From contig JACZKE010000046.1 of the NCBI GenBank assembly GCA_014860225.1, forward strand, positions 62,001-126,000: a DNA stretch of 64,000 nucleotides, read 5' to 3'. The DNA is from Desulfuromonadales bacterium. Lineage in GTDB: Bacteria; Desulfobacterota; Desulfuromonadia; Desulfuromonadales; BM103. The translations under genes and the position numbers were made by a program. Below, one piece after another: positions 1-64,000 of this stretch. Numbering within the stretch: the first letter of the stretch is position 1; each line of letters begins with the position of its first letter. The notes under the pieces were generated by a model. The model saw nothing but the letters and a program-made list of their open reading frames with translations, ran no database searches and was not told the origin of the DNA.

Positions 1-433
1 TTTGCCCGTACAAGAAAAAGGGGACATCTGCGCCAAGACGCACCCCCAGAGCCATCATTTCGCTACGCGGCAATTCGGTTCCCAACAGATCATTCAGCGC
101 CTGAAGGACCGCCGCGGCATCTGAAGATCCCCCGCCCAGACCTGCGGCAGACGGTGTTCTTTTGTCGATATTGATTGCGACACTGCACTCTTCTCCAAGG
201 TGCTCCAAGAGCATCTTGGCGGCACGCGCGGCAATATTGTCAACGCCACTCGGAAGAGCCACGTGTGGACAATACACCGTTATACCTGAACCGCTTGATA
301 CCGCCACTTCCAATCGATCTTGCAAATCAATTCTCTGCATCAAAGTTGCCAGATCATGATAACCATCATCACGTCGCCCCAGGACATGCAGGCAAAGATT
401 AATTTTGGCTGGAGCGTAAACCACTTTTTTCAT
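1..433 (-). CDS. ispE: 4-diphosphocytidyl-2-C-methyl-D-erythritol kinase, 5' part (window edge)
   Basis: IspE phosphorylates CDP-methylerythritol in the cytosolic MEP isoprenoid pathway. About 144 residues are visible, running off the window start, so only the N-terminal half is present. The reading frame opens with MKKVVYAPAKINLCLHVLG, the PAKINL motif of GHMP kinases. Near residue 100 it carries the glycine-rich ATP loop AAGLGGGSSDAAA. I chose the ATG at 433 over the one at 439 because an AGG lies 7 nt upstream of 433. It is divergent from the TRAP operon and shares the 471-bp intergenic region with it. Confidence 0.96.
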   Translation of the reverse strand, partial: MKKVVYAPAKINLCLHVLGRRDDGYHDLATLMQRIDLQDRLEVAVSSGSGITVYCPHVALPSGVDNIAARAAKMLLEHLGEECSVAINIDKRTPSAAGLGGGSSDAAAVLQALNDLLGTELPRSEMMALGVRLGADVPFFLYGQ

Positions 434-661
434 TTGCATACCTAACATCCATCTGCCCGGCTAGTTGCCATGCTGAGGCTAATCTTTCGCATAGAAGAGT
501 AAAAGACATCGTCGGCAGAGCTTACATGTCAATCCAAGTCAATCTTTTATGGGGCATACAGTATAGATTAATGGGGACCATGACAACACCCTTTCATCTG
601 TGAACGACCACAACCAAAAAACACCAAATACCGTTTTAGAGCCTACTTAAACCGCAAACAC

Positions 662-732
662 AATTGGCCAATTTTCGCCACAAAAGAACGGTTTTCGCCA
701 CATTTTTGGTCGACAAGTCAGCAAACGTCAGC
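662..732. promoter_or_regulatory. Candidate activator-binding region upstream of the sigma-54 promoter
   Basis: Three ordered elements lie 65-135 bp upstream of the -24 element. A perfect 12-bp palindrome AATTGGCCAATT spans 662-673. The 11-mer TTTTCGCCACA occurs at 672-682 and again at 692-702, exactly 20 bp apart. GTCAGC occurs at 717-722 and 727-732, 10 bp apart. Spacing at one or two helical turns places the copies on one DNA face, as expected for enhancer-binding proteins of the NtrC/DctD class. The activator is not in the window; the role is inferred. The rest of 434-904 shows no gene. Confidence 0.45.
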
Positions 733-796
733 TAATGTCTTGCAAAGACTCTGTTATGTGCTTAAATTTATAAGCTTACAAACAACATTTTAAAGT

Positions 797-811
797 TGGC
801 ATTCTCCTTGC
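797..811 (+). promoter_or_regulatory. Sigma-54 (RpoN) promoter of the TRAP operon
   Basis: The sequence TGGCAT-N5-TTGC matches the sigma-54 consensus TGGCAC-N5-TTGC with one mismatch and the exact spacing between the GG and GC pairs. Transcription would begin near 823, leaving a leader of about 80 nt before the start at 905. No good sigma-70 promoter is apparent nearby. Sigma-54 control with an upstream activator is established for dicarboxylate transport genes in proteobacteria, which fits a TRAP uptake operon. Confidence 0.75.
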
Positions 812-904
812 GTCTTTAAACTGCCGCAAACCATTGAGTATTAAAAATTGCGGTATGCGTTCTATCTCTGTAAACCCCAAACAAAAAGAAGGAGGCAACA
901 CAAC

Positions 905-1900
905 ATGAAAACGGCAAAACGTCTACTGTCACTGCTTAGCGCCCTGGCCCTGATCGCCACCCTGGCCATCCCATGCACCGCCCTGGCCGCCAAAACCCGT
1001 CTGGCTTTCTCGGGCGGCCCCGATGGTGGCACATACCAGTATTTCTCCAACGCCATCTCCAGCCGCCTCTCGAAAAACGTCCCTGACATCGAAGTCTCCA
1101 ACATGGCCTCGGCAGGCTCGGTGGAGAACCTGCGCCGCGTCAACTCCGGTGATGCCGATTTCGGCATCTCATACGCCGGTGACCTTTACCTGGCCGCCAA
1201 CGGCAAATTGACCAACGATCCCAAGACCTACAACAACGTCTATGCGATGGCCTACCTTTACGGCGCTCCCGCACACCTCGTCGTACTTGCCGACAGCGGA
1301 ATTGACAAGGTCATGGATCTCGAGGGCAAACGGATTGGCGTAGGTCCTGCCGGCTCCGGTGCCGCCGCCAGTGCCCAGCGTTTTTTCACCTCGGTCGGTC
1401 TTTGGGACAAAATGAAGGTTGAGTTCATCGGCTACAGCGAAGCCGCTTCAGCCCTCGGCGATAAGAAGCTCGATGCCATGTGGGTTTTTGCCGGCTACCC
1501 TAACTCCTCCATCATCCAGGCTGCCGCCAGCAACAAGATAAAACTCCTCAGCCTGGTCGAGACTGCCAAGGCCTCGAATTTTTTCAAGGATAATCCCTAT
1601 TACGCCGAACTGATCATCCCCGCCGGAACCTACAGCGGCGTCGACTATGACGTCCAATCGGTTCAGGACTCGGCCATCTGGGTGGCTGGCAAGCATGTCG
1701 CTGACGACATCGTCTATGCCGCTCTTCAAGACACCTACTCCGATGAAGGTTTGGCCTACATGGTCAGCGTGACCAAGGCCGCCAAATCCATGCAGATCAA
1801 GGACGGCGTCTATGGCATCGTTACACCAGTGCATCCAGGGGCCGCCAAATTCTGGACCGAAAAGGGTCTGACCTTGACCGAGGACCAGAAGGTCAAATAG
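905..1900 (+). CDS. TAXI-family TRAP transporter solute-binding protein
   Basis: Periplasmic binding protein of a tripartite ATP-independent transporter of the TAXI class, 331 residues. Residues 1-29 form a Sec signal peptide (two basic residues, a long Leu/Ala core, cleavage after ALAA). The mature part starts KTRLAFSGGPDGGTYQYFSNA, the typical TAXI opening with a glycine-rich loop, and later has DLEGKRIGVGPAGSGAA. The start at 905 is supported by AAGGAGG at 889-895; the upstream in-frame ATG at 848 lacks such a site and would bury the signal peptide. The permease follows after 122 bp. Substrate is unknown; small carboxylates or amino acids are usual for the family. Confidence 0.93.
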   Translation: MKTAKRLLSLLSALALIATLAIPCTALAAKTRLAFSGGPDGGTYQYFSNAISSRLSKNVPDIEVSNMASAGSVENLRRVNSGDADFGISYAGDLYLAANGKLTNDPKTYNNVYAMAYLYGAPAHLVVLADSGIDKVMDLEGKRIGVGPAGSGAAASAQRFFTSVGLWDKMKVEFIGYSEAASALGDKKLDAMWVFAGYPNSSIIQAAASNKIKLLSLVETAKASNFFKDNPYYAELIIPAGTYSGVDYDVQSVQDSAIWVAGKHVADDIVYAALQDTYSDEGLAYMVSVTKAAKSMQIKDGVYGIVTPVHPGAAKFWTEKGLTLTEDQKVK

Positions 1901-1932
1901 GATTCTGGAACAGAACGACACTGACAAAGCAA

Positions 1933-1959
1933 CGAAGCGGGGCCCGAGGCCCCGCTTCG
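1933..1959 (+). terminator. Strong hairpin between binding protein and permease genes
   Basis: A perfect 12-bp inverted repeat (CGAAGCGGGGCC, loop CGA, GGCCCCGCTTCG) follows the binding-protein stop by 32 nt. There is no T-run after it, so it is a poor intrinsic terminator. It more likely blocks 3' exonucleases or causes partial termination, so that the binding protein is made in excess over the permease. This is inference from the position and structure. Confidence 0.6.
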
Positions 1960-2022
1960 CATGTCACACCTGCCGGCCCGCAACTGCAATATATTCCATT
2001 CCCTGTTTTATGGAGCACCTCA

Positions 2023-4476
2023 ATGTCTGAAGACGTCGATGAAATCAAGGAACTGAGCCCGGAAGAGAAGAAAAAGCTAAAGGCGTTAATGGAGAAGGAT
2101 GCCAAGTCCTTCCGGACCCCGACCGGCTTCTGGCATTGGCTTACCGCCTTGCTCGGGGCGTTTATGGTGCTGTTTTATTTTTATGCCGCGGGCATTGCGA
2201 CTGTCGGTACGCAATATCATCTGGGTATTTATGTTTTCATCACCTACGTGCTGGTCTTTCTGCTCTATCCTGCCGGCGGGCCGGTAATGCGGGGTATCCT
2301 CAGTCTCCTGCTCGCTGCCATCATCGCCTCGGTCGTCGCGATTCTGTTCGTTTTCCCGAATGCGGCGGCTTTCCACGCACGCATGATCACAGTATCCGAT
2401 GCCTTTGGTGATGAAGGCCTGGTGCAGGCTTTGACCGCAGGAGCCTCGCTGTGGCCATTGGTCCTCGGCACCATCGCTCTGGCTGTTGCGCTTTTCTTCT
2501 GCGACCGCGCCATAATGGCCCGCTGGAAGCAGGCCCCCTGCCTCAGTGATGTCCTCTTCGCCGTCGCCTCCGGTAGCGCTGTCTTCTATTGGATCAGCCA
2601 GTTCGAGGTGCTCAACTATCGGGCCGGCGCTGAAACTGAATTGGACGGCCTAATCAGCATTGCCGGCGTCCTGTTGTCGATGGAGGTCTGCCGGCGCGTG
2701 CTCGGCTGGTCGATGACCCTGATCGGTGCCGGCATGCTCGCTTTCGCCTTGTTTGGTCCCCATTTGCCGGACTTGTTGGCGCATCGCGGTTTCGGCATCG
2801 AACGCTTGGCCAACGCCCTCTTCCTCACCACCAACGGCGTCTTCGGGGTCATGGCCAACGTTTTAGCCACCTATGTCATTCTCTTTATCTTTTTCGGTGC
2901 CTTTCTGCATAAATCCGGGGCCGGTCGCTTTTTCATCGATCTCCCCCTGGCCCTGGCCGGCAACAGCGTCGGCGGCCCGGCCAAAGTTGCTGTCATCGCT
3001 TCGGCCCTGTTCGGTTCAGTTTCGGGCAGCGCCATCGCCAACACCGTCTCCACCGGGGCATTCACTATCCCCCTGATGAAAAAAGCCGGTTTCCGGCCGC
3101 ACGTTGCCGGCGCTATCGAGCCAGCCGCATCCATTGGCGGCATGTTCCTGCCGCCGATCATGGGTGCCGGCGGCTTCCTCATGGCTGAACTTACCGGCTT
3201 GCCCTACTCCTACATCATGATGATTTCCGTCGGACCGGCTCTTCTCTACTTCTTCTCGGTCTTCTGCATGATCCACTTCGAGGCCAGCAAACTCGGCCTC
3301 AAGGGGGTTCAGGAGGATCTTCCACCCTGGCGGACGGTTTTGAAGAAAGACTGGTATTTCGCCATCCCGCTAATTTTGATGACGATCCTCATGGTCATGG
3401 GACGCTCCCCAGGCTTTTCCGCCTTCTGGTCAACCTTCTCCTGCATCGCCATAAGCTGGGTCAAGAAGGAGACCCGTATGGGACCGAAGCAGATCTGGGA
3501 AGCGATCCTCACCGGATCCCGCAATACACTGATCATCGGTGCCACTGTCGGCGTCATCGGAGTCATCGTCGGGGTTATCTCCCTCACCGGTATGGGGCTT
3601 AAATTCTCCGATATCATCATCACTATGGCTGGAGACAGCCTGATCCTGGCCCTGATCCTGATTACCCTGGCATCCCTTGTCCTCGGCATGGGTGTGCCGG
3701 TCACCGCTGCCTACCTGATCGTGGCGGTCCTTGCCGTGCCGGCCCTGGGCACCTTCGGCGTGCCAATCATCTGCGCCCACATGATCGTCTACTGGCTCAG
3801 CCAGGACTCCAACATCACACCACCGGTCTGCGTCGCCGCCTACGCAGGCGCCGCCATAGCTGGCTCTGACCCGTGGAAAACCGGTTGGACAGCCTTCAAG
3901 TTCGCCAAACTCTTGTATGTCATGCCACTCCTGTTCGCCTTCACACCATCAATTCTTTTTCAGGGGAAACTCAACGAAATCAAGGTCCCCGAACTGGTGA
4001 ACGGCGCCCCATTCGCCACCGTCCTGCAAATCAATGCCGTGGATGGAGCGGAGTATCAGCCCGACGATATTATCGCCCTGCTTCAGGCCGGCGATCAGAT
4101 CATCGAAGTGAAAGCCGAGAAAAACGCCAAGGTCACACTGATCAGTAGAGCTCCGGGAGCCATGGTCAACCCCGGCGATTCCCTGATTCGAGGGGAAATC
4201 ACCCCGACGCCGCTGCGTATCACGATGAGCTTTGTTTCGGCGATTCTCGGCACTATCGCCTTCTCTTCATTGACCATGTTTTACTGGATTCGCCGTACCT
4301 CGGTTCTGGAATGGTTGATGCTGGCGCCGGCCACCGTCCTGCTCTACTGGCCGACCATCGTTACAGATATTATCGGTATTGTCCTGGTAGGCCTGGTCTG
4401 GATCATTCAACGGAGAAAAAACAAGCGTGATCAGGATATCGCTGCTGTGGGTGGCCTCAAGGAGAGAATCGCATGA
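2023..4476 (+). CDS. TRAP transporter fused permease (TAXI type, small plus large subunits)
   Basis: Inner-membrane permease of 817 residues that combines the small (DctQ-like) and large (DctM-like) TRAP subunits, as is usual for TAXI systems. After a charged cytosolic N-terminus (about residues 1-35) come many hydrophobic helices. The DctM core has the family segments GSVSGSAIANTVSTGAFTIP and GGMFLPPIMGAGGFLMAE, and later GMGVPVTAAYLI. Near residues 640-725 there is a hydrophilic domain before two last helices, like the DUF3394 tail of this family. It works with the binding protein at 905 and uses an ion gradient. GGAG precedes the start; its stop overlaps the next start (ATGA). Confidence 0.93.
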   Translation: MSEDVDEIKELSPEEKKKLKALMEKDAKSFRTPTGFWHWLTALLGAFMVLFYFYAAGIATVGTQYHLGIYVFITYVLVFLLYPAGGPVMRGILSLLLAAIIASVVAILFVFPNAAAFHARMITVSDAFGDEGLVQALTAGASLWPLVLGTIALAVALFFCDRAIMARWKQAPCLSDVLFAVASGSAVFYWISQFEVLNYRAGAETELDGLISIAGVLLSMEVCRRVLGWSMTLIGAGMLAFALFGPHLPDLLAHRGFGIERLANALFLTTNGVFGVMANVLATYVILFIFFGAFLHKSGAGRFFIDLPLALAGNSVGGPAKVAVIASALFGSVSGSAIANTVSTGAFTIPLMKKAGFRPHVAGAIEPAASIGGMFLPPIMGAGGFLMAELTGLPYSYIMMISVGPALLYFFSVFCMIHFEASKLGLKGVQEDLPPWRTVLKKDWYFAIPLILMTILMVMGRSPGFSAFWSTFSCIAISWVKKETRMGPKQIWEAILTGSRNTLIIGATVGVIGVIVGVISLTGMGLKFSDIIITMAGDSLILALILITLASLVLGMGVPVTAAYLIVAVLAVPALGTFGVPIICAHMIVYWLSQDSNITPPVCVAAYAGAAIAGSDPWKTGWTAFKFAKLLYVMPLLFAFTPSILFQGKLNEIKVPELVNGAPFATVLQINAVDGAEYQPDDIIALLQAGDQIIEVKAEKNAKVTLISRAPGAMVNPGDSLIRGEITPTPLRITMSFVSAILGTIAFSSLTMFYWIRRTSVLEWLMLAPATVLLYWPTIVTDIIGIVLVGLVWIIQRRKNKRDQDIAAVGGLKERIA

Positions 4477-4919
4477 AAACCATCAGCATTATTCTCTATG
4501 CCACCGATTTTTCAGAAAGCTCGATACCGGCCAGCGACTACGCTTTGACCTTGGCGACATTGACAGGGGGCAAAGTGCATGTGCTCCACGTTATTGGCGA
4601 ATTCAGCGACAGGCGCAAGAGCATGATCCAGCCAGAAGCGATGATTCTACTGGAACGCGAGGTGGAAATTCAGGCACTCAAGGAGATGGAGGAATTCTGT
4701 AAGAAGAGATTCAACGGGGAAATCCCCTTCACTACGGACGTTGTGATGGGCATCCCCTTCCAGGAGATCATCAAAAAAGCCAACGAACTGCCCGCTGATC
4801 TCATCGTCGTCGGGACCCACGGACGCACCGGCATGGAGCACGTTATTGTTGGCAGTACCGCTGAGCGGCTTGTCAGACACTCAAAGATTCCGGTTCTCAC
4901 CGTACACAGCGAAAGCTGA
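4473..4919 (+). CDS. Universal stress protein, UspA family
   Basis: Soluble 148-residue UspA-fold protein. The C-terminal nucleotide-binding signature is intact: GTHGRTGMEHVIVGSTAERL followed by KIPVLTV, matching G-x2-G-x9-G-S/T of ATP-binding Usps. The N-terminus IILYATDFSESSIPASDYA is typical. Translation is coupled to the permease by a 4-nt ATGA overlap, so it belongs to the TRAP operon. A Usp encoded with a TRAP transporter is known from Halomonas (TeaD regulating TeaABC), so a role as ATP-dependent modulator of the transporter is plausible but inferred. No terminator is seen before the convergent gene 14 bp downstream. Confidence 0.94.
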   Translation: MKTISIILYATDFSESSIPASDYALTLATLTGGKVHVLHVIGEFSDRRKSMIQPEAMILLEREVEIQALKEMEEFCKKRFNGEIPFTTDVVMGIPFQEIIKKANELPADLIVVGTHGRTGMEHVIVGSTAERLVRHSKIPVLTVHSES

Positions 4920-4933
4920 ACTGAACTCAAGCG

Positions 4934-5656
4934 TCATTCATCAAAACACGTTCCGGCAATCAGAGTTACGGGAGCTTCGAGGTAGCTTCTCAGGGAGTCA
5001 AGGAACTCGGCTGCGTCCGCGCCGTCAAGAATACGATGGTCTGCAGATAGCGTCACACGCACCATAGGCGCAACCACCAGTTCTTCATGTTCATCGACAA
5101 CCACTTCGCCTTTTACTGTGCCAACGGCAAGAACCGCGGCCTGAGGCGGCGTTACAATCGCTGAAAAAGACTCCACCCCGAGCATGCCCATGTTAGAGAC
5201 AGTAAACGTTCCACCTTCCTGATCATCATCAGTGAGCTGGCCGAGATGTGCTTTTTCCGCCAGATCTGCAGCAGATTTAGCAAGTTGTTTCAGTGAGAGT
5301 CGTTCGACATGTTTAATCACCGGGTAGTACAATCCACCTTCCGTGGCAACGGCCATTGCCAGGTTGATCTGAGGTTGATCAACAGCTTCACCGTCAACCC
5401 AGTGGCTGTTTACCCAAGGATGTTCCTTGAGCGCCTCTGAAGTAGCTGCCAGAACAAAGTCATTGATTGTGATCCCAAGATCCTTGCGAAAGCGAATGAT
5501 ATCCGTCATATCGACAGCAATGGTCACAAAGAAATGGGGCACGTTCTGCCAACTGTCAACCATTTTACGTTCAATCAAACGGCGTATGCGCACCAACTTC
5601 TTGCCACTCGCACCTTTTCCCGTTGAAGGGCTGGCATTCTTGATTTTTTCAGACAT
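4934..5656 (-). CDS. Stand-alone 2-oxo acid dehydrogenase E2-type acyltransferase domain
   Basis: A 240-residue protein that is only the catalytic domain of dihydrolipoamide acyltransferases (chloramphenicol acetyltransferase fold). It starts at the usual domain border (KKLVRIRRLIERKMVDSWQNVP) and contains TFTVSNMGMLGVESFSAIVTP and the catalytic His and Asp in DHRILDGADAAEFL near residues 213-219. The lipoyl domain and the E1/E3-binding domain of full-length E2 are absent, and no E1 or E3 gene is nearby. It may use a lipoyl or CoA substrate from elsewhere. AGGA lies 9 nt before the ATG. Fold confidence is high; physiological role is unknown. Confidence 0.88.
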   Translation of the reverse strand: MSEKIKNASPSTGKGASGKKLVRIRRLIERKMVDSWQNVPHFFVTIAVDMTDIIRFRKDLGITINDFVLAATSEALKEHPWVNSHWVDGEAVDQPQINLAMAVATEGGLYYPVIKHVERLSLKQLAKSAADLAEKAHLGQLTDDDQEGGTFTVSNMGMLGVESFSAIVTPPQAAVLAVGTVKGEVVVDEHEELVVAPMVRVTLSADHRILDGADAAEFLDSLRSYLEAPVTLIAGTCFDE

Positions 5657-5928
5657 GACAGCGATCCTTTAAGTCTGTTCAACGTTGCAGAGCGCATTCA
5701 GAAAAGTACCACGCTCTGACAACAGAGTGCGTATCATTTTCACGCAATTGTAAATGAGGTGCTCATTAATTACGACTACAAACAAAGAAGAAAGGTTTAT
5801 GCCCATAAAACCTGTGTGTTGAATGGTCGGCAACATGAGGGTATTTCAGCAACAGCAGCTTCTTAACTGCCTGTCAATACAGGAGATAAACAGTAAATCA
5901 TGCTTTGCTTACAGAGCGTAAAAGAATA
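5657..5928. other. Intergenic region with no recognised gene
   Basis: This stretch lies upstream of the lone acyltransferase gene and downstream of the zinc-ribbon gene. I found no ORF with a family signature and no convincing promoter. An imperfect inverted repeat around 5716-5736 (CTCTG paired with CAGAG) is the only structure noted. It presumably holds the acyltransferase promoter on the minus strand. Confidence 0.5.
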
Positions 5929-5950
5929 GCCCGGAACTGTTGCTCCGGGC
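5929..5950 (-). terminator. Intrinsic terminator after the zinc-ribbon gene
   Basis: GCCCGGA at 5929-5935 pairs with TCCGGGC at 5944-5950 (7-bp stem, 8-nt loop). Read on the minus strand it is followed by a U-rich TATTCTTTTA. It begins 24 bp after the stop of the small gene at 5974. Confidence 0.6.
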
Positions 5951-5973
5951 TTTATCTGGGATGTGGTTCCTAC

Positions 5974-6129
5974 TCAACCGAGGAAAACATTATGACTGCG
6001 GGCACGATTGGCCAGAATTGTCGGATCTACAACCTCACCACAGGAGCAACACTTCCATGCATCAAAAGCGCGAACAAAATCATAATACTTCTCAGCGTAC
6101 ATGCGGGCTTTACACTTTGGGCATCTCAC
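5974..6129 (-). CDS. Small zinc-ribbon protein (51 residues)
   Basis: A short reading frame with a GTG start, encoding a basic 51-residue protein. It begins MRCPKCKARMYAEKYYDF and has the second pair in WKCCSCGEVVDP, giving CPKC-x20-CCSCG, a classic zinc ribbon. The C-terminal half reads PTILANRARS. GGAGG lies 7 nt before the GTG, a sigma-70 promoter lies at 6152-6180 and a terminator follows, so it looks like a complete single-gene transcription unit. It resembles small zinc-ribbon proteins I associate with Geobacter relatives, whose function is unknown. Nucleic-acid binding is plausible but not shown. Confidence 0.85.
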   Translation of the reverse strand: MRCPKCKARMYAEKYYDFVRAFDAWKCCSCGEVVDPTILANRARSHNVFLG

Positions 6130-6151
6130 GGTGTTACCTCCTTGCTTACAT

Positions 6152-6180
6152 ACTTAACAGAATGCGACGCGTACTTTCAA
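6152..6180 (-). promoter_or_regulatory. Sigma-70 promoter of the zinc-ribbon gene
   Basis: On the minus strand TTGAAA (6180-6175) and TTAAGT (6157-6152) are separated by 17 bp, just upstream of the GGAGG and GTG of the small gene. The -10 match is only moderate. The remaining sequence to 6295 shows no gene. Confidence 0.5.
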
Positions 6181-6295
6181 AATGTACTTAGGAGGTACTA
6201 CACAAGGCATGCCAACTTCAAATTAATCATTGTCTCCAAAATAGCGCTGGCCTAGACACAAAAGATTGCGCTGTATAAACAGCTACTTGCTCTTC

Positions 6296-6859
6296 TTAAA
6301 AGAATTCACTCCAGCTATTAACACGCTTTTTCCCTATACCATTTACTCTCATTAAGGCTTCAAGATGTCCATAATCGCCATTTACTTGACGGTCGATTTC
6401 AATTCGTTCAGCAAAAGCATCGCCGATGCCTGGCAAAGCGTTCCAATCCGTTCTGCTCATGCGGTCCGGATGCAGCGGGATTGTCATTGCAACACGATGA
6501 CTCGCCTTCATCCAACCTTGGAGCAGGACCCCGATTTTCTGATCTTTTTTTAATATTTTAAAGCTTTCACCTCCACGCAACGGCTGATACCAGACAGGAT
6601 CATTTGTCAATATTTCTCGCGACAGACCCTCCGTCAATTTTATGACATCACCAAGAGTCAAACCGTCATAAAATTGATACACACCAGGTTCCAATCCATC
6701 GCCCGATAGCTCTACATGAACAAAATCACACTCCAGAGGCAGAAAAGCCGGAAGATCTTCCGTTGTGGAAGCCTCCCGGCTCAAAATCAAAATCAAAAAG
6801 ATCACCACCGCCAGCACGATAATTGCCGACGGTGGCTTAATTAAGGGGTTAGTCAACAT
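6296..6859 (-). CDS. SLBB / helix-hairpin-helix (ComEA-like) membrane-anchored protein
   Basis: A 187-residue protein with an N-terminal membrane segment (about residues 12-27, [16 protein letters not shown]). A probable SLBB beta-grasp domain follows (about 55-110, with [17 protein letters not shown]). The C-terminal DNA-binding double helix-hairpin-helix has [16 protein letters not shown] and [12 protein letters not shown]. This order is that of ComEA, the extracytoplasmic DNA receptor for uptake during transformation. The start overlaps the end of cimA by 11 nt, so translation is probably coupled. No other competence gene is adjacent; a role in DNA uptake is inferred from the family. Confidence 0.82.
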
Positions 6860-8423
6860 GATCGTCGCGCATCAATTTGTACTGTACGGCATCTACCAGA
6901 GCATGATAGGAAGCATCTATGATGTTGTCACTGACACCGACTGTTCCCCAACGACCAGTTTTATCTCCAGACTCAATCAATACCCGGGTCACTGATGCCG
7001 TCCCCTTCCCTGCCGGCAGGACACGCACCTTGTAGTCAAAGAGCTTCATCTCTTTTAGTTGCGGATAAAATTGCTCGAGAGCTTTGCGCAGAGCATGATC
7101 CAGAGCATTGACCGGGCCGTTGCCCTCGGCAGCTGTATGTTCAATCCGTCCGCCTACCTTGACCTGTATGGTCGCCTCGGAAGTCGGCATTTCATCTTCA
7201 TGTCGTTTGGTATCGATGACCCGGAAGCCTATGACAGAGAAGTAGTTGCGCAGCTCCCCAGTGGCCCGGCGCATCAAAAGCTCAAAGGAAGCTTCCGCAC
7301 CTTCAAACTGAAACCCCTGATTCTCCAGGGTTTTGATCTCTTCGAGGATTTCGAGCGTAATCGGGTCCTTGCTATTCAGATTTACATTGAACTGCTCAGC
7401 CTTGGCCAGAATGTTGGCACGCCCGGAGAGATCGGAGACCAGCACACGGGTCACATTACCGACCAGTTCCGGCCGCATATGCTCATAGGTTTCTGGGTGG
7501 CGCTGGATTGCGGATACATGCACGCCACCTTTATGGGCAAATGCAGAGTTGCCGACATAAGGCTGGTGCTTGTTCGGCACCAGGTTGGCGAGTTCGTAGA
7601 TATAGCGTGAAGCGACACGCAGGTTCTTCAATTGTTCATCGGAAACACACTCATGCCCCATCTTCAATTTGAGTGCAGGTATGATCGAGCAGAGGTTGGC
7701 ATTGCCACAACGTTCACCGAAACCGTTGATGGTTCCCTGAACATGTACCGCACCCTGTTCGACCGCAACCAGAGTATTGGCTACAGCACACTCACTGTCA
7801 TTGTGAGCATGAATACCCAGGGGTGTCTTGATGTGTTTCTTGACCTTCTTGATGATGTCGGCAACCTCGAAAGGCATCGAGCCGCCGTTAGTATCACACA
7901 GGACGATACAGTCGACTCCTGCTTGTTGAGCCGCTTCCAGTGTTTTAATGGCGTACTCTGGATTCGCCTTATAACCATCGAAGAAATGCTCGGCATCATA
8001 AACGACCTCAGGCACATTGCCTTTCAGGTAGTCCAGTGAATCATAGATCAGTTCGAGATTTTCCTCCAGACTGATGCGCAGCGCTTCGCGAACGTGAAAA
8101 TCCCAGGTTTTGCCGAAAATCGTAACTGTATCCGCCTCTGCCTGAATCAAGGTCTGAATGTTATTGTCCTTTGCAGGAGTCGTCTTTGCTCGACGAGTCG
8201 AACCAAACGCCGCAACCTTGGCATGATTGAGAGTAATCTTCTTAACGTCCTTGAAGAAGGCAATGTCCTTGGGGTTTGATCCGGGCCAGCCACCTTCGAT
8301 ATAGTCGATGCCAAGCTCATCAAGCTTCTGTGCAATGCGAATCTTGTCAGCGACCAGAAAGGATACATCTTCAGACTGGGTACCGTCGCGCAAGGTTGTG
8401 TCATACAGAAAAACTCTACTCAT
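6849..8423 (-). CDS. cimA: (R)-citramalate synthase
   Basis: CimA condenses pyruvate and acetyl-CoA to citramalate, the threonine-independent entry to isoleucine. The 524-residue length and the start [18 protein letters not shown] match the citramalate-synthase branch of the isopropylmalate-synthase family, with the TLRDG metal and substrate site. [14 protein letters not shown] and [15 protein letters not shown] are the other catalytic barrel segments. The C-terminal 130 residues form the LeuA-type regulatory dimerisation domain. GGAGAGG precedes the ATG. It lies 36 bp downstream of lysC, so two steps of amino-acid supply share a transcript. This pathway is established in Geobacter. Confidence 0.95.
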
Positions 8424-8459
8424 CCATCCTCTCCTAAGCCTTTATCCAGGAAGCAAAGC

Positions 8460-9695
8460 TCAATGTTCCTGGGTAACCTGTCCTTTATCCAGCTCAAAGG
8501 CTGCATGCAGGACGCGGACAGCAAGTTCAGTGTACTTGTCATCGATAACACAGGACACCTTGATCTCACTGGTTGAAATCATCTGGATATTGATCCCCTC
8601 AGCAGAAAGTGTCTCAAACATTTTGCTGGCAATGCCTGAATGGGAACGCATCCCCACACCAACGATTGAGACCTTGGCGATCGACACATTGCTCTCTACA
8701 CCGGCAGCACCAATTTTGACGGCGGTTTCCTCCACAATTTTGAGCGCTTTTTTGAAATCGGCCCGTGGAACCGTGAAGGTCATATCGGTAGAGCCAGCAT
8801 GCGAGACATTCTGGATAATCATATCCACAGTAATGTTCGCCGTCGAAAGAGGCGAGAACACCTGCGCAGCAATCCCCGGCATGTCCGGCACGCGCAGCAC
8901 GGAAATCTTTGCTTCATCCTTATTATAGGTAACTCCCGAAACCAGGACCGTTTCCATATCAGCATCCTCCTTCATCACCAGTGTCCCTGGATTGTCATTT
9001 AGGCTGGAACGTACATGAACGACGACATTGTACTTCTTGGCAAATTCGACTGAACGGATCTGCAAAACCTTGGACCCGAGTGAGGCCATTTCGAGCATTT
9101 CGTCATAAGAGATCTTTTCCATCTTGGAGGCCTCGGCCACAATCCGGGGATCAGTGGTATAAACACCATCGACGTCGGTCAGGATTTCGCAGACATCTGC
9201 GTGCAGCGCCGCTGCAACGGCTACTGCAGAGGTATCGGAACCGCCGCGCCCCAAAGTGGTAATATTGTTGTCGCGATCTATTCCCTGGAATCCCGCAACG
9301 ATAACTATCGTGCCATTCTGCAGGTCTTCACGAATGTTGGTATCCTGAATCTCTTCGATGCGTGCTTTCGAAAAAGAGTTGTCGGTGTAGACCGGGATCT
9401 GCCAGCCGAGATAACTCTTGGCCTTATATCCCATCGACTGCAGAGCCATCGACAGCAACGCGATGGAGACCTGTTCTCCAGCCGCGACCAGCACATCATA
9501 CTCACGCTCGCTCGGGAACTCGCACATCTCCTCGGCCAGGGCGACCAGCTTGTTGGTCTCGCCAGCCATAGCCGAGACGACAACGACCATGTCATTGCCC
9601 TCATCATAAGTACGTGCAACCCGCCGCGCTACATTCTGTATTTTTTCTACGGTCCCTACTGAGGTACCGCCATACTTCTGAACCACCAGTGCCAT
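8460..9695 (-). CDS. lysC: Aspartate kinase
   Basis: Aspartokinase phosphorylates aspartate, the first step to lysine, methionine and threonine. The 411-residue protein begins [18 protein letters not shown] (the KYGGTS signature of the amino-acid kinase fold). It has [16 protein letters not shown] for aspartate and ATP binding, and two C-terminal ACT domains (about 265-405) for feedback control. Length is that of the usual monofunctional enzyme with no homoserine dehydrogenase fused. It has its own strong promoter and about 70 nt of leader. No lysine riboswitch was recognised in that leader. Confidence 0.97.
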
Positions 9696-9774
9696 CTGTG
9701 GTCAATCCTTCCTGGAGTGGACCCTTTTGAGGCCCTGCCAATGTTGAGATGTACCCTTACGGGATCAAGTGCCT

Positions 9775-9803
9775 TTAATAACAGGATTCCAGCCGGCCGT
9801 CAA
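9775..9803 (-). promoter_or_regulatory. Sigma-70 promoter of lysC-cimA
   Basis: TTGACG (9803-9798) and TATTAA (9780-9775) are separated by exactly 17 bp on the minus strand. The start would be near 9768, about 70 nt before the lysC ATG. A small CCC-gtaa-GGG hairpin lies in the leader. Confidence 0.75.
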
Positions 9804-9819
9804 AGGTTTTCACGGGACA

Positions 9820-10308
9820 TTATGTGGGTTTAACCGTGGGAAGCCATCTCCTCACAATTTGCGCCAGGAGTTCCCGGCCGCGATCGTCTCTTGCATCAAA
9901 ACAAAATTTCCGTTGCTGCGATGCAAGAGTTTCTATAGAAACGGCAATAGACGCAGGCAGCTCTTCCGTCATACGGTCTGCCCATTCGACCAGGGTCAAA
10001 CCATCGCCCTCGGCAAATTCATCATAACCAAGGTCTGCAAGATCATCTACTTGTGAGAGCCGATAGAGGTCAAAATGATAAAGAGGAAGGCGTCCATAGT
10101 GGATGTTCAGCAACGTGTAACTCGGACTGGTGACCGGTGAGGCCGTGGAAACTGCCAAACCGCTGGCGACTCCCTGAGCGAAGCAGGTCTTGCCGGCACC
10201 CAGTTCACCGTTCAAAAGCACAACCATTCCGGCAACAGCAAGTTCACCGAACAACCTTCCCAGTGCGCGCGTTTCCTCAGGAGTTCCTGTTGTCGTCTCC
10301 CACAACAC
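9820..10308 (-). CDS. tsaE: tRNA threonylcarbamoyladenosine biosynthesis ATPase TsaE
   Basis: TsaE is the ATPase that drives the TsaB-TsaD complex making the t6A modification at A37 of ANN-decoding tRNAs. The P-loop GELGAGKTCFAQGVASGL (about residues 32-49) is intact, as are SPSYTLLNIH and FDLYRL, and LTLVEWADR follows as in the family. At 162 residues it is normal in length. I prefer the GTG at 10308 (GGAG 8 nt upstream) to the TTG at 10311. It ends the tilS-to-tsaE gene run, just before the lysC promoter. Confidence 0.94.
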   Translation of the reverse strand: MLWETTTGTPEETRALGRLFGELAVAGMVVLLNGELGAGKTCFAQGVASGLAVSTASPVTSPSYTLLNIHYGRLPLYHFDLYRLSQVDDLADLGYDEFAEGDGLTLVEWADRMTEELPASIAVSIETLASQQRKFCFDARDDRGRELLAQIVRRWLPTVKPT

Positions 10309-10313
10309 CAAAG

Positions 10314-10763
10314 TTACTCCCCCATGCTACGGATAATATCAAGGCGGGCAACAACTCCGACCATCCGGCCGTCAGAAACAACCGGGATCAGGTGCACCTT
10401 ATTGTCCACCATCAAACTGGCCACTGTAGCAACCGGGGTGTCAGGAGAGCAGGTAACCACATCTCTTGAGCAGATTTCACCGACTTTGCGAGCCGTAACC
10501 TTACGCACCTCTTCCGTGAATTTTTTTGGGCTTTCCAGATAGATAACCCAGTCAAAAAGAGAAATCACGGTAGGAATGTGCAGAGGTTTATCCTGCTCGA
10601 CAAGATCTGTCTGGGTGACCATGCCAACCAGCATGCCATCATCATCTACCACCGGCATGGCATTGACATTGTGCTCGACAAAGGTTTTTGCCAGGGCCTT
10701 GATCTCAGTATCCAGATGAACGGTGTAAATTTCCGTCGTCATGATATCGCCAGCTGTCAGCAT
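10314..10763 (-). CDS. CBS-domain pair protein
   Basis: A 149-residue soluble protein that consists of two CBS domains. The first spans about 5-60 (MTTEIYTVHLDTEIKALA, then NAMPVVDDDGMLVGMVTQTD); the second about 92-149 (VVTCSPDTPVATVASLM, then HLIPVVSDGRMVGVVARLDI). Paired CBS domains bind adenine nucleotides and act as energy or ligand sensors. It directly abuts nnr, the stop of nnr being followed at once by this ATG. No catalytic domain is fused, so the partner protein is unknown. A regulatory role is inferred from the fold. Confidence 0.93.
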   Translation of the reverse strand: MLTAGDIMTTEIYTVHLDTEIKALAKTFVEHNVNAMPVVDDDGMLVGMVTQTDLVEQDKPLHIPTVISLFDWVIYLESPKKFTEEVRKVTARKVGEICSRDVVTCSPDTPVATVASLMVDNKVHLIPVVSDGRMVGVVARLDIIRSMGE

Positions 10764-12320
10764 TTAACTCTCCCTCGATAAAGCCTGCCGTGCGGCAGGG
10801 ATCTCAAACATAACGTCAGTGGCCAGCAATCCGGCATCGCCAAAGGTCGCCAACAGTTGATCGGCAGCAAGACCATGCAGATAAACACCAAGGGCTGCGG
10901 CGTTCAGGGCTGAGAGTCCCTGGGCCAGCAAACTACCGATCAGTCCGGTTAAAACATCTCCCATGCCGCCACTGGCCAAGCCTGCGTGCCCGGTGCTATT
11001 AATGTAAACTTTTCCGTCAGGCGATGCCGTCAAAGTCCGGGCACCTTTGAGGACCAATACCACACGGTGACGTACCGCGAAATCCCTCGCCACACCAAAA
11101 CGGTCGGCCTGGATCTCAAGCGTCGACAGTCCCGTTAAGCGCGCCATTTCACCAGGATGTGGAGTCAAGATGATCGCCCGATCCGCTTGATGATCAAGGA
11201 TATGCAGGTGTCCGCACAACGCGGTCAGACCATCAGCATCTATCACCATCGGCAGATCAGAGTCGTTCACCAACCGACGAATCAAAGCACCGGTTTCGTC
11301 ACCGAGTCCCAAGCCCGGACCGACAGCCAGAGCCTGCTTCCCTTCAGCCAGAGCCAGCAATCTATCGAAAGCCTGCAGACTGATCTCTCCTTCGAAATCG
11401 GCCATAGGCACAGCCATGACTTCGGTCAAGCGTGAGGCGATCGTCGGCTGAATACTATGCGGGCAGGCCAACGTTACCAGGCCGGCACCACCTCGCAAGC
11501 CTGACTCGGCAGCCATGACCGCAGCACCACATTTCCCTGTGGATCCAGCCACCACCAGAAGATGACCAAAGGTTCCCTTGTGACCATCGCGGCTGCGCAC
11601 CGGCAACCATCTCTTGGCCTCTGCGGCATCGACCAACAGGCAGTTTGCCGAAGCCTGCGCAGCAATCTTCTCTGGAATGCCGATATCGACAGTTACCAGT
11701 TCGCCGATTAGACCGTTGCCCGGGTAACTCACTTGACCGACCTTGGGAAAGGCAAAAGAGACTGTTAAAGTTGCATTGACTGCCGCACCTGGGACCTGCC
11801 CGGTGGAAGCATCTATTCCTGAAGGGATATCAACAGCTACCACCGGGACCGACTGCTTATTAAGCCACTCGACAGCCTTCAGATAAAGACCTTCGACTGG
11901 TTTGGCAAGACCGGTACCGAACAAAGCATCAACCAACACCGAAAACTCACCAAGCTCCGCCAAGGACCTTTCCAAACCCTTTACGCTTGGAGTAAAGGTG
12001 ACCCGACCGCCGCAATTCTCAAGTATTAACAGGTGCACTGCAGCATCGCCCTTGATGGCTGCACGTTCTGCAAGGACCAGGGTTTGCACATTCCAACCTT
12101 TGTTTAGCAGATGCCTGGCAATCACATATCCGTCGCCACCATTATTGCCTTTACCAGCGAGGATCAAAGCCCGTGGTGAACCTGTCAACGAGAATCTTTG
12201 GATAATTTCTGCAGCAGCGCATCGACCGGCATTCTCCATCAACACGACCCCGGGGATACCGATATCGTCGATTGTCTTATGATCAATCTCCTGCATTTGT
12301 TCAGCTGTCAGGACTTTCAT
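10764..12320 (-). CDS. nnr: Bifunctional NAD(P)H-hydrate epimerase / ADP-dependent dehydratase
   Basis: Repairs NAD(P)H damaged by hydration. The N-terminal YjeF_N epimerase domain (about residues 1-215) starts VLTAEQMQEIDHKTIDD and has ILAGKGNNGGDGYVIARHL. The C-terminal dehydratase (about 225-510) is a ribokinase-fold enzyme with NSTGHAGLASGGMGDVLTG, holding the GD pair of the active site. The 518-residue fused form is the common bacterial arrangement. The start overlaps the acpS stop as ATGA. The gene sits between acpS and the CBS protein in a housekeeping operon. Confidence 0.96.
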   Translation of the reverse strand: MKVLTAEQMQEIDHKTIDDIGIPGVVLMENAGRCAAAEIIQRFSLTGSPRALILAGKGNNGGDGYVIARHLLNKGWNVQTLVLAERAAIKGDAAVHLLILENCGGRVTFTPSVKGLERSLAELGEFSVLVDALFGTGLAKPVEGLYLKAVEWLNKQSVPVVAVDIPSGIDASTGQVPGAAVNATLTVSFAFPKVGQVSYPGNGLIGELVTVDIGIPEKIAAQASANCLLVDAAEAKRWLPVRSRDGHKGTFGHLLVVAGSTGKCGAAVMAAESGLRGGAGLVTLACPHSIQPTIASRLTEVMAVPMADFEGEISLQAFDRLLALAEGKQALAVGPGLGLGDETGALIRRLVNDSDLPMVIDADGLTALCGHLHILDHQADRAIILTPHPGEMARLTGLSTLEIQADRFGVARDFAVRHRVVLVLKGARTLTASPDGKVYINSTGHAGLASGGMGDVLTGLIGSLLAQGLSALNAAALGVYLHGLAADQLLATFGDAGLLATDVMFEIPAARQALSRES

Positions 12321-12700
12321 AGGCTTTCCAGAATGACAGTGGCAATGGCATAGTCGCCATCATGACTATAGGATAAGTGTACCACTTCCACCTTCTGTGC
12401 GGCGGCAATCTCGGCAGCACGCCCGGAAAGTTGCAAATCAGGGCGACCCAGTTCATCATTCACAACTTCCATATCTTGCCAGCTGATACCATTTCGCCAA
12501 CCGAGACCGAACGCTTTCATGCAGGATTCCTTGGCCGCAAAGCGTGCTGCCAGATGGGGCGCTGGGTCCTTTTTAGCAAGAGCATATTCACGTTCGCCAA
12601 GAGTAAAAAGCCGCTCCAGCAGAGCGGTCTTTTTATTGACGACAAACGCCCGGAAGCGTTCGACCCTGGCCAGGTCTGTTCCTAAACCGACAATTGACAT
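12317..12700 (-). CDS. acpS: Holo-[acyl-carrier-protein] synthase
   Basis: Transfers 4'-phosphopantetheine from CoA to acyl carrier protein for fatty-acid synthesis. The 127-residue protein has IVGLGTDLARVERFRAF with the Mg-binding Asp, and HLAARFAAKESCMKAFGLG with the catalytic Glu-Lys pair, both AcpS signatures. The gap to pdxJ upstream is only 2 nt and the downstream nnr start overlaps its stop, so the three are co-translated. The pdxJ-acpS neighbourhood is conserved in many proteobacteria. Confidence 0.96.
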   Translation of the reverse strand: MSIVGLGTDLARVERFRAFVVNKKTALLERLFTLGEREYALAKKDPAPHLAARFAAKESCMKAFGLGWRNGISWQDMEVVNDELGRPDLQLSGRAAEIAAAQKVEVVHLSYSHDGDYAIATVILESL

Positions 12701-12702
12701 GA

Positions 12703-13425
12703 TTAGCGCCCGTGCACCAGTTCAGCCATCTCCCGGACAGCCCGGTCCAGTCCAACAAGAACAGCCCGCGCAATGATGCTGTGTCCGATATTGAATTCCT
12801 CAACGCCGCCCAGGGCGAGGATTGGCCGGATGTTTTGATAGTTGAGACCGTGCCCGGCATTCACCCCTAAACCAAGCTTTTTCCCGGCTTTGATCGCTTC
12901 TTCGATCTTGATTAATTCTACAGTCTGTTGCTTACCTTTGGCATCACAATAAGCCCCAGTGTGGATCTCTACATAATCCGCCTTAATTCTGGCACTTGCC
13001 TTTAGCTGTTCAAGGTCAGGATCAACAAAGAGACTGACTGTGATATCAGCCTGATGCAACAGATCAATCTGTCTTGTCAGCTTATCCTTGTATTTGACAA
13101 CGTCAAGGCCGCCTTCGGTGGTTAATTCCTGGCGCTTTTCCGGAACCAGGGTCACGTAATCAGGAACAACCTTCATGGCGATCGCTACCATTTCATCAGT
13201 AGCGGCCATTTCAAGGTTCAGGTGTGTCTGAACAGTACGCCTCAGCAGCATAACATCGCGATCCAGAATGTGCCTGCGATCTTCTCGAAGATGGACCGTG
13301 ATTCCATCAGCACCAGCCAGTTCTGCTATTGCCGCAGCGGTAACCGGGTCTGGCTCGGCCCCCCTCCTGGCCTGACGAACTGTTGCGACATGGTCGACAT
13401 TGACTCCCAACCTGGTGATACTCAC
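12703..13425 (-). CDS. pdxJ: Pyridoxine 5'-phosphate synthase
   Basis: Condenses 3-amino-2-oxopropyl phosphate and deoxyxylulose phosphate to pyridoxine phosphate, the last ring-forming step of DXP-dependent vitamin B6 synthesis. The 240-residue TIM barrel starts [16 protein letters not shown], followed by PDPVTAA and [12 protein letters not shown], the family signatures, and has [15 protein letters not shown] near residue 195. The start is GTG, overlapping the glmM stop (GTGA), and GGAG lies in the glmM end. Together with trpA, trpB and trpB2 in this window it reflects the cell's need for PLP. Confidence 0.97.
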
Positions 13426-14792
13426 TCTCCTGATACTCCTTCGCCGATCAAGTTTTTTACAAGCAGGGCAATTTCATTGGCCATACTAGTAATCTCAACC
13501 TGATTCTCGCCCTCCAGCATAATCCTCATCAGTGGCTCTGTTCCGGAGTAACGAATCAGCACCCGTCCGCTATCACCCAGGCGGCCCTCAATGTCTTTTA
13601 TGAGTTTGCAGACCTCAGGCATTTCCTCGATGTTGCGCCGCTCGCGTACCCGGACATTGACAAGGACCTGTGGCAGCGCCGTCATAACTGAGGCAAGTTC
13701 TGAGAGAGGCTTGCCGCTTGTCTGCAGAATCGCCAGGACCTGAAGTGCCGAGATCATACCGTCACCGGTTGTATTATGATCGAAAAACACCAGATGACCC
13801 GATTGTTCGCCGCCAAAACGGTAACCGCTACGACGCATTTCTTCAACCACGTAACGATCTCCTACGTCAGTTTTAACCACCTGTTCACCAGCTTGGCGCA
13901 AAGCGATATCGAGCCCCATATTCGACATCACAGTCCCGACAACTGTGTTATGTGGCAGAAGGTTACGCTTGATCATGTCGATACCACAAATTGCCATGAT
14001 ATGGTCGCCATCTACCTCATTGCCATGTTCATCGACAAAGATACAGCGATCAGCATCACCATCAAGCGCGATCCCCAAGTCTGCACCATGCTCACGAACT
14101 GCAGCAGAAATCACCTCGGGATGGGTAGACCCGCAGTCGGCGTTGATGTTGGTGCCGTCAGGTTTGACGCCATAGGCATACACCTTGGCTCCCAATTCTT
14201 CAAGTACAGCCGGAGCCACGCGATAAGCGGCCCCGTGCGCACAATCCAGGACGATTTTCAACCCGGTCAGGTCAAGCTCTCTGGGGAAGGTGTTTTTGAG
14301 GAAAACGATATAGCGGCCGATGGCGTCATCAACACGAAAAGCCTTGCCTACGTCTTCAGCAGTCGGCCGTAGTGAATTCATGCGGTCAGAGAAGATCAGG
14401 TCTTCGATCTGCAGTTCCAGTTCATCAGGCAGCTTAAAACCATCTCGAGCAAAGAATTTGATGCCGTTATCCTGGTAAGGGTTATGCGAAGCGGAGATCA
14501 CCACTCCGGCATCAGCACGCATCGAGGCAGTAATGAAAGCAATGCCGGGAGTCGGCAAAGGGCCGACCAGCAGGACATCAACACCCATCGAACAAATCCC
14601 TGCTGCCAGAGCATTTTCGATCATATAGCCGGACAAACGTGTATCTTTACCAATCACGATCCGGCTGCGCCGATCATCATGTTTGAAGACATAGGCAGCT
14701 GCGCGTCCTAGCTGCATGGCCATTTCCGTTGTCATCGGGTGCATATTGGCAATGCCGCGCACCCCGTCAGTACCAAAGAGTTGCTTGGCCAT
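13422..14792 (-). CDS. glmM: Phosphoglucosamine mutase
   Basis: Interconverts glucosamine-6-P and glucosamine-1-P on the way to UDP-GlcNAc for peptidoglycan and LPS. The 456-residue protein begins [17 protein letters not shown] and has the phosphoserine loop [18 protein letters not shown] near residue 100. The metal loop ALDGDADRC follows, and [12 protein letters not shown] is the C-terminal phosphate site. The ATG shares one base with the cdaR stop (TAATG), so translation is coupled. In Gram-positives GlmM binds and restrains CdaA; the cdaA-cdaR-glmM order is retained here. Confidence 0.98.
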
Positions 14793-15508
14793 TATTTTGT
14801 TTTTTCTCCTTCCGGGTTGACTGCTTCAGCTGGTTCTTCTGCAGGTTGTGGTGGAACATGCTTCGGGTCCTGCTGCACTATTATTTGGGCTTCGACAGTT
14901 TTCGTTTCTTTCAGATTGGTATAGTTTCCTGTGTAGTTGATCGCAACAGCCTGGGTGAAGCTTTCCTGGACATTGGTCAAATCTATTTCCTCAGTGACGA
15001 CCTCTGAAACTCCTTTGAGCTCACTCTCTGCACCGGAAACAATGACCTTCTCCGGTACGACCTTGATCGACTTGACGCTGAAACCGGAGGCAGGATCACC
15101 TTTCACGACGACACGCACAGGAACCTCTCGATCGCGGACCCGCTCCAGCTTGACATCAACATAGGAAGGGGATATTCGGGTGATTTTCAGACCCGTCGGG
15201 ATATTCAAGCTCTCTTCGAGACGTTTGAACGAGGTAACGCCTGCCGAGAGATCCTTCAGATCAACACTGAGGCTTATATCCTTTGGACTGAGATTGACCT
15301 GCAGGGTACGTGGACCACTGATCATAATCGCAACCGATGTCGGCACTTCATTGGCAATCATCAATCCTTCCGGGAGGTTCTTATACTCCAGGGGGGCGAC
15401 ATGAGTGACTTCCATGCGGCTTTCACCCATGACAAAGAACCAGAGAACGACAGCGAAGGCCAAAGAGATGAATTTCAACACCCAGTTTTCAAGAATCTTC
15501 TCGACCAT
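14792..15508 (-). CDS. cdaR: YbbR-domain protein, CdaA regulator-like
   Basis: A 238-residue protein with one N-terminal membrane helix (about residues 12-28, [16 protein letters not shown]) and extracytoplasmic YbbR-type beta repeats. In other bacteria CdaR partners with the membrane diadenylate cyclase CdaA and tunes c-di-AMP output. Repeat segments include [16 protein letters not shown] and [17 protein letters not shown]. The C-terminus is Pro/Glu-rich. It lies 2 nt downstream of cdaA and is coupled to glmM. Symbol assigned from domain and order; repeat number is lower than in some firmicute proteins. Confidence 0.85.
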
Positions 15509-15510
15509 GG

Positions 15511-16299
15511 TCAGCTCTTCTTGCCGCGCTGGCGGCGAGGTTCAAGCAGGCGCTTGAGAACTTTTTTCAACGTTGCCAGTTCAAGCTCTCGCGTCATTTT
15601 ACCACCAACTACCACGGAGATTCGCCCGGTCTCTTCAGAAACCACGATAACCACGGCATCGACCAGTTCGGTCAGGCCGATTGCAGCGCGGTGGCGAGTG
15701 CCAAAGCGTGGATCTATATCGGGGTTCTGGGTCAATGGTAAGAAACATCCGGCTCGGGTAATCCTGCCGCCCTGGATGATGACCGCCCCATCGTGAATGG
15801 GTGAAGCATGGTGAAAAATGGCATGGATCAGGTCGCTGGATGGTTTGGCATCCAGTTCAACACCGACCTCGAGAAAGTCATTGATTCCGGTTTCTCTCTC
15901 AATAACAATCAGAGCACCCAAATTTTTCTGGGAAAGGACGACACACCCCTTGCAGAGTTCATCGATGACACGGGTTTCTTCACGGAAAGAGAGATCGGCA
16001 AAAAACGGGTTACGACCTACATGAATCAGGGCCCGGCGGATATCGTGTTGGAAAAGGACGACAATTACCAGGATGATCGAAGAAAGAAAATTATCGAGAA
16101 TCCAATTGAGGGTATAGAGACCGCCGAGCTGGGATGCCACATAGATAATCAGGATAACTGCCATGCCGACCAGCATCTGCACAGCACGAGTACCCTTGAT
16201 AAGCAGGATGATCCGGTAAATGATAAAAGCGACCAGCAGGATGTCGAGCAGATCCAGAAACCACCGGAAATTTGTCAGCATCTCGAACATCCAGAACAT
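15511..16299 (-). CDS. cdaA: Diadenylate cyclase (c-di-AMP synthase)
   Basis: CdaA joins two ATP into cyclic di-AMP at the membrane. The 262-residue protein has three N-terminal membrane segments (about residues 15-100) and a DAC domain. The two catalytic motifs are intact: PIHDGAVIIQGGRI (DGA) and RFGTRHRAAIGLTE (RHR) at about 190-225. It is followed by cdaR and glmM as in Firmicutes. The first ATG (16299) has no well-placed ribosome site; ATG at 16290 has GGGGA about 8 nt upstream and may be the true start, giving 259 residues. Confidence 0.95.
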   Translation of the reverse strand: MFWMFEMLTNFRWFLDLLDILLVAFIIYRIILLIKGTRAVQMLVGMAVILIIYVASQLGGLYTLNWILDNFLSSIILVIVVLFQHDIRRALIHVGRNPFFADLSFREETRVIDELCKGCVVLSQKNLGALIVIERETGINDFLEVGVELDAKPSSDLIHAIFHHASPIHDGAVIIQGGRITRAGCFLPLTQNPDIDPRFGTRHRAAIGLTELVDAVVIVVSEETGRISVVVGGKMTRELELATLKKVLKRLLEPRRQRGKKS

Positions 16300-16319
16300 C
16301 CCCGATATTGAAAGTCACT

Positions 16320-17207
16320 TCAGTTGGCAGACCATTCTGCACCGCAACAGACGGCTTTGGCCATAAAGGCTGTATGGCGCGCAGCAGCAACATCATGTAC
16401 CCGGAAGAGGCGTGCACCTCCAGCATAACCGAGGGCAATGGTTGCCAGAGTCCCCGCAATGCGGCAGTTCGGATCGTCTTGACCCAATACCTGACCGATA
16501 AAGCTTTTGCGAGACGTACCCAACAGGATCGGTCGCCCTAACTCGGTCAAGGCAGCCGTACAGCGTAACAGCTCAAGGTTTCCGGCGACATCTTTGCCGA
16601 AACCGATCCCTGGGTCGACAGCAATTTTTTGCCGGTCAACGCCTGCAGCAACGGCAATCTCAATGCTCCTGCGAAGCGCGGCGATGACTTCAGTAACGAC
16701 ATCATCGTAGCACGTGCTCTTCTGCATCACATCAGATCTGCCGCTGGTGTGCATAACGACTACTCCGGCGCCTGAATCAGCGACCGCACCGGCCATGTCC
16801 TCATCGAAGGTCAAACCACTGATGTCATTAACAAAATCTGCGCCGGCAGCAACAGCCGCACGGGCAACAGAACTTTTCGTGGTATCGATGGACAAAGGCA
16901 GGTCGATTTCACGTCTTAGAGCTTCAATCACCGGGAGGACTCTATCCAGCTCTTCCTGAGCGCTGACCCGGCGGGCTCCTGGCCGCGTGCTCTCACCCCC
17001 GACATCGACCAGATCGGCACCCTCGGTGGCCATTCGTCTGCCTTGGTCCAGGGCCTGCTCCAGACCGAGAAAACGCCCACCGTCGGAAAACGAATCTGGT
17101 GTCACGTTGAGGATGCCCATGATGTAGGGCCGGTCAATAACGAGAGAGCAACAGCGCCCGTCTAAAGTCAGATGGTCATATTCTTGAAAGCTGACCAGGC
17201 CTGACAT
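16320..17207 (-). CDS. folP: Dihydropteroate synthase
   Basis: Joins p-aminobenzoate to dihydropterin pyrophosphate in folate synthesis and is the sulfonamide target. The TIM barrel has PYIMGILNVTPDSFSDGG, GADLVDVGGESTRPGA and, later, IAVDPGIGFGKDV and RPILLGTSRKSF, all pterin/pyrophosphate-site motifs. I start it at the ATG at 17207, which overlaps the ftsH stop by one base (TGATG). A longer frame from 17225 would run inside ftsH. This gives 295 residues. The N-terminal 25 residues before the barrel are slightly longer than usual. Confidence 0.95.
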   Translation of the reverse strand: MSGLVSFQEYDHLTLDGRCCSLVIDRPYIMGILNVTPDSFSDGGRFLGLEQALDQGRRMATEGADLVDVGGESTRPGARRVSAQEELDRVLPVIEALRREIDLPLSIDTTKSSVARAAVAAGADFVNDISGLTFDEDMAGAVADSGAGVVVMHTSGRSDVMQKSTCYDDVVTEVIAALRRSIEIAVAAGVDRQKIAVDPGIGFGKDVAGNLELLRCTAALTELGRPILLGTSRKSFIGQVLGQDDPNCRIAGTLATIALGYAGGARLFRVHDVAAARHTAFMAKAVCCGAEWSAN

Positions 17208-19072
17208 CAGACATCGCCAACACAAGGACCTTCACCGGGAGCCACAATCTCCTCGGCAACGGCCTTTTCTTTGACTTCAGCCTCATCCGGACCAAAAATC
17301 ATTGCCCTGATTTCACTGCCGTCCATATTCTCACGTTCAAGCAAGGCTTCTGAGACTTTGATCAAAGCCTCCTTGTTTTTGGAAAGGACCTCGCGGGTAC
17401 GAGCATAGTTTTCCTCAACAATTAATCTGATTTCTTCATCGATAGCGTACGCGGTTGCTTCGCTGTAATTCTTGACGTGGCCAAAGTCGCGGCCGAGGAA
17501 GACCTCCCCTTCTTTTTCGCCATAAGCCAGAGGTCCCAGTTTATCACTCATGCCCCATTCACAAACCATTTTACGGGCGATGGCAGTAGCTCGCTCCAGA
17601 TCGTTTGAGGCGCCACTGGTGACACTCTCGAAGATCAACTCCTCTGCAACCCGTCCGCCAAGGAGGGTGCGTATCTTGATATTCAAGCCGATCTTGGTTT
17701 CATTATACTTTTCCTCTTCGGGCAAATACATGGTGACGCCCATAGCCCGGCCACGCGGGATAATCGAAACTTTGTGGACCGGGTCGGCCCCCGGAGTGTA
17801 CATCGCCACCAGAGCATGTCCGGCTTCATGGTAGGCCGTCACCTTCTTTTCTTCTTCGGTGATCACCATAGAGCGCCGTTCAGCGCCCATCATGACTTTA
17901 TCTTTGGCGCTATCAAGATCCTGTCGGTTGACTTCATTCTTGTTGGCCCTTGCTGCCAGAAGAGCGGCTTCATTGACCAGGTTTTCCAGATCGGCTCCCG
18001 AGAAGCCGGGAGTGCCCTTGGCGACAACGTTGAGATCGACATCCTCTCCCAAAGGAACCTTGCGGGCATGAACCTGGAGGATCTTAAATCGGCCGCGGAC
18101 GTCAGGACGCGGCACAACTACCTGGCGGTCGAAACGTCCGGGACGCAACAGCGCAGGATCGAGAACGTCCGGTCGGTTGGTGGCAGCAATCAGGATAACA
18201 CCCTCATTCGACTCGAAACCGTCCATTTCGACCAGCAGCTGGTTGAGGGTCTGTTCGCGCTCATCGTGACCGCCACCCATACCGGCACCACGATGGCGAC
18301 CAACAGCATCGATCTCATCAATAAAGATAATACAGGGAGCGTTCTTCTTGCCCTGTACAAAAAGGTCACGCACACGACTGGCACCCACACCGACGAACAT
18401 CTCGACGAAGTCAGAACCAGAGATAGAGAAGAACGGCACTCCTGCTTCTCCGGCAATAGCTCTGCCCAACAAAGTTTTCCCGGTTCCTGGCGCGCCAACC
18501 AACAGCACACCTTTCGGGATTCGCCCACCGAGCCGTGAGAATTTTTTCGGGTCTTTCAGAAAAGAGACGACTTCTTCAAGCTCATCTTTGGCTTCGTCGA
18601 TTCCGGCCACATCATTGAAAGTGATCTTGGCCGACGATTCACTGAGCAACTTGGCGCGGCTCTTGCCGAAACTCATCGCCTTGCCACCGCCGGATTGCAT
18701 CTGCCGCATAAAGAAGATCCAGACAGCTATCAGCAACAGAATCGGCCCCCAGGAAACCATCATAGTCATCCAGAAGCTGTTAGTTTCGTCAGGTTCGGCC
18801 ATGATAGAGACCCCCTGATCCCGTAACTGGCTGATCAGGTTGGGATCATCCGGAGCATAGGTCTTAAACGATGAACCATCAGCATATGTACCTTCGAGAT
18901 TCGAGCCCTGAATTGTAACGTCGACAATTTTACCTTCTTCCAGAGCGGTTAGAAAGGTCGTATACGGTACCGGTTTGATGTCGCGGCCCTGCTGTGTCAT
19001 CATATTGAACAGCATGATCATCACCAACGAGATAACCAGCCAGAGTGCCAAATTCTTATAAAACTGATTCAC
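17207..19072 (-). CDS. ftsH: ATP-dependent zinc metalloprotease FtsH
   Basis: Membrane-anchored AAA+ protease that degrades misfolded membrane proteins and regulators. The 621-residue protein has two N-terminal membrane helices (about 7-24 and 103-122) flanking a periplasmic domain. The AAA module has Walker [11 protein letters not shown] and Walker [12 protein letters not shown], with the pore loop MFVG and second region of homology [19 protein letters not shown]. The zinc site is HEAGH near residue 418. The GTG start is preceded by GGGGG at 19080-19076. It has its own promoter and reads into folP. Confidence 0.98.
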
Positions 19073-19133
19073 ATTACCCCCTAAGACTAAAACACCAGGA
19101 AAATACGGCGCTTGGAGTTGAAAACGATTGAAA

Positions 19134-19162
19134 ATCCTACCATAACGGTCACGTTATCACAA
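19134..19162 (-). promoter_or_regulatory. ftsH promoter with a palindrome in the spacer
   Basis: On the minus strand TTGTGA (19162-19157) and TAGGAT (19139-19134) lie 17 bp apart. The spacer holds a perfect inverted repeat ATAACG-GTCA-CGTTAT at 19142-19157, which ends against the -35 box. A repressor bound there would block RNA polymerase. The site differs from CIRCE (HrcA). The operator role is inferred. Confidence 0.6.
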
Positions 19163-19180
19163 GTTGATTATGGCCAATTC

Positions 19181-20539
19181 TTAAGGTTCAACAACGATCT
19201 TCAGAACAGAGGCACCAGCTATGGGCAGACGCCCCTCTGCCCGACGCAAACCAACCACCCAGACGACTTCATTGTCCTTCAACAACAGCAAAACTTTTTG
19301 CCGTTCTTCTTTAGTCAACTTAAGATCAACAAAAAAATCCTGTAGCTTTTTCGACCCAAACATTCCCGATGGGCAGAAGCGATCACCCGGCTGGCAATGT
19401 CGCAATTGCAAAGGGAAGGGTAAGCATGTTGCAGCAAATTCAACGGTCCCTGCCCTCTCACCCAACGCCCGTTTCTCCAACGACACGCGCAAGAGGCGCC
19501 CACCCGGCAACGGATAACTACCTGGACCGGCGATCTCAATCTCAATCTGTTCAACGCTCTCTGGCTTCCGCTTACGAAACAAGAGCTTCTCGTAACGTCG
19601 TGCAACCCAGACACCAGGAAGACTCAGTTCTCCCTGCGGCGAATCGACACTGATCAATTTCAGAACATCTGCAACATGAGTTGCCGATATGTTACGCAGA
19701 TTACCACGGGCCTGCTGTAAAGCTGCTCTGATTACACGGCCACCCAGTGCCGGTGGCAACTTAAGCACCAGGGGTCGGTTCAGGACATACACGTCATCTT
19801 GCCATCTGCCACACTGGACCAACTCCCGGGTGACTAAATCCGTCCAGAAACTTTCATCCTGACGCATCTGCTCACTGAGCCCGGCAAGTTGGCTACGAAT
19901 ATTCGGGTTAAAGCTTTCCAGCATCGGCAGAAGCAGATGACGAATGCGGTTGCGAGTGAAGATTTGATCAAGGTTGCTCTCATCCTCCCGCCAGGAGATA
20001 CCCTCCTCTATCAGATAAGCAATGAGATCTTCACGATGGAATGGCAAAAGGGGGCGCACCATAGACTCATTGAGCATATGCATGCCTGCCAGACCGGTTG
20101 GCCCGGCTCCACGCAACAGTCGCATCAAAAACGTTTCTGCCTGATCATCAGCATGGTGACCAAGAGCGATCAGATGACAATTGCTAGCCCGTGCTGTTGT
20201 TACCAGGAAATCTCGACGGACTTCTCGGGCGACCTCTTCGAGATTGCCCTTGCGTTGCCGGGTGATTTTTGCCACATCCCAGCGCTCCACCGTCAACGGG
20301 ATGCCCAAGTCAAGACACAACTGCTCGACAAACAGGGCATCATCGTGGCTTGCATCACGCAAAGCATGATCAAGGTGGGCCGCTTGCAGATGCAAACTCA
20401 ATTTATCTGCTAATTGATGCAAGAGAGAGAGGAGAGCAACAGAGTCTGCCCCGCCGGAGACCGCAACAAGGACACGACTGCCGGACGGGATACAACCGGA
20501 TTGGAGCAGAGATCTATGGAAACGTTTCAACAGATGCAT
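19181..20539 (-). CDS. tilS: tRNA(Ile)-lysidine synthase
   Basis: TilS attaches lysine to C34 of tRNA-Ile(CAU) so that it reads AUA as isoleucine rather than methionine. The 452-residue protein has the PP-loop ATPase motif VLVAVSGGADSVALLSLL (about residues 23-40), then HHADDQAETFLMRLLRGA with the catalytic histidines. C-terminal TilS substrate-binding regions follow (about 260-450). It heads the block leading to ftsH, an order also seen in Firmicutes (there usually with hpt between). Ribosome site is weak: an AGG 12 nt before the ATG. Confidence 0.96.
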   Translation of the reverse strand: MHLLKRFHRSLLQSGCIPSGSRVLVAVSGGADSVALLSLLHQLADKLSLHLQAAHLDHALRDASHDDALFVEQLCLDLGIPLTVERWDVAKITRQRKGNLEEVAREVRRDFLVTTARASNCHLIALGHHADDQAETFLMRLLRGAGPTGLAGMHMLNESMVRPLLPFHREDLIAYLIEEGISWREDESNLDQIFTRNRIRHLLLPMLESFNPNIRSQLAGLSEQMRQDESFWTDLVTRELVQCGRWQDDVYVLNRPLVLKLPPALGGRVIRAALQQARGNLRNISATHVADVLKLISVDSPQGELSLPGVWVARRYEKLLFRKRKPESVEQIEIEIAGPGSYPLPGGRLLRVSLEKRALGERAGTVEFAATCLPFPLQLRHCQPGDRFCPSGMFGSKKLQDFFVDLKLTKEERQKVLLLLKDNEVVWVVGLRRAEGRLPIAGASVLKIVVEP

Positions 20540-20559
20540 TTAGTCGTTAGCCTGAAAGC

Positions 20560-20595
20560 ACAGAACCCCCTTCCGGTGCTGGAAGGGGGTTCTGT
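20560..20595 (-). terminator. Long hairpin after the tRNA genes
   Basis: A perfect 15-bp inverted repeat (20560-20574 with 20581-20595, loop 6 nt) begins 5 bp beyond the CCA end of tRNA-Met and 20 bp before tilS. On the minus strand only a short GCTTTC follows, not a full T-run. It probably terminates most tRNA transcripts and limits read-through into tilS. Confidence 0.7.
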
Positions 20596-20600
20596 CAGAG

Positions 20601-20677
20601 TGGTGGCGGTGCAGAGATTCGAACTCCGGACACTGCGGATATGAGCCGCATGCTCTAACCAACTGAGCTACACCGCC
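20601..20677 (-). tRNA. tRNA-Met (CAU), elongator type
   Basis: A 77-nt tRNA with encoded CCA. The acceptor stem GGCGGTG pairs fully with CACCGCC. The D arm has AGCTCAGTTGGTTAGAGC, the anticodon stem TGCGG/CCGCA encloses loop CTCATAT with anticodon CAT, and the T arm has GTTCGAATC. A fully paired acceptor distinguishes it from the initiator next door. A CAT anticodon could in principle be tRNA-Ile2 (the TilS substrate), but the sequence fits elongator Met better. Confidence 0.9.
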
Positions 20678-20718
20678 GAAAACCAGCAGGCCGCCGAGAT
20701 GGCGGCCGTTTACTTATT

Positions 20719-20795
<77 letters not shown>

Positions 20796-20808
20796 ACAGG
20801 GATTTTGG

Positions 20809-20838
20809 AATTTACCCGCACACCTTACCCCGTGTCAA
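20809..20838 (-). promoter_or_regulatory. Sigma-70 promoter of the tRNA-fMet/tRNA-Met pair
   Basis: Consensus TTGACA (20838-20833) and TAAATT (20814-20809) with an 18-bp spacer lie just before the initiator tRNA. Transcription would start about 7 nt before its first base. The -35 box overlaps the region right after the SPOR gene stop at 20854. Confidence 0.75.
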
Positions 20839-20853
20839 GAAAAAACGATCAAC

Positions 20854-21516
20854 TCAACGCTTCCTGACAAGGACTGACAAACGCTCTTTCTCCTGCAATA
20901 AACCTGCAGCCTGATCGGCACTTTCACGACTTGCATAGGGCCCTGCCAGAACCCGGTACCAGACACCTTTTTCGCCAAGATCAGCTGGCTCGACAAAGGT
21001 CGATAGTTTATGGCTTTCAAGCTGATTTGCCAATTTTCCGGCATCCTCCCTGGCACGGAAGGAAGCGATCTGCACGACGAAGGCGCCATCAGTTGTAGCA
21101 ACTGGTGCGACTGCCGGCTTCGGCTTTGGTTCTGAAGGCAAACTGGTCGGTTTGATAACTTCTTTCTGCTTCGGTTCATTTGTCGGTTTCTTCTGCACTG
21201 GAGGCAGATTGATTCCGCTGCCGAGCGGAGCCTGACTTCCCTTGGGGAGGGTGTCATAGAAGGTCAACGTCTCCGGGATATCCGCCGTGACTACCGGCAC
21301 CGGTGATGGCTGTGGTGGCGGCACGACAGTGGCCACCACAGGCAGTTTCGGTTTTTCAACTTCAGAAGCAAATCCGTGCAAAGAACCGCCCCTCTGCCCG
21401 AACAGGACACCAACAAAAAAACTGACACCGGCCACAGCAAGGATCAAGACAACGATAAGAACGACCTGCTTACGTTCTATCCGTCGCTGCGAACGTGTCA
21501 CCATCGGTTGCGCCAT
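20854..21516 (-). CDS. SPOR-domain protein with one membrane anchor
   Basis: A 220-residue bitopic protein. A basic N-terminus (RSQRRIERKQ) precedes one membrane helix (about residues 18-36, VVLIVVLILAVAGVSFFVG). A Pro/Lys-rich periplasmic linker follows to about residue 143. The C-terminal SPOR domain (about 145-220) has FVVQIASFRAREDAGKLANQ and GVWYRVLAGPYASRESADQA. SPOR domains bind denuded glycan strands at the division septum, so it is probably an accessory division protein. It lies 25 bp downstream of argS. Confidence 0.92.
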   Translation of the reverse strand: MAQPMVTRSQRRIERKQVVLIVVLILAVAGVSFFVGVLFGQRGGSLHGFASEVEKPKLPVVATVVPPPQPSPVPVVTADIPETLTFYDTLPKGSQAPLGSGINLPPVQKKPTNEPKQKEVIKPTSLPSEPKPKPAVAPVATTDGAFVVQIASFRAREDAGKLANQLESHKLSTFVEPADLGEKGVWYRVLAGPYASRESADQAAGLLQEKERLSVLVRKR

Positions 21517-21541
21517 AATTCCTGTCTCCTGAAGCTTGCGG

Positions 21542-23200
21542 TCACATTCGTTCCGGAGCGTCTACCCCAAGCAGATTCAATGCATTGGCCAGAACAGTAC
21601 TGACACCATCAATCAGGTAAAGTCGCGCCTGAGTGGTTGCCGGGTCCTCAACCAGAATACGCTGCCGGTTATAATAACTATGGAACTGGGCGGCAAGCTC
21701 TTGCAAATAATAGACAATCCGGTGAGGTTCGCAACTCTGTGCGGCACCGACGACCGTTTCAGGGTAGCGCGCCAGATGTTTAGCCAGCAACAGTTCCTCA
21801 GGCAAAATCAGGCTGGAAAGATCTACAGCACCCTGCTTTGGCAAAGCGACACCTTGTTCCTGTGCGTTACGCTTGATACTGCAGACACGGGCATGAGCAT
21901 ACTGCACGTAATAAACAGGGTTGTCGCTGCTCTGACGCTTGGCCAGTTCCAGGTCGAAATCAAGCTGGCTGTCGGAGCGACGCATCAGGAAATAGAACCG
22001 GCAGGCATCACTACCGACTTCGTCAACCACCTCACGCAGGGTAACAAAATTCCCGGATCGCTTGCCCATGGTATACGGTTGACCGTCGCGCAGCAGGTTG
22101 ACCATCTGGATCAGCAGCACTTCAAGATCGTCTGAAGGGTGGCCGAGTCCGGCCACGACTGCCTTCATGCGTGGCACGTAGCCATGGTGATCAGCCCCCC
22201 AGACATCAATCACCCGCTCGAATCCGCGGTCAAACTTCTCCATGTGATAGGCAACATCCGAAGCAAAGTAGGTCGGGCTGCCGTCTGACTTGATCAGCAC
22301 CCGGTCCTTATCGTCGCCGTAGTCTGTGGTGCGCAGCCAGAGCGCTCCGTCCCGCTCGTAGGAAAGTCCCTTGGCAGCAAGTTTGGCGAGTTCGATTTCA
22401 ACCATGTTACGGTCATACAGGCTCTGCTCGCTGAACCAGTTGTCAAAGGTAATGCCGAAATCTTTGAGGTCTGCAGCAATCCATTTGAGAACCTCGCTTA
22501 CGCCAAAGTCCGTACACCGTTTAACTGCTTCACTCTCTTCGAGCTGCGCAATGGCGGGGTCCACTTCTCGCAGTTTTATAGCCAGGTCGCGGATGTATCC
22601 CCCCTGGTAGCCGTCCTCGGGGAAAACTATCGTCTCGCCGTTTTGCTCACGGAGACGCATCCATATGGAACGGCCGAGGGTAGCCACTTGGTTGCCGGCA
22701 TCATTGACATAGTATTCGCGTTGCACATCAAAACCAGCTGCCTGCAAGATTGCAGCGACAGCATCGCCAACGGCAGCCCCTCGACCATGACCGATGTGCA
22801 GGGGGCCGGTAGGGTTGGCGCTAACAAATTCGACCTGGACCCTGCGCCCCTGACCAACCCGAGAAAGTCCGTATGCTTTGCCTCTGGCTGCTATGTCATC
22901 AAGCACTTTATACCAGCAGGTCGGCGTCAAAGTGAAATTGATGAAGCCTGGACCGGCAACCTCCACCTTGCTGAGAAAATCGCAGTCGGTAAGCGCCGCA
23001 ATCAGAGCGTCGGCAATCTGACGGGGCGATTTCTTCTCGATCCGGGCCATAGTCATTGCCAGATTGGACGCGAAATCACCATGTTCGGGATTTCCCGGTA
23101 CTTCAATCTGCACCTCCGGGACGACTCCAGAGTGCAAGGTGTTATTATCAAAACAGGCTTGCAGAGCGTCGCCGATCTGTTGCCGCAGACGATCCTTCAT
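21542..23200 (-). CDS. argS: Arginyl-tRNA synthetase
   Basis: Class I aminoacyl-tRNA synthetase of 552 residues. The N-terminal Arg-S additional domain (about 1-85) contacts the tRNA D loop. The HIGH motif is in ANPTGPLHIGHGRGAAVGD near residue 130. The KMSKS position is degenerate, GKRSGNFVTLREV, as is common in ArgRS. The C-terminal DALR anticodon-binding domain ends the protein. It is second in a transcription unit after a small Cys-rich protein and is followed by the SPOR gene. Confidence 0.98.
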   Translation of the reverse strand: MKDRLRQQIGDALQACFDNNTLHSGVVPEVQIEVPGNPEHGDFASNLAMTMARIEKKSPRQIADALIAALTDCDFLSKVEVAGPGFINFTLTPTCWYKVLDDIAARGKAYGLSRVGQGRRVQVEFVSANPTGPLHIGHGRGAAVGDAVAAILQAAGFDVQREYYVNDAGNQVATLGRSIWMRLREQNGETIVFPEDGYQGGYIRDLAIKLREVDPAIAQLEESEAVKRCTDFGVSEVLKWIAADLKDFGITFDNWFSEQSLYDRNMVEIELAKLAAKGLSYERDGALWLRTTDYGDDKDRVLIKSDGSPTYFASDVAYHMEKFDRGFERVIDVWGADHHGYVPRMKAVVAGLGHPSDDLEVLLIQMVNLLRDGQPYTMGKRSGNFVTLREVVDEVGSDACRFYFLMRRSDSQLDFDLELAKRQSSDNPVYYVQYAHARVCSIKRNAQEQGVALPKQGAVDLSSLILPEELLLAKHLARYPETVVGAAQSCEPHRIVYYLQELAAQFHSYYNRQRILVEDPATTQARLYLIDGVSTVLANALNLLGVDAPERM

Positions 23201-23207
23201 AATTCAA

Positions 23208-23378
23208 TCAATCCTTGTTTACGTCAGGGTCATCTTGCCTGGTCTTAACGCCGCACAGGGTGACATCTTCCGAGTAATCAGGGCAATGCAATGTGCCACT
23301 GCCATCCATGGAGAAGCGCTTGGCGCAATTGGCACGCCAGGCGCAGTTTAAGCAGAGCTTACGTTTATCTTCAGACAT
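23208..23378 (-). CDS. Small Cys-rich protein (56 residues), function unknown
   Basis: A short soluble protein that starts MSEDKRKLCLNCAWRANCAK and later has HCPDYSEDVTLCG. Five cysteines in C-x2-C-x5-C-x17-C-x8-C suggest a metal site. The ATG at 23378 is preferred to an upstream TTG at 23393. It is the first gene after a consensus sigma-70 promoter and lies 7 bp before argS, so it is expressed with a tRNA synthetase. I do not recognise a described family. Confidence 0.8.
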   Translation of the reverse strand: MSEDKRKLCLNCAWRANCAKRFSMDGSGTLHCPDYSEDVTLCGVKTRQDDPDVNKD

Positions 23379-23411
23379 TTCAACAGCTCGCAAAAAGGTT
23401 TAAAGCAATGC

Positions 23412-23440
23412 ATGTTAGCGCTGCCCATGTAGAGTGTCAA
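23412..23440 (-). promoter_or_regulatory. Sigma-70 promoter for the Cys-rich protein / argS unit
   Basis: TTGACA (23440-23435) and TAACAT (23417-23412) are separated by 17 bp on the minus strand, a near-consensus promoter. The start would be near 23405, about 27 nt before the ATG at 23378. Confidence 0.8.
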
Positions 23441-23526
23441 GGGATAGACTGCTATAGGCTGTGATCATGAATCTGCAAGACTACTGTAATTTATTGGTGG
23501 AGCAATGCGATAAATTGGCACGTTAA

Positions 23527-23556
23527 AGGCCCATTCCGGAAGTACAGAATGGGCCT
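23527..23556 (-). terminator. Terminator of ftsB
   Basis: AGGCCCATTC (23527-23536) pairs perfectly with GAATGGGCCT (23547-23556), a 10-bp stem with a 10-nt loop, 25 bp after the ftsB stop. TTTAACG follows on the minus strand, so it terminates ftsB before the argS unit promoter. Confidence 0.75.
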
Positions 23557-23581
23557 GGCATATTGTTAAATTAGAAGGGAA

Positions 23582-23893
23582 TTACTTGCGGTCAGTGAAC
23601 TGGAAAACCAGCTCGCCATCACGAACCATCCCCAGTTCAGTACGTGCGATTCGCTCTATATAATGACGGTCATTCCGCAAGGCCGAAATTTCGGCTCGCA
23701 ACTCTTCGTTTTGAGTTTCAAACTCGGCAAGTTTTTCAGACAAAACTGCTTTCTGCCCAGTAAGTTTCAACATGTGCAGAATCCCTCGTTCGCCGAACAA
23801 GGCAAAGCCCAGGAGAAGTACCACCAGTGCCAGTGGCCAGAGGTTGAGTCGTCCGCCATCAGGGCGTGAAGTTTGAGCAGGGTTTCCCGCCAT
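23582..23893 (-). CDS. ftsB: Septum formation initiator, FtsB/DivIC family
   Basis: A bitopic division protein that links FtsL and FtsQ in the divisome. A cytosolic tail precedes a membrane helix (about residues 21-36, LWPLALVVLLLGFALFG). A coiled coil follows (about 40-85, LSEKLAEFETQNEELRAEI), ending in the family motif IERIARTELGMVRDGELVF. I prefer the ATG at 23893 (AGAGG 6 nt upstream), giving 103 residues, over 23908. It has its own promoter and terminator. Confidence 0.92.
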   Translation of the reverse strand: MAGNPAQTSRPDGGRLNLWPLALVVLLLGFALFGERGILHMLKLTGQKAVLSEKLAEFETQNEELRAEISALRNDRHYIERIARTELGMVRDGELVFQFTDRK

Positions 23894-23962
23894 CACAAAC
23901 CTCTGCATAGATAATCTACCAATTTACAATAACCTCTTTCAACGTTGAGATTGTTTCATCAA

Positions 23963-23991
23963 ACCATATTAAAAATCAAGGTATTTTGCAA
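23963..23991 (-). promoter_or_regulatory. Sigma-70 promoter of ftsB
   Basis: TTGCAA (23991-23986) and TATGGT (23968-23963) with a 17-bp spacer lie 70 bp upstream of the ftsB start, in an AT-rich region. Boxes match consensus only in part. Confidence 0.5.
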
Positions 23992-24055
23992 CCGGGATTA
24001 AACTTGAGCAGGGGCACATCGACTGATGCCATGGAGAACTGACTCGTAAATCGAC

Positions 24056-24083
24056 AAAAGGCCTGCCGAGCGGCAGGCCTTTT
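24056..24083 (-). terminator. Terminator of the ComEA-like gene
   Basis: A perfect 13-bp inverted repeat AAAAGGCCTGCCG / CGGCAGGCCTTTT starts 8 bp after the gene stop. The stem ends in an A-run and a T-run, so it can act in both directions. Confidence 0.85.
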
Positions 24084-24091
24084 GTGACTGG

Positions 24092-24394
24092 CTAATCTAC
24101 GGTCAACTGGCTTTTCAATTTCGCTAGCTTAGCTTGACCCACTCCATTCACTTCGGTGAGCTGATCCACACTAGTGAATGGCCCGTGCTCAGTACGATAA
24201 AGCACAATTCTTTCGGACAACGCCGGACCGACACCTGGTAGTTTCTGCAACTCTTCGGCTGTCGCCTGGTTGAGACGAATTGTTTCAATAACTGTACTTG
24301 CAACAGGATTTTCAGCCGCGGCAACGTAAACCGGGGCCAACCCGGCCATACTGACAACAGCCAACAAGACCATCATTAATAGACAACGCTTCAT
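24092..24394 (-). CDS. Small secreted helix-hairpin-helix protein, ComEA family
   Basis: A 100-residue protein with a signal peptide (about 1-26, MKRCLLMMVLLAVVSMAGLA then PVYVAAAE) and a double HhH DNA-binding domain. The motifs IRLNQATAEELQKLPGVGPA and VNGVGQAKLAKL are typical of ComEA-type DNA receptors in Gram-negatives, which lack the SLBB part. GGAGGG lies 7 nt before the ATG at 24394. It is a single-gene unit between ftsB and lptD. Together with the SLBB-HhH protein at 6296 it makes two ComEA-like proteins in the window. DNA uptake is inferred. Confidence 0.92.
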   Translation of the reverse strand: MKRCLLMMVLLAVVSMAGLAPVYVAAAENPVASTVIETIRLNQATAEELQKLPGVGPALSERIVLYRTEHGPFTSVDQLTEVNGVGQAKLAKLKSQLTVD

Positions 24395-24543
24395 TACATT
24401 TCCCTCCATAATTAACACATAAAAGAACCCGATGTAGGCATAACATCCTGCAAACCCTCCTGAAAGCACCTCCCCTCCGGATCAGTATCACCGCCCAACC
24501 CGGCCCACTATGAGCCCCATCGGATGGCTGGCTAATTTTAATT

Positions 24544-24571
24544 AAGATAACAAATTCCCCACCTTTGTCAA
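24544..24571 (-). promoter_or_regulatory. Sigma-70 promoter of the ComEA-like gene
   Basis: TTGACA (24571-24566) and TATCTT (24549-24544), spacer 16 bp, lie about 150 bp upstream of the start. The leader is therefore long and purine-rich, with several GGAGG-like runs near 24465-24480 that do not precede a good ORF. Confidence 0.6.
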
Positions 24572-24593
24572 ACCTTTAATACTTTTAGCACAC

Positions 24594-26855
24594 TCAAAAA
24601 CTGCCACCAAAGCCCTTGTCCTGTCCAAGACCGGCCAGAACGAAAGTGACCATGAGCTCTTGTTCATTCTCCTGGTTCTCCCGGAAACGATCACGGTACG
24701 TCAGCAGGAGGCTCCAGCACTTTGAGCGATATTCGAGACCCAGGATTTTTTCTAGCTCACGACTCTCGCGGAAATCGTAACGCTCTTCAAACCTGGCGTA
24801 TACCGGCTTCAAAACAGGGGTATCCAGTTCGACTCTGATAAAATCCGTTGCTGCGCCAGAGTCCTCATCTCTGTAGGAATAATTGACCCTGAGGGCATTC
24901 CCGAAATCATCACTTGCAGACGAACCAATGGTCAGGCTTCGAAGGCCGGTATCACCATAGACAGCAATCCGGCTATCAAGGTCCATAGAAATTTTCGAGG
25001 TCGGCCAGAAGTCCAGTTCAACCCGCACAGGAGAGAATGGCTGATTCTCACCTGATCGATTGTTTCGGTCTTCATCAATATCGTAGCTCTGAGAAAGCCG
25101 CAAGTTGAATAACTCTCGATAAGCGCTCGAACCATCAGCAGCCGTACTGCGAGCAGTCAAGCGATTGACCAGCGCGTAGGTGACAGCATTACGGTTCAGC
25201 AGTTCAATCCGGTCATGCAGATCAAACAACGGCAGTTCATCCTGGAACTCATCAGGGGTATAAGTGTAGGTCACTTTAGGCTCGACACTGTGCTGGAGGC
25301 GGTCGATCCCCCACATGTCAACATCGAAGCTCTTCACCAGACGCGTGGCAAGCCCCAGAGAGAATTCCGGGACAAACATCTCGTCGTCGCTGTCATCAAC
25401 ATTGTAGAGACGTTCGTAGAGAGATATCTGTGGGACTATCTCCAACCAGGAACCTGGCGTGAAGACCGCAGACAATGAAGGCTTCAGGTAAAGCCGTTCG
25501 CCATCCTCGCCCTCGTCGCGACTGAAGCGGGTCGCGTAACTCTCCAGACCGGCATAAAAAGGTGTATCACCAAGACGATAACGAGCCAGGCCGAGACTCA
25601 ATTCAGGGAGTCGTTGCAGGGTTGCATCATTATCGGTTTCAAGATCCTTGATATAGCGTGCGTGACCTACCAGGTTGAGTTTCTGCCAATTACGGCTCAG
25701 CATCAACGTCGAAACCGTCTTTTCGCGGTTATAATCCTCGGCAACTTCACCAAACTCTTCAAAGAAGAGCTTCTTTTCGGTATATTCTATATCAGCCATC
25801 AGACGCCAGTTACCTGGTAGCTTTCCGCGGTGCTCCCACCTTAAGTAATAGAGATCGGGAATATCATCTGTCTCATCGGGCATTTTGAGGTCGGGAGTCT
25901 CTCCGGTTCCGGTGACATGATAATAAAATGCCTCGCCGTTATTCTGGTCTGCCAGGGCGTAGCGGTATTCAAGCCCCTTGCCGAGACCAACTTCGGAGAG
26001 GTAATCAAGATAGACCGTAGCATCCATATTGCGATCTACAACCTGGTACCAGGACAAGGACACTAGCGCTCCCTTATTATTCGAATAACCGAATGAAGGC
26101 GTCAGGAATCCGGATTCTCGCTCCGTCTTCACCGGGAACGCCATGTAAGGGGTATACAGGACAGGAATGTCTTTGACATGGAACCAGACATTCCTGGCAC
26201 GGGCATAGCCGCCCAGTGTCACATCAACTTCACTTGCGGAGAATTTCCAGTCAGGAACTTCTCCATCACAAGTCGTGAAGCTGCCCTGCCTGACGAAATA
26301 TTCTGCCTGGCCATGTTTTTCGATCTGTTCACCAGCCAGGTGAAAATTGCCTTCACGCACGAATACTCTGCCGTCACGAATCTGACCCTCGCCAGTTGCC
26401 ATGTTATACTGCAAACGCTCACCAGAGACCTTGGTGCCAGTATCGACAAGAGAGACTGAACCCTGCGCTGCAGCATCCTGGGTAGCAGACTGCCAGAGCA
26501 CTTTCTCTGCCTTCAACTCGACGCCATCCTGGCGAAGGATCACATCACCTTCAGCCTCGTAGCTGTCATCTTCGGAATTGTACTCAAGGTAATCTGCGAC
26601 AAGGGTGACCGGTGCCTGCTGACCATCTTCCGGCGAAGTGGTTGACGATGGGGAGCTGCTGCTTTCCTTTTCGACAACAACAGGAAGCGTTTCCTCTGCC
26701 ATTGCGGAAGGAGAAGCCAATCCAGCTCCATCGACCGTAGTCCCATGCTGGGCAACGGCAGGCTCATTCAAAGGCCCCAATAAAAGCAGGGCAACAATAA
26801 GCATCACAGAGAGCATTGCCCTCACAGATAAACTTTGCATCATGATATCCGTCAT
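24594..26855 (-). CDS. lptD: LPS-assembly outer-membrane protein LptD
   Basis: LptD forms, with LptE, the outer-membrane barrel that inserts LPS into the outer leaflet. The 753-residue protein has an N-terminal signal (hydrophobic stretch AMLSVMLIVALLLLGPL, cleavage near VAQ). An OstA beta-jellyroll domain follows (about 80-210, with VTLVADYLEYNSEDDSYEAE and VILRQDGVELKAEKVLW). The C-terminal barrel is rich in alternating aromatic strands. The ATG overlaps the folC stop (ATGA), so 26855 is chosen. Only two or so cysteines are evident in the mature part, so the disulfide scheme of E. coli LptD may not apply. Confidence 0.94.
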   Translation of the reverse strand: MTDIMMQSLSVRAMLSVMLIVALLLLGPLNEPAVAQHGTTVDGAGLASPSAMAEETLPVVVEKESSSSPSSTTSPEDGQQAPVTLVADYLEYNSEDDSYEAEGDVILRQDGVELKAEKVLWQSATQDAAAQGSVSLVDTGTKVSGERLQYNMATGEGQIRDGRVFVREGNFHLAGEQIEKHGQAEYFVRQGSFTTCDGEVPDWKFSASEVDVTLGGYARARNVWFHVKDIPVLYTPYMAFPVKTERESGFLTPSFGYSNNKGALVSLSWYQVVDRNMDATVYLDYLSEVGLGKGLEYRYALADQNNGEAFYYHVTGTGETPDLKMPDETDDIPDLYYLRWEHRGKLPGNWRLMADIEYTEKKLFFEEFGEVAEDYNREKTVSTLMLSRNWQKLNLVGHARYIKDLETDNDATLQRLPELSLGLARYRLGDTPFYAGLESYATRFSRDEGEDGERLYLKPSLSAVFTPGSWLEIVPQISLYERLYNVDDSDDEMFVPEFSLGLATRLVKSFDVDMWGIDRLQHSVEPKVTYTYTPDEFQDELPLFDLHDRIELLNRNAVTYALVNRLTARSTAADGSSAYRELFNLRLSQSYDIDEDRNNRSGENQPFSPVRVELDFWPTSKISMDLDSRIAVYGDTGLRSLTIGSSASDDFGNALRVNYSYRDEDSGAATDFIRVELDTPVLKPVYARFEERYDFRESRELEKILGLEYRSKCWSLLLTYRDRFRENQENEQELMVTFVLAGLGQDKGFGGSF

Positions 26856-28153
26856 GAACAATTAAATAAGCCGGCCGCTTCATAATCTGCCGCAGCCTCC
26901 CCCACCAGTAAATCCTGTCGCAGCTCTGCTACCAGATAAAGAGAACCACACACGACAACCGGTTCACTGTGGCTGGCATTTTTCAGTGCTGCAGCGAAAC
27001 CTTCAGCAGCTGTTACATACTCAGAGACTGGTAATGTTTGCTTCTCAGCCCAGGCAACGATTTGTCTTGTCGGGACAGATGCCCCGAAAGCGACCGGGAC
27101 AGCATAGACTGCGGCAGCAAACTTTGCCAACGGCATCAAGATCTTTACCGGGTCGCGCTCACCACTCAGCCCGGTCACCAGATGAATCCGGCGCACCTGC
27201 TGTTCAGCAAGATAATTGGCCAGGCAGGAAATCCCTGCAAGATTATGAGAGACATCCAGCAGAATCTGTCGTGAGTTGCCGCACCATTCCAGCCGTCCGG
27301 GCCAGACAGCCGTCTCTCCGGCAAGACGTATGGCTGTATCACTTATCGCAAAGCCCTGCTTACGCAATTGCATGGCCCCGGCAACAGCCTGGGCGAGGTT
27401 GTCCAGCTGGTGCTCCCCGGCTAAAGCACAGGTTAAACCATCAAGGCGCGAATCTTCGACAGCGACCGATAAATCATGATGGTTGCCCTGCCAGTGAAAA
27501 TCGCGATCAGCAAGACAAACAGCAGCACCATTCTCAAGGGCCGCAGAGAGAATGACTTCGACCGCTGCCTGGTCCTGCTTGCCGATCACGACCGGTACGC
27601 CGGGTTTTATAATACCGGCCTTTTCCGTTGCGATCGAGGCAAGACTATCACCTAGATGTTCATTGTGATCCATGCTGATCGGGGTAATTAAACAAAGTCG
27701 CGGTTCAATAATATTGGTGGCATCAAGGCGCCCGCCGAGGCCAGTTTCAATAACAGCGATATCAACCTGGTGCTCTTTGAAAGCAAGCAGGGCTATCGCA
27801 GTCGTCGCCTCGAAAAAAGTCACCGGGACATCCTCGGCAGCCTGACGTATTTTTTCGACGCACAGTGCTATCTCATTACGACCTATCGGCACACCATTAA
27901 TTCGAATGCGTTCAGTGAAGCAATGTAGATGAGGCGAGGTGTAAAGTCCTACTCGCAGCCCGGAATGCCTGAGCATTTCAGCCAGTAAGACACTGACCGA
28001 ACCTTTGCCGTTGGTTCCGGCAACATGAACACAGGGCAAAGGGTCCCGAAGAAGCGGCAGGCGGGCTTTCAGCTCCCGCATATTCTGCAAGCCAAGCTTG
28101 ACGCCGAAGCGCTGCAGTCCATAAAGGTAATCGAGACTTGCCGAGAAATCCAC
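26852..28153 (-). CDS. folC: Folylpolyglutamate / dihydrofolate synthase
   Basis: Adds glutamate to dihydropteroate and polyglutamate tails to folates. The 433-residue Mur-ligase-type enzyme has the P-loop CVHVAGTNGKGSVSVLLAEM (about residues 41-60). Later come IETGLGGRLDATNII and ITPISMDHNEHLGDSLASIA, FolC signatures, and the C-terminal ligase domain. It lies 3 bp after accD and overlaps lptD. The accD-folC pair is a common proteobacterial arrangement. With folP at 16320 the window holds two folate steps. Confidence 0.96.
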   Translation of the reverse strand: MDFSASLDYLYGLQRFGVKLGLQNMRELKARLPLLRDPLPCVHVAGTNGKGSVSVLLAEMLRHSGLRVGLYTSPHLHCFTERIRINGVPIGRNEIALCVEKIRQAAEDVPVTFFEATTAIALLAFKEHQVDIAVIETGLGGRLDATNIIEPRLCLITPISMDHNEHLGDSLASIATEKAGIIKPGVPVVIGKQDQAAVEVILSAALENGAAVCLADRDFHWQGNHHDLSVAVEDSRLDGLTCALAGEHQLDNLAQAVAGAMQLRKQGFAISDTAIRLAGETAVWPGRLEWCGNSRQILLDVSHNLAGISCLANYLAEQQVRRIHLVTGLSGERDPVKILMPLAKFAAAVYAVPVAFGASVPTRQIVAWAEKQTLPVSEYVTAAEGFAAALKNASHSEPVVVCGSLYLVAELRQDLLVGEAAADYEAAGLFNCS

Positions 28154-28156
28154 TGT

Positions 28157-29005
28157 CTATTGCTTGGTAAATATGCGCAGGGCCTGCGAGAGTTTTGCTT
28201 TCATTTCCTGGCGAGAGACAATCATATCGATCATGCCATGTTCCAGGAGATATTCCGAACGCTGAAAACCATCCGGAAGTTTCTGGCGGATGGTCTGCTC
28301 GATAACACGGGGGCCGGCAAACCCGATAAGGGCCTTCGGCTCAGCAACATTAAGATCGCCAAGCATGGCGAAACTGGCAGTTACGCCACCGGTAGTCGGA
28401 TCGGTGAGTACCGAGATAAACGGTATTCCGGCTTTTTTGAGCTTGGCCAAAGCAGCACTGCTTTTGGCCATCTGCATCAGTGAAAGGATACTCTCCTGCA
28501 TGCGCGCGCCCCCCGAGGAAGAGAAAATCATAACCGGCGCCTTTTTCTCAAGGCCCAGTTCGATTGCCCGCGTTACTTTTTCACCGACGACCGACCCCAT
28601 ACTGCCACCGAGGAAACTGAAATCAAAAACAGCAACAACAACTTCCTGGGCGTTCATCATACCGGAGCCGGTAACAACAGCATCACCGCCACCGTTCTTC
28701 TTAATAGCCGCCTTGATCCGATCGCTATATTTTTTTGTGTCTTTAAACTTCAAAAAATCCACTGATGACATCTCGGCGTCAGTCTCTACAAAAGTCCCTT
28801 CGTCAATAACAAGAGCAATTCTTTCCTTTGCGCTGATGCGAAAATGATAGTCGCATTTTGGACAAACATTCAGATTACGTTCAATCTCTTTGGAGTAGAT
28901 GATCTCTTCGCAGTTTTTACACTTTGTCCAGAGTCCAGCAGGCATTTGAACATTCTTGGTTTCCACCAGCGCAATTGGTGCCTTTGATTTTTTAAACCAG
29001 GCCAT
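28157..29005 (-). CDS. accD: Acetyl-CoA carboxylase carboxyltransferase subunit beta
   Basis: AccD with AccA transfers the carboxyl group from biotin to acetyl-CoA, the first step of fatty-acid synthesis. The 282-residue protein has an N-terminal zinc ribbon (CKNC at about residue 31 and CPKC at about 50), then the crotonase-fold core. Core motifs are [36 protein letters not shown] and [16 protein letters not shown]. Length is usual. It is the first gene of accD-folC-lptD and follows a 318-bp gap after trpA. Confidence 0.98.
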
Positions 29006-29323
29006 GATTTACCTCGCGATTCAGACGGTTTCAGTGTGAGAAAGCGAACCGTTCGTTGCCGTTCAATACCCGACAGCGCTTCTGACAGGATGCCAGTTCC
29101 GCACTGATCATTTCAAGATATCGGGGCTCCATATAAAATATTTTGTCAGGTACTTCCAGTACTTCCTGTTTCTAATACAACCTGGCAAGCTCACTGGCCA
29201 ACGATATTGGCATCATGGGCGCCATTCCTAAAGCCGAGAATTCCAGGCGATTCTAGGATCGAGCTATCTGCTGACCAGGACCGCAACATCCATGACCTGG
29301 CTTGTTTGACGACGAAAGATGAA
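29006..29323. other. 318-bp gap between trpA and accD, no established gene
   Basis: No family signature, tRNA or clear promoter was found. The minus strand has a short frame at 29031-29132 (ATG start, 33 residues, MEPRYLEMISAELASCQKRC and then a Ser-His end) that is open further upstream for 13 codons but has no ribosome site. A GGAAGTAC direct repeat (10-bp period) sits just upstream of it near 29145-29165. This may be a decayed gene or the accD promoter region. Confidence 0.4.
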
Positions 29324-30115
29324 TCAGATCGCCGCCTTAAGTTGTCGAACAAAGGTCCTGACTTCGTCCAGCAGAGCCGGTGAGCCACTGAACTCGGCGA
29401 TCAGTTTGACCAGGGCACTGCCGACAACAACAGCGTCAGCAATCTTAGCGACGGACTTGGCATCTTCCGGAGTAGAGACACCAAATCCAACAGCCACGGG
29501 AACCGGGCTCAGTTTTTTGAGTTCATTGACAGCAGCAGAAATAGCCTCTGCGTCTACCTGCTGACTGCCGGTTACACCGGTCATGGAGACGTAGTAGAGG
29601 AATCCTTCACCACCTGCAGCAAGCTGGATGCTACGTTGCTCGCCAGTCGTTGGAGCCAGCAGCGTAATCAGGTCGATTCCGGCATTTATGAGAAACGGAT
29701 GCAATTCTTCCGCCTCTTCAGGAGGCAGATCAACCAGCAGCAAACCGTCGACGCCGGCCGTTGCCGCCTCACGGGCGAATCGTTCAGGCCCATAGCAGAA
29801 GACCGGATTGTAATAACCCATCAATACAATCGGCACGTTGCTATGTTGACGAACTCTTGCAACCATATCGAGCACTCCGCGCAGCGTCGTTCCGGAATCC
29901 AACGCTCGCTCCGAAGCGAGCTGAATCGTCGGGCCATCTGCCATTGGGTCGGAGAAGGGGAAGCCGAGCTCAATAAGGTCAACGCCGGATTCAATAAGCG
30001 TATGAATGATCTTTTCGCTGGTTGCCAGATCCGGATCACCTGCAGTAATAAAGGTGATGAGAGCTTTCGCTCCACGCTCTTTCAGAGCGTTCAAGGTAGC
30101 GGTAATAGTTGACAT
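29324..30115 (-). CDS. trpA: Tryptophan synthase alpha subunit
   Basis: TrpA cleaves indole-3-glycerol phosphate to indole and glyceraldehyde-3-P and channels indole to TrpB. The 263-residue barrel has the signature LIELGFPFSDPMADGPTIQ with the catalytic Glu (about residue 48) and Asp (about 59), and YYVSMTGVTGSQ for the phosphate loop. It is the last trp gene, separated from trpB by a helicase and a uracil-DNA glycosylase gene. Length is normal. Confidence 0.98.
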   Translation of the reverse strand: MSTITATLNALKERGAKALITFITAGDPDLATSEKIIHTLIESGVDLIELGFPFSDPMADGPTIQLASERALDSGTTLRGVLDMVARVRQHSNVPIVLMGYYNPVFCYGPERFAREAATAGVDGLLLVDLPPEEAEELHPFLINAGIDLITLLAPTTGEQRSIQLAAGGEGFLYYVSMTGVTGSQQVDAEAISAAVNELKKLSPVPVAVGFGVSTPEDAKSVAKIADAVVVGSALVKLIAEFSGSPALLDEVRTFVRQLKAAI

Positions 30116-30168
30116 GGAGTTTATAACTCTCCGAAGAAATAAATTTTATCGGCACAGAACGATTGTTA

Positions 30169-30849
30169 TCAATCGTTTTCTTCCTGTACCAATGATTTGA
30201 CTAATTCGAGCAGGTCAAGAAACATCTTGTCATTCATTCGGCCAGTCTGAACATTGTAACGGCTGGTATGGTAGCAACCGACTAACCAGAGCCCATTGGG
30301 CAACAGAAAACTGCTCGCATGGCTGAAAGGAATATCAGACAGGCGCTTAATTAATCCCTGGGCCTGGAAGAGCCGCAACAGGCTGTTGTGAGCACCATGC
30401 CCGAGGGCAATGATCACACGAAGACGCTTCAGATCTGACAATTCTGCTTCGAGATATGACCGGCACTCGGCAAACTCGTCGGCGCTCGGGCGATTTTCAG
30501 GAGGCAGGCATTTGACCGCGTTGGTAATATAAAGATCTCGCAATGTCAAGCCATCGTATGCAGACAAGGCTTCCGCCTGGTTGGAAAATCCTGCACGATG
30601 CAACAGCGGGTACATGAAATTGCCCGCACCATCTCCGGTAAAGGGTCGGCCGGTCCGATTTGCGCCATGGGCGCCAGGAGCCAAACCGACCAGGCATACA
30701 CGTGCTTGCAGATCACCGAAACCGTTGACCGGGGCATTCCGATAATCGGCACGCAGACGCCCCCTGGCTGGTGCAAGTTGGGCCATAAAGGCAGTCAGTC
30801 GTGCACACTTTGTACAACAGTCAAGACCATCAAGACAAATTCCGGGCAC
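30169..30849 (-). CDS. Uracil-DNA glycosylase, family 5 (UdgB-like)
   Basis: Removes uracil (and probably hypoxanthine) from DNA. The 226-residue protein has motif 1 LVGLAPGAHGANRTGRPFTG (family 5 form, without the polar catalytic residue of other UDGs) and motif 2 GCYHTSRYNVQTGR. Four cysteines in CTKC (N-terminus) and CLPPENRPSADEFAEC fit the [4Fe-4S] ligands. The GTG at 30849, 7 bp after the helicase stop, with AAAGAGG upstream, is the likely start. A longer frame would run inside the helicase gene. Confidence 0.92.
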   Translation of the reverse strand: MPGICLDGLDCCTKCARLTAFMAQLAPARGRLRADYRNAPVNGFGDLQARVCLVGLAPGAHGANRTGRPFTGDGAGNFMYPLLHRAGFSNQAEALSAYDGLTLRDLYITNAVKCLPPENRPSADEFAECRSYLEAELSDLKRLRVIIALGHGAHNSLLRLFQAQGLIKRLSDIPFSHASSFLLPNGLWLVGCYHTSRYNVQTGRMNDKMFLDLLELVKSLVQEEND

Positions 30850-30856
30850 GCTATTG

Positions 30857-32119
30857 TTACCTCTTTGGACTCGGCTTGCCGCCGGGACGCCTGCGCCGTG
30901 GTGGTAACGACTTGCCTCCACCACTTCTTTTTTCCGGCGCATGCGGTTTTTTGTGGGGCACGCCACGCTTGTAATCATGACAAAGGTCTTCGTCGCGCGG
31001 GACAGTGCTCGGAATTTTCTGGCCGATATACTCCTCGATGTCAGGGAGGAAATAGGCCAGGTCTTCATCAGCAAAGCTGATCGACTTGCCGCCTGCACCC
31101 GCTCGCGCTGTTCTGCCGATACGATGAACATAGTCATCCGCATCCTGAGGCAGATCATAATTGATCACGTGGGTTACGCCCTCAATATGCAGACCGCGCG
31201 AAGCGACGTCGGTGGCCACCAGAAAATTCAGTTTTCCAGCCTTAAAATCATCGAGGATACGCAGTCGACGATTCTGGGGGATATCCCCGGACAGAACGGC
31301 CACCTTGAAATTGTTCAACTGCAGACGTCCGGAGAGATGTTCACACTCCCTCTTGGTGTTTGCAAAAACCAGGACCCTGACCGGTTCCACTTCTTTCTGA
31401 AGCAAGCCGAGCAGAAGGGGAAACTTTTCCCGCCGTGAGACATGGTAAACAATCTGCTCTACGCGTTCGGCCGTCACCTGTCCAGGTTCAATACGCACTT
31501 TCTCAGCGAGATTCATAAACTCGTAGGCCAACTCCATGACACGTTGAGACAGGGTTGCCGAAAAGAGCATCGTCTGGCGTTTCTCAAATGGCGGCAGTTT
31601 ACGCAGGATATATCGCAGGTCGCGAATAAACCCCATATCGAACATTCGATCCGCCTCATCGATGACCAGAGATTCGACGTGTTGCAGAGTGAATACATTC
31701 TGCTTCGCATAATCGATCAGTCGTCCTGGAGTGGCGACAATAATATCGACGCCATCCTGCAAGGCACGTCGCTGTTTTTCATAGTCAACGCCACCGAAGA
31801 TAGCCTGAACTTTGAAGGGACAGCAGACGCCCAAAGCGATGGCATCGGCACAGATCTGCACCACCAGCTCACGGGTCGGAGCCAGTACCAGGGCCCGCGG
31901 GCCACGAGACGAAGTTGATGTGTTTTTCAGCAGCCGGGTAAAGAGGGCGATAAGAAACGCTGCCGTTTTACCAGTACCGGTCTGGGCCTGTGCAGCAACG
32001 TCATGTCCTTGCAGTGCCAGAGGGATAGCTTCTTCCTGGACTGGAGTCAGGTCAACAAAGCCAACCCGCTCAATGCCTCGCATAACTTCCGAGGGGAGAT
32101 CGAGTTCAGTAAATTTCAT
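30857..32119 (-). CDS. DEAD-box ATP-dependent RNA helicase (RhlE-like)
   Basis: A 420-residue helicase. Ordered motifs are the Q motif (GFVDLTPVQEEAIPLAL), motif I AQTGTGKTAA, Ia PTRELVVQ, II VIDEADRMFDMGF, III SAT, then ATDVASRGLHI and VI HRIGRTARAGAGG. A basic, Gly/Pro/Lys-rich C-terminal tail of about 45 residues probably binds RNA, as in RhlE/CsdA types. It likely remodels rRNA or mRNA. It sits inside the trp cluster between trpB and trpA with an 81-bp gap upstream. Confidence 0.96.
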   Translation of the reverse strand: MKFTELDLPSEVMRGIERVGFVDLTPVQEEAIPLALQGHDVAAQAQTGTGKTAAFLIALFTRLLKNTSTSSRGPRALVLAPTRELVVQICADAIALGVCCPFKVQAIFGGVDYEKQRRALQDGVDIIVATPGRLIDYAKQNVFTLQHVESLVIDEADRMFDMGFIRDLRYILRKLPPFEKRQTMLFSATLSQRVMELAYEFMNLAEKVRIEPGQVTAERVEQIVYHVSRREKFPLLLGLLQKEVEPVRVLVFANTKRECEHLSGRLQLNNFKVAVLSGDIPQNRRLRILDDFKAGKLNFLVATDVASRGLHIEGVTHVINYDLPQDADDYVHRIGRTARAGAGGKSISFADEDLAYFLPDIEEYIGQKIPSTVPRDEDLCHDYKRGVPHKKPHAPEKRSGGGKSLPPRRRRPGGKPSPKR

Positions 32120-32142
32120 GCAAAATGACGACAGTCCAGAGA

Positions 32143-32156
32143 TTTAAACGTTTAAA
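32143..32156. promoter_or_regulatory. 14-bp palindrome upstream of the helicase gene
   Basis: TTTAAACGTTTAAA is a perfect palindrome, 23 bp before the helicase ATG and 42 bp after the trpB stop. Its position suggests an operator or RNA structure controlling the inserted helicase-UDG pair. No clear -35/-10 pair accompanies it. Confidence 0.35.
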
Positions 32157-32200
32157 GCGTATTCTTTCCACGTTCTTATTCCGAGTACCGTGTCCCTTGT

Positions 32201-33397
32201 TTAGAGTTCTACACCCATTGCTTCGGCAACGGTGTGAATATCTTTATCGCCGCGACCGGAAAGGCAGACGACGATCACTGCGTCCGGGGAAAGCTCCGGA
32301 GCAAGCTTGAGAAGATGGGCAACAGCATGGGCACTTTCCAGGGCAGGAATAATCCCTTCCATTTCCGTCAACATCCGGAAAGCCGCAAGGGCCTCATCAT
32401 CGGTGACTGAAACATATTCTGCGCGGCCGAGATCGTTGAGAAGAGCATGTTCAGGTCCGACACCAGGGTAGTCCAGCCCGGCTGAGATCGAGTGGGCATG
32501 TTGGATCTGGCCATCTTCGTTTTGCAAAAGGTACGTCTTGTTGCCATGCAGTACGCCGACTCGACCGGCAGAGATGCTCGCCGCATGCTTGCCGGTTGCC
32601 ACACCGAGCCCAGCCGCCTCGACCCCGATCAGGCGCACTGATGAATCATTAATGAACGGATAAAAGAGCCCCATGGCGTTAGAGCCGCCACCGATGCATG
32701 CTACGGCAACATCGGGCAGACGCCCTTCCGCATCAAGTATCTGTTGTTTGGATTCAAGACCGATAACAGACTGGAAATCGCGAACCATCTGCGGATAAGG
32801 GTGCGGTCCGGCCACCGTGCCAATCACATAAAAGGTGTCACGTACATGACTGACCCAATAGCGCAGGGCTTCGTTCATGGCATCCTTAAGGGTTGCGGTG
32901 CCACTGGTGACTTCATGGACACGGGCACCGAGCAGTTTCATGCGAAAGACATTCAGAGACTGGCGTCTGATATCCTCAGTCCCCATAAAAATGTCGCATT
33001 CCATATCGAAGAGCGCTGCAACAGTCGCTGTCGCAACCCCATGTTGTCCGGCACCGGTTTCAGCAATCACCTTGCGTTTGCCCATACGACGCGCCAGGAG
33101 AACCTGTCCGACAGTATTGTTGACCTTGTGGGCGCCAGTATGATTCAAATCCTCACGTTTCAGGTAAATCTTGGCGCCTCCCAGATGTTCTGTTAATCTC
33201 CGTGCGAAATAAAGCGGGCTTGGCCGACCGACGTAGTCTTTGAGATAATTTTTAAACTCTGACTGGAACGAGGCATCGACCTGAGACTGATTGTAGCTCT
33301 CCTCCAGTTCCAGCAGTGCCGGCATCAGGGTCTCAGCAACATAGCGGCCACCATATTGGCCGAAATGTCCGAGAAGATCAGGCTGTTGGTAGCTCAC
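32201..33397 (-). CDS. trpB: Tryptophan synthase beta subunit (TrpB1 type)
   Basis: PLP enzyme joining indole and serine to tryptophan. The 398-residue protein starts [20 protein letters not shown] and has the PLP lysine in [18 protein letters not shown] (about residue 90). [15 protein letters not shown] binds the cofactor phosphate. These features mark the TrpB1 form that complexes with TrpA. The GTG start follows the trpF stop directly (TAA-GTG). A second, distinct trpB2 lies two genes upstream. Confidence 0.98.
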
Positions 33398-34030
33398 TTA
33401 AAGTGCCTCCTTGGCCGCACGGATAAACCGGGCCACCTTTTCCGGGTCTTTTCGCCCAGGCTTGCTTTCAACCCCACTCGAGACATCAACTCCGTAAGGA
33501 CGTACCTGGCGCACGGCCTCGGTAACATTCTCCGGATTGAGCCCGCCAGCCAGAATGACCCGATGCTGTGCAGCAATAAGTGCGGCTTGTGCCCAGTCGC
33601 AACGATGGCCGGTGCCACCGAACTGATCAGGGACGTATGCATCGAGCAACAGGGCAGAGACCTGATACGCATCGCATGCTTCACTGTGCGACATCTGTTT
33701 ATTCAGGCGCACGGCCTTGATCACCCGGCAAGGAGGAAAGCTGCACTGGTCAGGTTGCTCATCTCCATGTAATTGTATCGTATCCAGTCCACAAAAATCG
33801 ACTATCTCGCGAATCCGGGCCGGAGCTTCATTTACAAACAGACCGACTGTCGTTACCAGCGGGGGCAAGTCAGCGATAATCCACCTTGCCCGATCCGGAT
33901 CGATGAACCGGGGGCTGCCGGGATAAAAAACAAACCCGAGGGCGTCCGCGCCGCAAACCGACGCGTGACGAGCATCCTCGAGATCAGTGATGCCGCAAAT
34001 CTTCACCCGCGGCACACTGTAAATGGTCAT
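33398..34030 (-). CDS. trpF: Phosphoribosylanthranilate isomerase
   Basis: Catalyses the Amadori rearrangement of phosphoribosylanthranilate in tryptophan synthesis. The 210-residue TIM barrel begins RVKICGITDLEDARHA with the catalytic Cys. It has ALGFVFYPGSPRFID, IQLHGDEQPDQC and the C-terminal phosphate loop region GVDVSSGVESKPGRKD with the catalytic Asp. It lies 3 bp after trpB2 and abuts trpB. Confidence 0.98.
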   Translation of the reverse strand: MTIYSVPRVKICGITDLEDARHASVCGADALGFVFYPGSPRFIDPDRARWIIADLPPLVTTVGLFVNEAPARIREIVDFCGLDTIQLHGDEQPDQCSFPPCRVIKAVRLNKQMSHSEACDAYQVSALLLDAYVPDQFGGTGHRCDWAQAALIAAQHRVILAGGLNPENVTEAVRQVRPYGVDVSSGVESKPGRKDPEKVARFIRAAKEAL

Positions 34031-34033
34031 TGA

Positions 34034-35386
34034 TCAGCCAACCTTGGGCAAATGAGACAATGATTCTTTGATCGCGTCTTCCGGGTACTCATAATCTTGC
34101 AACTCGTTGTTGAGATAGGCATCGTAAGCGGCCATGTCGACATGCCCATGGCCGGACAAGTTGAAGAGAATAACTCTCTCCTTGCCTTCCTCTTTGGCCA
34201 GCAGGGCCTCGTCAATCGCGCCACGGATGGCGTGGGACGATTCGGGGGCAGGTATAATCGACTCAGTACGAGCAAACAATACGGCCGCTTCGAAACAGGC
34301 AATCTGTGGCACCGCTCTGGTTTCAACAATCCCTTCATGCACAAGCTGCGACACCAGAGGAGAGGCACCATGGTAGCGCAGACCACCGGCATGAATGCCA
34401 GGGGGCATGAAATCATGACCAAGGGTGTACATCCGTGAGATAGGCGCCATCTTTGCCGTATCACCGTAATCAAAAGCGTAAATGCCCTTGGTCAGAGTAG
34501 GACAGCTGGCCGGTTCTACCGCCAGGAGTCGAACCTCCTTGCCGTTTGCCTTGTCCGAAACGAAGGGGAAGGCAATCCCGGCAAAATTGGAACCACCACC
34601 ATGACAGCCGATAACCACATCAGGGTAGTCGCCGGCAATCTTGAGCTGCTCCTTGGCTTCGAGGCCGATGATCGTCTGATGCATACAGACATGATTCAGC
34701 ACACTGCCGAGAGAGTAGCGGGTATCCTCATGGGTAGCCGCATCTTCAACCGCTTCGCTGATGGCGATACCCAGAGAGCCCTGGTTGTCGGGATCTTTGG
34801 CGAGGATAGCCCGACCTGCGCTGGTCCGGTTTGAGGGTGAAGGAAAAACCTCTGCACCCCACAGCTGCATCATGCTTTTCCGATAAGGCTTCTGACCGTA
34901 AGAGACCTTGACCATGTAAACCGTACACTTCAGGCCGAAAAGCTGGCAAGCCATAGCTATGGATGAGCCCCACTGCCCTGCACCGGTTTCTGAAGCAATC
35001 CGCTTAGTGCCTGCAATTTTGTTGTAGTACGCCTGCGGTACTGCGGTATTCGGCTTATGAGATCCGGCCGGGGACACGCCTTCATACTTGTAATAAATTT
35101 TTGCCGGAGTTCCGAGGGCCTTTTCAAGTTTGTGCGCCCGAAACATGGGTGAGGGGCGCCATAACTTGTAAATTTCCCTGACCTCTTCCGGAATATCTAT
35201 CCAGCGCTCTTGAGAAACCTCCTGCTCAATGAGGCCCATGGGAAAAAGCGGCAGGAGATCGTCCGGGGTCACCGGCTGCATCGTCACGGGGTGGATGACC
35301 GGCGCCATCTGCCCGGGCATATCCGGAATAATATTATACCACTGCTTGGGAAGTTGGTCTTCACTGAGAAGAATCTTGGTCAGCAT
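34034..35386 (-). CDS. Tryptophan synthase beta-like protein, TrpB2 type
   Basis: A 450-residue PLP protein of the TrpB2 family. The PLP lysine lies in [20 protein letters not shown] (about residue 120); TrpB1 has NHTGAHK there. [16 protein letters not shown] binds phosphate, and family-specific insertions and a longer N-terminus explain the length. TrpB2 proteins usually do not bind TrpA well and are thought to convert free indole and serine, or O-phosphoserine in some archaea, to tryptophan. Both types in one trp operon is noteworthy. GGAG precedes the ATG. Exact substrate is not resolved here. Confidence 0.94.
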
Positions 35387-35431
35387 GAGACATCTCCTTG
35401 AGATAATAGTAATGGAATAAAATATTGACTA

Positions 35432-36232
35432 TCAGCAGATATCTACCTGAAGCTCGCGAAGCTTGGCACCGATATCATCTTCACGCATAAGCGATTCTCC
35501 AACCAGGAATCCTTGTGCACCAGCATGCTGCAGTCGCAGGATATCAGCGCGGCAGACGATACCACTCTCTGCGACGACAAAATAACCTGCTGGAATCAAC
35601 GGCAACAATCGTTCCGTCGTTGCCAGATCGATCTCGAATGTCTGCAGGTTGCGATTGTTGATACCAATCAGCTCGCATCCAGTAGTCAGCGCTGTCTCCA
35701 GCTCTGATTCGTCATGGACTTCCAGCAATACGTCGAGGTGAAGCTCGGTTGCCAGTGCATTGTACTCTGCCAGCTGTCCGGCATCAAGCATGGCGGCAAT
35801 CAACAGTATTGCGTCGGCACCGGCAACCCGTGCCTCGTAAATCTGATATGGATCACAGATAAAATCCTTGCGCAGCAACGGCAGGTTGACAACTTCCCTT
35901 ATTTTGCCGAGGTACAGCAAATGCCCCATGAAAAAGTGTTCGTCAGTTAGCACCGACAAACAGGTGGCACCATTATCCTGGTAGATTCCTGCAATCGCCA
36001 GAGGGTCGAAGTCTGCGCGAATCACTCCTTTGCTGGGAGACCCTTTTTTGACTTCTGCAATGACTGCTGTCCAGCCAGAGTCTGCCGTTGCTCGCAGAGC
36101 CCGCAAAAAACCTCTCGGATGGTCTTCAAGGTCGTCAACGCCACGCTGTAATGACATGAGAGAGCGGCGTCTCTTGGCTAAAGCAACTTCCCGCCGTTTA
36201 TGTTCGGCAATTTTATCAAGAATCATAAGCAT
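35432..36232 (-). CDS. trpC: Indole-3-glycerol phosphate synthase
   Basis: Closes the indole ring from carboxyphenylamino-deoxyribulose phosphate. The 266-residue barrel has VIAEVKKGSPSKGVIRADFD (the Lys and SPS motif) and PLLRKDFICDPYQIYEAR with the catalytic Lys. LIGINNRNLQTFEID and VAESGI follow near the C-terminus. No trpF is fused; trpF is a separate gene here. It lies 38 bp after trpD. Start could be 36232 or the ATG two codons in. Confidence 0.98.
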   Translation of the reverse strand: MLMILDKIAEHKRREVALAKRRRSLMSLQRGVDDLEDHPRGFLRALRATADSGWTAVIAEVKKGSPSKGVIRADFDPLAIAGIYQDNGATCLSVLTDEHFFMGHLLYLGKIREVVNLPLLRKDFICDPYQIYEARVAGADAILLIAAMLDAGQLAEYNALATELHLDVLLEVHDESELETALTTGCELIGINNRNLQTFEIDLATTERLLPLIPAGYFVVAESGIVCRADILRLQHAGAQGFLVGESLMREDDIGAKLRELQVDIC

Positions 36233-36270
36233 TGACCGGATAAAGGTGAAAATAGCAAGCGATGTTCAGC

Positions 36271-37320
36271 TCAGGCATTCGTCAGAGCTACCAGACCTTC
36301 TAATTTAGCCAGGGCCAGACCGTCATCAATAGCAGCACGGGCTTTTTCGAGGCCGGCTTCGACATCTCTGGCCATCCCGGAAGCGACCAGTGCGTAGGCG
36401 GCATTCAACAAGACAACCTCCCTTTTCGGCCCGGGGTTGCCAAGCAAGACATCCCTGACGATTATGGCATTCGTTGTGGCATCTCCACCCTGGAGATCAG
36501 CGAGAGCACATCGAGACAAGCCAAAATCTTCGGGCTCAATCGTGAAGAGAGTTACTGCCCCATCACAAATTTCACCAATACGCGACGGACCGGTCAGGGT
36601 CACCTCATCCATGCCGTCCAATCCATGGACGACAAATCCACGCCGGCAGCCGAGCTTGACCAGGACCCGGGCCAGCACTTCGACCAGATTTTCGGCATAG
36701 ACGCCGAGTACTTGTCGATCCGCACCGGCAGGGTTCGTCAAAGGGCCGAGAATATTGAATATCGTCCGAATGCCGATTTCCCTGCGCGGCCCGATTGCAT
36801 ATTTCATGGCACCGTGCAGAGCCGGCGCAAACAGGAAACCGACGCCGATCTCGTTAATGCACGACTCAACCTGCTGCGGTGTCACGTTCAGGTTGACACC
36901 CAATGCTTCCAACACATCGGCACTGCCGCATGCAGAAGAGATACTGCGATTACCGTGCTTGGCAACCTTGACACCACAAGCAGAAACAACGAAAGCAACG
37001 ATGGTTGAGATATTGAAGCTTTTCGTGCCGCTCCCACCTGTTCCGCATGTATCCAGGATCGTTTCCCGATCAATGTTGATCTCATCACGGTCAATATCAA
37101 GGACCTTGCCCACCCGGATTGGCGTGGCATGATCGCGCATGACCCGGGCAGCACCGGCAATCTCCTCAATTGTCTCGCCCTTCATTCGTAAAGCGGTTAT
37201 GAACGCTCCGACTTGGGCTGGAGTCGCCTCCCCACCCATAATCTGGTTCATCACATCAATCATCTCGGGCTCAGCCAGATCATGATGAAGCACAACTTTG
37301 CCAATCGCTGCCTTGATCAT
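36271..37320 (-). CDS. trpD: Anthranilate phosphoribosyltransferase
   Basis: Transfers phosphoribosyl from PRPP to anthranilate. The 349-residue protein has the PRPP loop [17 protein letters not shown] (about residues 90-106), [20 protein letters not shown] with the KHGNR motif, and [17 protein letters not shown]. It is unfused and follows trpG by 64 bp. Length is typical. Confidence 0.98.
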
Positions 37321-37384
37321 TCGCTACTCCAGTTAAGCAACAGGACAGAGCTCTTATCTCACTCGCCAAAGTTCTGCGTCCTGC

Positions 37385-37954
37385 TTAAGTCGTCATTTCG
37401 AGAAAGTTACGCAACACATCCATGCCATTTACTGTCAGGATCGATTCGGGGTGAAACTGAACTCCCCAGACCGGCAGTTCTCGATGGCGCAGGCCCATGA
37501 TCTCACCTTCCGCAGTCCAGGCAGTCACCTCGAGGCATTCAGGCATTGACACCCGCTCGATTAACAATGAGTGATAGCGGGTTGCATCAAAGGGATCGGG
37601 GAGCCCGGCAAAAAGTTCGCGCCCGTCGTGAAAAACCGGACTGGTCTTGCCGTGCATCAAACGTTCGGCTCGCACGATACGGCCGCCGTTAGCCTGGCCG
37701 ATTGACTGATGACCGAGGCAGACGCCAAGGATCGGCAGTAGCCCGGAAAAGTGTTTGATGGCCGGCACCGAAATGCCTGCTTCATTCGGCGTACACGGAC
37801 CCGGAGAGATCACCAGTCTCTCAGGCTTAAGCTTTTCGATTTCAGCAAGTGTAATCTTGTCGTTACGGTAAACAACGACCTCTTCGCCCAACTCACGCAG
37901 GTATTGCACGAGGTTATAAGTAAATGAGTCATAGTTGTCGATCATCAACAGCAT
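37385..37954 (-). CDS. trpG: Anthranilate synthase component II (glutamine amidotransferase)
   Basis: Supplies ammonia from glutamine to TrpE. The 189-residue class I amidotransferase has [16 protein letters not shown], the oxyanion region [11 protein letters not shown], nucleophile Cys in [12 protein letters not shown] (about residue 79), and VQFHPESI with the catalytic His and Glu. The stop of trpE is 1 bp before its start. It may also serve PabB, as no separate pabA is seen in the window. Confidence 0.97.
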
Positions 37955-37955
37955 T

Positions 37956-39443
37956 TCAGTCTAGTCCCTGACGTGCGAGCTCTATCGCAAGCTTGACACC
38001 CATCGCCTTATTGACAGTTTCCTCATACTCGGCAGCAGGATCCGAATCGGCAACGATACCGGCACCGGCCTGAAGGTGAATCCGATTCTGGTGGGCAACC
38101 AAAGTCCTGATGGCAATCGCCAGGTCCATATTGCCGTCAAAAGAGATATAGCCGACTGCACCGCCATAAATTTCACGGCGCACCGGTTCAAGTTCCTCGA
38201 TAATCTCCATGGCCCGAATTTTCGGTGCACCGCTCAAGGTCCCTGCCGGGAAGGTCGCCGAGAAGACATCCAGCGCGTCATAACCAGGCAGCAGTTGACC
38301 ACTGACGTTGGAGACGATGTGCATGACATGCGAGTAACGCTCAATCACCATCAATTCGTCAACCCGAACAGAGCCGGTGGCACAAACCCGACCGAGGTCA
38401 TTGCGGCCGAGATCAACGAGCATAATATGTTCAGCCCGCTCTTTTGGGTCGGCCAGTAATTCCTGTTCGAGATACTGATCTTCCTCGAAAGTTGCTCCAC
38501 GCGGCCGCGTCCCGGCAATCGGGCGAACCTCAACATGGCTCCCCTCCTTGCGCACAAGTACTTCTGGAGAAGCACCAATGACACGGGTTTCGTTGAACTG
38601 CAGGTAGAACATATAGGGTGACGGGTTGATAGTTCGCAAGGCACGGTAGACATCAAAAGGGTCTGCGTCGAGATCACCTGAAAATCTCTGCGAAAGAACC
38701 ACCTGAATAACATCACCAGACCGGACGTAATCCTTGCAACGTTCTACGGCTGATTCGAAATCAGAGCGGCTGAAGTTGGATTGCAGCTCCTTTGCTGTTG
38801 CATTTGAAGCCCCGACACAAGCTGAACGCTCCGGTAAAGATCTGCGTAATTGCGCAACCATCCCGTCTATACGCTTTAATGCCTTATCATATAAAGAAGC
38901 ATGATCATCACCATCACGCAAATGAACATTACTTATGACCTTGATCTTTTGTTGCATGTTATCAAATATCAGCAGTGTTTCAGTGATCAGGAACCAGCTG
39001 TCATAAGTACCAATTTCTGCTTCATTGAGCTCTGGTAGATCTTCAATGTGACGAACCATGTCGTAGCCGAGATAACCGACCGCACCTCCGAAAAAACGGG
39101 GCAGGTCCGGAAGCGCTACCGGATGATATGGCGACAGAAAAGCCTTTAATTCAACCAAAGGGTCGTTTGTCGTGCCGGACTCAACCGACTTGCCATTTTC
39201 TAAAATCTCATAAAAATTATCACGACATCTGAACGCACGTCCTGAACCAACCCCGAGAAAGGAATAACGCGCCCATTTCTCGCCACCGGCAATACTTTCC
39301 AGCAGAAATGCACTTTGTCGATCATCGATCTTACAGAATGCAGAAACAGGGGTTTCCATGTCTGCGAGAATTTCCCGGTAGACTGGAATCAGATTGCCTT
39401 GACTGGCTAAATTTAAAAACACATCACGTGATGGGAAATACAT
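37956..39443 (-). CDS. trpE: Anthranilate synthase component I
   Basis: Makes anthranilate from chorismate with ammonia from TrpG. The 495-residue protein has [20 protein letters not shown], holding the LLES tryptophan-inhibition site. It has the chorismate-binding core [26 protein letters not shown], and [18 protein letters not shown]. It is the first trp gene, with AAGGA before the ATG, and should be feedback-inhibited by tryptophan. Promoter at 39472-39500. Confidence 0.98.
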
Positions 39444-39471
39444 ACCATTTCCTTATGGGATTAACCGCGTC

Positions 39472-39500
39472 AAAGTAGCATGAAGGGTAGGAAATGGCAA
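39472..39500 (-). promoter_or_regulatory. Sigma-70 promoter of the trp operon
   Basis: TTGCCA (39500-39495) and TACTTT (39477-39472) with a 17-bp spacer. The start would be near 39465, leaving only about 22 nt before trpE, too short for a leader peptide and attenuator. No inverted-repeat operator is evident. Control would then rest on enzyme feedback or a distant factor. Confidence 0.6.
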
Positions 39501-39623
39501 GTAACCCGAAGGTGAGCCGGCTAATAAATGATTGACCGAAAACAACCTACTTGATATGCATGAGAGGTTAATTGTGCCGCTAAATAATGACATAACCCTG
39601 TAAACTCACAATCAGGAGAGAAC

Positions 39624-40067
39624 ATGATACGAGCAGCAAAACAGGATACTGTGAAGGTCCATTACATCGGACGCCTTAACGACAACACTATTTTTGACCA
39701 GTCCCCGGAGGACCGCCCCCTGCATTTCATTATTGGACGCCAGGAAGTCATTGCCGGTTTTGAAGATGCTGTTGAAGGCATGTATCAAGGCGAGAGCAAA
39801 ACGGTTACAATCCCTTGCGAAAAGGCTTATGGAATCAGCAAACCGGAATTGCTAGAGCAGGTCGACCGCAGCATCATCGACAATAATGTGGAACTTCAGG
39901 TTGGTGGGCAACTGCAGATCACCAAACATGACGGCAGTGTCTTATATGTTATGGTCAGGGAGATAACTGAAGAAAGGGTAACCCTGGATGCAAACCATCC
40001 TTTGGCTGACAAAGATTTGACTTTTGAAATCAAGATGCTTGAAGTGAAAAAAAATCAGAGCGAGTGA
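39624..40067 (+). CDS. FKBP-type peptidyl-prolyl isomerase (SlyD-like)
   Basis: A 147-residue cytosolic prolyl isomerase with chaperone activity expected from the SlyD branch. The FKBP part has VKVHYIGRLNDNTIFDQS and GRQEVIAGFEDAVEGMYQGE, followed by an insert-in-flap region (about 70-125) and a closing FKBP strand. The His-rich nickel tail of E. coli SlyD is missing. GGAG precedes the ATG. It is divergent from trpE and convergent with rplQ, separated by a bidirectional terminator. Confidence 0.95.
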   Translation: MIRAAKQDTVKVHYIGRLNDNTIFDQSPEDRPLHFIIGRQEVIAGFEDAVEGMYQGESKTVTIPCEKAYGISKPELLEQVDRSIIDNNVELQVGGQLQITKHDGSVLYVMVREITEERVTLDANHPLADKDLTFEIKMLEVKKNQSE

Positions 40068-40095
40068 GTTTGCACAAAACATCAGTCTTAGAACA

Positions 40096-40130
40096 AAAGC
40101 AGGGCGGGATGATGCATCCCGCCCTGCTTT
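40096..40130. terminator. Bidirectional terminator between the FKBP gene and rplQ
   Basis: A perfect 15-bp inverted repeat AAAGCAGGGCGGGAT / ATCCCGCCCTGCTTT with a 5-nt loop. It lies 28 bp after the FKBP stop and 22 bp after the rplQ stop. The stem carries A and T ends, so it can end both convergent transcripts, including the whole ribosomal supercluster. Confidence 0.9.
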
Positions 40131-40152
40131 ATATGATTGCTACCCTGAGAAG

Positions 40153-40638
40153 CTACTTTTCTTCGACCAGCGCCTCTTCAGCAGGGGTTTCTTCAACAGT
40201 GACTTCTTCAGCAGCTGCAGGCTCAACAGTCTTCACTGTTTGTTTAGCAGGTGCCTTTTTCTGCTTCGGCTTTGCAGTAAACTCCTCTTCGACCAGTTCG
40301 ATCATTGAGAGAGAAGCATTATCACCGGCACGATGTCCCAGTTTGATGATTCGTGTATAACCACCAGGGCGATCGTTGTAGCGCGGGGCAATAGTTTCAA
40401 ACAGCTTGGCAACTGTTTTCGTATCTCGCACAAACTGCAACGCCAAACGGCGCGAGTGAAGATCACCGCGTCGTGCCAGAGTGATCAGCTTCTCGACCAA
40501 TTTACGCAGTTCCTTGGCGCGAGCATCGGTTGTGGTGATTTTTTCACAATTAAAAAATGAAGTCACCATGTTACGCATCATGGCTTTACGGTGACTGGTG
40601 TTGCGGCCCAGCCGCTTACCGGATTTTCTATGGCGCAT
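40153..40638 (-). CDS. rplQ: 50S ribosomal protein L17 with C-terminal extension
   Basis: L17 lies at the peptide exit tunnel rim. The core starts [20 protein letters not shown] and has [20 protein letters not shown]. At 161 residues it is about 40 longer than usual. The extra tail after residue 120 is Lys, Pro and Ala rich then Glu and Val rich ([20 protein letters not shown]). It is the last gene of the alpha operon, 47 bp after rpoA. Confidence 0.97.
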
Positions 40639-40685
40639 TGATATCAGGTCCTTTCTCTAGTTAACATTCCGGCAGGGGCAGTACC

Positions 40686-41705
40686 CTAGAGTTCTTCCTC
40701 GCTCTTTTCGATCATCTTCAGATATTCAGGGTCAGGGAAGCCTTCAAAAGACAAACCGAGTGTCAAACCCATTTCAGAGAGAATATCCTTGATTTCGTTA
40801 AGTGACTTGCGACCGAAATTCTGTGTTTTCAACATTTCCGCTTCGGATTTCTGTACAAGCTCACCGATCAAACGGATATTGGCATTCTTCAGACAATTTG
40901 CACTGCGCACCGACAGTTCGAGCTCATCAACGCGACGGTAGAGATTCTCGTTGATAGGCTGCTTGGTGCTTTCAATTTCGTCAGTGGCTTCTGGGACGAG
41001 TGCTTCATCAAAGTTGATGAAAAGCTGGACCTGCTCCTTGAGTATCTTAGCCGCATAAGCCAGTGCATCATCGGGCTTGACGCTACCATTAGTGTAGATT
41101 TCAAGAACCAGTTTGTCGTAATCAGTTACCTGCCCGACACGGGCATTGCTCACCGTAAAATTAACCTTCTTGATCGGTGAAAAAAGAGCGTCAATGGGTA
41201 TCGTCCCAACCGGAGCTTTTTCATCACGGTTGCGCTCCGCAGGACCATAGCCCTTGCCCATGGCAACGACCATATCCATCTCGATATCAGCTTCTTTACC
41301 ACAGGAAGCAATAAAGTGATCCGGATTAAGTATCTCGACATTGGGATCGGTGACAAAATCACCGGCCTTGATAACTCCAGCCCCCTTTTTGACAAGGCGG
41401 ATGTTGCGAGTTTCATGGCCGTGCAGCTTAATCAGGACACCTTTCAAGTTCAGGATAATGTCCGTTACGTCTTGCGTCACACCGGGAACAGTGGAAAATT
41501 CATGCAAAACACCCTTGATGCGAACCGAGGTGATTGCAGCCCCCTGAAGCGAGGAGAGCAAAACCCGACGCAGGCCATTACCCATGGTTGTACCGAAGCC
41601 ACGTTCGAACGGTTCCGCTGTGAATTTGCCATAGGTGGCAGTCAGCGTTTCGGCATCAACCTGGAGACGCTTGGGTTTGATCAGTTCTCTCCAGTTTTTA
41701 AACAT
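40686..41705 (-). CDS. rpoA: RNA polymerase alpha subunit
   Basis: The 339-residue alpha subunit nucleates polymerase assembly and contacts UP elements and activators. The N-terminal domain has [20 protein letters not shown] (about residues 31-50). The C-terminal domain has [18 protein letters not shown] and [27 protein letters not shown] precedes the ATG. Standard alpha-operon position between rpsD and rplQ. Confidence 0.99.
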
Positions 41706-41766
41706 GCGAATCCTCCGTTATGAGGTTGCTCTGTAAAGTTACAAATCACCGGGGTGATTGTGTCGC

Positions 41767-42396
41767 TTACTTCGAGTAAAGCTCGACGATCAGATGTTCC
41801 TGGAAACTTGGTGTCGTCATTTCAGCACGCACTGGCAAGGTTTTGACAGTACCCTGGAATGCATCACGGGTCAGTTCAACCCAGGACGGAATGCCTCGAC
41901 GCATGACACCATCAAGAGCCTCATTGATACGAGCAATCTTACGACTCTTCTCGCGTAATTCTACAACATCACCAGGGCGCACAAGATACGACGGGATATT
42001 GACCTTGCGCCCGTTAACCATAAAATGGCTATGGCGAACCAACAGACGGGCTTCATTTCGTGAGGTTGCAAAACCCATACGATAGACCATGCTGTCAAGG
42101 CGGCGCTCAAGCATAACCAGGAGATTCTCACCGGTCACACCTTTCATGCGGTCAGCACGTTTAAAAAAGTCGCGGAATTGCTTTTCTAGTAACCCGTAAG
42201 TCCGCTTGACTCTCTGCTTTTCACGTAACTGAGTACCGTAATCGGATACTTTGATACGACCCTGACCATGTTGTCCTGGGGCATAATTGCGACGCTCCAC
42301 AGAGCACTTGTCTGTATAGCAACGGTCGCCCTTGAGGAACAGCTTCATATTTTCCCGCCGGCACATGCGGCAAACGGGTCCAGTGTGTCTCGCCAA
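41767..42396 (-). CDS. rpsD: 30S ribosomal protein S4 (zinc-binding form)
   Basis: S4 is a primary 16S rRNA binder and, in E. coli, represses the alpha operon. The 209-residue protein keeps the four Cys of the C+ form in VCRMC and [12 protein letters not shown] near the N-terminus. The S4 domain has [18 protein letters not shown] and [14 protein letters not shown]. The start is TTG with AAGGAGG upstream. Confidence 0.99.
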
Positions 42397-42418
42397 CGTT
42401 CGTCCTCCTTATGTCTGG

Positions 42419-42811
42419 TTAGACTCTTCTACGCTTGGGTGGACGGCACCCGTTATGTGGTATCGGAGTGACATCCTTAATCATGGTGATGGTCAGACCG
42501 ACGGCTTGCAGGGCCCGCAGTGCAGACTCACGACCAGAACCTGGCCCCTTGACCCACACTTCGACGCTGCGCAAGCCATGCTCCTGGGCTTTTTTTGCTG
42601 CATCTTCAGCGGCCATCTGAGCGGCGAAAGGAGTGCTCTTACGACTCCCTTTGAAACCCTTGGAACCGCAAGTGCACCAGGAAATCACGTTGCCTGTCAC
42701 ATCGGTGATCGTAATGATCGTATTGTTGAACGTCGCCTGGATATGGGCAATTCCATTCGGCACGTTCTTCTTTTCAACTTTTTTGCGTACGCGTTTACCA
42801 GGCTTAGCCAT
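42419..42811 (-). CDS. rpsK: 30S ribosomal protein S11
   Basis: S11 sits on the platform of the small subunit and touches the Shine-Dalgarno helix. The 130-residue protein has [20 protein letters not shown] and the C-terminal [18 protein letters not shown]. It lies 11 bp after rpsM and 22 bp before rpsD. Confidence 0.99.
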
Positions 42812-42822
42812 GGTTCCTCCTG

Positions 42823-43191
42823 TTACTTCTTCTTACCGGCGACGGTCTTGCGCGGACCCTTTCGGGTTCTGGCATTCGTTTTGGTTTTCTGTCCACGCAC
42901 CGGCAAACCTCTACGATGACGTAAACCACGATAACAACCGAGGTCCATAAGTCGCTTGATGTTCATCGTCACTTCACGACGCAGGTCACCCTCAACCTTG
43001 AATTCGCTGTCAATAACCTTACGGATCTTGGAGACTTCTTCCTCAGTCAAATTATCCGAGCGGGTATTGAAATCAACACCGGCCTGGGAAAGGATTTGCT
43101 GGGATGAAGAGCGCCCGACACCGAAAATATAAGTCAGGGCAATCTCAATCCGTTTGTTTCTTGGTAAATCGATACCAGCAATACGAGCCAA
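42823..43191 (-). CDS. rpsM: 30S ribosomal protein S13
   Basis: S13 lies at the subunit head and forms bridges to the large subunit. The 122-residue protein has [20 protein letters not shown] with an HhH-like region, and [17 protein letters not shown]. The start is TTG at 43191 with GGAGGATCGGACA just before it; no ATG is available. First gene of the alpha block proper after rpmJ. Confidence 0.98.
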
Positions 43192-43211
43192 TGTCCGATC
43201 CTCCTAAATGC

Positions 43212-43325
43212 TTAACCTTGTCTCTGTTTATGCTTGGGATTTTCACAGATAACTCTGAGGATACCCTTGCGCTTGATTACCTTGCACTTGTCACAAATTG
43301 TTTTAACTGATGCTCGGACTTTCAT
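43212..43325 (-). CDS. rpmJ: 50S ribosomal protein L36
   Basis: A 37-residue zinc-ribbon protein of the large subunit. It reads [20 protein letters not shown] and then [12 protein letters not shown], with the C-x2-C-x12-C-x4-H zinc site intact, so it is the zinc-dependent form. AAGGAAAGAG precedes the ATG at 43325. No infA lies between it and map. Confidence 0.97.
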
Positions 43326-43382
43326 GTCTCTTTCCTTTAAACCATGCCGGTTAGTACCCGACGGGCTTCACCTTTACTGATT

Positions 43383-44129
43383 TTATAGCCGTGTCAAAAC
43401 TTCCGGACCATTGTCAGTAATGGCTACTGTATGTTCAAAATGGGCAGATCGCTTTCCATCCTGCGTCACTGCTGTCCACCCGTCTTCCAGTATCTTCACA
43501 CCAGGCATGCCGGCATTGATCATCGGTTCTATTGCCAGCACCATCCCGGTTTTCAGCAGTGGACCCTGGCCAGCTTTACCATAATTAGGTATCTGCGGCG
43601 CTTCATGCAAGTTGCGCCCGATACCATGTCCGACAAATTCGCGGACGACACTAAAACCTTTTGGCTCAACCCAGGACTGAACGGCATGTGAAACATCCGA
43701 AAGCCTGCCATTCGGTACAGCATATTTAATTGCTAAATAAAGTGATTCACGCGTTGCAGTAACCAAACGCTGCGTTTCATCGTCTAACACGCCTACGGCA
43801 AAAGTAATTGCCGAATCGCCGTAGAAACCCTTGTAGAAAACTCCGAAGTCAATGCTGAGGATGTCACCTTCCTGCAAGGGGGTATCGTCTGGAAACCCAT
43901 GAACGACCCGGTCGTTTGGTGAGGAGCAGATGGCATATGGAAAGCCACCATACCCTTTGAATGCCGGTTTGCCGCCCTGGCGCCTGCACTCATCCTCAGC
44001 TAAACGATTTAATTCGGCAGTTGTCACACCGGGGCGAACATGACTCTCGAGGAGAGCCAGCGTTTCCGCCACGATTCGTCCTGCATCCCGCATTTTTTCA
44101 AGTTCTGCCGGGCTCTTTAAAACAATCAC
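43383..44129 (-). CDS. map: Methionine aminopeptidase, type I
   Basis: Removes the initiator methionine from nascent proteins. The 248-residue enzyme has KGYGGFPYAICSSPNDRVVH with the substrate His, LSIDFGVFYKGFYGDSAIT with two metal Asp, GHGIGRNLHEAPQIPNYG, and FEHTVAIT. The start is GTG, 1 bp after the adk stop. The adk-map order is the usual end of the spc operon. Confidence 0.98.
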   Translation of the reverse strand: MIVLKSPAELEKMRDAGRIVAETLALLESHVRPGVTTAELNRLAEDECRRQGGKPAFKGYGGFPYAICSSPNDRVVHGFPDDTPLQEGDILSIDFGVFYKGFYGDSAITFAVGVLDDETQRLVTATRESLYLAIKYAVPNGRLSDVSHAVQSWVEPKGFSVVREFVGHGIGRNLHEAPQIPNYGKAGQGPLLKTGMVLAIEPMINAGMPGVKILEDGWTAVTQDGKRSAHFEHTVAITDNGPEVLTRL

Positions 44130-44130
44130 G

Positions 44131-44778
44131 CTAACTCGCCTGTAACAGCGACAGGATCTTTTCCTTAACTATCGGAATCGGTTGCATCCCATCAAGTTCC
44201 ATCAGCACGCCGGCCTCCCGATAGTAACTAATCAAAGGAGCAGTCTGCTCTGAATAGACTTGCAGCCGTTTGCGTATAGTCTCTTCCTGATCATCATCCC
44301 TTTGAAATAATGTGCCTCCGCAGACGTCACAAATTCCCGCTTCACGAGGAGGATCAAACTTTACATGGTAGCCTCGCCCACATTCTTTGCAAGTCCGCCG
44401 CCCGGTCAGACGCTCTACGAGGGCTTCTGCGTCCACCTCGAGAGAGATGACCCGATCCAACTCCTTACTCATTTCCTGTAGGCTGGCCTGCAGAGCATCA
44501 GCCTGTGCAACCGTTCGGGGGAAACCGTCCAGGATAAAACCGTTGTTGCAATCTTCTTCCTGCAGACGGTCCCGAACAATCCCGACAACAACTTCATCAG
44601 GAACCAGGCCTCCCGTGTTCATGTATTCCTTGGCCTTCTTCCCCATGGGAGTGCCGTCTTTAACAGCGGCACGCAGGATATCACCAGTTGAGATCTGCGG
44701 AATCGAAAACTCCTCGACCAGCATCTTGGCCTGGGTTCCTTTGCCGGCGCCAGGAGGTCCGAGTAAGATCAGTTTCAT
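44131..44778 (-). CDS. adk: Adenylate kinase (zinc-LID form)
   Basis: Interconverts AMP, ADP and ATP. The P-loop is KLILLGPPGAGKGTQAKM at the N-terminus, and FILDGFPRTVAQADAL is the AMP site. The LID has CKECGRGYHV and CDVCGG, four Cys that bind zinc, as in long Gram-positive-type kinases. I start at the ATG at 44778 (GAGG 9 nt upstream), 215 residues, rather than the TTG at 44787. Confidence 0.98.
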   Translation of the reverse strand: MKLILLGPPGAGKGTQAKMLVEEFSIPQISTGDILRAAVKDGTPMGKKAKEYMNTGGLVPDEVVVGIVRDRLQEEDCNNGFILDGFPRTVAQADALQASLQEMSKELDRVISLEVDAEALVERLTGRRTCKECGRGYHVKFDPPREAGICDVCGGTLFQRDDDQEETIRKRLQVYSEQTAPLISYYREAGVLMELDGMQPIPIVKEKILSLLQAS

Positions 44779-44793
44779 CAGAGACAACCTCGA

Positions 44794-46104
44794 TTATCCG
44801 CGACGGCTCTTAATATTCACACCCTTCATGAAGCCTTCATAAGAGCGTGAAATCAAGTGAGCCTCTATTTGGGAAGCAGTATCCAGGCCAACACCGACAA
44901 CAATCAGAAGTGAAGTCCCCCCGAAGAAGAAGGGAACATTGAACTGACCAATCAAAAGTGTCGGCAACACACAGACTGCCGAAATATATATTGCACCGGC
45001 AAAAGTCAGGCGTCCAAGCACTGTATCAAGATAATCAGAGGTCGCTCTACCGGGCCTGACACCGGGGACATATCCGCCCTGTCGCTTGATATTATCTGCG
45101 ACGTCGACCGGGTTGAAGGTGACAGCCGTGTAGAAGTAACAGAAGAAGACAATAAAAGCGACATAAAAAACATTATACAGCCAGTGAGCAGGAGTCATCA
45201 TTGATGCAAAAGTCTGAACCCAGGGCACATCAACAAAATTTGCGACTGTACTGGGAAACATGATGATCGAACTGGCAAAGATTGGAGGGATAACCCCACT
45301 CATATTTATTTTGAGTGGCAGATGGCTACTCTGACCACCGGCATTTCTGGAACCAACGACCCGCTTTGCATAATGAATCGGCACTCGCCTCTGACCGCGC
45401 TCCATGAAAATAATAGCCCAGATTACTGCGACCATCACAATCAGAAGAATAAGTAGCACAGTAAAGGTCAAGGCACCGGTCTTTAGCAACCGTATACTGT
45501 TGACCAGGGCTGACGGCAGCATGGCGACGATACCGGCAAAGATAATAAGGGAGATGCCGTTGCCGATGCCACGTTCTGTAATCTGCTCGCCAAGCCACAT
45601 GATAAAAGCTGTTCCAGCAGTCAAGGTGATGACTGTTAACACAATGAAGCCAATACCCTGCATGCTAACTACAGGTTCACCTGCAGGACCGCGCATCGTC
45701 TGTAGACCAACTGCAATACCGGCTCCTTGTACAATCGACAAACCAACAGTACCGTAACGGGTCCATTTGGTCATAATCTTACGACCTTGTTCACCCTCTT
45801 TGGACAAACGCGCGACAGGTTCATAAACAACTGTCAGCAACTGCATGATGATCGAAGCGCTGATATAAGGCATGATACCCAGGGCGAAAACCGTCATACG
45901 CTCCAGCGCACCACCAGTAAAAGCACTGACAAGACCAAGCAGTGTCCCCTGGGTTCCCTCAAAAAACTGTGCGAGTACGGCACCATTCACGCCTGGCAGA
46001 GGTACGTGACACCCAACCCGGTAGACAGCAAGCATGCCGAGGGTAAAAAGAATGCGTCGACGCAGTTCAGGAATACTGAAGATGTTCTGGATGCTTGCTA
46101 ACAA
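44794..46104 (-). CDS. secY: Protein translocase channel subunit SecY
   Basis: SecY forms the inner-membrane channel for secreted and membrane proteins. About ten hydrophobic helices are visible. Signatures are [39 protein letters not shown], and [13 protein letters not shown] set the start at the TTG at 46104, preceded by GAGG at 9 nt, one base after the rplO stop. This gives 436 residues as expected, while the longer frame would overlap rplO by 35 nt. Confidence 0.97.
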
Positions 46105-46105
46105 C

Positions 46106-46546
46106 TTAAATAACCTCGACAGTGCCGCCAGCAGCCTCAATCTTGGCCTGGGCAGACTTACTGAATTTATGGGCCTTAACCGTTAAGGTTTTGGACAAGT
46201 CACCATCTCCCAAGATCTTGACGCCGTCCTTAAGTTGCCCGATCAGTCCGGCGATACCAAGGGCCTCAAGATCTACCACACTTCCCGCATCAAAAAGCTC
46301 CAGATCGCGGAGATTGACAAGGGTATAGACTTTTCTGCTCAGCGGTGTAAAGCCGCGCTTTGGCAGACGCCTCTGTAGCGGCATCTGACCGCCTTCGAAA
46401 CCGGGCTTGACGCCACCACCGGATCGGGCGTTCTGACCTTTATGGCCCTTGCCTGCGGTCTTGCCAGTTCCGGAGCCATGACCACGGCCAATGCGTTTTT
46501 TGCTATGTGTTGAACCGTATGACGGCTGTAGATTACTTAAATCCAT
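46106..46546 (-). CDS. rplO: 50S ribosomal protein L15
   Basis: L15 is a late-assembly protein with a long Gly/Arg-rich N-terminal extension: [20 protein letters not shown], then [17 protein letters not shown]. The 146-residue length is normal. It lies between rpmD and secY in the spc operon, 17 bp after rpmD, and its stop is adjacent to the TTG of secY. Confidence 0.99.
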
Positions 46547-46563
46547 GGTTGTTATCCTTGCGA

Positions 46564-46740
46564 TTATTCCTCAACGGTTACCATGTGGTTGACCTTGTTG
46601 ATCATACCGCGAATTTCTGGTGTGTCCTGAAGCACGACTGTCTGGTGAAGACGACGCAGACCGAGCCCAGTAAGCACCTTTGTGAAATATTTGTTGCGAC
46701 CAATACCGCTACGCTTAAGAGTTATCTTGATTTCAGCCAT
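46564..46740 (-). CDS. rpmD: 50S ribosomal protein L30
   Basis: A 58-residue large-subunit protein that reads [19 protein letters not shown], then [20 protein letters not shown], the L30 signature, and ends [11 protein letters not shown]. It sits between rpsE and rplO as usual. GGAGAG precedes the ATG at 46740. Confidence 0.97.
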
Positions 46741-46754
46741 AATTCTCTCCTGTC

Positions 46755-47261
46755 TCAGGCTTTTTTATCCGAGCTGTTTGTCCCGAGACCACGTCTGGCA
46801 AGAATCTCTTCCGGGCTACACAGTTGTTGCAGCGCACGAATAGTCGCCTTGACAACATTGTGAGGGTTGTTAGAACCAAGACACTTGGAGAGGATGTCGC
46901 TGATACCGGCAACCTCCAGTATTGCACGAGCCGCACCACCAGCGATAACGCCCGTACCCTCGGAAGCCGGTTTTAGCAGCACTTTGCCTGCTCCAAACTT
47001 GCCGATTACGTCATAAGGGATAGTTGTTCCCTGGATAGGTACGGAGATCATACTCTTCTTGGCCTTTTCGACACCCTTGCGAATTGCCTCGGGAACCTCT
47101 TTGGCTTTACCAAGACCATATCCAACATTGCCGCTGCCGTCACCTACTACAACCAGTGCAGAGAAGCTAAATCGACGACCGCCTTTTACAACCTTGGCCG
47201 TACGATTGATGTGGATAACGCGATCGATTAAATTCGTTTCGTTTTTGTCAACGCGTTGCAA
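46755..47261 (-). CDS. rpsE: 30S ribosomal protein S5
   Basis: S5 guards decoding accuracy and the mRNA entry pore. The 168-residue protein has [20 protein letters not shown] with the double-stranded-RNA-binding fold, and [20 protein letters not shown]. The start is TTG at 47261 with AAAGGAG 7 nt upstream; no ATG is available before the conserved part. It follows rplR. Confidence 0.98.
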
Positions 47262-47280
47262 CGCTCTTCTCCTTTACCGC

Positions 47281-47649
47281 TCAGAAAGTCAAACCAGCTT
47301 CACGAGCCGCATCGGCGAGAGCCTTTACACGGCCGTGGAACAAAAAGCCATTGCGGTCGAAAACCACCTGTTTAATGTCCTTGGCCAGAGCCTTTTCAGC
47401 AATCTGCTTACCGACTACTTTAGCCGCATCAGCATTCCCGCTGTACTTGACACTGTCTTCGGTGCCCTTGGCAACCGTCGAAGCCGCAACCAGCGTCTTG
47501 CCGGTAACATCTTCAATAATCTGGGCATAAATATGTTTGGAACTACGGAATACGCACAAACGCGGACGCTCTACGCTCCCGGTAATCTTTTTACGCACCC
47601 TCAATTGACGCTTCTTGCGGGCAGCCCGCCGTTCCTTTGAGATATTCAC
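47281..47649 (-). CDS. rplR: 50S ribosomal protein L18
   Basis: L18 binds 5S rRNA. The protein has [19 protein letters not shown] and [19 protein letters not shown], ending with [20 protein letters not shown] prefer the GTG at 47649 (AGGTGA upstream), giving 122 residues, over a GTG at 47658 three codons earlier. Normal spc-operon position. Confidence 0.97.
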
Positions 47650-47673
47650 TGTTCTCACCTCATCCTATTCAGC

Positions 47674-48213
47674 TTACTTCTTACTAGTCTTACCAGCTTT
47701 ACGCAGGATACGCTCATCGGAATACTTGATACCTTTGCCTTTGTAAGGCTCCGGCTCCCGGAATGAACGAATCTTGGCCGCCGTCGCGCCAACCAGTTCC
47801 TTGTCAATACCTGAAACGGTAATACGATTAGCCTTGGTATCGACTTCAGCGCTGATCCCTTGAGGCAGCGGAAATTCAATCGGGTGTGAGTAACCGAGCG
47901 ACAGGTTCAATGTAGTACCCTTCAATTCAGCACGATAACCCACGCCGTTGATCTCCAGAATCTTGACGAATCCTGTGGTAACGCCATCCACCATATTTGA
48001 TATCAAAGAGCGTGAGAGCCCCTGCAAGGCCGAACCCGAGGGATCCAACCTAGAAGCAACCAGTAACTGATCGGCTTCCATTTTGACCTCGACATGCTCA
48101 TGAATGGTCCGTTCAAGGTGACCTTTAGGTCCTTCGACTTTGATCTTCTGACCATCAAGTGTAACCTTAACACCCGAGGCAATGCTTATAGGTTTCTTGC
48201 CGATGCGCGACAT
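47674..48213 (-). CDS. rplF: 50S ribosomal protein L6
   Basis: L6 lies near the factor-binding centre and contacts the sarcin-ricin loop. The 179-residue protein starts [20 protein letters not shown]. The C-terminal L6 signature is [19 protein letters not shown]. Two tandem L6 folds fill the length as usual. Confidence 0.99.
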
Positions 48214-48253
48214 CTTTAATCGACTCCTTAAAAATCAGCAGCTTGCTTGTAAA

Positions 48254-48652
48254 TTACCAGATCGTGCAGAGCACTTCACCGCCGATTGCGGCTTCACGGG
48301 CGGTGACGTCATCCATGACACCTTTGGATGTCGACAGGATAGCAGCACCTAAACCATTCTTGACCCGAGGGATATTGGCATGATTGACATATACCCGGCG
48401 ACCAGGTTTGGAGATACGGGTAATTTCGTGAATCACGGGCTTGCTCTGCTCGTCATATTTCAGGTAAACACGAAGAACCCCTTGCAGGTCATCACTGACA
48501 ACCTTGAAATTCTTAATGTAACCGAGATCTTTTAAAACTTCGGCAATGGCAACTTTCACATTGGACGAAGGGATGTCCAGCTTGGAATGCTTTGCCATGC
48601 CTGCATTGCGGATGCGGGTCAGCAGGTCCGCGATCGGATCCGTCATAGCCAT
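48254..48652 (-). CDS. rpsH: 30S ribosomal protein S8
   Basis: S8 binds the central domain of 16S rRNA and, in E. coli, represses the spc operon. The 132-residue protein has [20 protein letters not shown] and the C-terminal [26 protein letters not shown] lies 8 nt before the ATG at 48652; MTDPI two codons in is an alternative start. Confidence 0.98.
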
Positions 48653-48675
48653 GAATACTGCTCCTTATTGCCCGA

Positions 48676-48861
48676 TTACCAGCTGGATTTAGTTACGCCC
48701 GGCAGTTTTCCCGCCGACGCCAGCTTGCGCAGACAGATTCTGCACATATCAAATTTACGATAGTACGCACGAGGCCGACCACAGATCGGACAGCGGTTAT
48801 ACTTTCTCACGTTAAACTTCTGAGGCCCTGCGGCCTTTATGCGCATCGATTTTTTTGCCAC
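48676..48861 (-). CDS. rpsN: 30S ribosomal protein S14, zinc-binding (type Z)
   Basis: The 61-residue short form of S14 with [20 protein letters not shown], the two CxxC pairs that bind zinc, and the C-terminal [18 protein letters not shown]. The start is GTG at 48861 with GGAGG 6 nt upstream. The type Z gene lies in the usual rplE-rpsN-rpsH order. Confidence 0.98.
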
Positions 48862-48873
48862 GTGCTTCCTCCG

Positions 48874-49428
48874 CTATGCTGCTACATTCTGTTTACGAAA
48901 GGGCATTCCCATTTCGGTAAGCAGTGCACGACCCTCTTCATCAGTACGAGCCGTCGTGACGATTGTCACATTCATACCCTTAATCTTGTCGATTTTCTCG
49001 ATATCGATCTCAGGGAAGATTAACTGCTCACGAATACCGAGAGTGTAATTACCACGACCATCAAAAGCCTTGGCTGAAACGCCCTTGAAATCCCTGACGC
49101 GCGGCAGAGCAACATTGATCAGACGATCAAGAAATTCGTAAGCCCGGTCGCGACGTAACGTCACCATGACACCAATTGGCATATCCTCGCGCAGTTTGAA
49201 CTGAGCTATCGATTTCTTGGCGCGTGTAATAACGGCTTTTTGGCCGGTAATACGGGACATTTCCTCAACAGCCGATTCAAGAATTTTAACGTTCTGAATC
49301 GCTTCACCCAGCCCCATATTGATGACGACTTTTTCAACGCGAGGGACTTCCATAACGTTCTTAAGTTGCAGATCCTTAAGCAACCTGGGAACCATTTCTT
49401 TCTGATATAATTCCTTGAGCCTTGCCAT
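48874..49428 (-). CDS. rplE: 50S ribosomal protein L5
   Basis: L5 binds 5S rRNA and contacts the P-site tRNA. The 184-residue protein has [39 protein letters not shown], and [20 protein letters not shown]. Length is standard. It lies 11 bp after rplX. Confidence 0.99.
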
Positions 49429-49439
49429 GAAAAACTCCG

Positions 49440-49769
49440 TTAATTATTCACAATCTCGTTGCACTTTTTGCAGAATCGCGACTTGCTGCCATCCTCGAGC
49501 ACTCTGATACCGGTGCGCGACGGCTTGTTACAGCCATGGCACAGCAGTTGAACATTAGAGAGAGCAATCGGTGCTTCCTTTTCAATGATCCCACCCTCGT
49601 TACTGGTACGAGATGGGCGAGTATGGCGTTTGATCAGGTTGAGATTCTCAACCAGGACCCGCCCTTTATCCGGCATAACGCGCAAGACCTTGCCGCTTTT
49701 ACCTTTATCTTTCCCGGCAATAATCATTACCAGGTCATCTTTTTTCACATGGAGTTTTATGACTGCCAT
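49440..49769 (-). CDS. rplX: 50S ribosomal protein L24
   Basis: L24 starts large-subunit assembly. The 109-residue protein has the KOW motif [20 protein letters not shown], then [19 protein letters not shown]. The C-terminal part carries CHGC and CKKC, four Cys that may bind zinc as in several anaerobes. Confidence 0.98.
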
Positions 49770-49788
49770 GACTCTTTACTCCCAGCGT

Positions 49789-50157
49789 TTAAAGGACCTC
49801 AGGGGCCAGTGAAACAATTTTCATAAACCGCTTGGCGCGCAACTCACGGGCTACAGGCCCGAAAATACGTGTTCCAACCGGTTCTCCAGCAGCAGATACA
49901 ACGACTGCAGAATTAGTGTCAAATCGAATGTATGAACCGTCTGGACGGTTCACCTCTTTTGCGGTACGCACAATAACAGCACGGACAACATCACCCTTCT
50001 TCACCTTCGAATTAGGCATCGCCTCTTTAACAGAGCAGACGATAATGTCGCCGATACCTGCATATTTGCGCTTGGATCCACCAAGAACCTTAATGCAACA
50101 GAGCTTCCGGGCACCCGAATTGTCTGCGACAGTAAGTGTAGATTGCATCTGAATCAT
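49789..50157 (-). CDS. rplN: 50S ribosomal protein L14
   Basis: L14 forms an intersubunit bridge. The 122-residue protein has [19 protein letters not shown] and the C-terminal [20 protein letters not shown], both diagnostic. It lies between rpsQ and rplX as usual. Confidence 0.99.
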
Positions 50158-50169
50158 GGCCAGTATCTC

Positions 50170-50436
50170 CTAAACGCTGACGTGCTTCTCTAAAATTTCA
50201 CGAACCCGCCACCGCTTATCCTTCGACAAAGGTCGCGTTTCGACAATCAGCACTTTGTCTCCGGCTGCACAGATATTTTGCTCATCATGTGCCTTGCAGG
50301 TAACGCGACGCTTGATATATTTCTTATAAACCGGGTGCTTGATGATGTTATCGACCTTGACAACTACAGTCTTATCCATCTTGTCGCTTACCACGACTCC
50401 AACCCGTACCTTCTTATTACCACGTTCTTTCGTCAT
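50170..50436 (-). CDS. rpsQ: 30S ribosomal protein S17
   Basis: S17 binds the 5' domain of 16S rRNA. The 88-residue OB-fold protein has [20 protein letters not shown] and the family signature near [20 protein letters not shown]. Standard S10-operon order after rpmC. Confidence 0.99.
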
Positions 50437-50457
50437 CGCCGTCCTCGTTCGATCGGA

Positions 50458-50646
50458 TTAGCTGTGCTTTATTTGCAGCGCAGTTTTGATCCTGGCAATC
50501 TCCTTACGCACCTGAGGGATACGTGAGGTATTTTCCAGATGTCCGGTGTGCAATTGGAATTTCAGGTTAAACAACTCCTGATTCAGATCTGCAACCGCCG
50601 CATTAAGTTCTTCGATTGTCTTGTCACGCAGTTTTTCAGGCTTCAT
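50458..50646 (-). CDS. rpmC: 50S ribosomal protein L29
   Basis: L29 lies by the exit tunnel and helps dock trigger factor and SRP. The 62-residue helical protein starts [20 protein letters not shown] and ends [17 protein letters not shown] plus a short tail. Its start overlaps the rplP stop by 11 nt. Confidence 0.98.
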
Positions 50647-51061
50647 TACTGGCCTCCTTGCGAACCAAGATCTTGGTTTTCATTGGCAGTTTGTGAGCCG
50701 CAAGGCGGAACGCTTCACGCGCAACATCTTCGGCAACACCCTGCATTTCGTAAAGTACCATTCCCGGACGAACCACACAGACCCAACTATCCGGAGAACC
50801 TTTACCTTTACCCATACGGGTTTCGGCAGGTTTGCGGGTCAAAGATTTATCGGGGAAAGCACGGATCCAGATTTGACCGCCACGCTTGACATAACGTGTC
50901 ATAGCTCGACGAGCAGCCTCAATCTGCCGCGCTGAAAGCCAGCCGCAATCCACTGCCTGCAGACCGAAATCTCCAAAGTTCAAGTCCGTACCACCACGAG
51001 CGGCACCTTTCATACGACCTTTGAACTGTTTTCTATGCTTAACCTTTTTAGGCATCAACAT
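50636..51061 (-). CDS. rplP: 50S ribosomal protein L16
   Basis: L16 touches the elbow of A-site tRNA. The 141-residue protein has [19 protein letters not shown], then [20 protein letters not shown] and [20 protein letters not shown], the L16 signatures. The first ATG (51061) has AGGAG 10 nt upstream; MPKK two codons in is the usual family start. Confidence 0.98.
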
Positions 51062-51086
51062 GACAAATAAACTCCTGATCTGTTAC

Positions 51087-51731
51087 TTATTGCTGCCGAT
51101 CCTTATTACCCAGGATCTCGCCCTTGAAAATAAGAACCTTAACGCCGATGATACCGTAGGTAGTTTTGGCTTCGGCGAACCCGTAATCAATATCGGCACG
51201 CAGGGTATGCAGGGGAACGCGTCCCTCACGGTACCATTCACGCCTGCTCATCTCGGCGCCGCCAAGACGACCGGAGCATTCGATTTTGATCCCTTCAGCA
51301 CCGAACTTCAGAGACTGGCTGACTGCTTTTTTCATTGCACGGCGGAATGCGACTCGACGAACCAGCTGCAAGGCAACATTCTCTGCAACCAATTGGGCGT
51401 CAATCTCAGGTTTGCGAACCTCCTGAATATTGATAAAGACCTCTTTATCGGTCAACTTGGCCAGCTCTTTTTTAAGAGCTTCAACCTCAGAACCCTTTTT
51501 GCCGATAATGATGCCAGGACGGGCAGCAAAGATATTGATCTTGGCCTTGCCGGCCGCGCGCTCTATTTCAACCTTGGAAATACCGGCATGATGCAGGCGC
51601 TCTTTCAAGTAATTACGCAGCTTGAGATCTTCATGCAGCAGCTGAGCGTAATCCTTCTCAGCGTACCAGTTGGACTCCCATGTGCGAATTACGCCTAAGC
51701 GAAATCCTATTGGATGAACTTTCTGACCCAA
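51087..51731 (-). CDS. rpsC: 30S ribosomal protein S3
   Basis: S3 lines the mRNA entry channel. The 214-residue protein starts with TTG and reads [20 protein letters not shown]. The KH domain has [20 protein letters not shown] and the C-terminal [20 protein letters not shown] lies about 7 nt before the TTG. Confidence 0.98.
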
Positions 51732-51751
51732 AACTACACCTCCTCAGGTGG

Positions 51752-52084
51752 TTACTTCTCGTCAAGGACCACTGTAATGTGGCTGGTCGGCTTACGAATT
51801 TTCGTTGCCCGTCCTTGAGCACGCGGCATAAAGCGCTTGAGGACAGGCCCCTGATCAACAAACACCGCCTTGACAAAGAGACGGTCAACATCCGAGACAC
51901 CCTGTTGTTCAGCATTGGCGACAGCAGAACGCACCAATTTGGCAACGATGTCCGCCGGGCGCTGAGGCGAAAACTTCAGAATATTAAGGGCTTCCTGTAC
52001 AGCCTTGCCTCGTACCATATCCACAATCAGACGGGTCTTTTGTGGCGACAGGCGAGCAAATTTCAACTTCGCACTTGTTTCCAT
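51752..52084 (-). CDS. rplV: 50S ribosomal protein L22
   Basis: L22 extends a loop into the exit tunnel that macrolides and arrest peptides touch. The 110-residue protein has RLSPQKTRLIVDMVRGKAV and the tunnel loop signature QGPVLKRFMPRAQGRATKI. It follows rpsS by 25 bp. Confidence 0.99.
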   Translation of the reverse strand: METSAKLKFARLSPQKTRLIVDMVRGKAVQEALNILKFSPQRPADIVAKLVRSAVANAEQQGVSDVDRLFVKAVFVDQGPVLKRFMPRAQGRATKIRKPTSHITVVLDEK

Positions 52085-52109
52085 GTGCTGGTACTCCCTC
52101 AGCTAATGA

Positions 52110-52385
52110 TTACTTCTTCTTTTTCCGGTCCGAACCGTGACCAAAGTAGGTCCTGGTTGGGGAAAATTCACCAAGCTTGTGCCCGACCATATTCTCGGAC
52201 ACAAAAACCGGAATAAACTTTTTACCATTATGTACGGCAAACGTCATGCCGACAAAATCAGGCAGGATTGTGGAACGTCGTGACCAGGTTTTGATCACTT
52301 TGTGTGCACCACTATCGCCAATGTTTCCGATTTTGCGCAACAGGCTTGCTTCAATATAAGGGCCTTTTTTTATCGATCTCGCCAC
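52110..52385 (-). CDS. rpsS: 30S ribosomal protein S19
   Basis: S19 is in the subunit head with S13. The 91-residue protein has [19 protein letters not shown] and the signature [20 protein letters not shown], then [13 protein letters not shown]. The start is GTG with GGAGACGACC before it. Confidence 0.99.
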
Positions 52386-52402
52386 GGTCGTCTCCTATTC
52401 TC

Positions 52403-53227
52403 TTACTTGGTCCGACGGCGGACAATGAAGCGATCCGTCCGCTTATTTGAACGCGTCTTATAACCTTTGGTTGGAACACCCCATGGCGTAACAGGGTGAC
52501 GTCCACCAGAGCTTTTGCCTTCTCCGCCGCCGTGAGGATGGTCAACCGGGTTCATCGCAACACCGCGAGATTGTGGGCGCTTGCCAAGCCAGCGATTACG
52601 ACCGGCTTTGCCAATCTTGACATTCTCATGATCCGTATTGCCAACCTGACCAACCGTTGCAGAGCACTCCTGCAGCACCAGTCTTACTTCGCCGGAAGGC
52701 AATCGCAACTGAGCATACTTGCCTTCTTTGGCCGCAATCATAGCGTAAGTTCCAGCACTACGAGCAAGCTGTCCACCTTTGGCAACCTTAAGCTCAACAT
52801 TGTGAACCCAGGTGCCAAGCGGTATAGACCGGATCGGCAAAGCATTGCCTGGGACGATGTCAGCACTCTCGCTGGCAATGACAACATCGCCGACCTTGAT
52901 GCCAACCGGAGCCAGGATATAACGCTTTTCACCGTCAACATAGTTCAGCAAGGCAATCCGTGCAGAACGGTTTGGATCGTATTCGATGGTCACTACCTTG
53001 GCAGAGATCTCACGTTTATCACGCTTGAAATCAATAATCCGGTATTTCCGTTTGTGCCCACCACCAGTGTGACGCTTGGTGATTCTGCCTGTGTTATTAC
53101 GACCACCGGATTTTGACAGTGGTGCTAACAGTGACTTTTCCGGGGTCGAGGCCGTGATTTCCTCAAAATTCGAGGCAGTCATATGCCGGCGGCCCGGTGA
53201 TGTTGGTTTAAACTTTTTGATCCCCAT
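52403..53227 (-). CDS. rplB: 50S ribosomal protein L2
   Basis: L2 supports the peptidyl-transferase centre. The 274-residue protein has [19 protein letters not shown], then [17 protein letters not shown] and the C-terminal [20 protein letters not shown] with the conserved His. GGAG lies 8 nt before the ATG. Confidence 0.99.
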
Positions 53228-53260
53228 TATTGCTACTCCGTCAGATGGATATCAACCTTA

Positions 53261-53545
53261 CTAAACACCAAAGAAATCAATGGTGCCGTCCGCCAGGGTC
53301 ACATACGCTTTTTTGACATTAGAACGTTTGCCAAAATTACGTCCAGAGCGCTTGATTTTGCCAGCGACAATCATAGTGCGGACATCCTGCACCTTGACGT
53401 TGAAAGCACGCTCAATCGCCTTCTTGATTTCCACCTTGTTGCTGCTCATTGCAACTTCAAAAGCAACGACATTGTCGGTTTCTTTCATCAAGTTGGACTT
53501 CTCTGTAACCAGAGGCTTCCTGATAATCTGATGTAAAGGTTTCAT
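53261..53545 (-). CDS. rplW: 50S ribosomal protein L23
   Basis: L23 docks trigger factor and SRP at the tunnel exit. The 94-residue protein has [20 protein letters not shown] and [19 protein letters not shown]. Its ATG overlaps the rplD stop (ATGA), so the two are co-translated. Confidence 0.99.
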
Positions 53546-54165
53546 TTTGCCAAGACTCCTTCAATCTGATCGACCGCAGCTTCAGTCATGACCAGGTTAG
53601 GATACTTCAGGATATCGTAGACATTGACACCTTCGGCGCGCAGAACTTTGACAAAAGGCAAGTTACGCGCAGACAACTCAAGGTTTGTGTTCTCACCATC
53701 AACGACGATCAAGGCCTTCTTAAGCTCAAACCGATCGAGGACTTCAGCAAAACCTTTGGTGCTGATCTGCTCAAGATCCAGGACATTGACAACGGTCATG
53801 CATTCATCCTTGAATCGAGCCGAAAGTGCGCTCCGCAGTGCGGATTGCTTGACCTTGCGGTTCAGCTTGAACGTGTAATCTCGCGGCGTGGGGCCAAAGA
53901 CAACACCACCACCGACATGATTCGGTGCAGTCGGCGTACCCTGACGAGCATTACCCGTACCCTTCTGCTTATAAGGCTTCTTGCCGCCACCGCGAACCTC
54001 ACTACGGCCTTTGGCCTTAGCAGTCCCTTGGCGACGGGCCGCCAATTGGTAGCGAACCATATCGTGCAGCAGGTATTCCTTAACGTCGGCATTGAATACT
54101 TCGTCAGCCAACTCCCGCTCGGAAACCTGTTTGCGGCTCATATCAAATACAGCAATTTTTGCCAT
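53542..54165 (-). CDS. rplD: 50S ribosomal protein L4
   Basis: L4 extends into the exit tunnel and, in gamma-proteobacteria, represses the S10 operon. The 207-residue protein has the loop [19 protein letters not shown] and the C-terminal domain [20 protein letters not shown]-like region. It is coupled to rplW by ATGA overlap. Confidence 0.99.
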
Positions 54166-54196
54166 AACTAAACTCCGGCACTCAATCTTGTATTAA

Positions 54197-54832
54197 TCAC
54201 TTAGACTTAATGCATTTACGGATCAGAACAAGACCCTGGTTCGCCCCGGGGATCGCCCCTTTGACCAGGATAAGGTTCTGTTCAGGACGAACTTCAACGA
54301 TCTCAAGATTTTGCAAGGTGACACGGGCATTGCCCATCTGACCAGGCATTTTCTTTGCCTTGTGGACTCGCGAAGGCCAGGCACTCATGCCAATCGAACC
54401 AGGGGCACGATGGAAGTGGGAACCATGCGTTGCACGTCCACCGGAAAATCCCCAGCGCTTGATAACGCCCTGGAAACCCTTACCCTTACTGGTTCCAGTG
54501 ACATCCACAATATCTCCGGCCTTAAAAACTGCATCACAGGTAATCTGGTCACCGACCTGATAACTGTCGATATCTTCTGCCGCCAACTCACGCAGGCAAG
54601 AGAATGCACCCTGATCAGCTTTCTTGAAATGCCCCATCATCGGCTTATTCACCCGGTGGGTTTTTTTCGCCGAGAAGCCGACCTGTAAAGCATTATAGCC
54701 GTCAATGGACTCCGTCTTCTTTTGCAAGACGGTACAGGGGCCTGCCTCCACCACGGTCACCGGTATGCGACGACCGTCTACTGCGAAGACCTGGGTCATG
54801 CCCAGCTTTTTACCCAAAATTCCCTGAATCAT
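54197..54832 (-). CDS. rplC: 50S ribosomal protein L3
   Basis: L3 reaches the peptidyl-transferase centre. The 211-residue protein has [20 protein letters not shown], then the signature [20 protein letters not shown] and [20 protein letters not shown] with the Gln/His loop site. Standard position after rpsJ. Confidence 0.99.
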
Positions 54833-54853
54833 TACTTTACCCTTACTTGACTA

Positions 54854-55162
54854 TTACAGCTTGATCTCAACATCGACACCGGCCGACAGGTCCAGCTTCA
54901 TCAAAGCATCAACTGTCTGCTGGGTCGGCTCGACGATATCAAGCAGACGCTTGTGTGTACGCATCTCGAACTGCTCACGGCTTTTCTTATCAACATGGGG
55001 GCCACGCAGCACACAGTACTTGTTAATCACTGTCGGCAGCGGAATTGGTCCGGCAATACGGGCACCTGTCCGCTTGGCAGTGTCGACAATTTCATTGACC
55101 GCCTGATCGAGCAATTTGTGGTCATATGCCTTAAGGCGGATACGGATCTTCTGGTTCTGCAT
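54854..55162 (-). CDS. rpsJ: 30S ribosomal protein S10 / NusE
   Basis: S10 acts in the ribosome and, with NusB, in antitermination. The 102-residue protein starts [19 protein letters not shown], with [21 protein letters not shown] use the ATG at 55162, preceded by AAAGGACGAGATC, rather than a longer frame that would extend into the tuf end. It lies 13 bp after tuf, joining str and S10 operons. Confidence 0.98.
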
Positions 55163-55175
55163 GATCTCGTCCTTT

Positions 55176-56375
55176 TTACTCAATAATGTCGCTGACGACA
55201 CCGGCGCCAACGGTACGGCCACCTTCGCGGATTGCAAAGCGCAGCTCTTTATCCATGGCGATCGGGGTGATCAGGTCCACAGTGATGGCAATGTTGTCAC
55301 CAGGCATGACCATCTCGGTCCCTTCCGGAAGCTCGACAATACCCGTCACGTCCGTCGTGCGGAAATAAAACTGCGGACGGTAGCCTTTAAAGAATGGGGT
55401 ATGACGGCCGCCCTCTTCCTTGGTCAGGATGTACGCTTCGGCTTTAAACTTGGTGTGCGGAGTGATACTGCCCGGCTTCGCCAGAACCTGACCACGCTCG
55501 ATGTCTTCGCGCTTGACACCGCGCAGCAGGATACCGCAGTTATCACCGGCCTGACCCTGGTCCAGAAGCTTGCGGAACATCTCAACGCCGGTGACGACAG
55601 ACTTGGCCGTGGCTTTCATGCCAACGATCGCAACTTCTTCACCAACCTTGATAATGCCGCGCTCTACACGACCGGTCGCAACCGTTCCACGGCCGGAGAT
55701 CGAGAACACGTCCTCAACAGGCATCAGGAAGGGGCGGTCAACCGCACGCTCAGGTTCAGGGATGTAGGCGTCGACCTGGCGCATCAGCTCCAGAATCGGC
55801 TCGCAGGCGGGACAACCATCGTTGCCGCAACCGCACTCCAGCGCCTTCAGCGCGCTGCCGGGGATGATCGGGATATCGTCGCCGGGGAAATCATAAGAGG
55901 AGAGCAGTTCGCGAATCTCGAGCTCAACCAGCTCCATCAACTCTTCGTCATCGACCATGTCGGCCTTGTTCAGGAACACCACCATGGAGGGCACGCCAAC
56001 CTGACGGGCAAGCAGGATGTGCTCACGGGTCTGGGGCATCGGGCCGTCGGCAGCGGAAACCACCAGGATAGCGCCATCCATCTGCGCAGCTCCGGTGATC
56101 ATGTTCTTGACGTAGTCAGCGTGACCCGGGCAGTCGACGTGAGCATAGTGACGGTTAGCCGTCTCGTACTCAACGTGTGCCGTGGCGATCGTAATGCCAC
56201 GCTCACGTTCCTCGGGAGCGTTGTCGATCTGGTCGAAGGCCTTGAACACGGCACCGCCCTTTGAAGACAGGACCTTTGTGATCGCTGCCGTCAGGGTCGT
56301 CTTGCCGTGGTCAACGTGACCGATCGTTCCGATGTTAACATGCGGTTTTGTCCGCTCAAATTTGGCTTTGGCCAT
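55176..56375 (-). CDS. tuf: Elongation factor Tu
   Basis: EF-Tu delivers aminoacyl-tRNA to the ribosome. The 399-residue GTPase has [10 protein letters not shown] (about residues 18-27), [28 protein letters not shown] and SALKALE. After SALKALE it carries [13 protein letters not shown], an insert with four Cys not found in E. coli EF-Tu. The switch region [10 protein letters not shown] and domains 2 and 3 are ordinary. It lies between fusA and rpsJ; only one tuf is in the window. Confidence 0.99.
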
Positions 56376-56417
56376 CGTCGTCTCTCCTTATATACGCTTT
56401 GCTATTAAGTTTATTCA

Positions 56418-58496
56418 TCAACCCTTGGCTTTGCTGACAATCTCTTCAGCTATCGCCTTGGGTACCTGATCATAATGGTCAAATGTCATCGTGTATGTTG
56501 CACGTCCCTGGGTCGAACTGCGCAGGTCGGTTGAATAGCCAAACATGTTGGAAAGAGGCACATGGGCATTAACAACCTGTGCACCGCCACGTGTTTCCAT
56601 GCCGGATACGCGACCACGGCGGCTGTTCAAGTCACCCATGACTTCACCGAGATATTCTTCCGGAGCAACAACTTCGACAGCCATAATTGGTTCGAGCAGA
56701 ACTGGCTTGGCCTTGGCGGCACCTTCCTTAAGACCCATCGAACCGGCGATCTTGAAAGCCATTTCAGATGAGTCAACGTCGTGGTAGGAGCCGTCAAAGC
56801 AGGTAACCCGGATATCAACCAGCGGGAAACCGGCAAGAATTCCATTCTTGGCAGCCTGTTCGGCACCGGCTCCAACCGAAGGGATATATTCTTTGGGAAT
56901 AACACCGCCTTTGATTGCATCGACGTATTCAAATCCACTGCCCGGTTCAAGGGGCTCAAGGCGTAACCAGCAGTCACCATACTGACCGCGACCACCGGAT
57001 TGACGGACAAACTTGCCCTGCACTTCAACGGTTTTGGTAATAGATTCGCGGTATGCTACCTGAGGCGCACCTATGTTAGCCTCAACCTTGAATTCTCGCC
57101 GCATACGATCGACGATAACTTCAAGGTGCAGCTCACCCATGCCAGAGATAATTACCTGACCGGTCTCTTCATCAGTACGAACACGCAGTGAGGGGTCTTC
57201 CTGAACCAGTTTGCCGAGCGCCAGACCCATGCTTTGCTGGTCACTCTTTGTTTTCGGCTCAATAGCAATATGAATAACAGGTTCCGGAAACTCCATTGCC
57301 TCAAGAAGGCATACGTCTTTATCATCGCAGAGGGTATCACCGGTAGTGGTGTACTTCAAACCAACTGCCGCAGCGATATCACCGGAATAGACTTGCTTGA
57401 TTTCTTCACGCTTGTTCGCATGCATCTTGAGCAGGCGACCGAAACGCTCTTTTTTGCCCTTGGTAGAGTTCAGGACATGGGCACCGGACTCGGCAACTCC
57501 GGAGTAAACCCGGAAGAAGGTCAACTGCCCGACAAACGGGTCCGTCATGACCTTGAATGCCAGCGATGAGAAGGGGCCATTATCATCGGCAGGGCGTGTC
57601 ATCTCTTCCTTGGTATCGGGATGAACACCCTTGATCGGGGGAACGTCCAGAGGTGAAGGCATGTAATCGACGACAGCGTCGAGAAGAGTCTGCACACCCT
57701 TGTTCTTGAATGCGGAGCCACAGAATACAGGATTAACCTTCAGATCTGTGGTAACACGACGTATTGCAGCCTTGAGTTCATCAACACCGATTTCCTCGCC
57801 GGCGAGATACTTATCCAGCAAGCTATCATCGTGAGAACTCACCTCTTCCAGCATAAACTCACGGGCGGTTTCAGCATCAGCGAGCAGATCCGCCGGAATG
57901 TCCATGACTTCGTAATTTGCGCCGAGGGCCTCATTGTCCCAGACAACAGCCTTCATCTCTACAAGGTCAATAACCCCGCTAAAGAGATCTTCAACACCGA
58001 TCGGCAACTGAAGAGGCACCGGATTAGCACCAAGACGATCACGCATCATTTTAACGCCGCGGTTGAAATCCGCACCGATGCGATCCATCTTGTTAATAAA
58101 CGCGATCCTGGGAACGCCATACTTGTCTGCTTGACGCCAGACTGTTTCCGACTGGGGCTCAACACCACCAACCGAGCAAAAAACAGCGACGGCACCATCA
58201 AGCACACGTAGAGAACGCTCGACCTCTATAGTAAAATCAACGTGACCGGGGGTATCAATAATGTTGATGCGGTGGTCATCCCAGAAACAGGTTGTTGCAG
58301 CAGACGTGATTGTGATGCCACGCTCCTGCTCCTGCTCCATCCAATCCATAGTGGCCGCGCCGTCATGGACTTCACCGATCTTGTGAGAAACGCCAGTGTA
58401 ATAAAGAATACGCTCGGTGGTTGTAGTTTTACCGGCATCGATATGAGCCATGATGCCGATATTACGAGTATTTTTAAGTGCTACTTTGCGAGCCAC
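56418..58496 (-). CDS. fusA: Elongation factor G
   Basis: EF-G drives translocation and, with RRF, ribosome recycling. The 692-residue protein has [20 protein letters not shown] (G1), then [11 protein letters not shown] (G2), [20 protein letters not shown] (G3) and [10 protein letters not shown] (G4). Domains 2 to 5 follow. The start is GTG at 58496. It lies between rpsG and tuf as in the str operon. Confidence 0.99.
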
Positions 58497-58514
58497 AGCA
58501 GTACGTCCTCCGCC

Positions 58515-58985
58515 TTACCAGCGATAATGCGCGAAGGCTTTGTTAGCTTCGGCCATACGGTGAGTATCTTCACGCTTCTTGACTGCAGCGCCACGGTTAC
58601 CTGATGCATCCAAAAATTCTGACGCAAGGCGTTCCTGCATGGTCTTTTCGCCGCGACCGCGCGCATAGCTGACAATCCAGCGTATAGCCAATGCATTGCG
58701 ACGCTCTGACCGAACTTCAACCGGGACCTGGTAGGTGGAACCGCCAACGCGGCGGGACTTAACCTCAACAACCGGACGAACGTTCTCTATGGCTTTCTTA
58801 AACACATCTACCGGCTCATCGCCAGTACGCTCCTTAATGAGATCAAAGGCACCGTATACAATATTTTCAGCGGTACTCTTTTTCCCACCAAGCATCAATG
58901 CGTTGATGAACTTGGCCACCAATCGGTCGTGGAATTTTGGATCAGGCAGGATAACCCGCTTGGCTACTTCTCTTCTTCTCGGCAT
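58515..58985 (-). CDS. rpsG: 30S ribosomal protein S7
   Basis: S7 nucleates the small-subunit head. The 156-residue protein has [20 protein letters not shown] and [20 protein letters not shown], with the C-terminal [17 protein letters not shown]. In E. coli S7 represses the str operon. It lies 23 bp after rpsL and 18 bp before fusA. Confidence 0.99.
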
Positions 58986-59008
58986 AACGTCCTCTTCGTA
59001 TTTCTCTA

Positions 59009-59380
59009 TTACTTGGGCCGCTTGGCACCGTACTTGGAACGCGACTTCTTACGGTCTTTAACAGCAGCCAGGTCAAGTGTCCCACGAACGATCGTGTAGC
59101 GAACACCCGGAAGGTCCTTAACTCGTCCACCACGAACCAGGACCACAGAGTGCTCCTGCAGGTTATGGCCGACACCAGGGATATAAGAGGTAATTACCAT
59201 CCCGTTGGTCAAACGAACACGAGCGACCTTGCGAAGCGCCGAGTTAGGCTTCTTCGGGGTCGTGGTGTACACACGAGTACAAACACCACGTTTTTGGGGA
59301 TTACCCCTCAGCGCAGGCGTTGTTGACTTTACTTGTTTTTTTTCGCGACCTATACGGATCAACTGATTGATCGTCGGCAT
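59009..59380 (-). CDS. rpsL: 30S ribosomal protein S12
   Basis: S12 sits at the decoding centre and determines streptomycin response. The 123-residue protein has [39 protein letters not shown] and [21 protein letters not shown] use the ATG at 59380 (GGGAG upstream). The wild-type-like Lys residues at both classical streptomycin sites are present. First gene after the strong promoter at 59455-59483. Confidence 0.98.
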
Positions 59381-59428
59381 CGAATCACTCCCGATTTTTT
59401 TTGCGTATTCATGACGTTGAAAGAACAG

Positions 59429-59448
59429 GTTTTCCCTCAGGGGAAAAC
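59429..59448 (-). promoter_or_regulatory. Stem-loop at the predicted 5' end of the rpsL mRNA
   Basis: GTTTTCCC (59429-59436) and GGGAAAAC (59441-59448) form a perfect 8-bp stem with a 4-nt loop. The hairpin starts at or within 1-2 nt of the predicted transcription start. Such 5' hairpins often protect mRNA from RppH/RNase E; the role here is inferred. Confidence 0.5.
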
Positions 59449-59454
59449 TCGCAG

Positions 59455-59483
59455 AATTTATCAAAACGAGCGCACCCTGTCAA
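59455..59483 (-). promoter_or_regulatory. Sigma-70 promoter of rpsL-rpsG-fusA-tuf and downstream
   Basis: Consensus TTGACA (59483-59478) and TAAATT (59460-59455) with a 17-bp spacer lie between rpoC and rpsL. It probably drives most transcription of the ribosomal supercluster; no comparable promoter or terminator was noticed between later blocks. Confidence 0.85.
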
Positions 59484-59528
59484 GCATTTAAAAATCAAAC
59501 ATGTCTTTTTTACAACCATTCTGAAAAA

Positions 59529-62500
59529 CTATTCTAAATCGATATCTTCGCTCTCTTCGGCTGGGACATTGACCAAAATTTCGGCAAGTTCCTCATCAAA
59601 GCTATCGTCATCTTCATCGATCTCTTCAATCTCCGGCAAACGCTCTTCCGGATCCTCGATCAAAAGGTTCGCACTGCGATACTTGGAAACGCCAGTACCG
59701 GCTGGAATCAAGCGACCCATGATAACGTTTTCCTTCAAGCCGCGCAGACAATCGACCTTACCTTCAATCGACGCCTGAGTGAGCACCTTGGTGGTCTCCT
59801 GGAAAGACGCAGCCGAGATGAAGGATTCGGTCGACAGTGAAGCCTTGGTGATGCCGAGCATGAGAGGCTCACCGACCGCAGGGCTGCCGCCCTCGGCAAG
59901 AACCTTCTGGTTCTCTTCGTCAAACTGCCAGCGTTCGACTGAGTCATCGGCCAGGAAGCGGGTGTTGCCAACCTCCTTGATTTTGACACGTCGCAGCATC
60001 TGGCGAACGATAACCTCAATGTGCTTATCGTTAATCTTGACGCCCTGTAAACGATAGACTTCCTGAACCTCATCGACCAGATACTTGGCCAATTCTTTCT
60101 CACCAAGTACGCGCAGGATATCATGTGGATTACTTGACCCATCCATGAGCGACTCACCGGCACGGACAAAGTCGCCTTCGTGAACGCTGATGTGTTTTCC
60201 TTTCGGGATCAGGTATTCTTTGGGCTCACCGATCTCCGGTGTAACCACCACCTTGCGTTTACCTTTGGAGTCCTTGCCGAATGCAACCACACCATCAATC
60301 TCGGTAATGACTGCGAACTCTTTAGGTTTACGGGCTTCGAAGAGTTCGGCAACACGCGGCAAACCACCGGTGATGTCCTTGGTTTTGGTGGTTTCACGCG
60401 GAATCTTGGCGAGAATGTCACCTGAGCTGACCATCGTATCTTCATGGACCAGAATGTTGGCACCGACCGGCATCATGCAGCGCTGGGCAGTCTTGTTGTG
60501 TTCATCTTTGACTGAGACACGCGGCCTCTTGTCAGCGGACTTGGATTCGATGATGACTTTACGGGACAGGCCGGTAACATCGTCGACCTGCTCCTCTACG
60601 GTCAGACCTTCGACCAGGTCACCGAAACGAATTTTACCGGAAGCTTCAGCAAGAATAGGCATGGTGAAGGGGTCCCATTCTGCAAGGACCAATCCCTTGG
60701 TGACAGCTTCTCCTTCGCCGACCATCAGACGAGCTCCGTAGACGACGCCATAACGCTCGCGTTCACGACCGGTCTCGTCGACTACCGCAACTTCAGCATT
60801 GCGGTTCATAACGACTCGAGAGCCCTCGGAGTTCTTGGCGGTAGTCAGGTTAATGAACTTGAGTGAACCTTCCGAGCGGGCCTCGAGAGCAGTTTGCTCC
60901 GCCTGGCGTGAAGCAGTTCCGCCGATGTGGAAGGTTCTCATGGTGAGCTGGGTTCCCGGCTCGCCGATCGACTGGGCTGCGATAACGCCAACCGCCTCGC
61001 CAAGATTGACGACATGTCCGCGAGCCAGGTCGCGGCCGTAGCAGGAAGCGCAAATACCCCGTCGGCTCTGGCATGTCAGTACCGAACGAATCTTAACTTT
61101 TTCGATGCCGGCTTCTTCAATTTTCAACACCAGGGCTTCGTCAATCTCCTGGTTGTCCTCAACAAGGACTTCGTCCGTGACCGGGTCGACAATATCTTCC
61201 AGGGCCTTCCGACCGAGGATTCGATCACCCAACGGCTCGATAACTTCGCCACCCTCGATCAGAGAGCTGATATTGATACCGTCCAGGGTACCGCAATCCT
61301 CTTCCATAATGATTGCATCTTGAGCGACATCGACCAGACGTCTGGTAAGATAACCTGAGTTGGCAGTCTTAAGCGCTGTATCAGCTAGACCTTTACGGGC
61401 ACCGTGAGTCGAGATAAAGTACTGCAGCACCGTGAGACCTTCACGGAAGTTAGCCGTAATCGGTGTCTCAATAATCGAGCCGTCCGGTTTGGCCATCAGA
61501 CCACGCATACCGGCCAGTTGGCGAATCTGCTGGTGGCTGCCTCGGGCACCGGAATCGGCCATCATGTGAATCGGATTGAATGAAGGAACCTTGACCTGCT
61601 CACCGTCAGGTGAGGTGATCGTCTCAACAGCCAGCTTGGAAAGCATCGTCTGGGCAATATCCTCGGTGCATTTGGCCCAGATGTCGATGACCTTGTTATA
61701 TCGCTCGCCGTCAGTAATCAGACCTTCGGTGTATTGTTCCTGAATCTCCTTGACCTCTTCAACAGACGCCGAGATAAAGGCTTCCTTGGACTCCGGGATA
61801 ACCATGTTGTCGAGGCAGATAGAGATACCTGCTATAGTGGAGAAACGGAACCCGGTTTCCTTGATCTTGTCAGCCAGGATAACTGTTTCTTTGTTGCCGG
61901 CAAAACGGAAGCAGACATCGATCAGTTCGCCAACATGCTTCTTGTTCATAACCAGGTTGACATAGGAGAAGGGTATGGATTCAGGTATGACCTCGCGCAA
62001 GAGAATACGACCGACTGTCGTTTCAATAATTTCCTCATCCTGGCCAGCAGCAGGCACCATGCGAACCTTGATTTTAGCCTGGAGATCAGCCTCACCTGAA
62101 TCATAGGCCATGCGAACTTCTTCAGGAGAAGAGAAAATACCATTTTCACCTTTGGCAAAGATCCTCTCGCGGGTCATGTAGTAGAGACCCAGGACCATAT
62201 CCTGTGACGGTACGATAATCGGTTTGCCATTGGCCGGCGACAGGATGTTGTTGGTAGACATCATCAGGACGCGGGTTTCAATCTGGCTCTCGACCGAAAG
62301 AGGCAAATGAACGGCCATCTGGTCACCGTCAAAGTCAGCGTTGAACGCTGCACAGACCAATGGGTGCAGTTGGATTGCCTTGCCTTCGATGAGAATGGGT
62401 TCAAAAGCCTGAATACCGAGGCGGTGCAGAGTAGGTGCCCGATTCAGCATCACCGGATGTTCCTTGATAACCTCCTCAAGGACGTCCCAAACTTCCGGAC

Positions 62501-63713
62501 GCTCACGCTCGACCAGTTTTTTTGCACTCTTGATCGTGGTACAAAAGCCTCGCTCTTCAAGCTTATTGTAGATAAACGGCTTAAACAGCTCAAGTGCCAT
62601 TTTTTTCGGCAGACCGCACTGATGCAGTCTCAATTCGGGACCAACCACGATGACTGAACGACCAGAATAGTCGACACGTTTACCGAGCAGATTCTGACGG
62701 AAACGACCGCCCTTGCCCTTGAGCATGTCGGAGAGCGACTTGAGTGGCCGCTTGTTTGGTCCGGTGATAGCCCGGCCGCGACGTCCATTGTCGAACAGGG
62801 CGTCTACCGATTCCTGCAACATACGTTTTTCGTTGCGGATAATCACCTCTGGTGCCCGCAGTTCCATCAGACGTTTGAGACGATTGTTGCGGTTGATCAC
62901 CCGGCGGTACAAATCATTAAGGTCAGACGTGGCGAAGCGTCCACCATCGAGCGGCACCAGGGGGCGCAACTCAGGCGGCAGTACCGGGATGGTTTCCAAG
63001 ATCATCCATTCCGGGCGATTACCGCTATTGATGAAAGCATCTGCAACCTTAAGGCGCTTGGCAACTTTCTTGCGTTTAGCCTCACTGGTCGCATCAATCA
63101 TCTCGACACGCAAAGTCGTTGTCAGTTCTTCCAGGTCAATGGCTGACAGCAGTTCGCGAACCGCCTCTGCACCCATGCCGACAGTGAACTGACCGGCATG
63201 TTCCTCCATCAGTTCACGATATTTTTCTTCAGAAAAAATCTGTCCGGTTTCAAGGTCGCTCTCGCCTTTATCCAGAACGATATAGGCCTCGAAATAAAGA
63301 ATCCGCTCGAGTTCTTTGAGGGTCATGTCAAGCAGAGTGGCAATCCTGCTGGGCAGCGACTTGAGGAACCAGATATGGGCCACCGGGCAAGCCAGATCGA
63401 TGTGACCCAGGCGTTCACGACGGACCTTGCTTGGAATAACTTCGACACCGCATTTTTCGCAAACAATTCCACGGTGTTTCATGCGCTTGTACTTGCCGCA
63501 ATTGCACTCGTAGTCTTTTGTTGGACCAAATATTTTGGCGCAGAAAAGACCATCACGTTCCGGCTTGAAAGTCCGGTAATTGATTGTTTCAGGCTTCTTA
63601 ACCTCGCCAAAAGACCGTTCTCGAATCTTTTCCGGAGAAGAGATTGAGAGACGAATAGCGTTAAAATTCAAAGGGTCTTTCGGTCGCTCAAAAAGGCTGT
63701 AAATATCTTCCAA
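59529..63713 (-). CDS. rpoC: RNA polymerase beta' subunit
   Basis: The 1394-residue beta' subunit holds the catalytic Mg loop [16 protein letters not shown]. The N-terminal zinc site is [20 protein letters not shown] (about residues 70-90); the second zinc site is [19 protein letters not shown]. The bridge helix and trigger loop region follow [16 protein letters not shown]. The C-terminal tail is strongly acidic ([16 protein letters not shown]). The start is TTG at 63713 with AAAAGGAGG upstream, 40 bp after rpoB. Confidence 0.99.
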
Positions 63714-63753
63714 GACGCATCCTCCTTTTCAGGATGGGGGGTTCGCTGCAGTA

Positions 63754-64000
<247 letters not shown>

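Follow-up and report, generated by a model that had tools for sequence, protein, structure and literature searches.

A zinc-ribbon microprotein gene of Desulfuromonadia and its predicted sigma-54-type promoter lacking the -12 C

INTRODUCTION

Is a 51-codon open reading frame in the genome of a Desulfuromonadales bacterium a true gene, and if so, what kind of protein does it encode, and from which promoter is it transcribed? The reading frame lies on contig JACZKE010000046.1, within a stretch of 64,000 nucleotides that was analysed as a whole and is referred to here as the window. An earlier note on this DNA had described a stand-alone GTG-start gene for a zinc-ribbon protein, equipped with a Shine-Dalgarno sequence, a terminator and a promoter of 17-bp spacing. 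Textbook sigma-54 promoters, which carry GC at -12, remain shut until an ATPase opens them, and loss of the -12 C is known for mutations made in the laboratory and for a small group of weak sites. The best reading of the locus is that of a core zinc-ribbon microprotein, probably transcribed alone, from a sigma-54-type promoter that would have evolved without the -12 C. A search of the openly licensed literature, by titles and abstract openings, retrieved no paper on the gene family or its promoter.

RESULTS

The reading frame is a conserved gene of the class

On the minus strand of the window, an open reading frame of 51 codons runs from a GTG at 6129 to 5974 and translates as MRCPKCKARMYAEKYYDFVRAFDAWKCCSCGEVVDPTILANRARSHNVFLG. 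A GGAGG Shine-Dalgarno sequence, read directly at 6141..6137, stands 7 nt ahead of the GTG, and a hairpin resembling an intrinsic terminator, with a T-rich tail and followed by ATTCTTTTAC, lies past the stop codon at 5951..5928 on the same strand. The hairpin was assigned by a terminator scan, in which four terminator-like sites were found near the gene against 0.5 expected (751 bp, both strands scanned), and by a class-wide count: of 106 distinct class loci, 81 have a terminator-like hairpin no more than 120 nt past the stop codon, versus 2.1% in letter shuffles. The start codon, the GGAGG and the terminator were thus found as the earlier note had given them.

Homologues were present in 247 of 277 genomes of the class Desulfuromonadia (E ≤ 0.01) and in 172 of 187 among those of good quality. 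The class name is inferred from named relatives; the best-matching named records, among the best 80 of 186 relatives, are Desulfuromonadales, Geobacter, Geotalea, Geomonas, Malonomonas, Geothermobacter and similar. Of the matching genomes, 233 hold one match and 14 hold two, and second, diverged copies of the gene lie elsewhere in two class genomes (L047 in G105 and L048 in G001), both of which keep the C-less promoter element described below. No match at E ≤ 0.01 was found in the other 30 of the 277 genomes, including the four listed members of genus g54, so that some members of the class do without the gene. When 395 genomes were sampled more widely across the phylum, 59 gave a match (E ≤ 0.001), 16 of them from the same class, and some of the others contain up to 10 copies. 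A mobile or phage origin was considered and rejected: there was no match at E ≤ 1 in 50,697 phage records, and 72,556 plasmid records yielded a single poor one (55% of the query, E 0.5).

The protein is exactly 51 residues long at 129 of 130 class loci, which start with ATG in 125 cases and with GTG in 5. Identity among class loci amounts to 84% at codon position 1, 90% at position 2 and 47% at position 3, and the median dN/dS is 0.061 (133 of 1,200 sampled pairs, only those with unsaturated dS). In an alignment of 29 sequences that includes the window's protein and reaches down to 35% identity, C3, C6, C27, C30, D35 and R42 are invariant, and M1, M10, E13, W25, G31, E32 and N41 are nearly so. 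The earlier note had proposed a search for homologues with conserved cysteines, and such homologues exist in number. These data bear on the idea that the reading frame arose by chance, for which its GTG start and a size under the limits of many gene finders could be adduced. Matches in 247 of 277 genomes, the invariant cysteines and the purifying selection speak against a chance reading frame, which is refuted by a protein that is conserved where third codon positions are not; that explanation retains virtually no probability, and we regard the mini-gene as real with near certainty.

The gene product is predicted to be a C4 zinc ribbon

The two invariant CxxC knuckles, C3-x2-C6 and C27-x2-C30, together with class-wide homologues and a structural model of two strands and a helix, agree with the zinc-ribbon reading that had been proposed, and a C4 zinc ribbon is the highly probable fold predicted from the sequence; W25, D35, N41 and R42 are conserved in addition. 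No Pfam-A family scored above its gathering cut-off for the window's protein, the best by E-value being SIR2 (17.5 versus 24 bits), and no NCBIfam model exceeded its curated cut-off. Scores under the NCBIfam cut-offs were 18.2 versus 20.2 bits for YgiT_finger (TIGR03831), 17 versus 37 bits for ECs_2282_CxxC (NF047912) and 15.9 versus 63 bits for RNA polymerase subunit P (NF001605). When 29 members were scanned against Pfam and NCBIfam, many families appeared with weak E-values, the best being 4.6e-05 (with cut-offs given for just the first member).

The best AlphaFold2 model has a mean pLDDT of 82.6 and a pTM of 0.58, with strands at 9-16 and 21-27 and a helix at 36-45; the other four models range from 76 down to 50. 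Sequence searches against solved structures returned weak matches, the best of which (E 0.0077) is a 12-residue rubredoxin stretch. The top-ranked solved folds are small zinc ribbons with weak scores, namely ZifS (Foldseek E 0.19) and RPB9-type ribbons (VIA Z up to 4.0), and none of the folds listed is close, with no Foldseek E ≤ 0.001 and no VIA Z ≥ 5. Both ZifS and RPB9 are absent from the sequence-search matches to solved structures.

A sigma-54-like element without the -12 C precedes the gene

The only strongly conserved block ahead of the Shine-Dalgarno sequence, in an alignment of the nearest relatives, resembles TGGCAYR-N5-TGTAATA. In the window it corresponds to TTGGCATGCCTTGTGTA at 6215..6199 on the minus strand, a sigma-54-like -24/-12 promoter. 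Its -24 part, TTGGCATG (6215..6208), holds the GG (6213-6212) inside a TTGGCAC-like hexamer, and the -12 G at 6201 is followed by T (6200) instead of C. Among 104 distinct class upstream regions, GGCA was found in 103 and GGCA-N7-TG[AT]A in 102. The latter pattern occurs in 0.5% of dinucleotide shuffles and never on the opposite strand of the 104, and no region contains GGCA-N7-TGC. The two misses of GGCA-N7-TG[AT]A are near-variants, TTGGCCCGGATCATGAAATA at L182 and TTGGCACGTAAAATGATACA at L180. The distance from the element to the start codon is 61-111 nt in 103 scored regions. Since the score used for picking sites rewarded the later T, G and A, counts from scored picking lean towards the pattern; plain patterns and a recount blind to the base after TG were used besides.

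In 20 further, more divergent class loci, 17 sites read G-T or G-A, two read GC (L340 and L341, of one genus), and L339 is without a TGGC site. The blind recount over 123 distinct regions gave G-T or G-A in 120 and GC in 2, with L339 tied between two weak sites; its site, CTGGAACGGCTTGTGCT, is by our own reading a third G-C. The recount drew on 150 loci (out of 151, L002 being set aside because it has no homologue), of which L008, L128 and L178 were dropped for too little upstream sequence, and identical upstream regions, such as those of L346 and L184, were counted once to give the 123. These loci are not a random sample, and large families such as f25 are under-sampled: they are the best protein matches of two overlapping searches, and they also include 20 regions of 19 genomes from larger contigs and 20 of the more divergent places listed. 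Those of assigned family come from at least 19 of 25 numbered families.

In passages of PMC2725144, the RpoN consensus of Geobacter sulfurreducens is given as TTGGCACGGTTTTTGCT, and 110 promoters are predicted. Because the C at -12 is missing, from the window's site (GT) as from 120 of 123 class regions, we call the element sigma-54-like and not a canonical sigma-54 promoter. Judged from its sequence, it is nonetheless quite probably a sigma-54-type promoter, and the combination of a real gene, a C4 zinc ribbon and a promoter of this type is, taken together, probable. A 5′ leader of about 60 nt (6130..6189, minus strand) is predicted from the -24/-12 position, with transcription expected to start some 12 nt beyond the -12 G.

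The promoter of 17-bp spacing that had been proposed did not hold up. A sigma-70-like string, TTGAAA-N17-TTAAGT, does exist at 6180..6152 on the minus strand, but the consensus scan omits it, and among the nearest relatives it sits in the non-conserved 5′ part; it is probably not the promoter. With this string not conserved and no conserved -35 or -10 in sight, sigma-70 as the main promoter was rejected. A -35 match of at least 4 of 6 bases was found upstream of the T-G-W-A-A-W string in 18% of cases versus 16% in the control, which argues that this string is not part of a sigma-70 promoter. Thus, the earlier note was correct about the gene and about its zinc-ribbon character, whereas its promoter was wrong and the most unusual feature of the locus had been missed.

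The gene probably forms a transcription unit of its own

Upstream on the minus strand, the window carries a gene whose product ends in a helix-hairpin-helix (HHH) motif (PF12836; 6296..6859), a citramalate-synthase-type gene (6849..8423; HMGL-like and LeuA_dimer, the name being inferred from these domains) and an aspartate-kinase-type gene (8460..9695; AA_kinase and ACT). Neighbouring reading frames were called greedily at 21 loci, a procedure that may miss genes. The centre of the HHH gene lies about 490-550 nt upstream in 15 of the 21 loci, and that of the citramalate synthase gene 1.4-1.7 kb upstream, on the same strand, in 15 and 6.4 kb away in a 16th; the aspartate kinase gene was found in 13, in one of them 7.8 kb away. 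None of the neighbours annotated in the window is a sigma-54 activator gene.

This arrangement could mean that the zinc-ribbon gene is expressed mainly through transcripts that run on from the genes for aspartate kinase, citramalate synthase and the HHH protein, and that it belongs to amino-acid metabolism, since at 15 of 21 loci the latter two genes each lie just upstream in the same orientation. The promoter element, however, persists at L041, L047, L048 and L050, where neither of them was found nearby and of which L047 and L048 are second copies, and read-through is a very improbable explanation. Together with the terminator-like hairpins, this retention of the element agrees with the stand-alone unit claimed for the locus, which we read from sequence as a putative core single-gene transcription unit of the class.

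Two other features of the window were seen in passing: two different tryptophan-synthase-beta-like genes (names from translations) stand close together in a trp row at 32201-33397 and 34034-35386, and a tandem pair of tRNA-Met(cat) genes at 20601-20795, all on the minus strand.

Some relatives outside the class carry canonical sigma-54 sites

At two loci outside the class, L082 and L083, whose proteins are 54-55% identical and where citramalate synthase still adjoins, the GC version of the site (TGC) is present. A family of another class, with a match in 16 of its 17 genomes, was read at 30 loci. Each of the 17 most similar of these (16 genomes) has, 39-55 nt ahead of its start codon, a canonical -24/-12 site, and in 16 of the 17 a GAFTGA motif is encoded 0.9-1.3 kb upstream on the same strand. 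The Pfam sigma-54 activator domain was found in all ten of these 16 GAFTGA loci that were scanned, and also at L102, which is the same place as an eleventh of them. The L102 activator consists of a receiver, a sigma-54 AAA+ domain and a Fis helix, and a gene for a lone receiver protein follows downstream of the zinc-ribbon gene there; a gene for a PAS-type sigma-54 activator stands ahead of the paralogue L104. The remaining 13 of the 30 loci have neither a canonical site nor GAFTGA within 1.5-kb flanks; one of them, L288, has a C-less site. Sites of the TGGCAAAAAAATTGCA type occur at four loci of another out-of-class family (L093, L095, L098 and L117).

When 42 out-of-class rows were scanned (some start codons are uncertain, and L108 and L121 supply two rows each), at least 11 of 12 sigma-54 positions matched in 10; in three of the rows, shuffled sequences also scored 11 or 12. 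The tie between the family and sigma-54 thus recurs, but with only 10 of the 42 rows at this level it is not universal. As a separate observation, the genomes G462, G658, G564, G525 and G332, of other classes, contain 5-10 copies of the zinc-ribbon family, several of them beside receiver, sensor-kinase or sigma-54 activator genes.

These sites help to judge whether the GGCA-N7-TGWA block is instead an operator, bound by some unrelated regulator or by the gene's own product, with transcription starting at a poorly conserved sigma-70 promoter downstream. In favour of this stand the string TTGAAA-N17-TTAAGT in the window and the absence of the -12 C from 120 of 123 regions, when, in passages of PMC4551910, 96% of sigma-54 promoters have this base, which is said there to help hold basal transcription down. 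On the other hand, the Geobacter RpoN consensus presented in PMC2725144 is matched by the -24 TTGGCAYR and, exactly, by the GG-N10-G spacing, GC versions are found at two class loci (three by our own reading) and at L082 and L083, a subgroup of out-of-class relatives has textbook sigma-54 sites, and no conserved -35 or -10 was seen. An operator is therefore an improbable account of the block, and a sigma-54-type promoter remains the preferred one.

Nearly all glnB and nifH sites read in the class keep the -12 C

Two genes served as controls, each represented by the 30 best matches from searches of 146 (glnB) and 117 (nifH) class genomes; with such best-match sampling, both sets lean towards the window's order. 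glnB is driven by RpoN in G. sulfurreducens according to the primer extension reported in passages of PMC2725144. At the 30 glnB loci, a site was found in 26 and none in 4; all 26 read GC, and one of them also holds a second, weaker GA string. At the 30 nifH loci, 28 sites read GC, one GG and one GA, the last belonging to the genome of the window, where the site upstream of nifH, TTGGCACAACTCATGAA, is without the -12 C (L298/L322, C46 43005-43021, minus strand). As both genes keep GC, the missing C is not a habit of the class.

The genome of the window encodes RpoN, as a single Sigma54_DBD match of 220.5 bits. It contains 29 canonical sigma-54 sites versus 5 for a reversed-pattern control, one of them before a pilin-like gene and one before glnB. 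The exact GT form occurs once, at the zinc-ribbon gene itself. With up to 2 mismatches, 45 GT-form sites were counted versus 70 in the reversed-pattern control, and a GT-form regulon in this genome was rejected on that count. Equally loose patterns gave 11 sites with the C (control 2) and 8 without it (control 4); the latter comparison offers weak evidence that the C-less variant may not be wholly private to the zinc-ribbon gene.

Of the 8 sites without the C, one is that of the zinc-ribbon gene itself, one lies upstream of nifH (L298), and three intergenic ones precede plausible genes that, by names read from translations, are aminotransferase-like (L296:312-328), aldehyde-ferredoxin-oxidoreductase-like (L297:316-332) and c-type-cytochrome-like (L300). 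At about 200-240 of L297, ahead of the aldehyde-ferredoxin-oxidoreductase-like gene, there is a palindrome whose arms are 16 bp long, CCTATCAGAATGATAA-cca-TTATCATTCTGATAGG; a similar sequence occurs upstream in L296, and we take the palindrome to resemble a metal-regulator box.

The control genes bear on another explanation, in which the promoter is an ordinary activator-dependent sigma-54 promoter, driven by an enhancer-binding protein that acts from a distance; the T or A at -12 would then do no more than adjust binding, and the loss of the C would say nothing in particular about basal control. nifH is a classical, tightly activator-dependent sigma-54 target, and its site in the same genome is also C-less, so that loss of the C does not by itself imply independence from an activator, and the base may be expendable for control here; the out-of-class subgroup that adjoins activator genes favours the same explanation. 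Two observations count against it. The C is lacking from 120 of 123 regions, whereas the glnB and nifH promoters of the class retain GC, and this near-fixation points to selection for the missing C; and an alignment of the nearest relatives showed no enhancer-like conserved block in about 330 nt upstream. Ordinary activator dependence is a serious contender that we nevertheless rate below an even chance.

DISCUSSION

How might a sigma-54-type promoter work without the -12 C? RNA polymerase with RpoN would bind the -24 GG and the -12 G, and transcripts in the window would begin with the leader of about 60 nt. As the C that helps keep the closed complex silent is missing, the basal level could be raised or the need for an enhancer-binding protein relaxed, either of which would provide a steady supply of the protein. 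The class would then have fixed a leakier, less activator-bound version of the promoter for the zinc-ribbon gene. Such relaxed control is a tentative proposal, to which we give slightly less than an even chance. In passages of PMC4551910, the -12 C is not strictly conserved at the E. coli sites that show activator bypass, and this bypass is low-level and attributed to loss of sigma-54 Region I, which suggests that wild-type RpoN may not fire here without an activator; a Neisseria study (PMC6755734) restates the point about the -12 C. Sigma-54-dependent repression at some E. coli promoters, also mentioned in PMC4551910, raises the thought that sigma-54 polymerase is parked at a promoter it cannot open and acts as a roadblock or repressor over another promoter. 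In passages of the same source, however, it is GC at -12, and not its absence, that is called repressive, and no conserved sigma-70 promoter overlaps the element, which makes a roadblock a very unlikely role for a site that we continue to read as a sigma-54-type promoter.

The protein itself would fold round one Zn(II) as a two-knuckle beta-ribbon with the helix at 36-45. The weakest step in our proposal is its function: it may work by contact with another protein, as an adaptor in sigma-54-linked signalling. We consider this role doubtful, though plausible; it is suggested by the out-of-class subgroup that lies behind NtrC-type activator genes under canonical sigma-54 promoters, and the genes beside some out-of-class relatives hint at two-component as well as sigma-54 signalling.

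In its broadest form, the proposal is that a naturally evolved kind of sigma-54 promoter, devoid of the -12 C and hence of the tight enhancer-dependent lock, drives a core zinc-ribbon microprotein in most Desulfuromonadia, and that this protein is one of a family of small zinc ribbons, so far undescribed, which sigma-54 activator circuits repeatedly have as outputs and possibly as feedback partners. As a whole, this must be regarded as speculative and rather unlikely. An orthologous promoter in which the -24 element, the spacing and the -12 G are all retained, with the C missing in 120 of 123 regions, nevertheless amounts to a natural experiment on the role of the -12 C, and a single T-to-C change could tell whether nature employs a leaky sigma-54 promoter. 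The unnamed family of small proteins belongs to the core of Geobacter-type bacteria, and in another class it is linked to genes for NtrC-type activators.

Comparison with known systems

Among protein families, YgiT_finger, ECs_2282_CxxC and RNA polymerase subunit P are like the window's protein in a weak match to the cysteine pattern and unlike it in that the protein stays under all three curated cut-offs. ZifS (TTHA0897 of Thermus, PDB 8yoz) and the RPB9 ribbons of RNA polymerases are alike as small beta-ribbons, with scores that are typical of any common small fold and are no proof of kinship.

The class element shares with the RpoN consensus of G. sulfurreducens, in the form presented in PMC2725144, the -24 TTGGCAYR, the GG-N10-G spacing, the -12 G and an rpoN gene in the genome, and it differs at the -12 C, where 120 of 123 regions have T or A instead. 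The E. coli -12/-24 bypass sites described in passages of PMC4551910 are alike in that the -12 C is not strictly conserved; they comprise few sites in one species and are attributed to the loss of Region I, whereas here one gene is C-less across a class.
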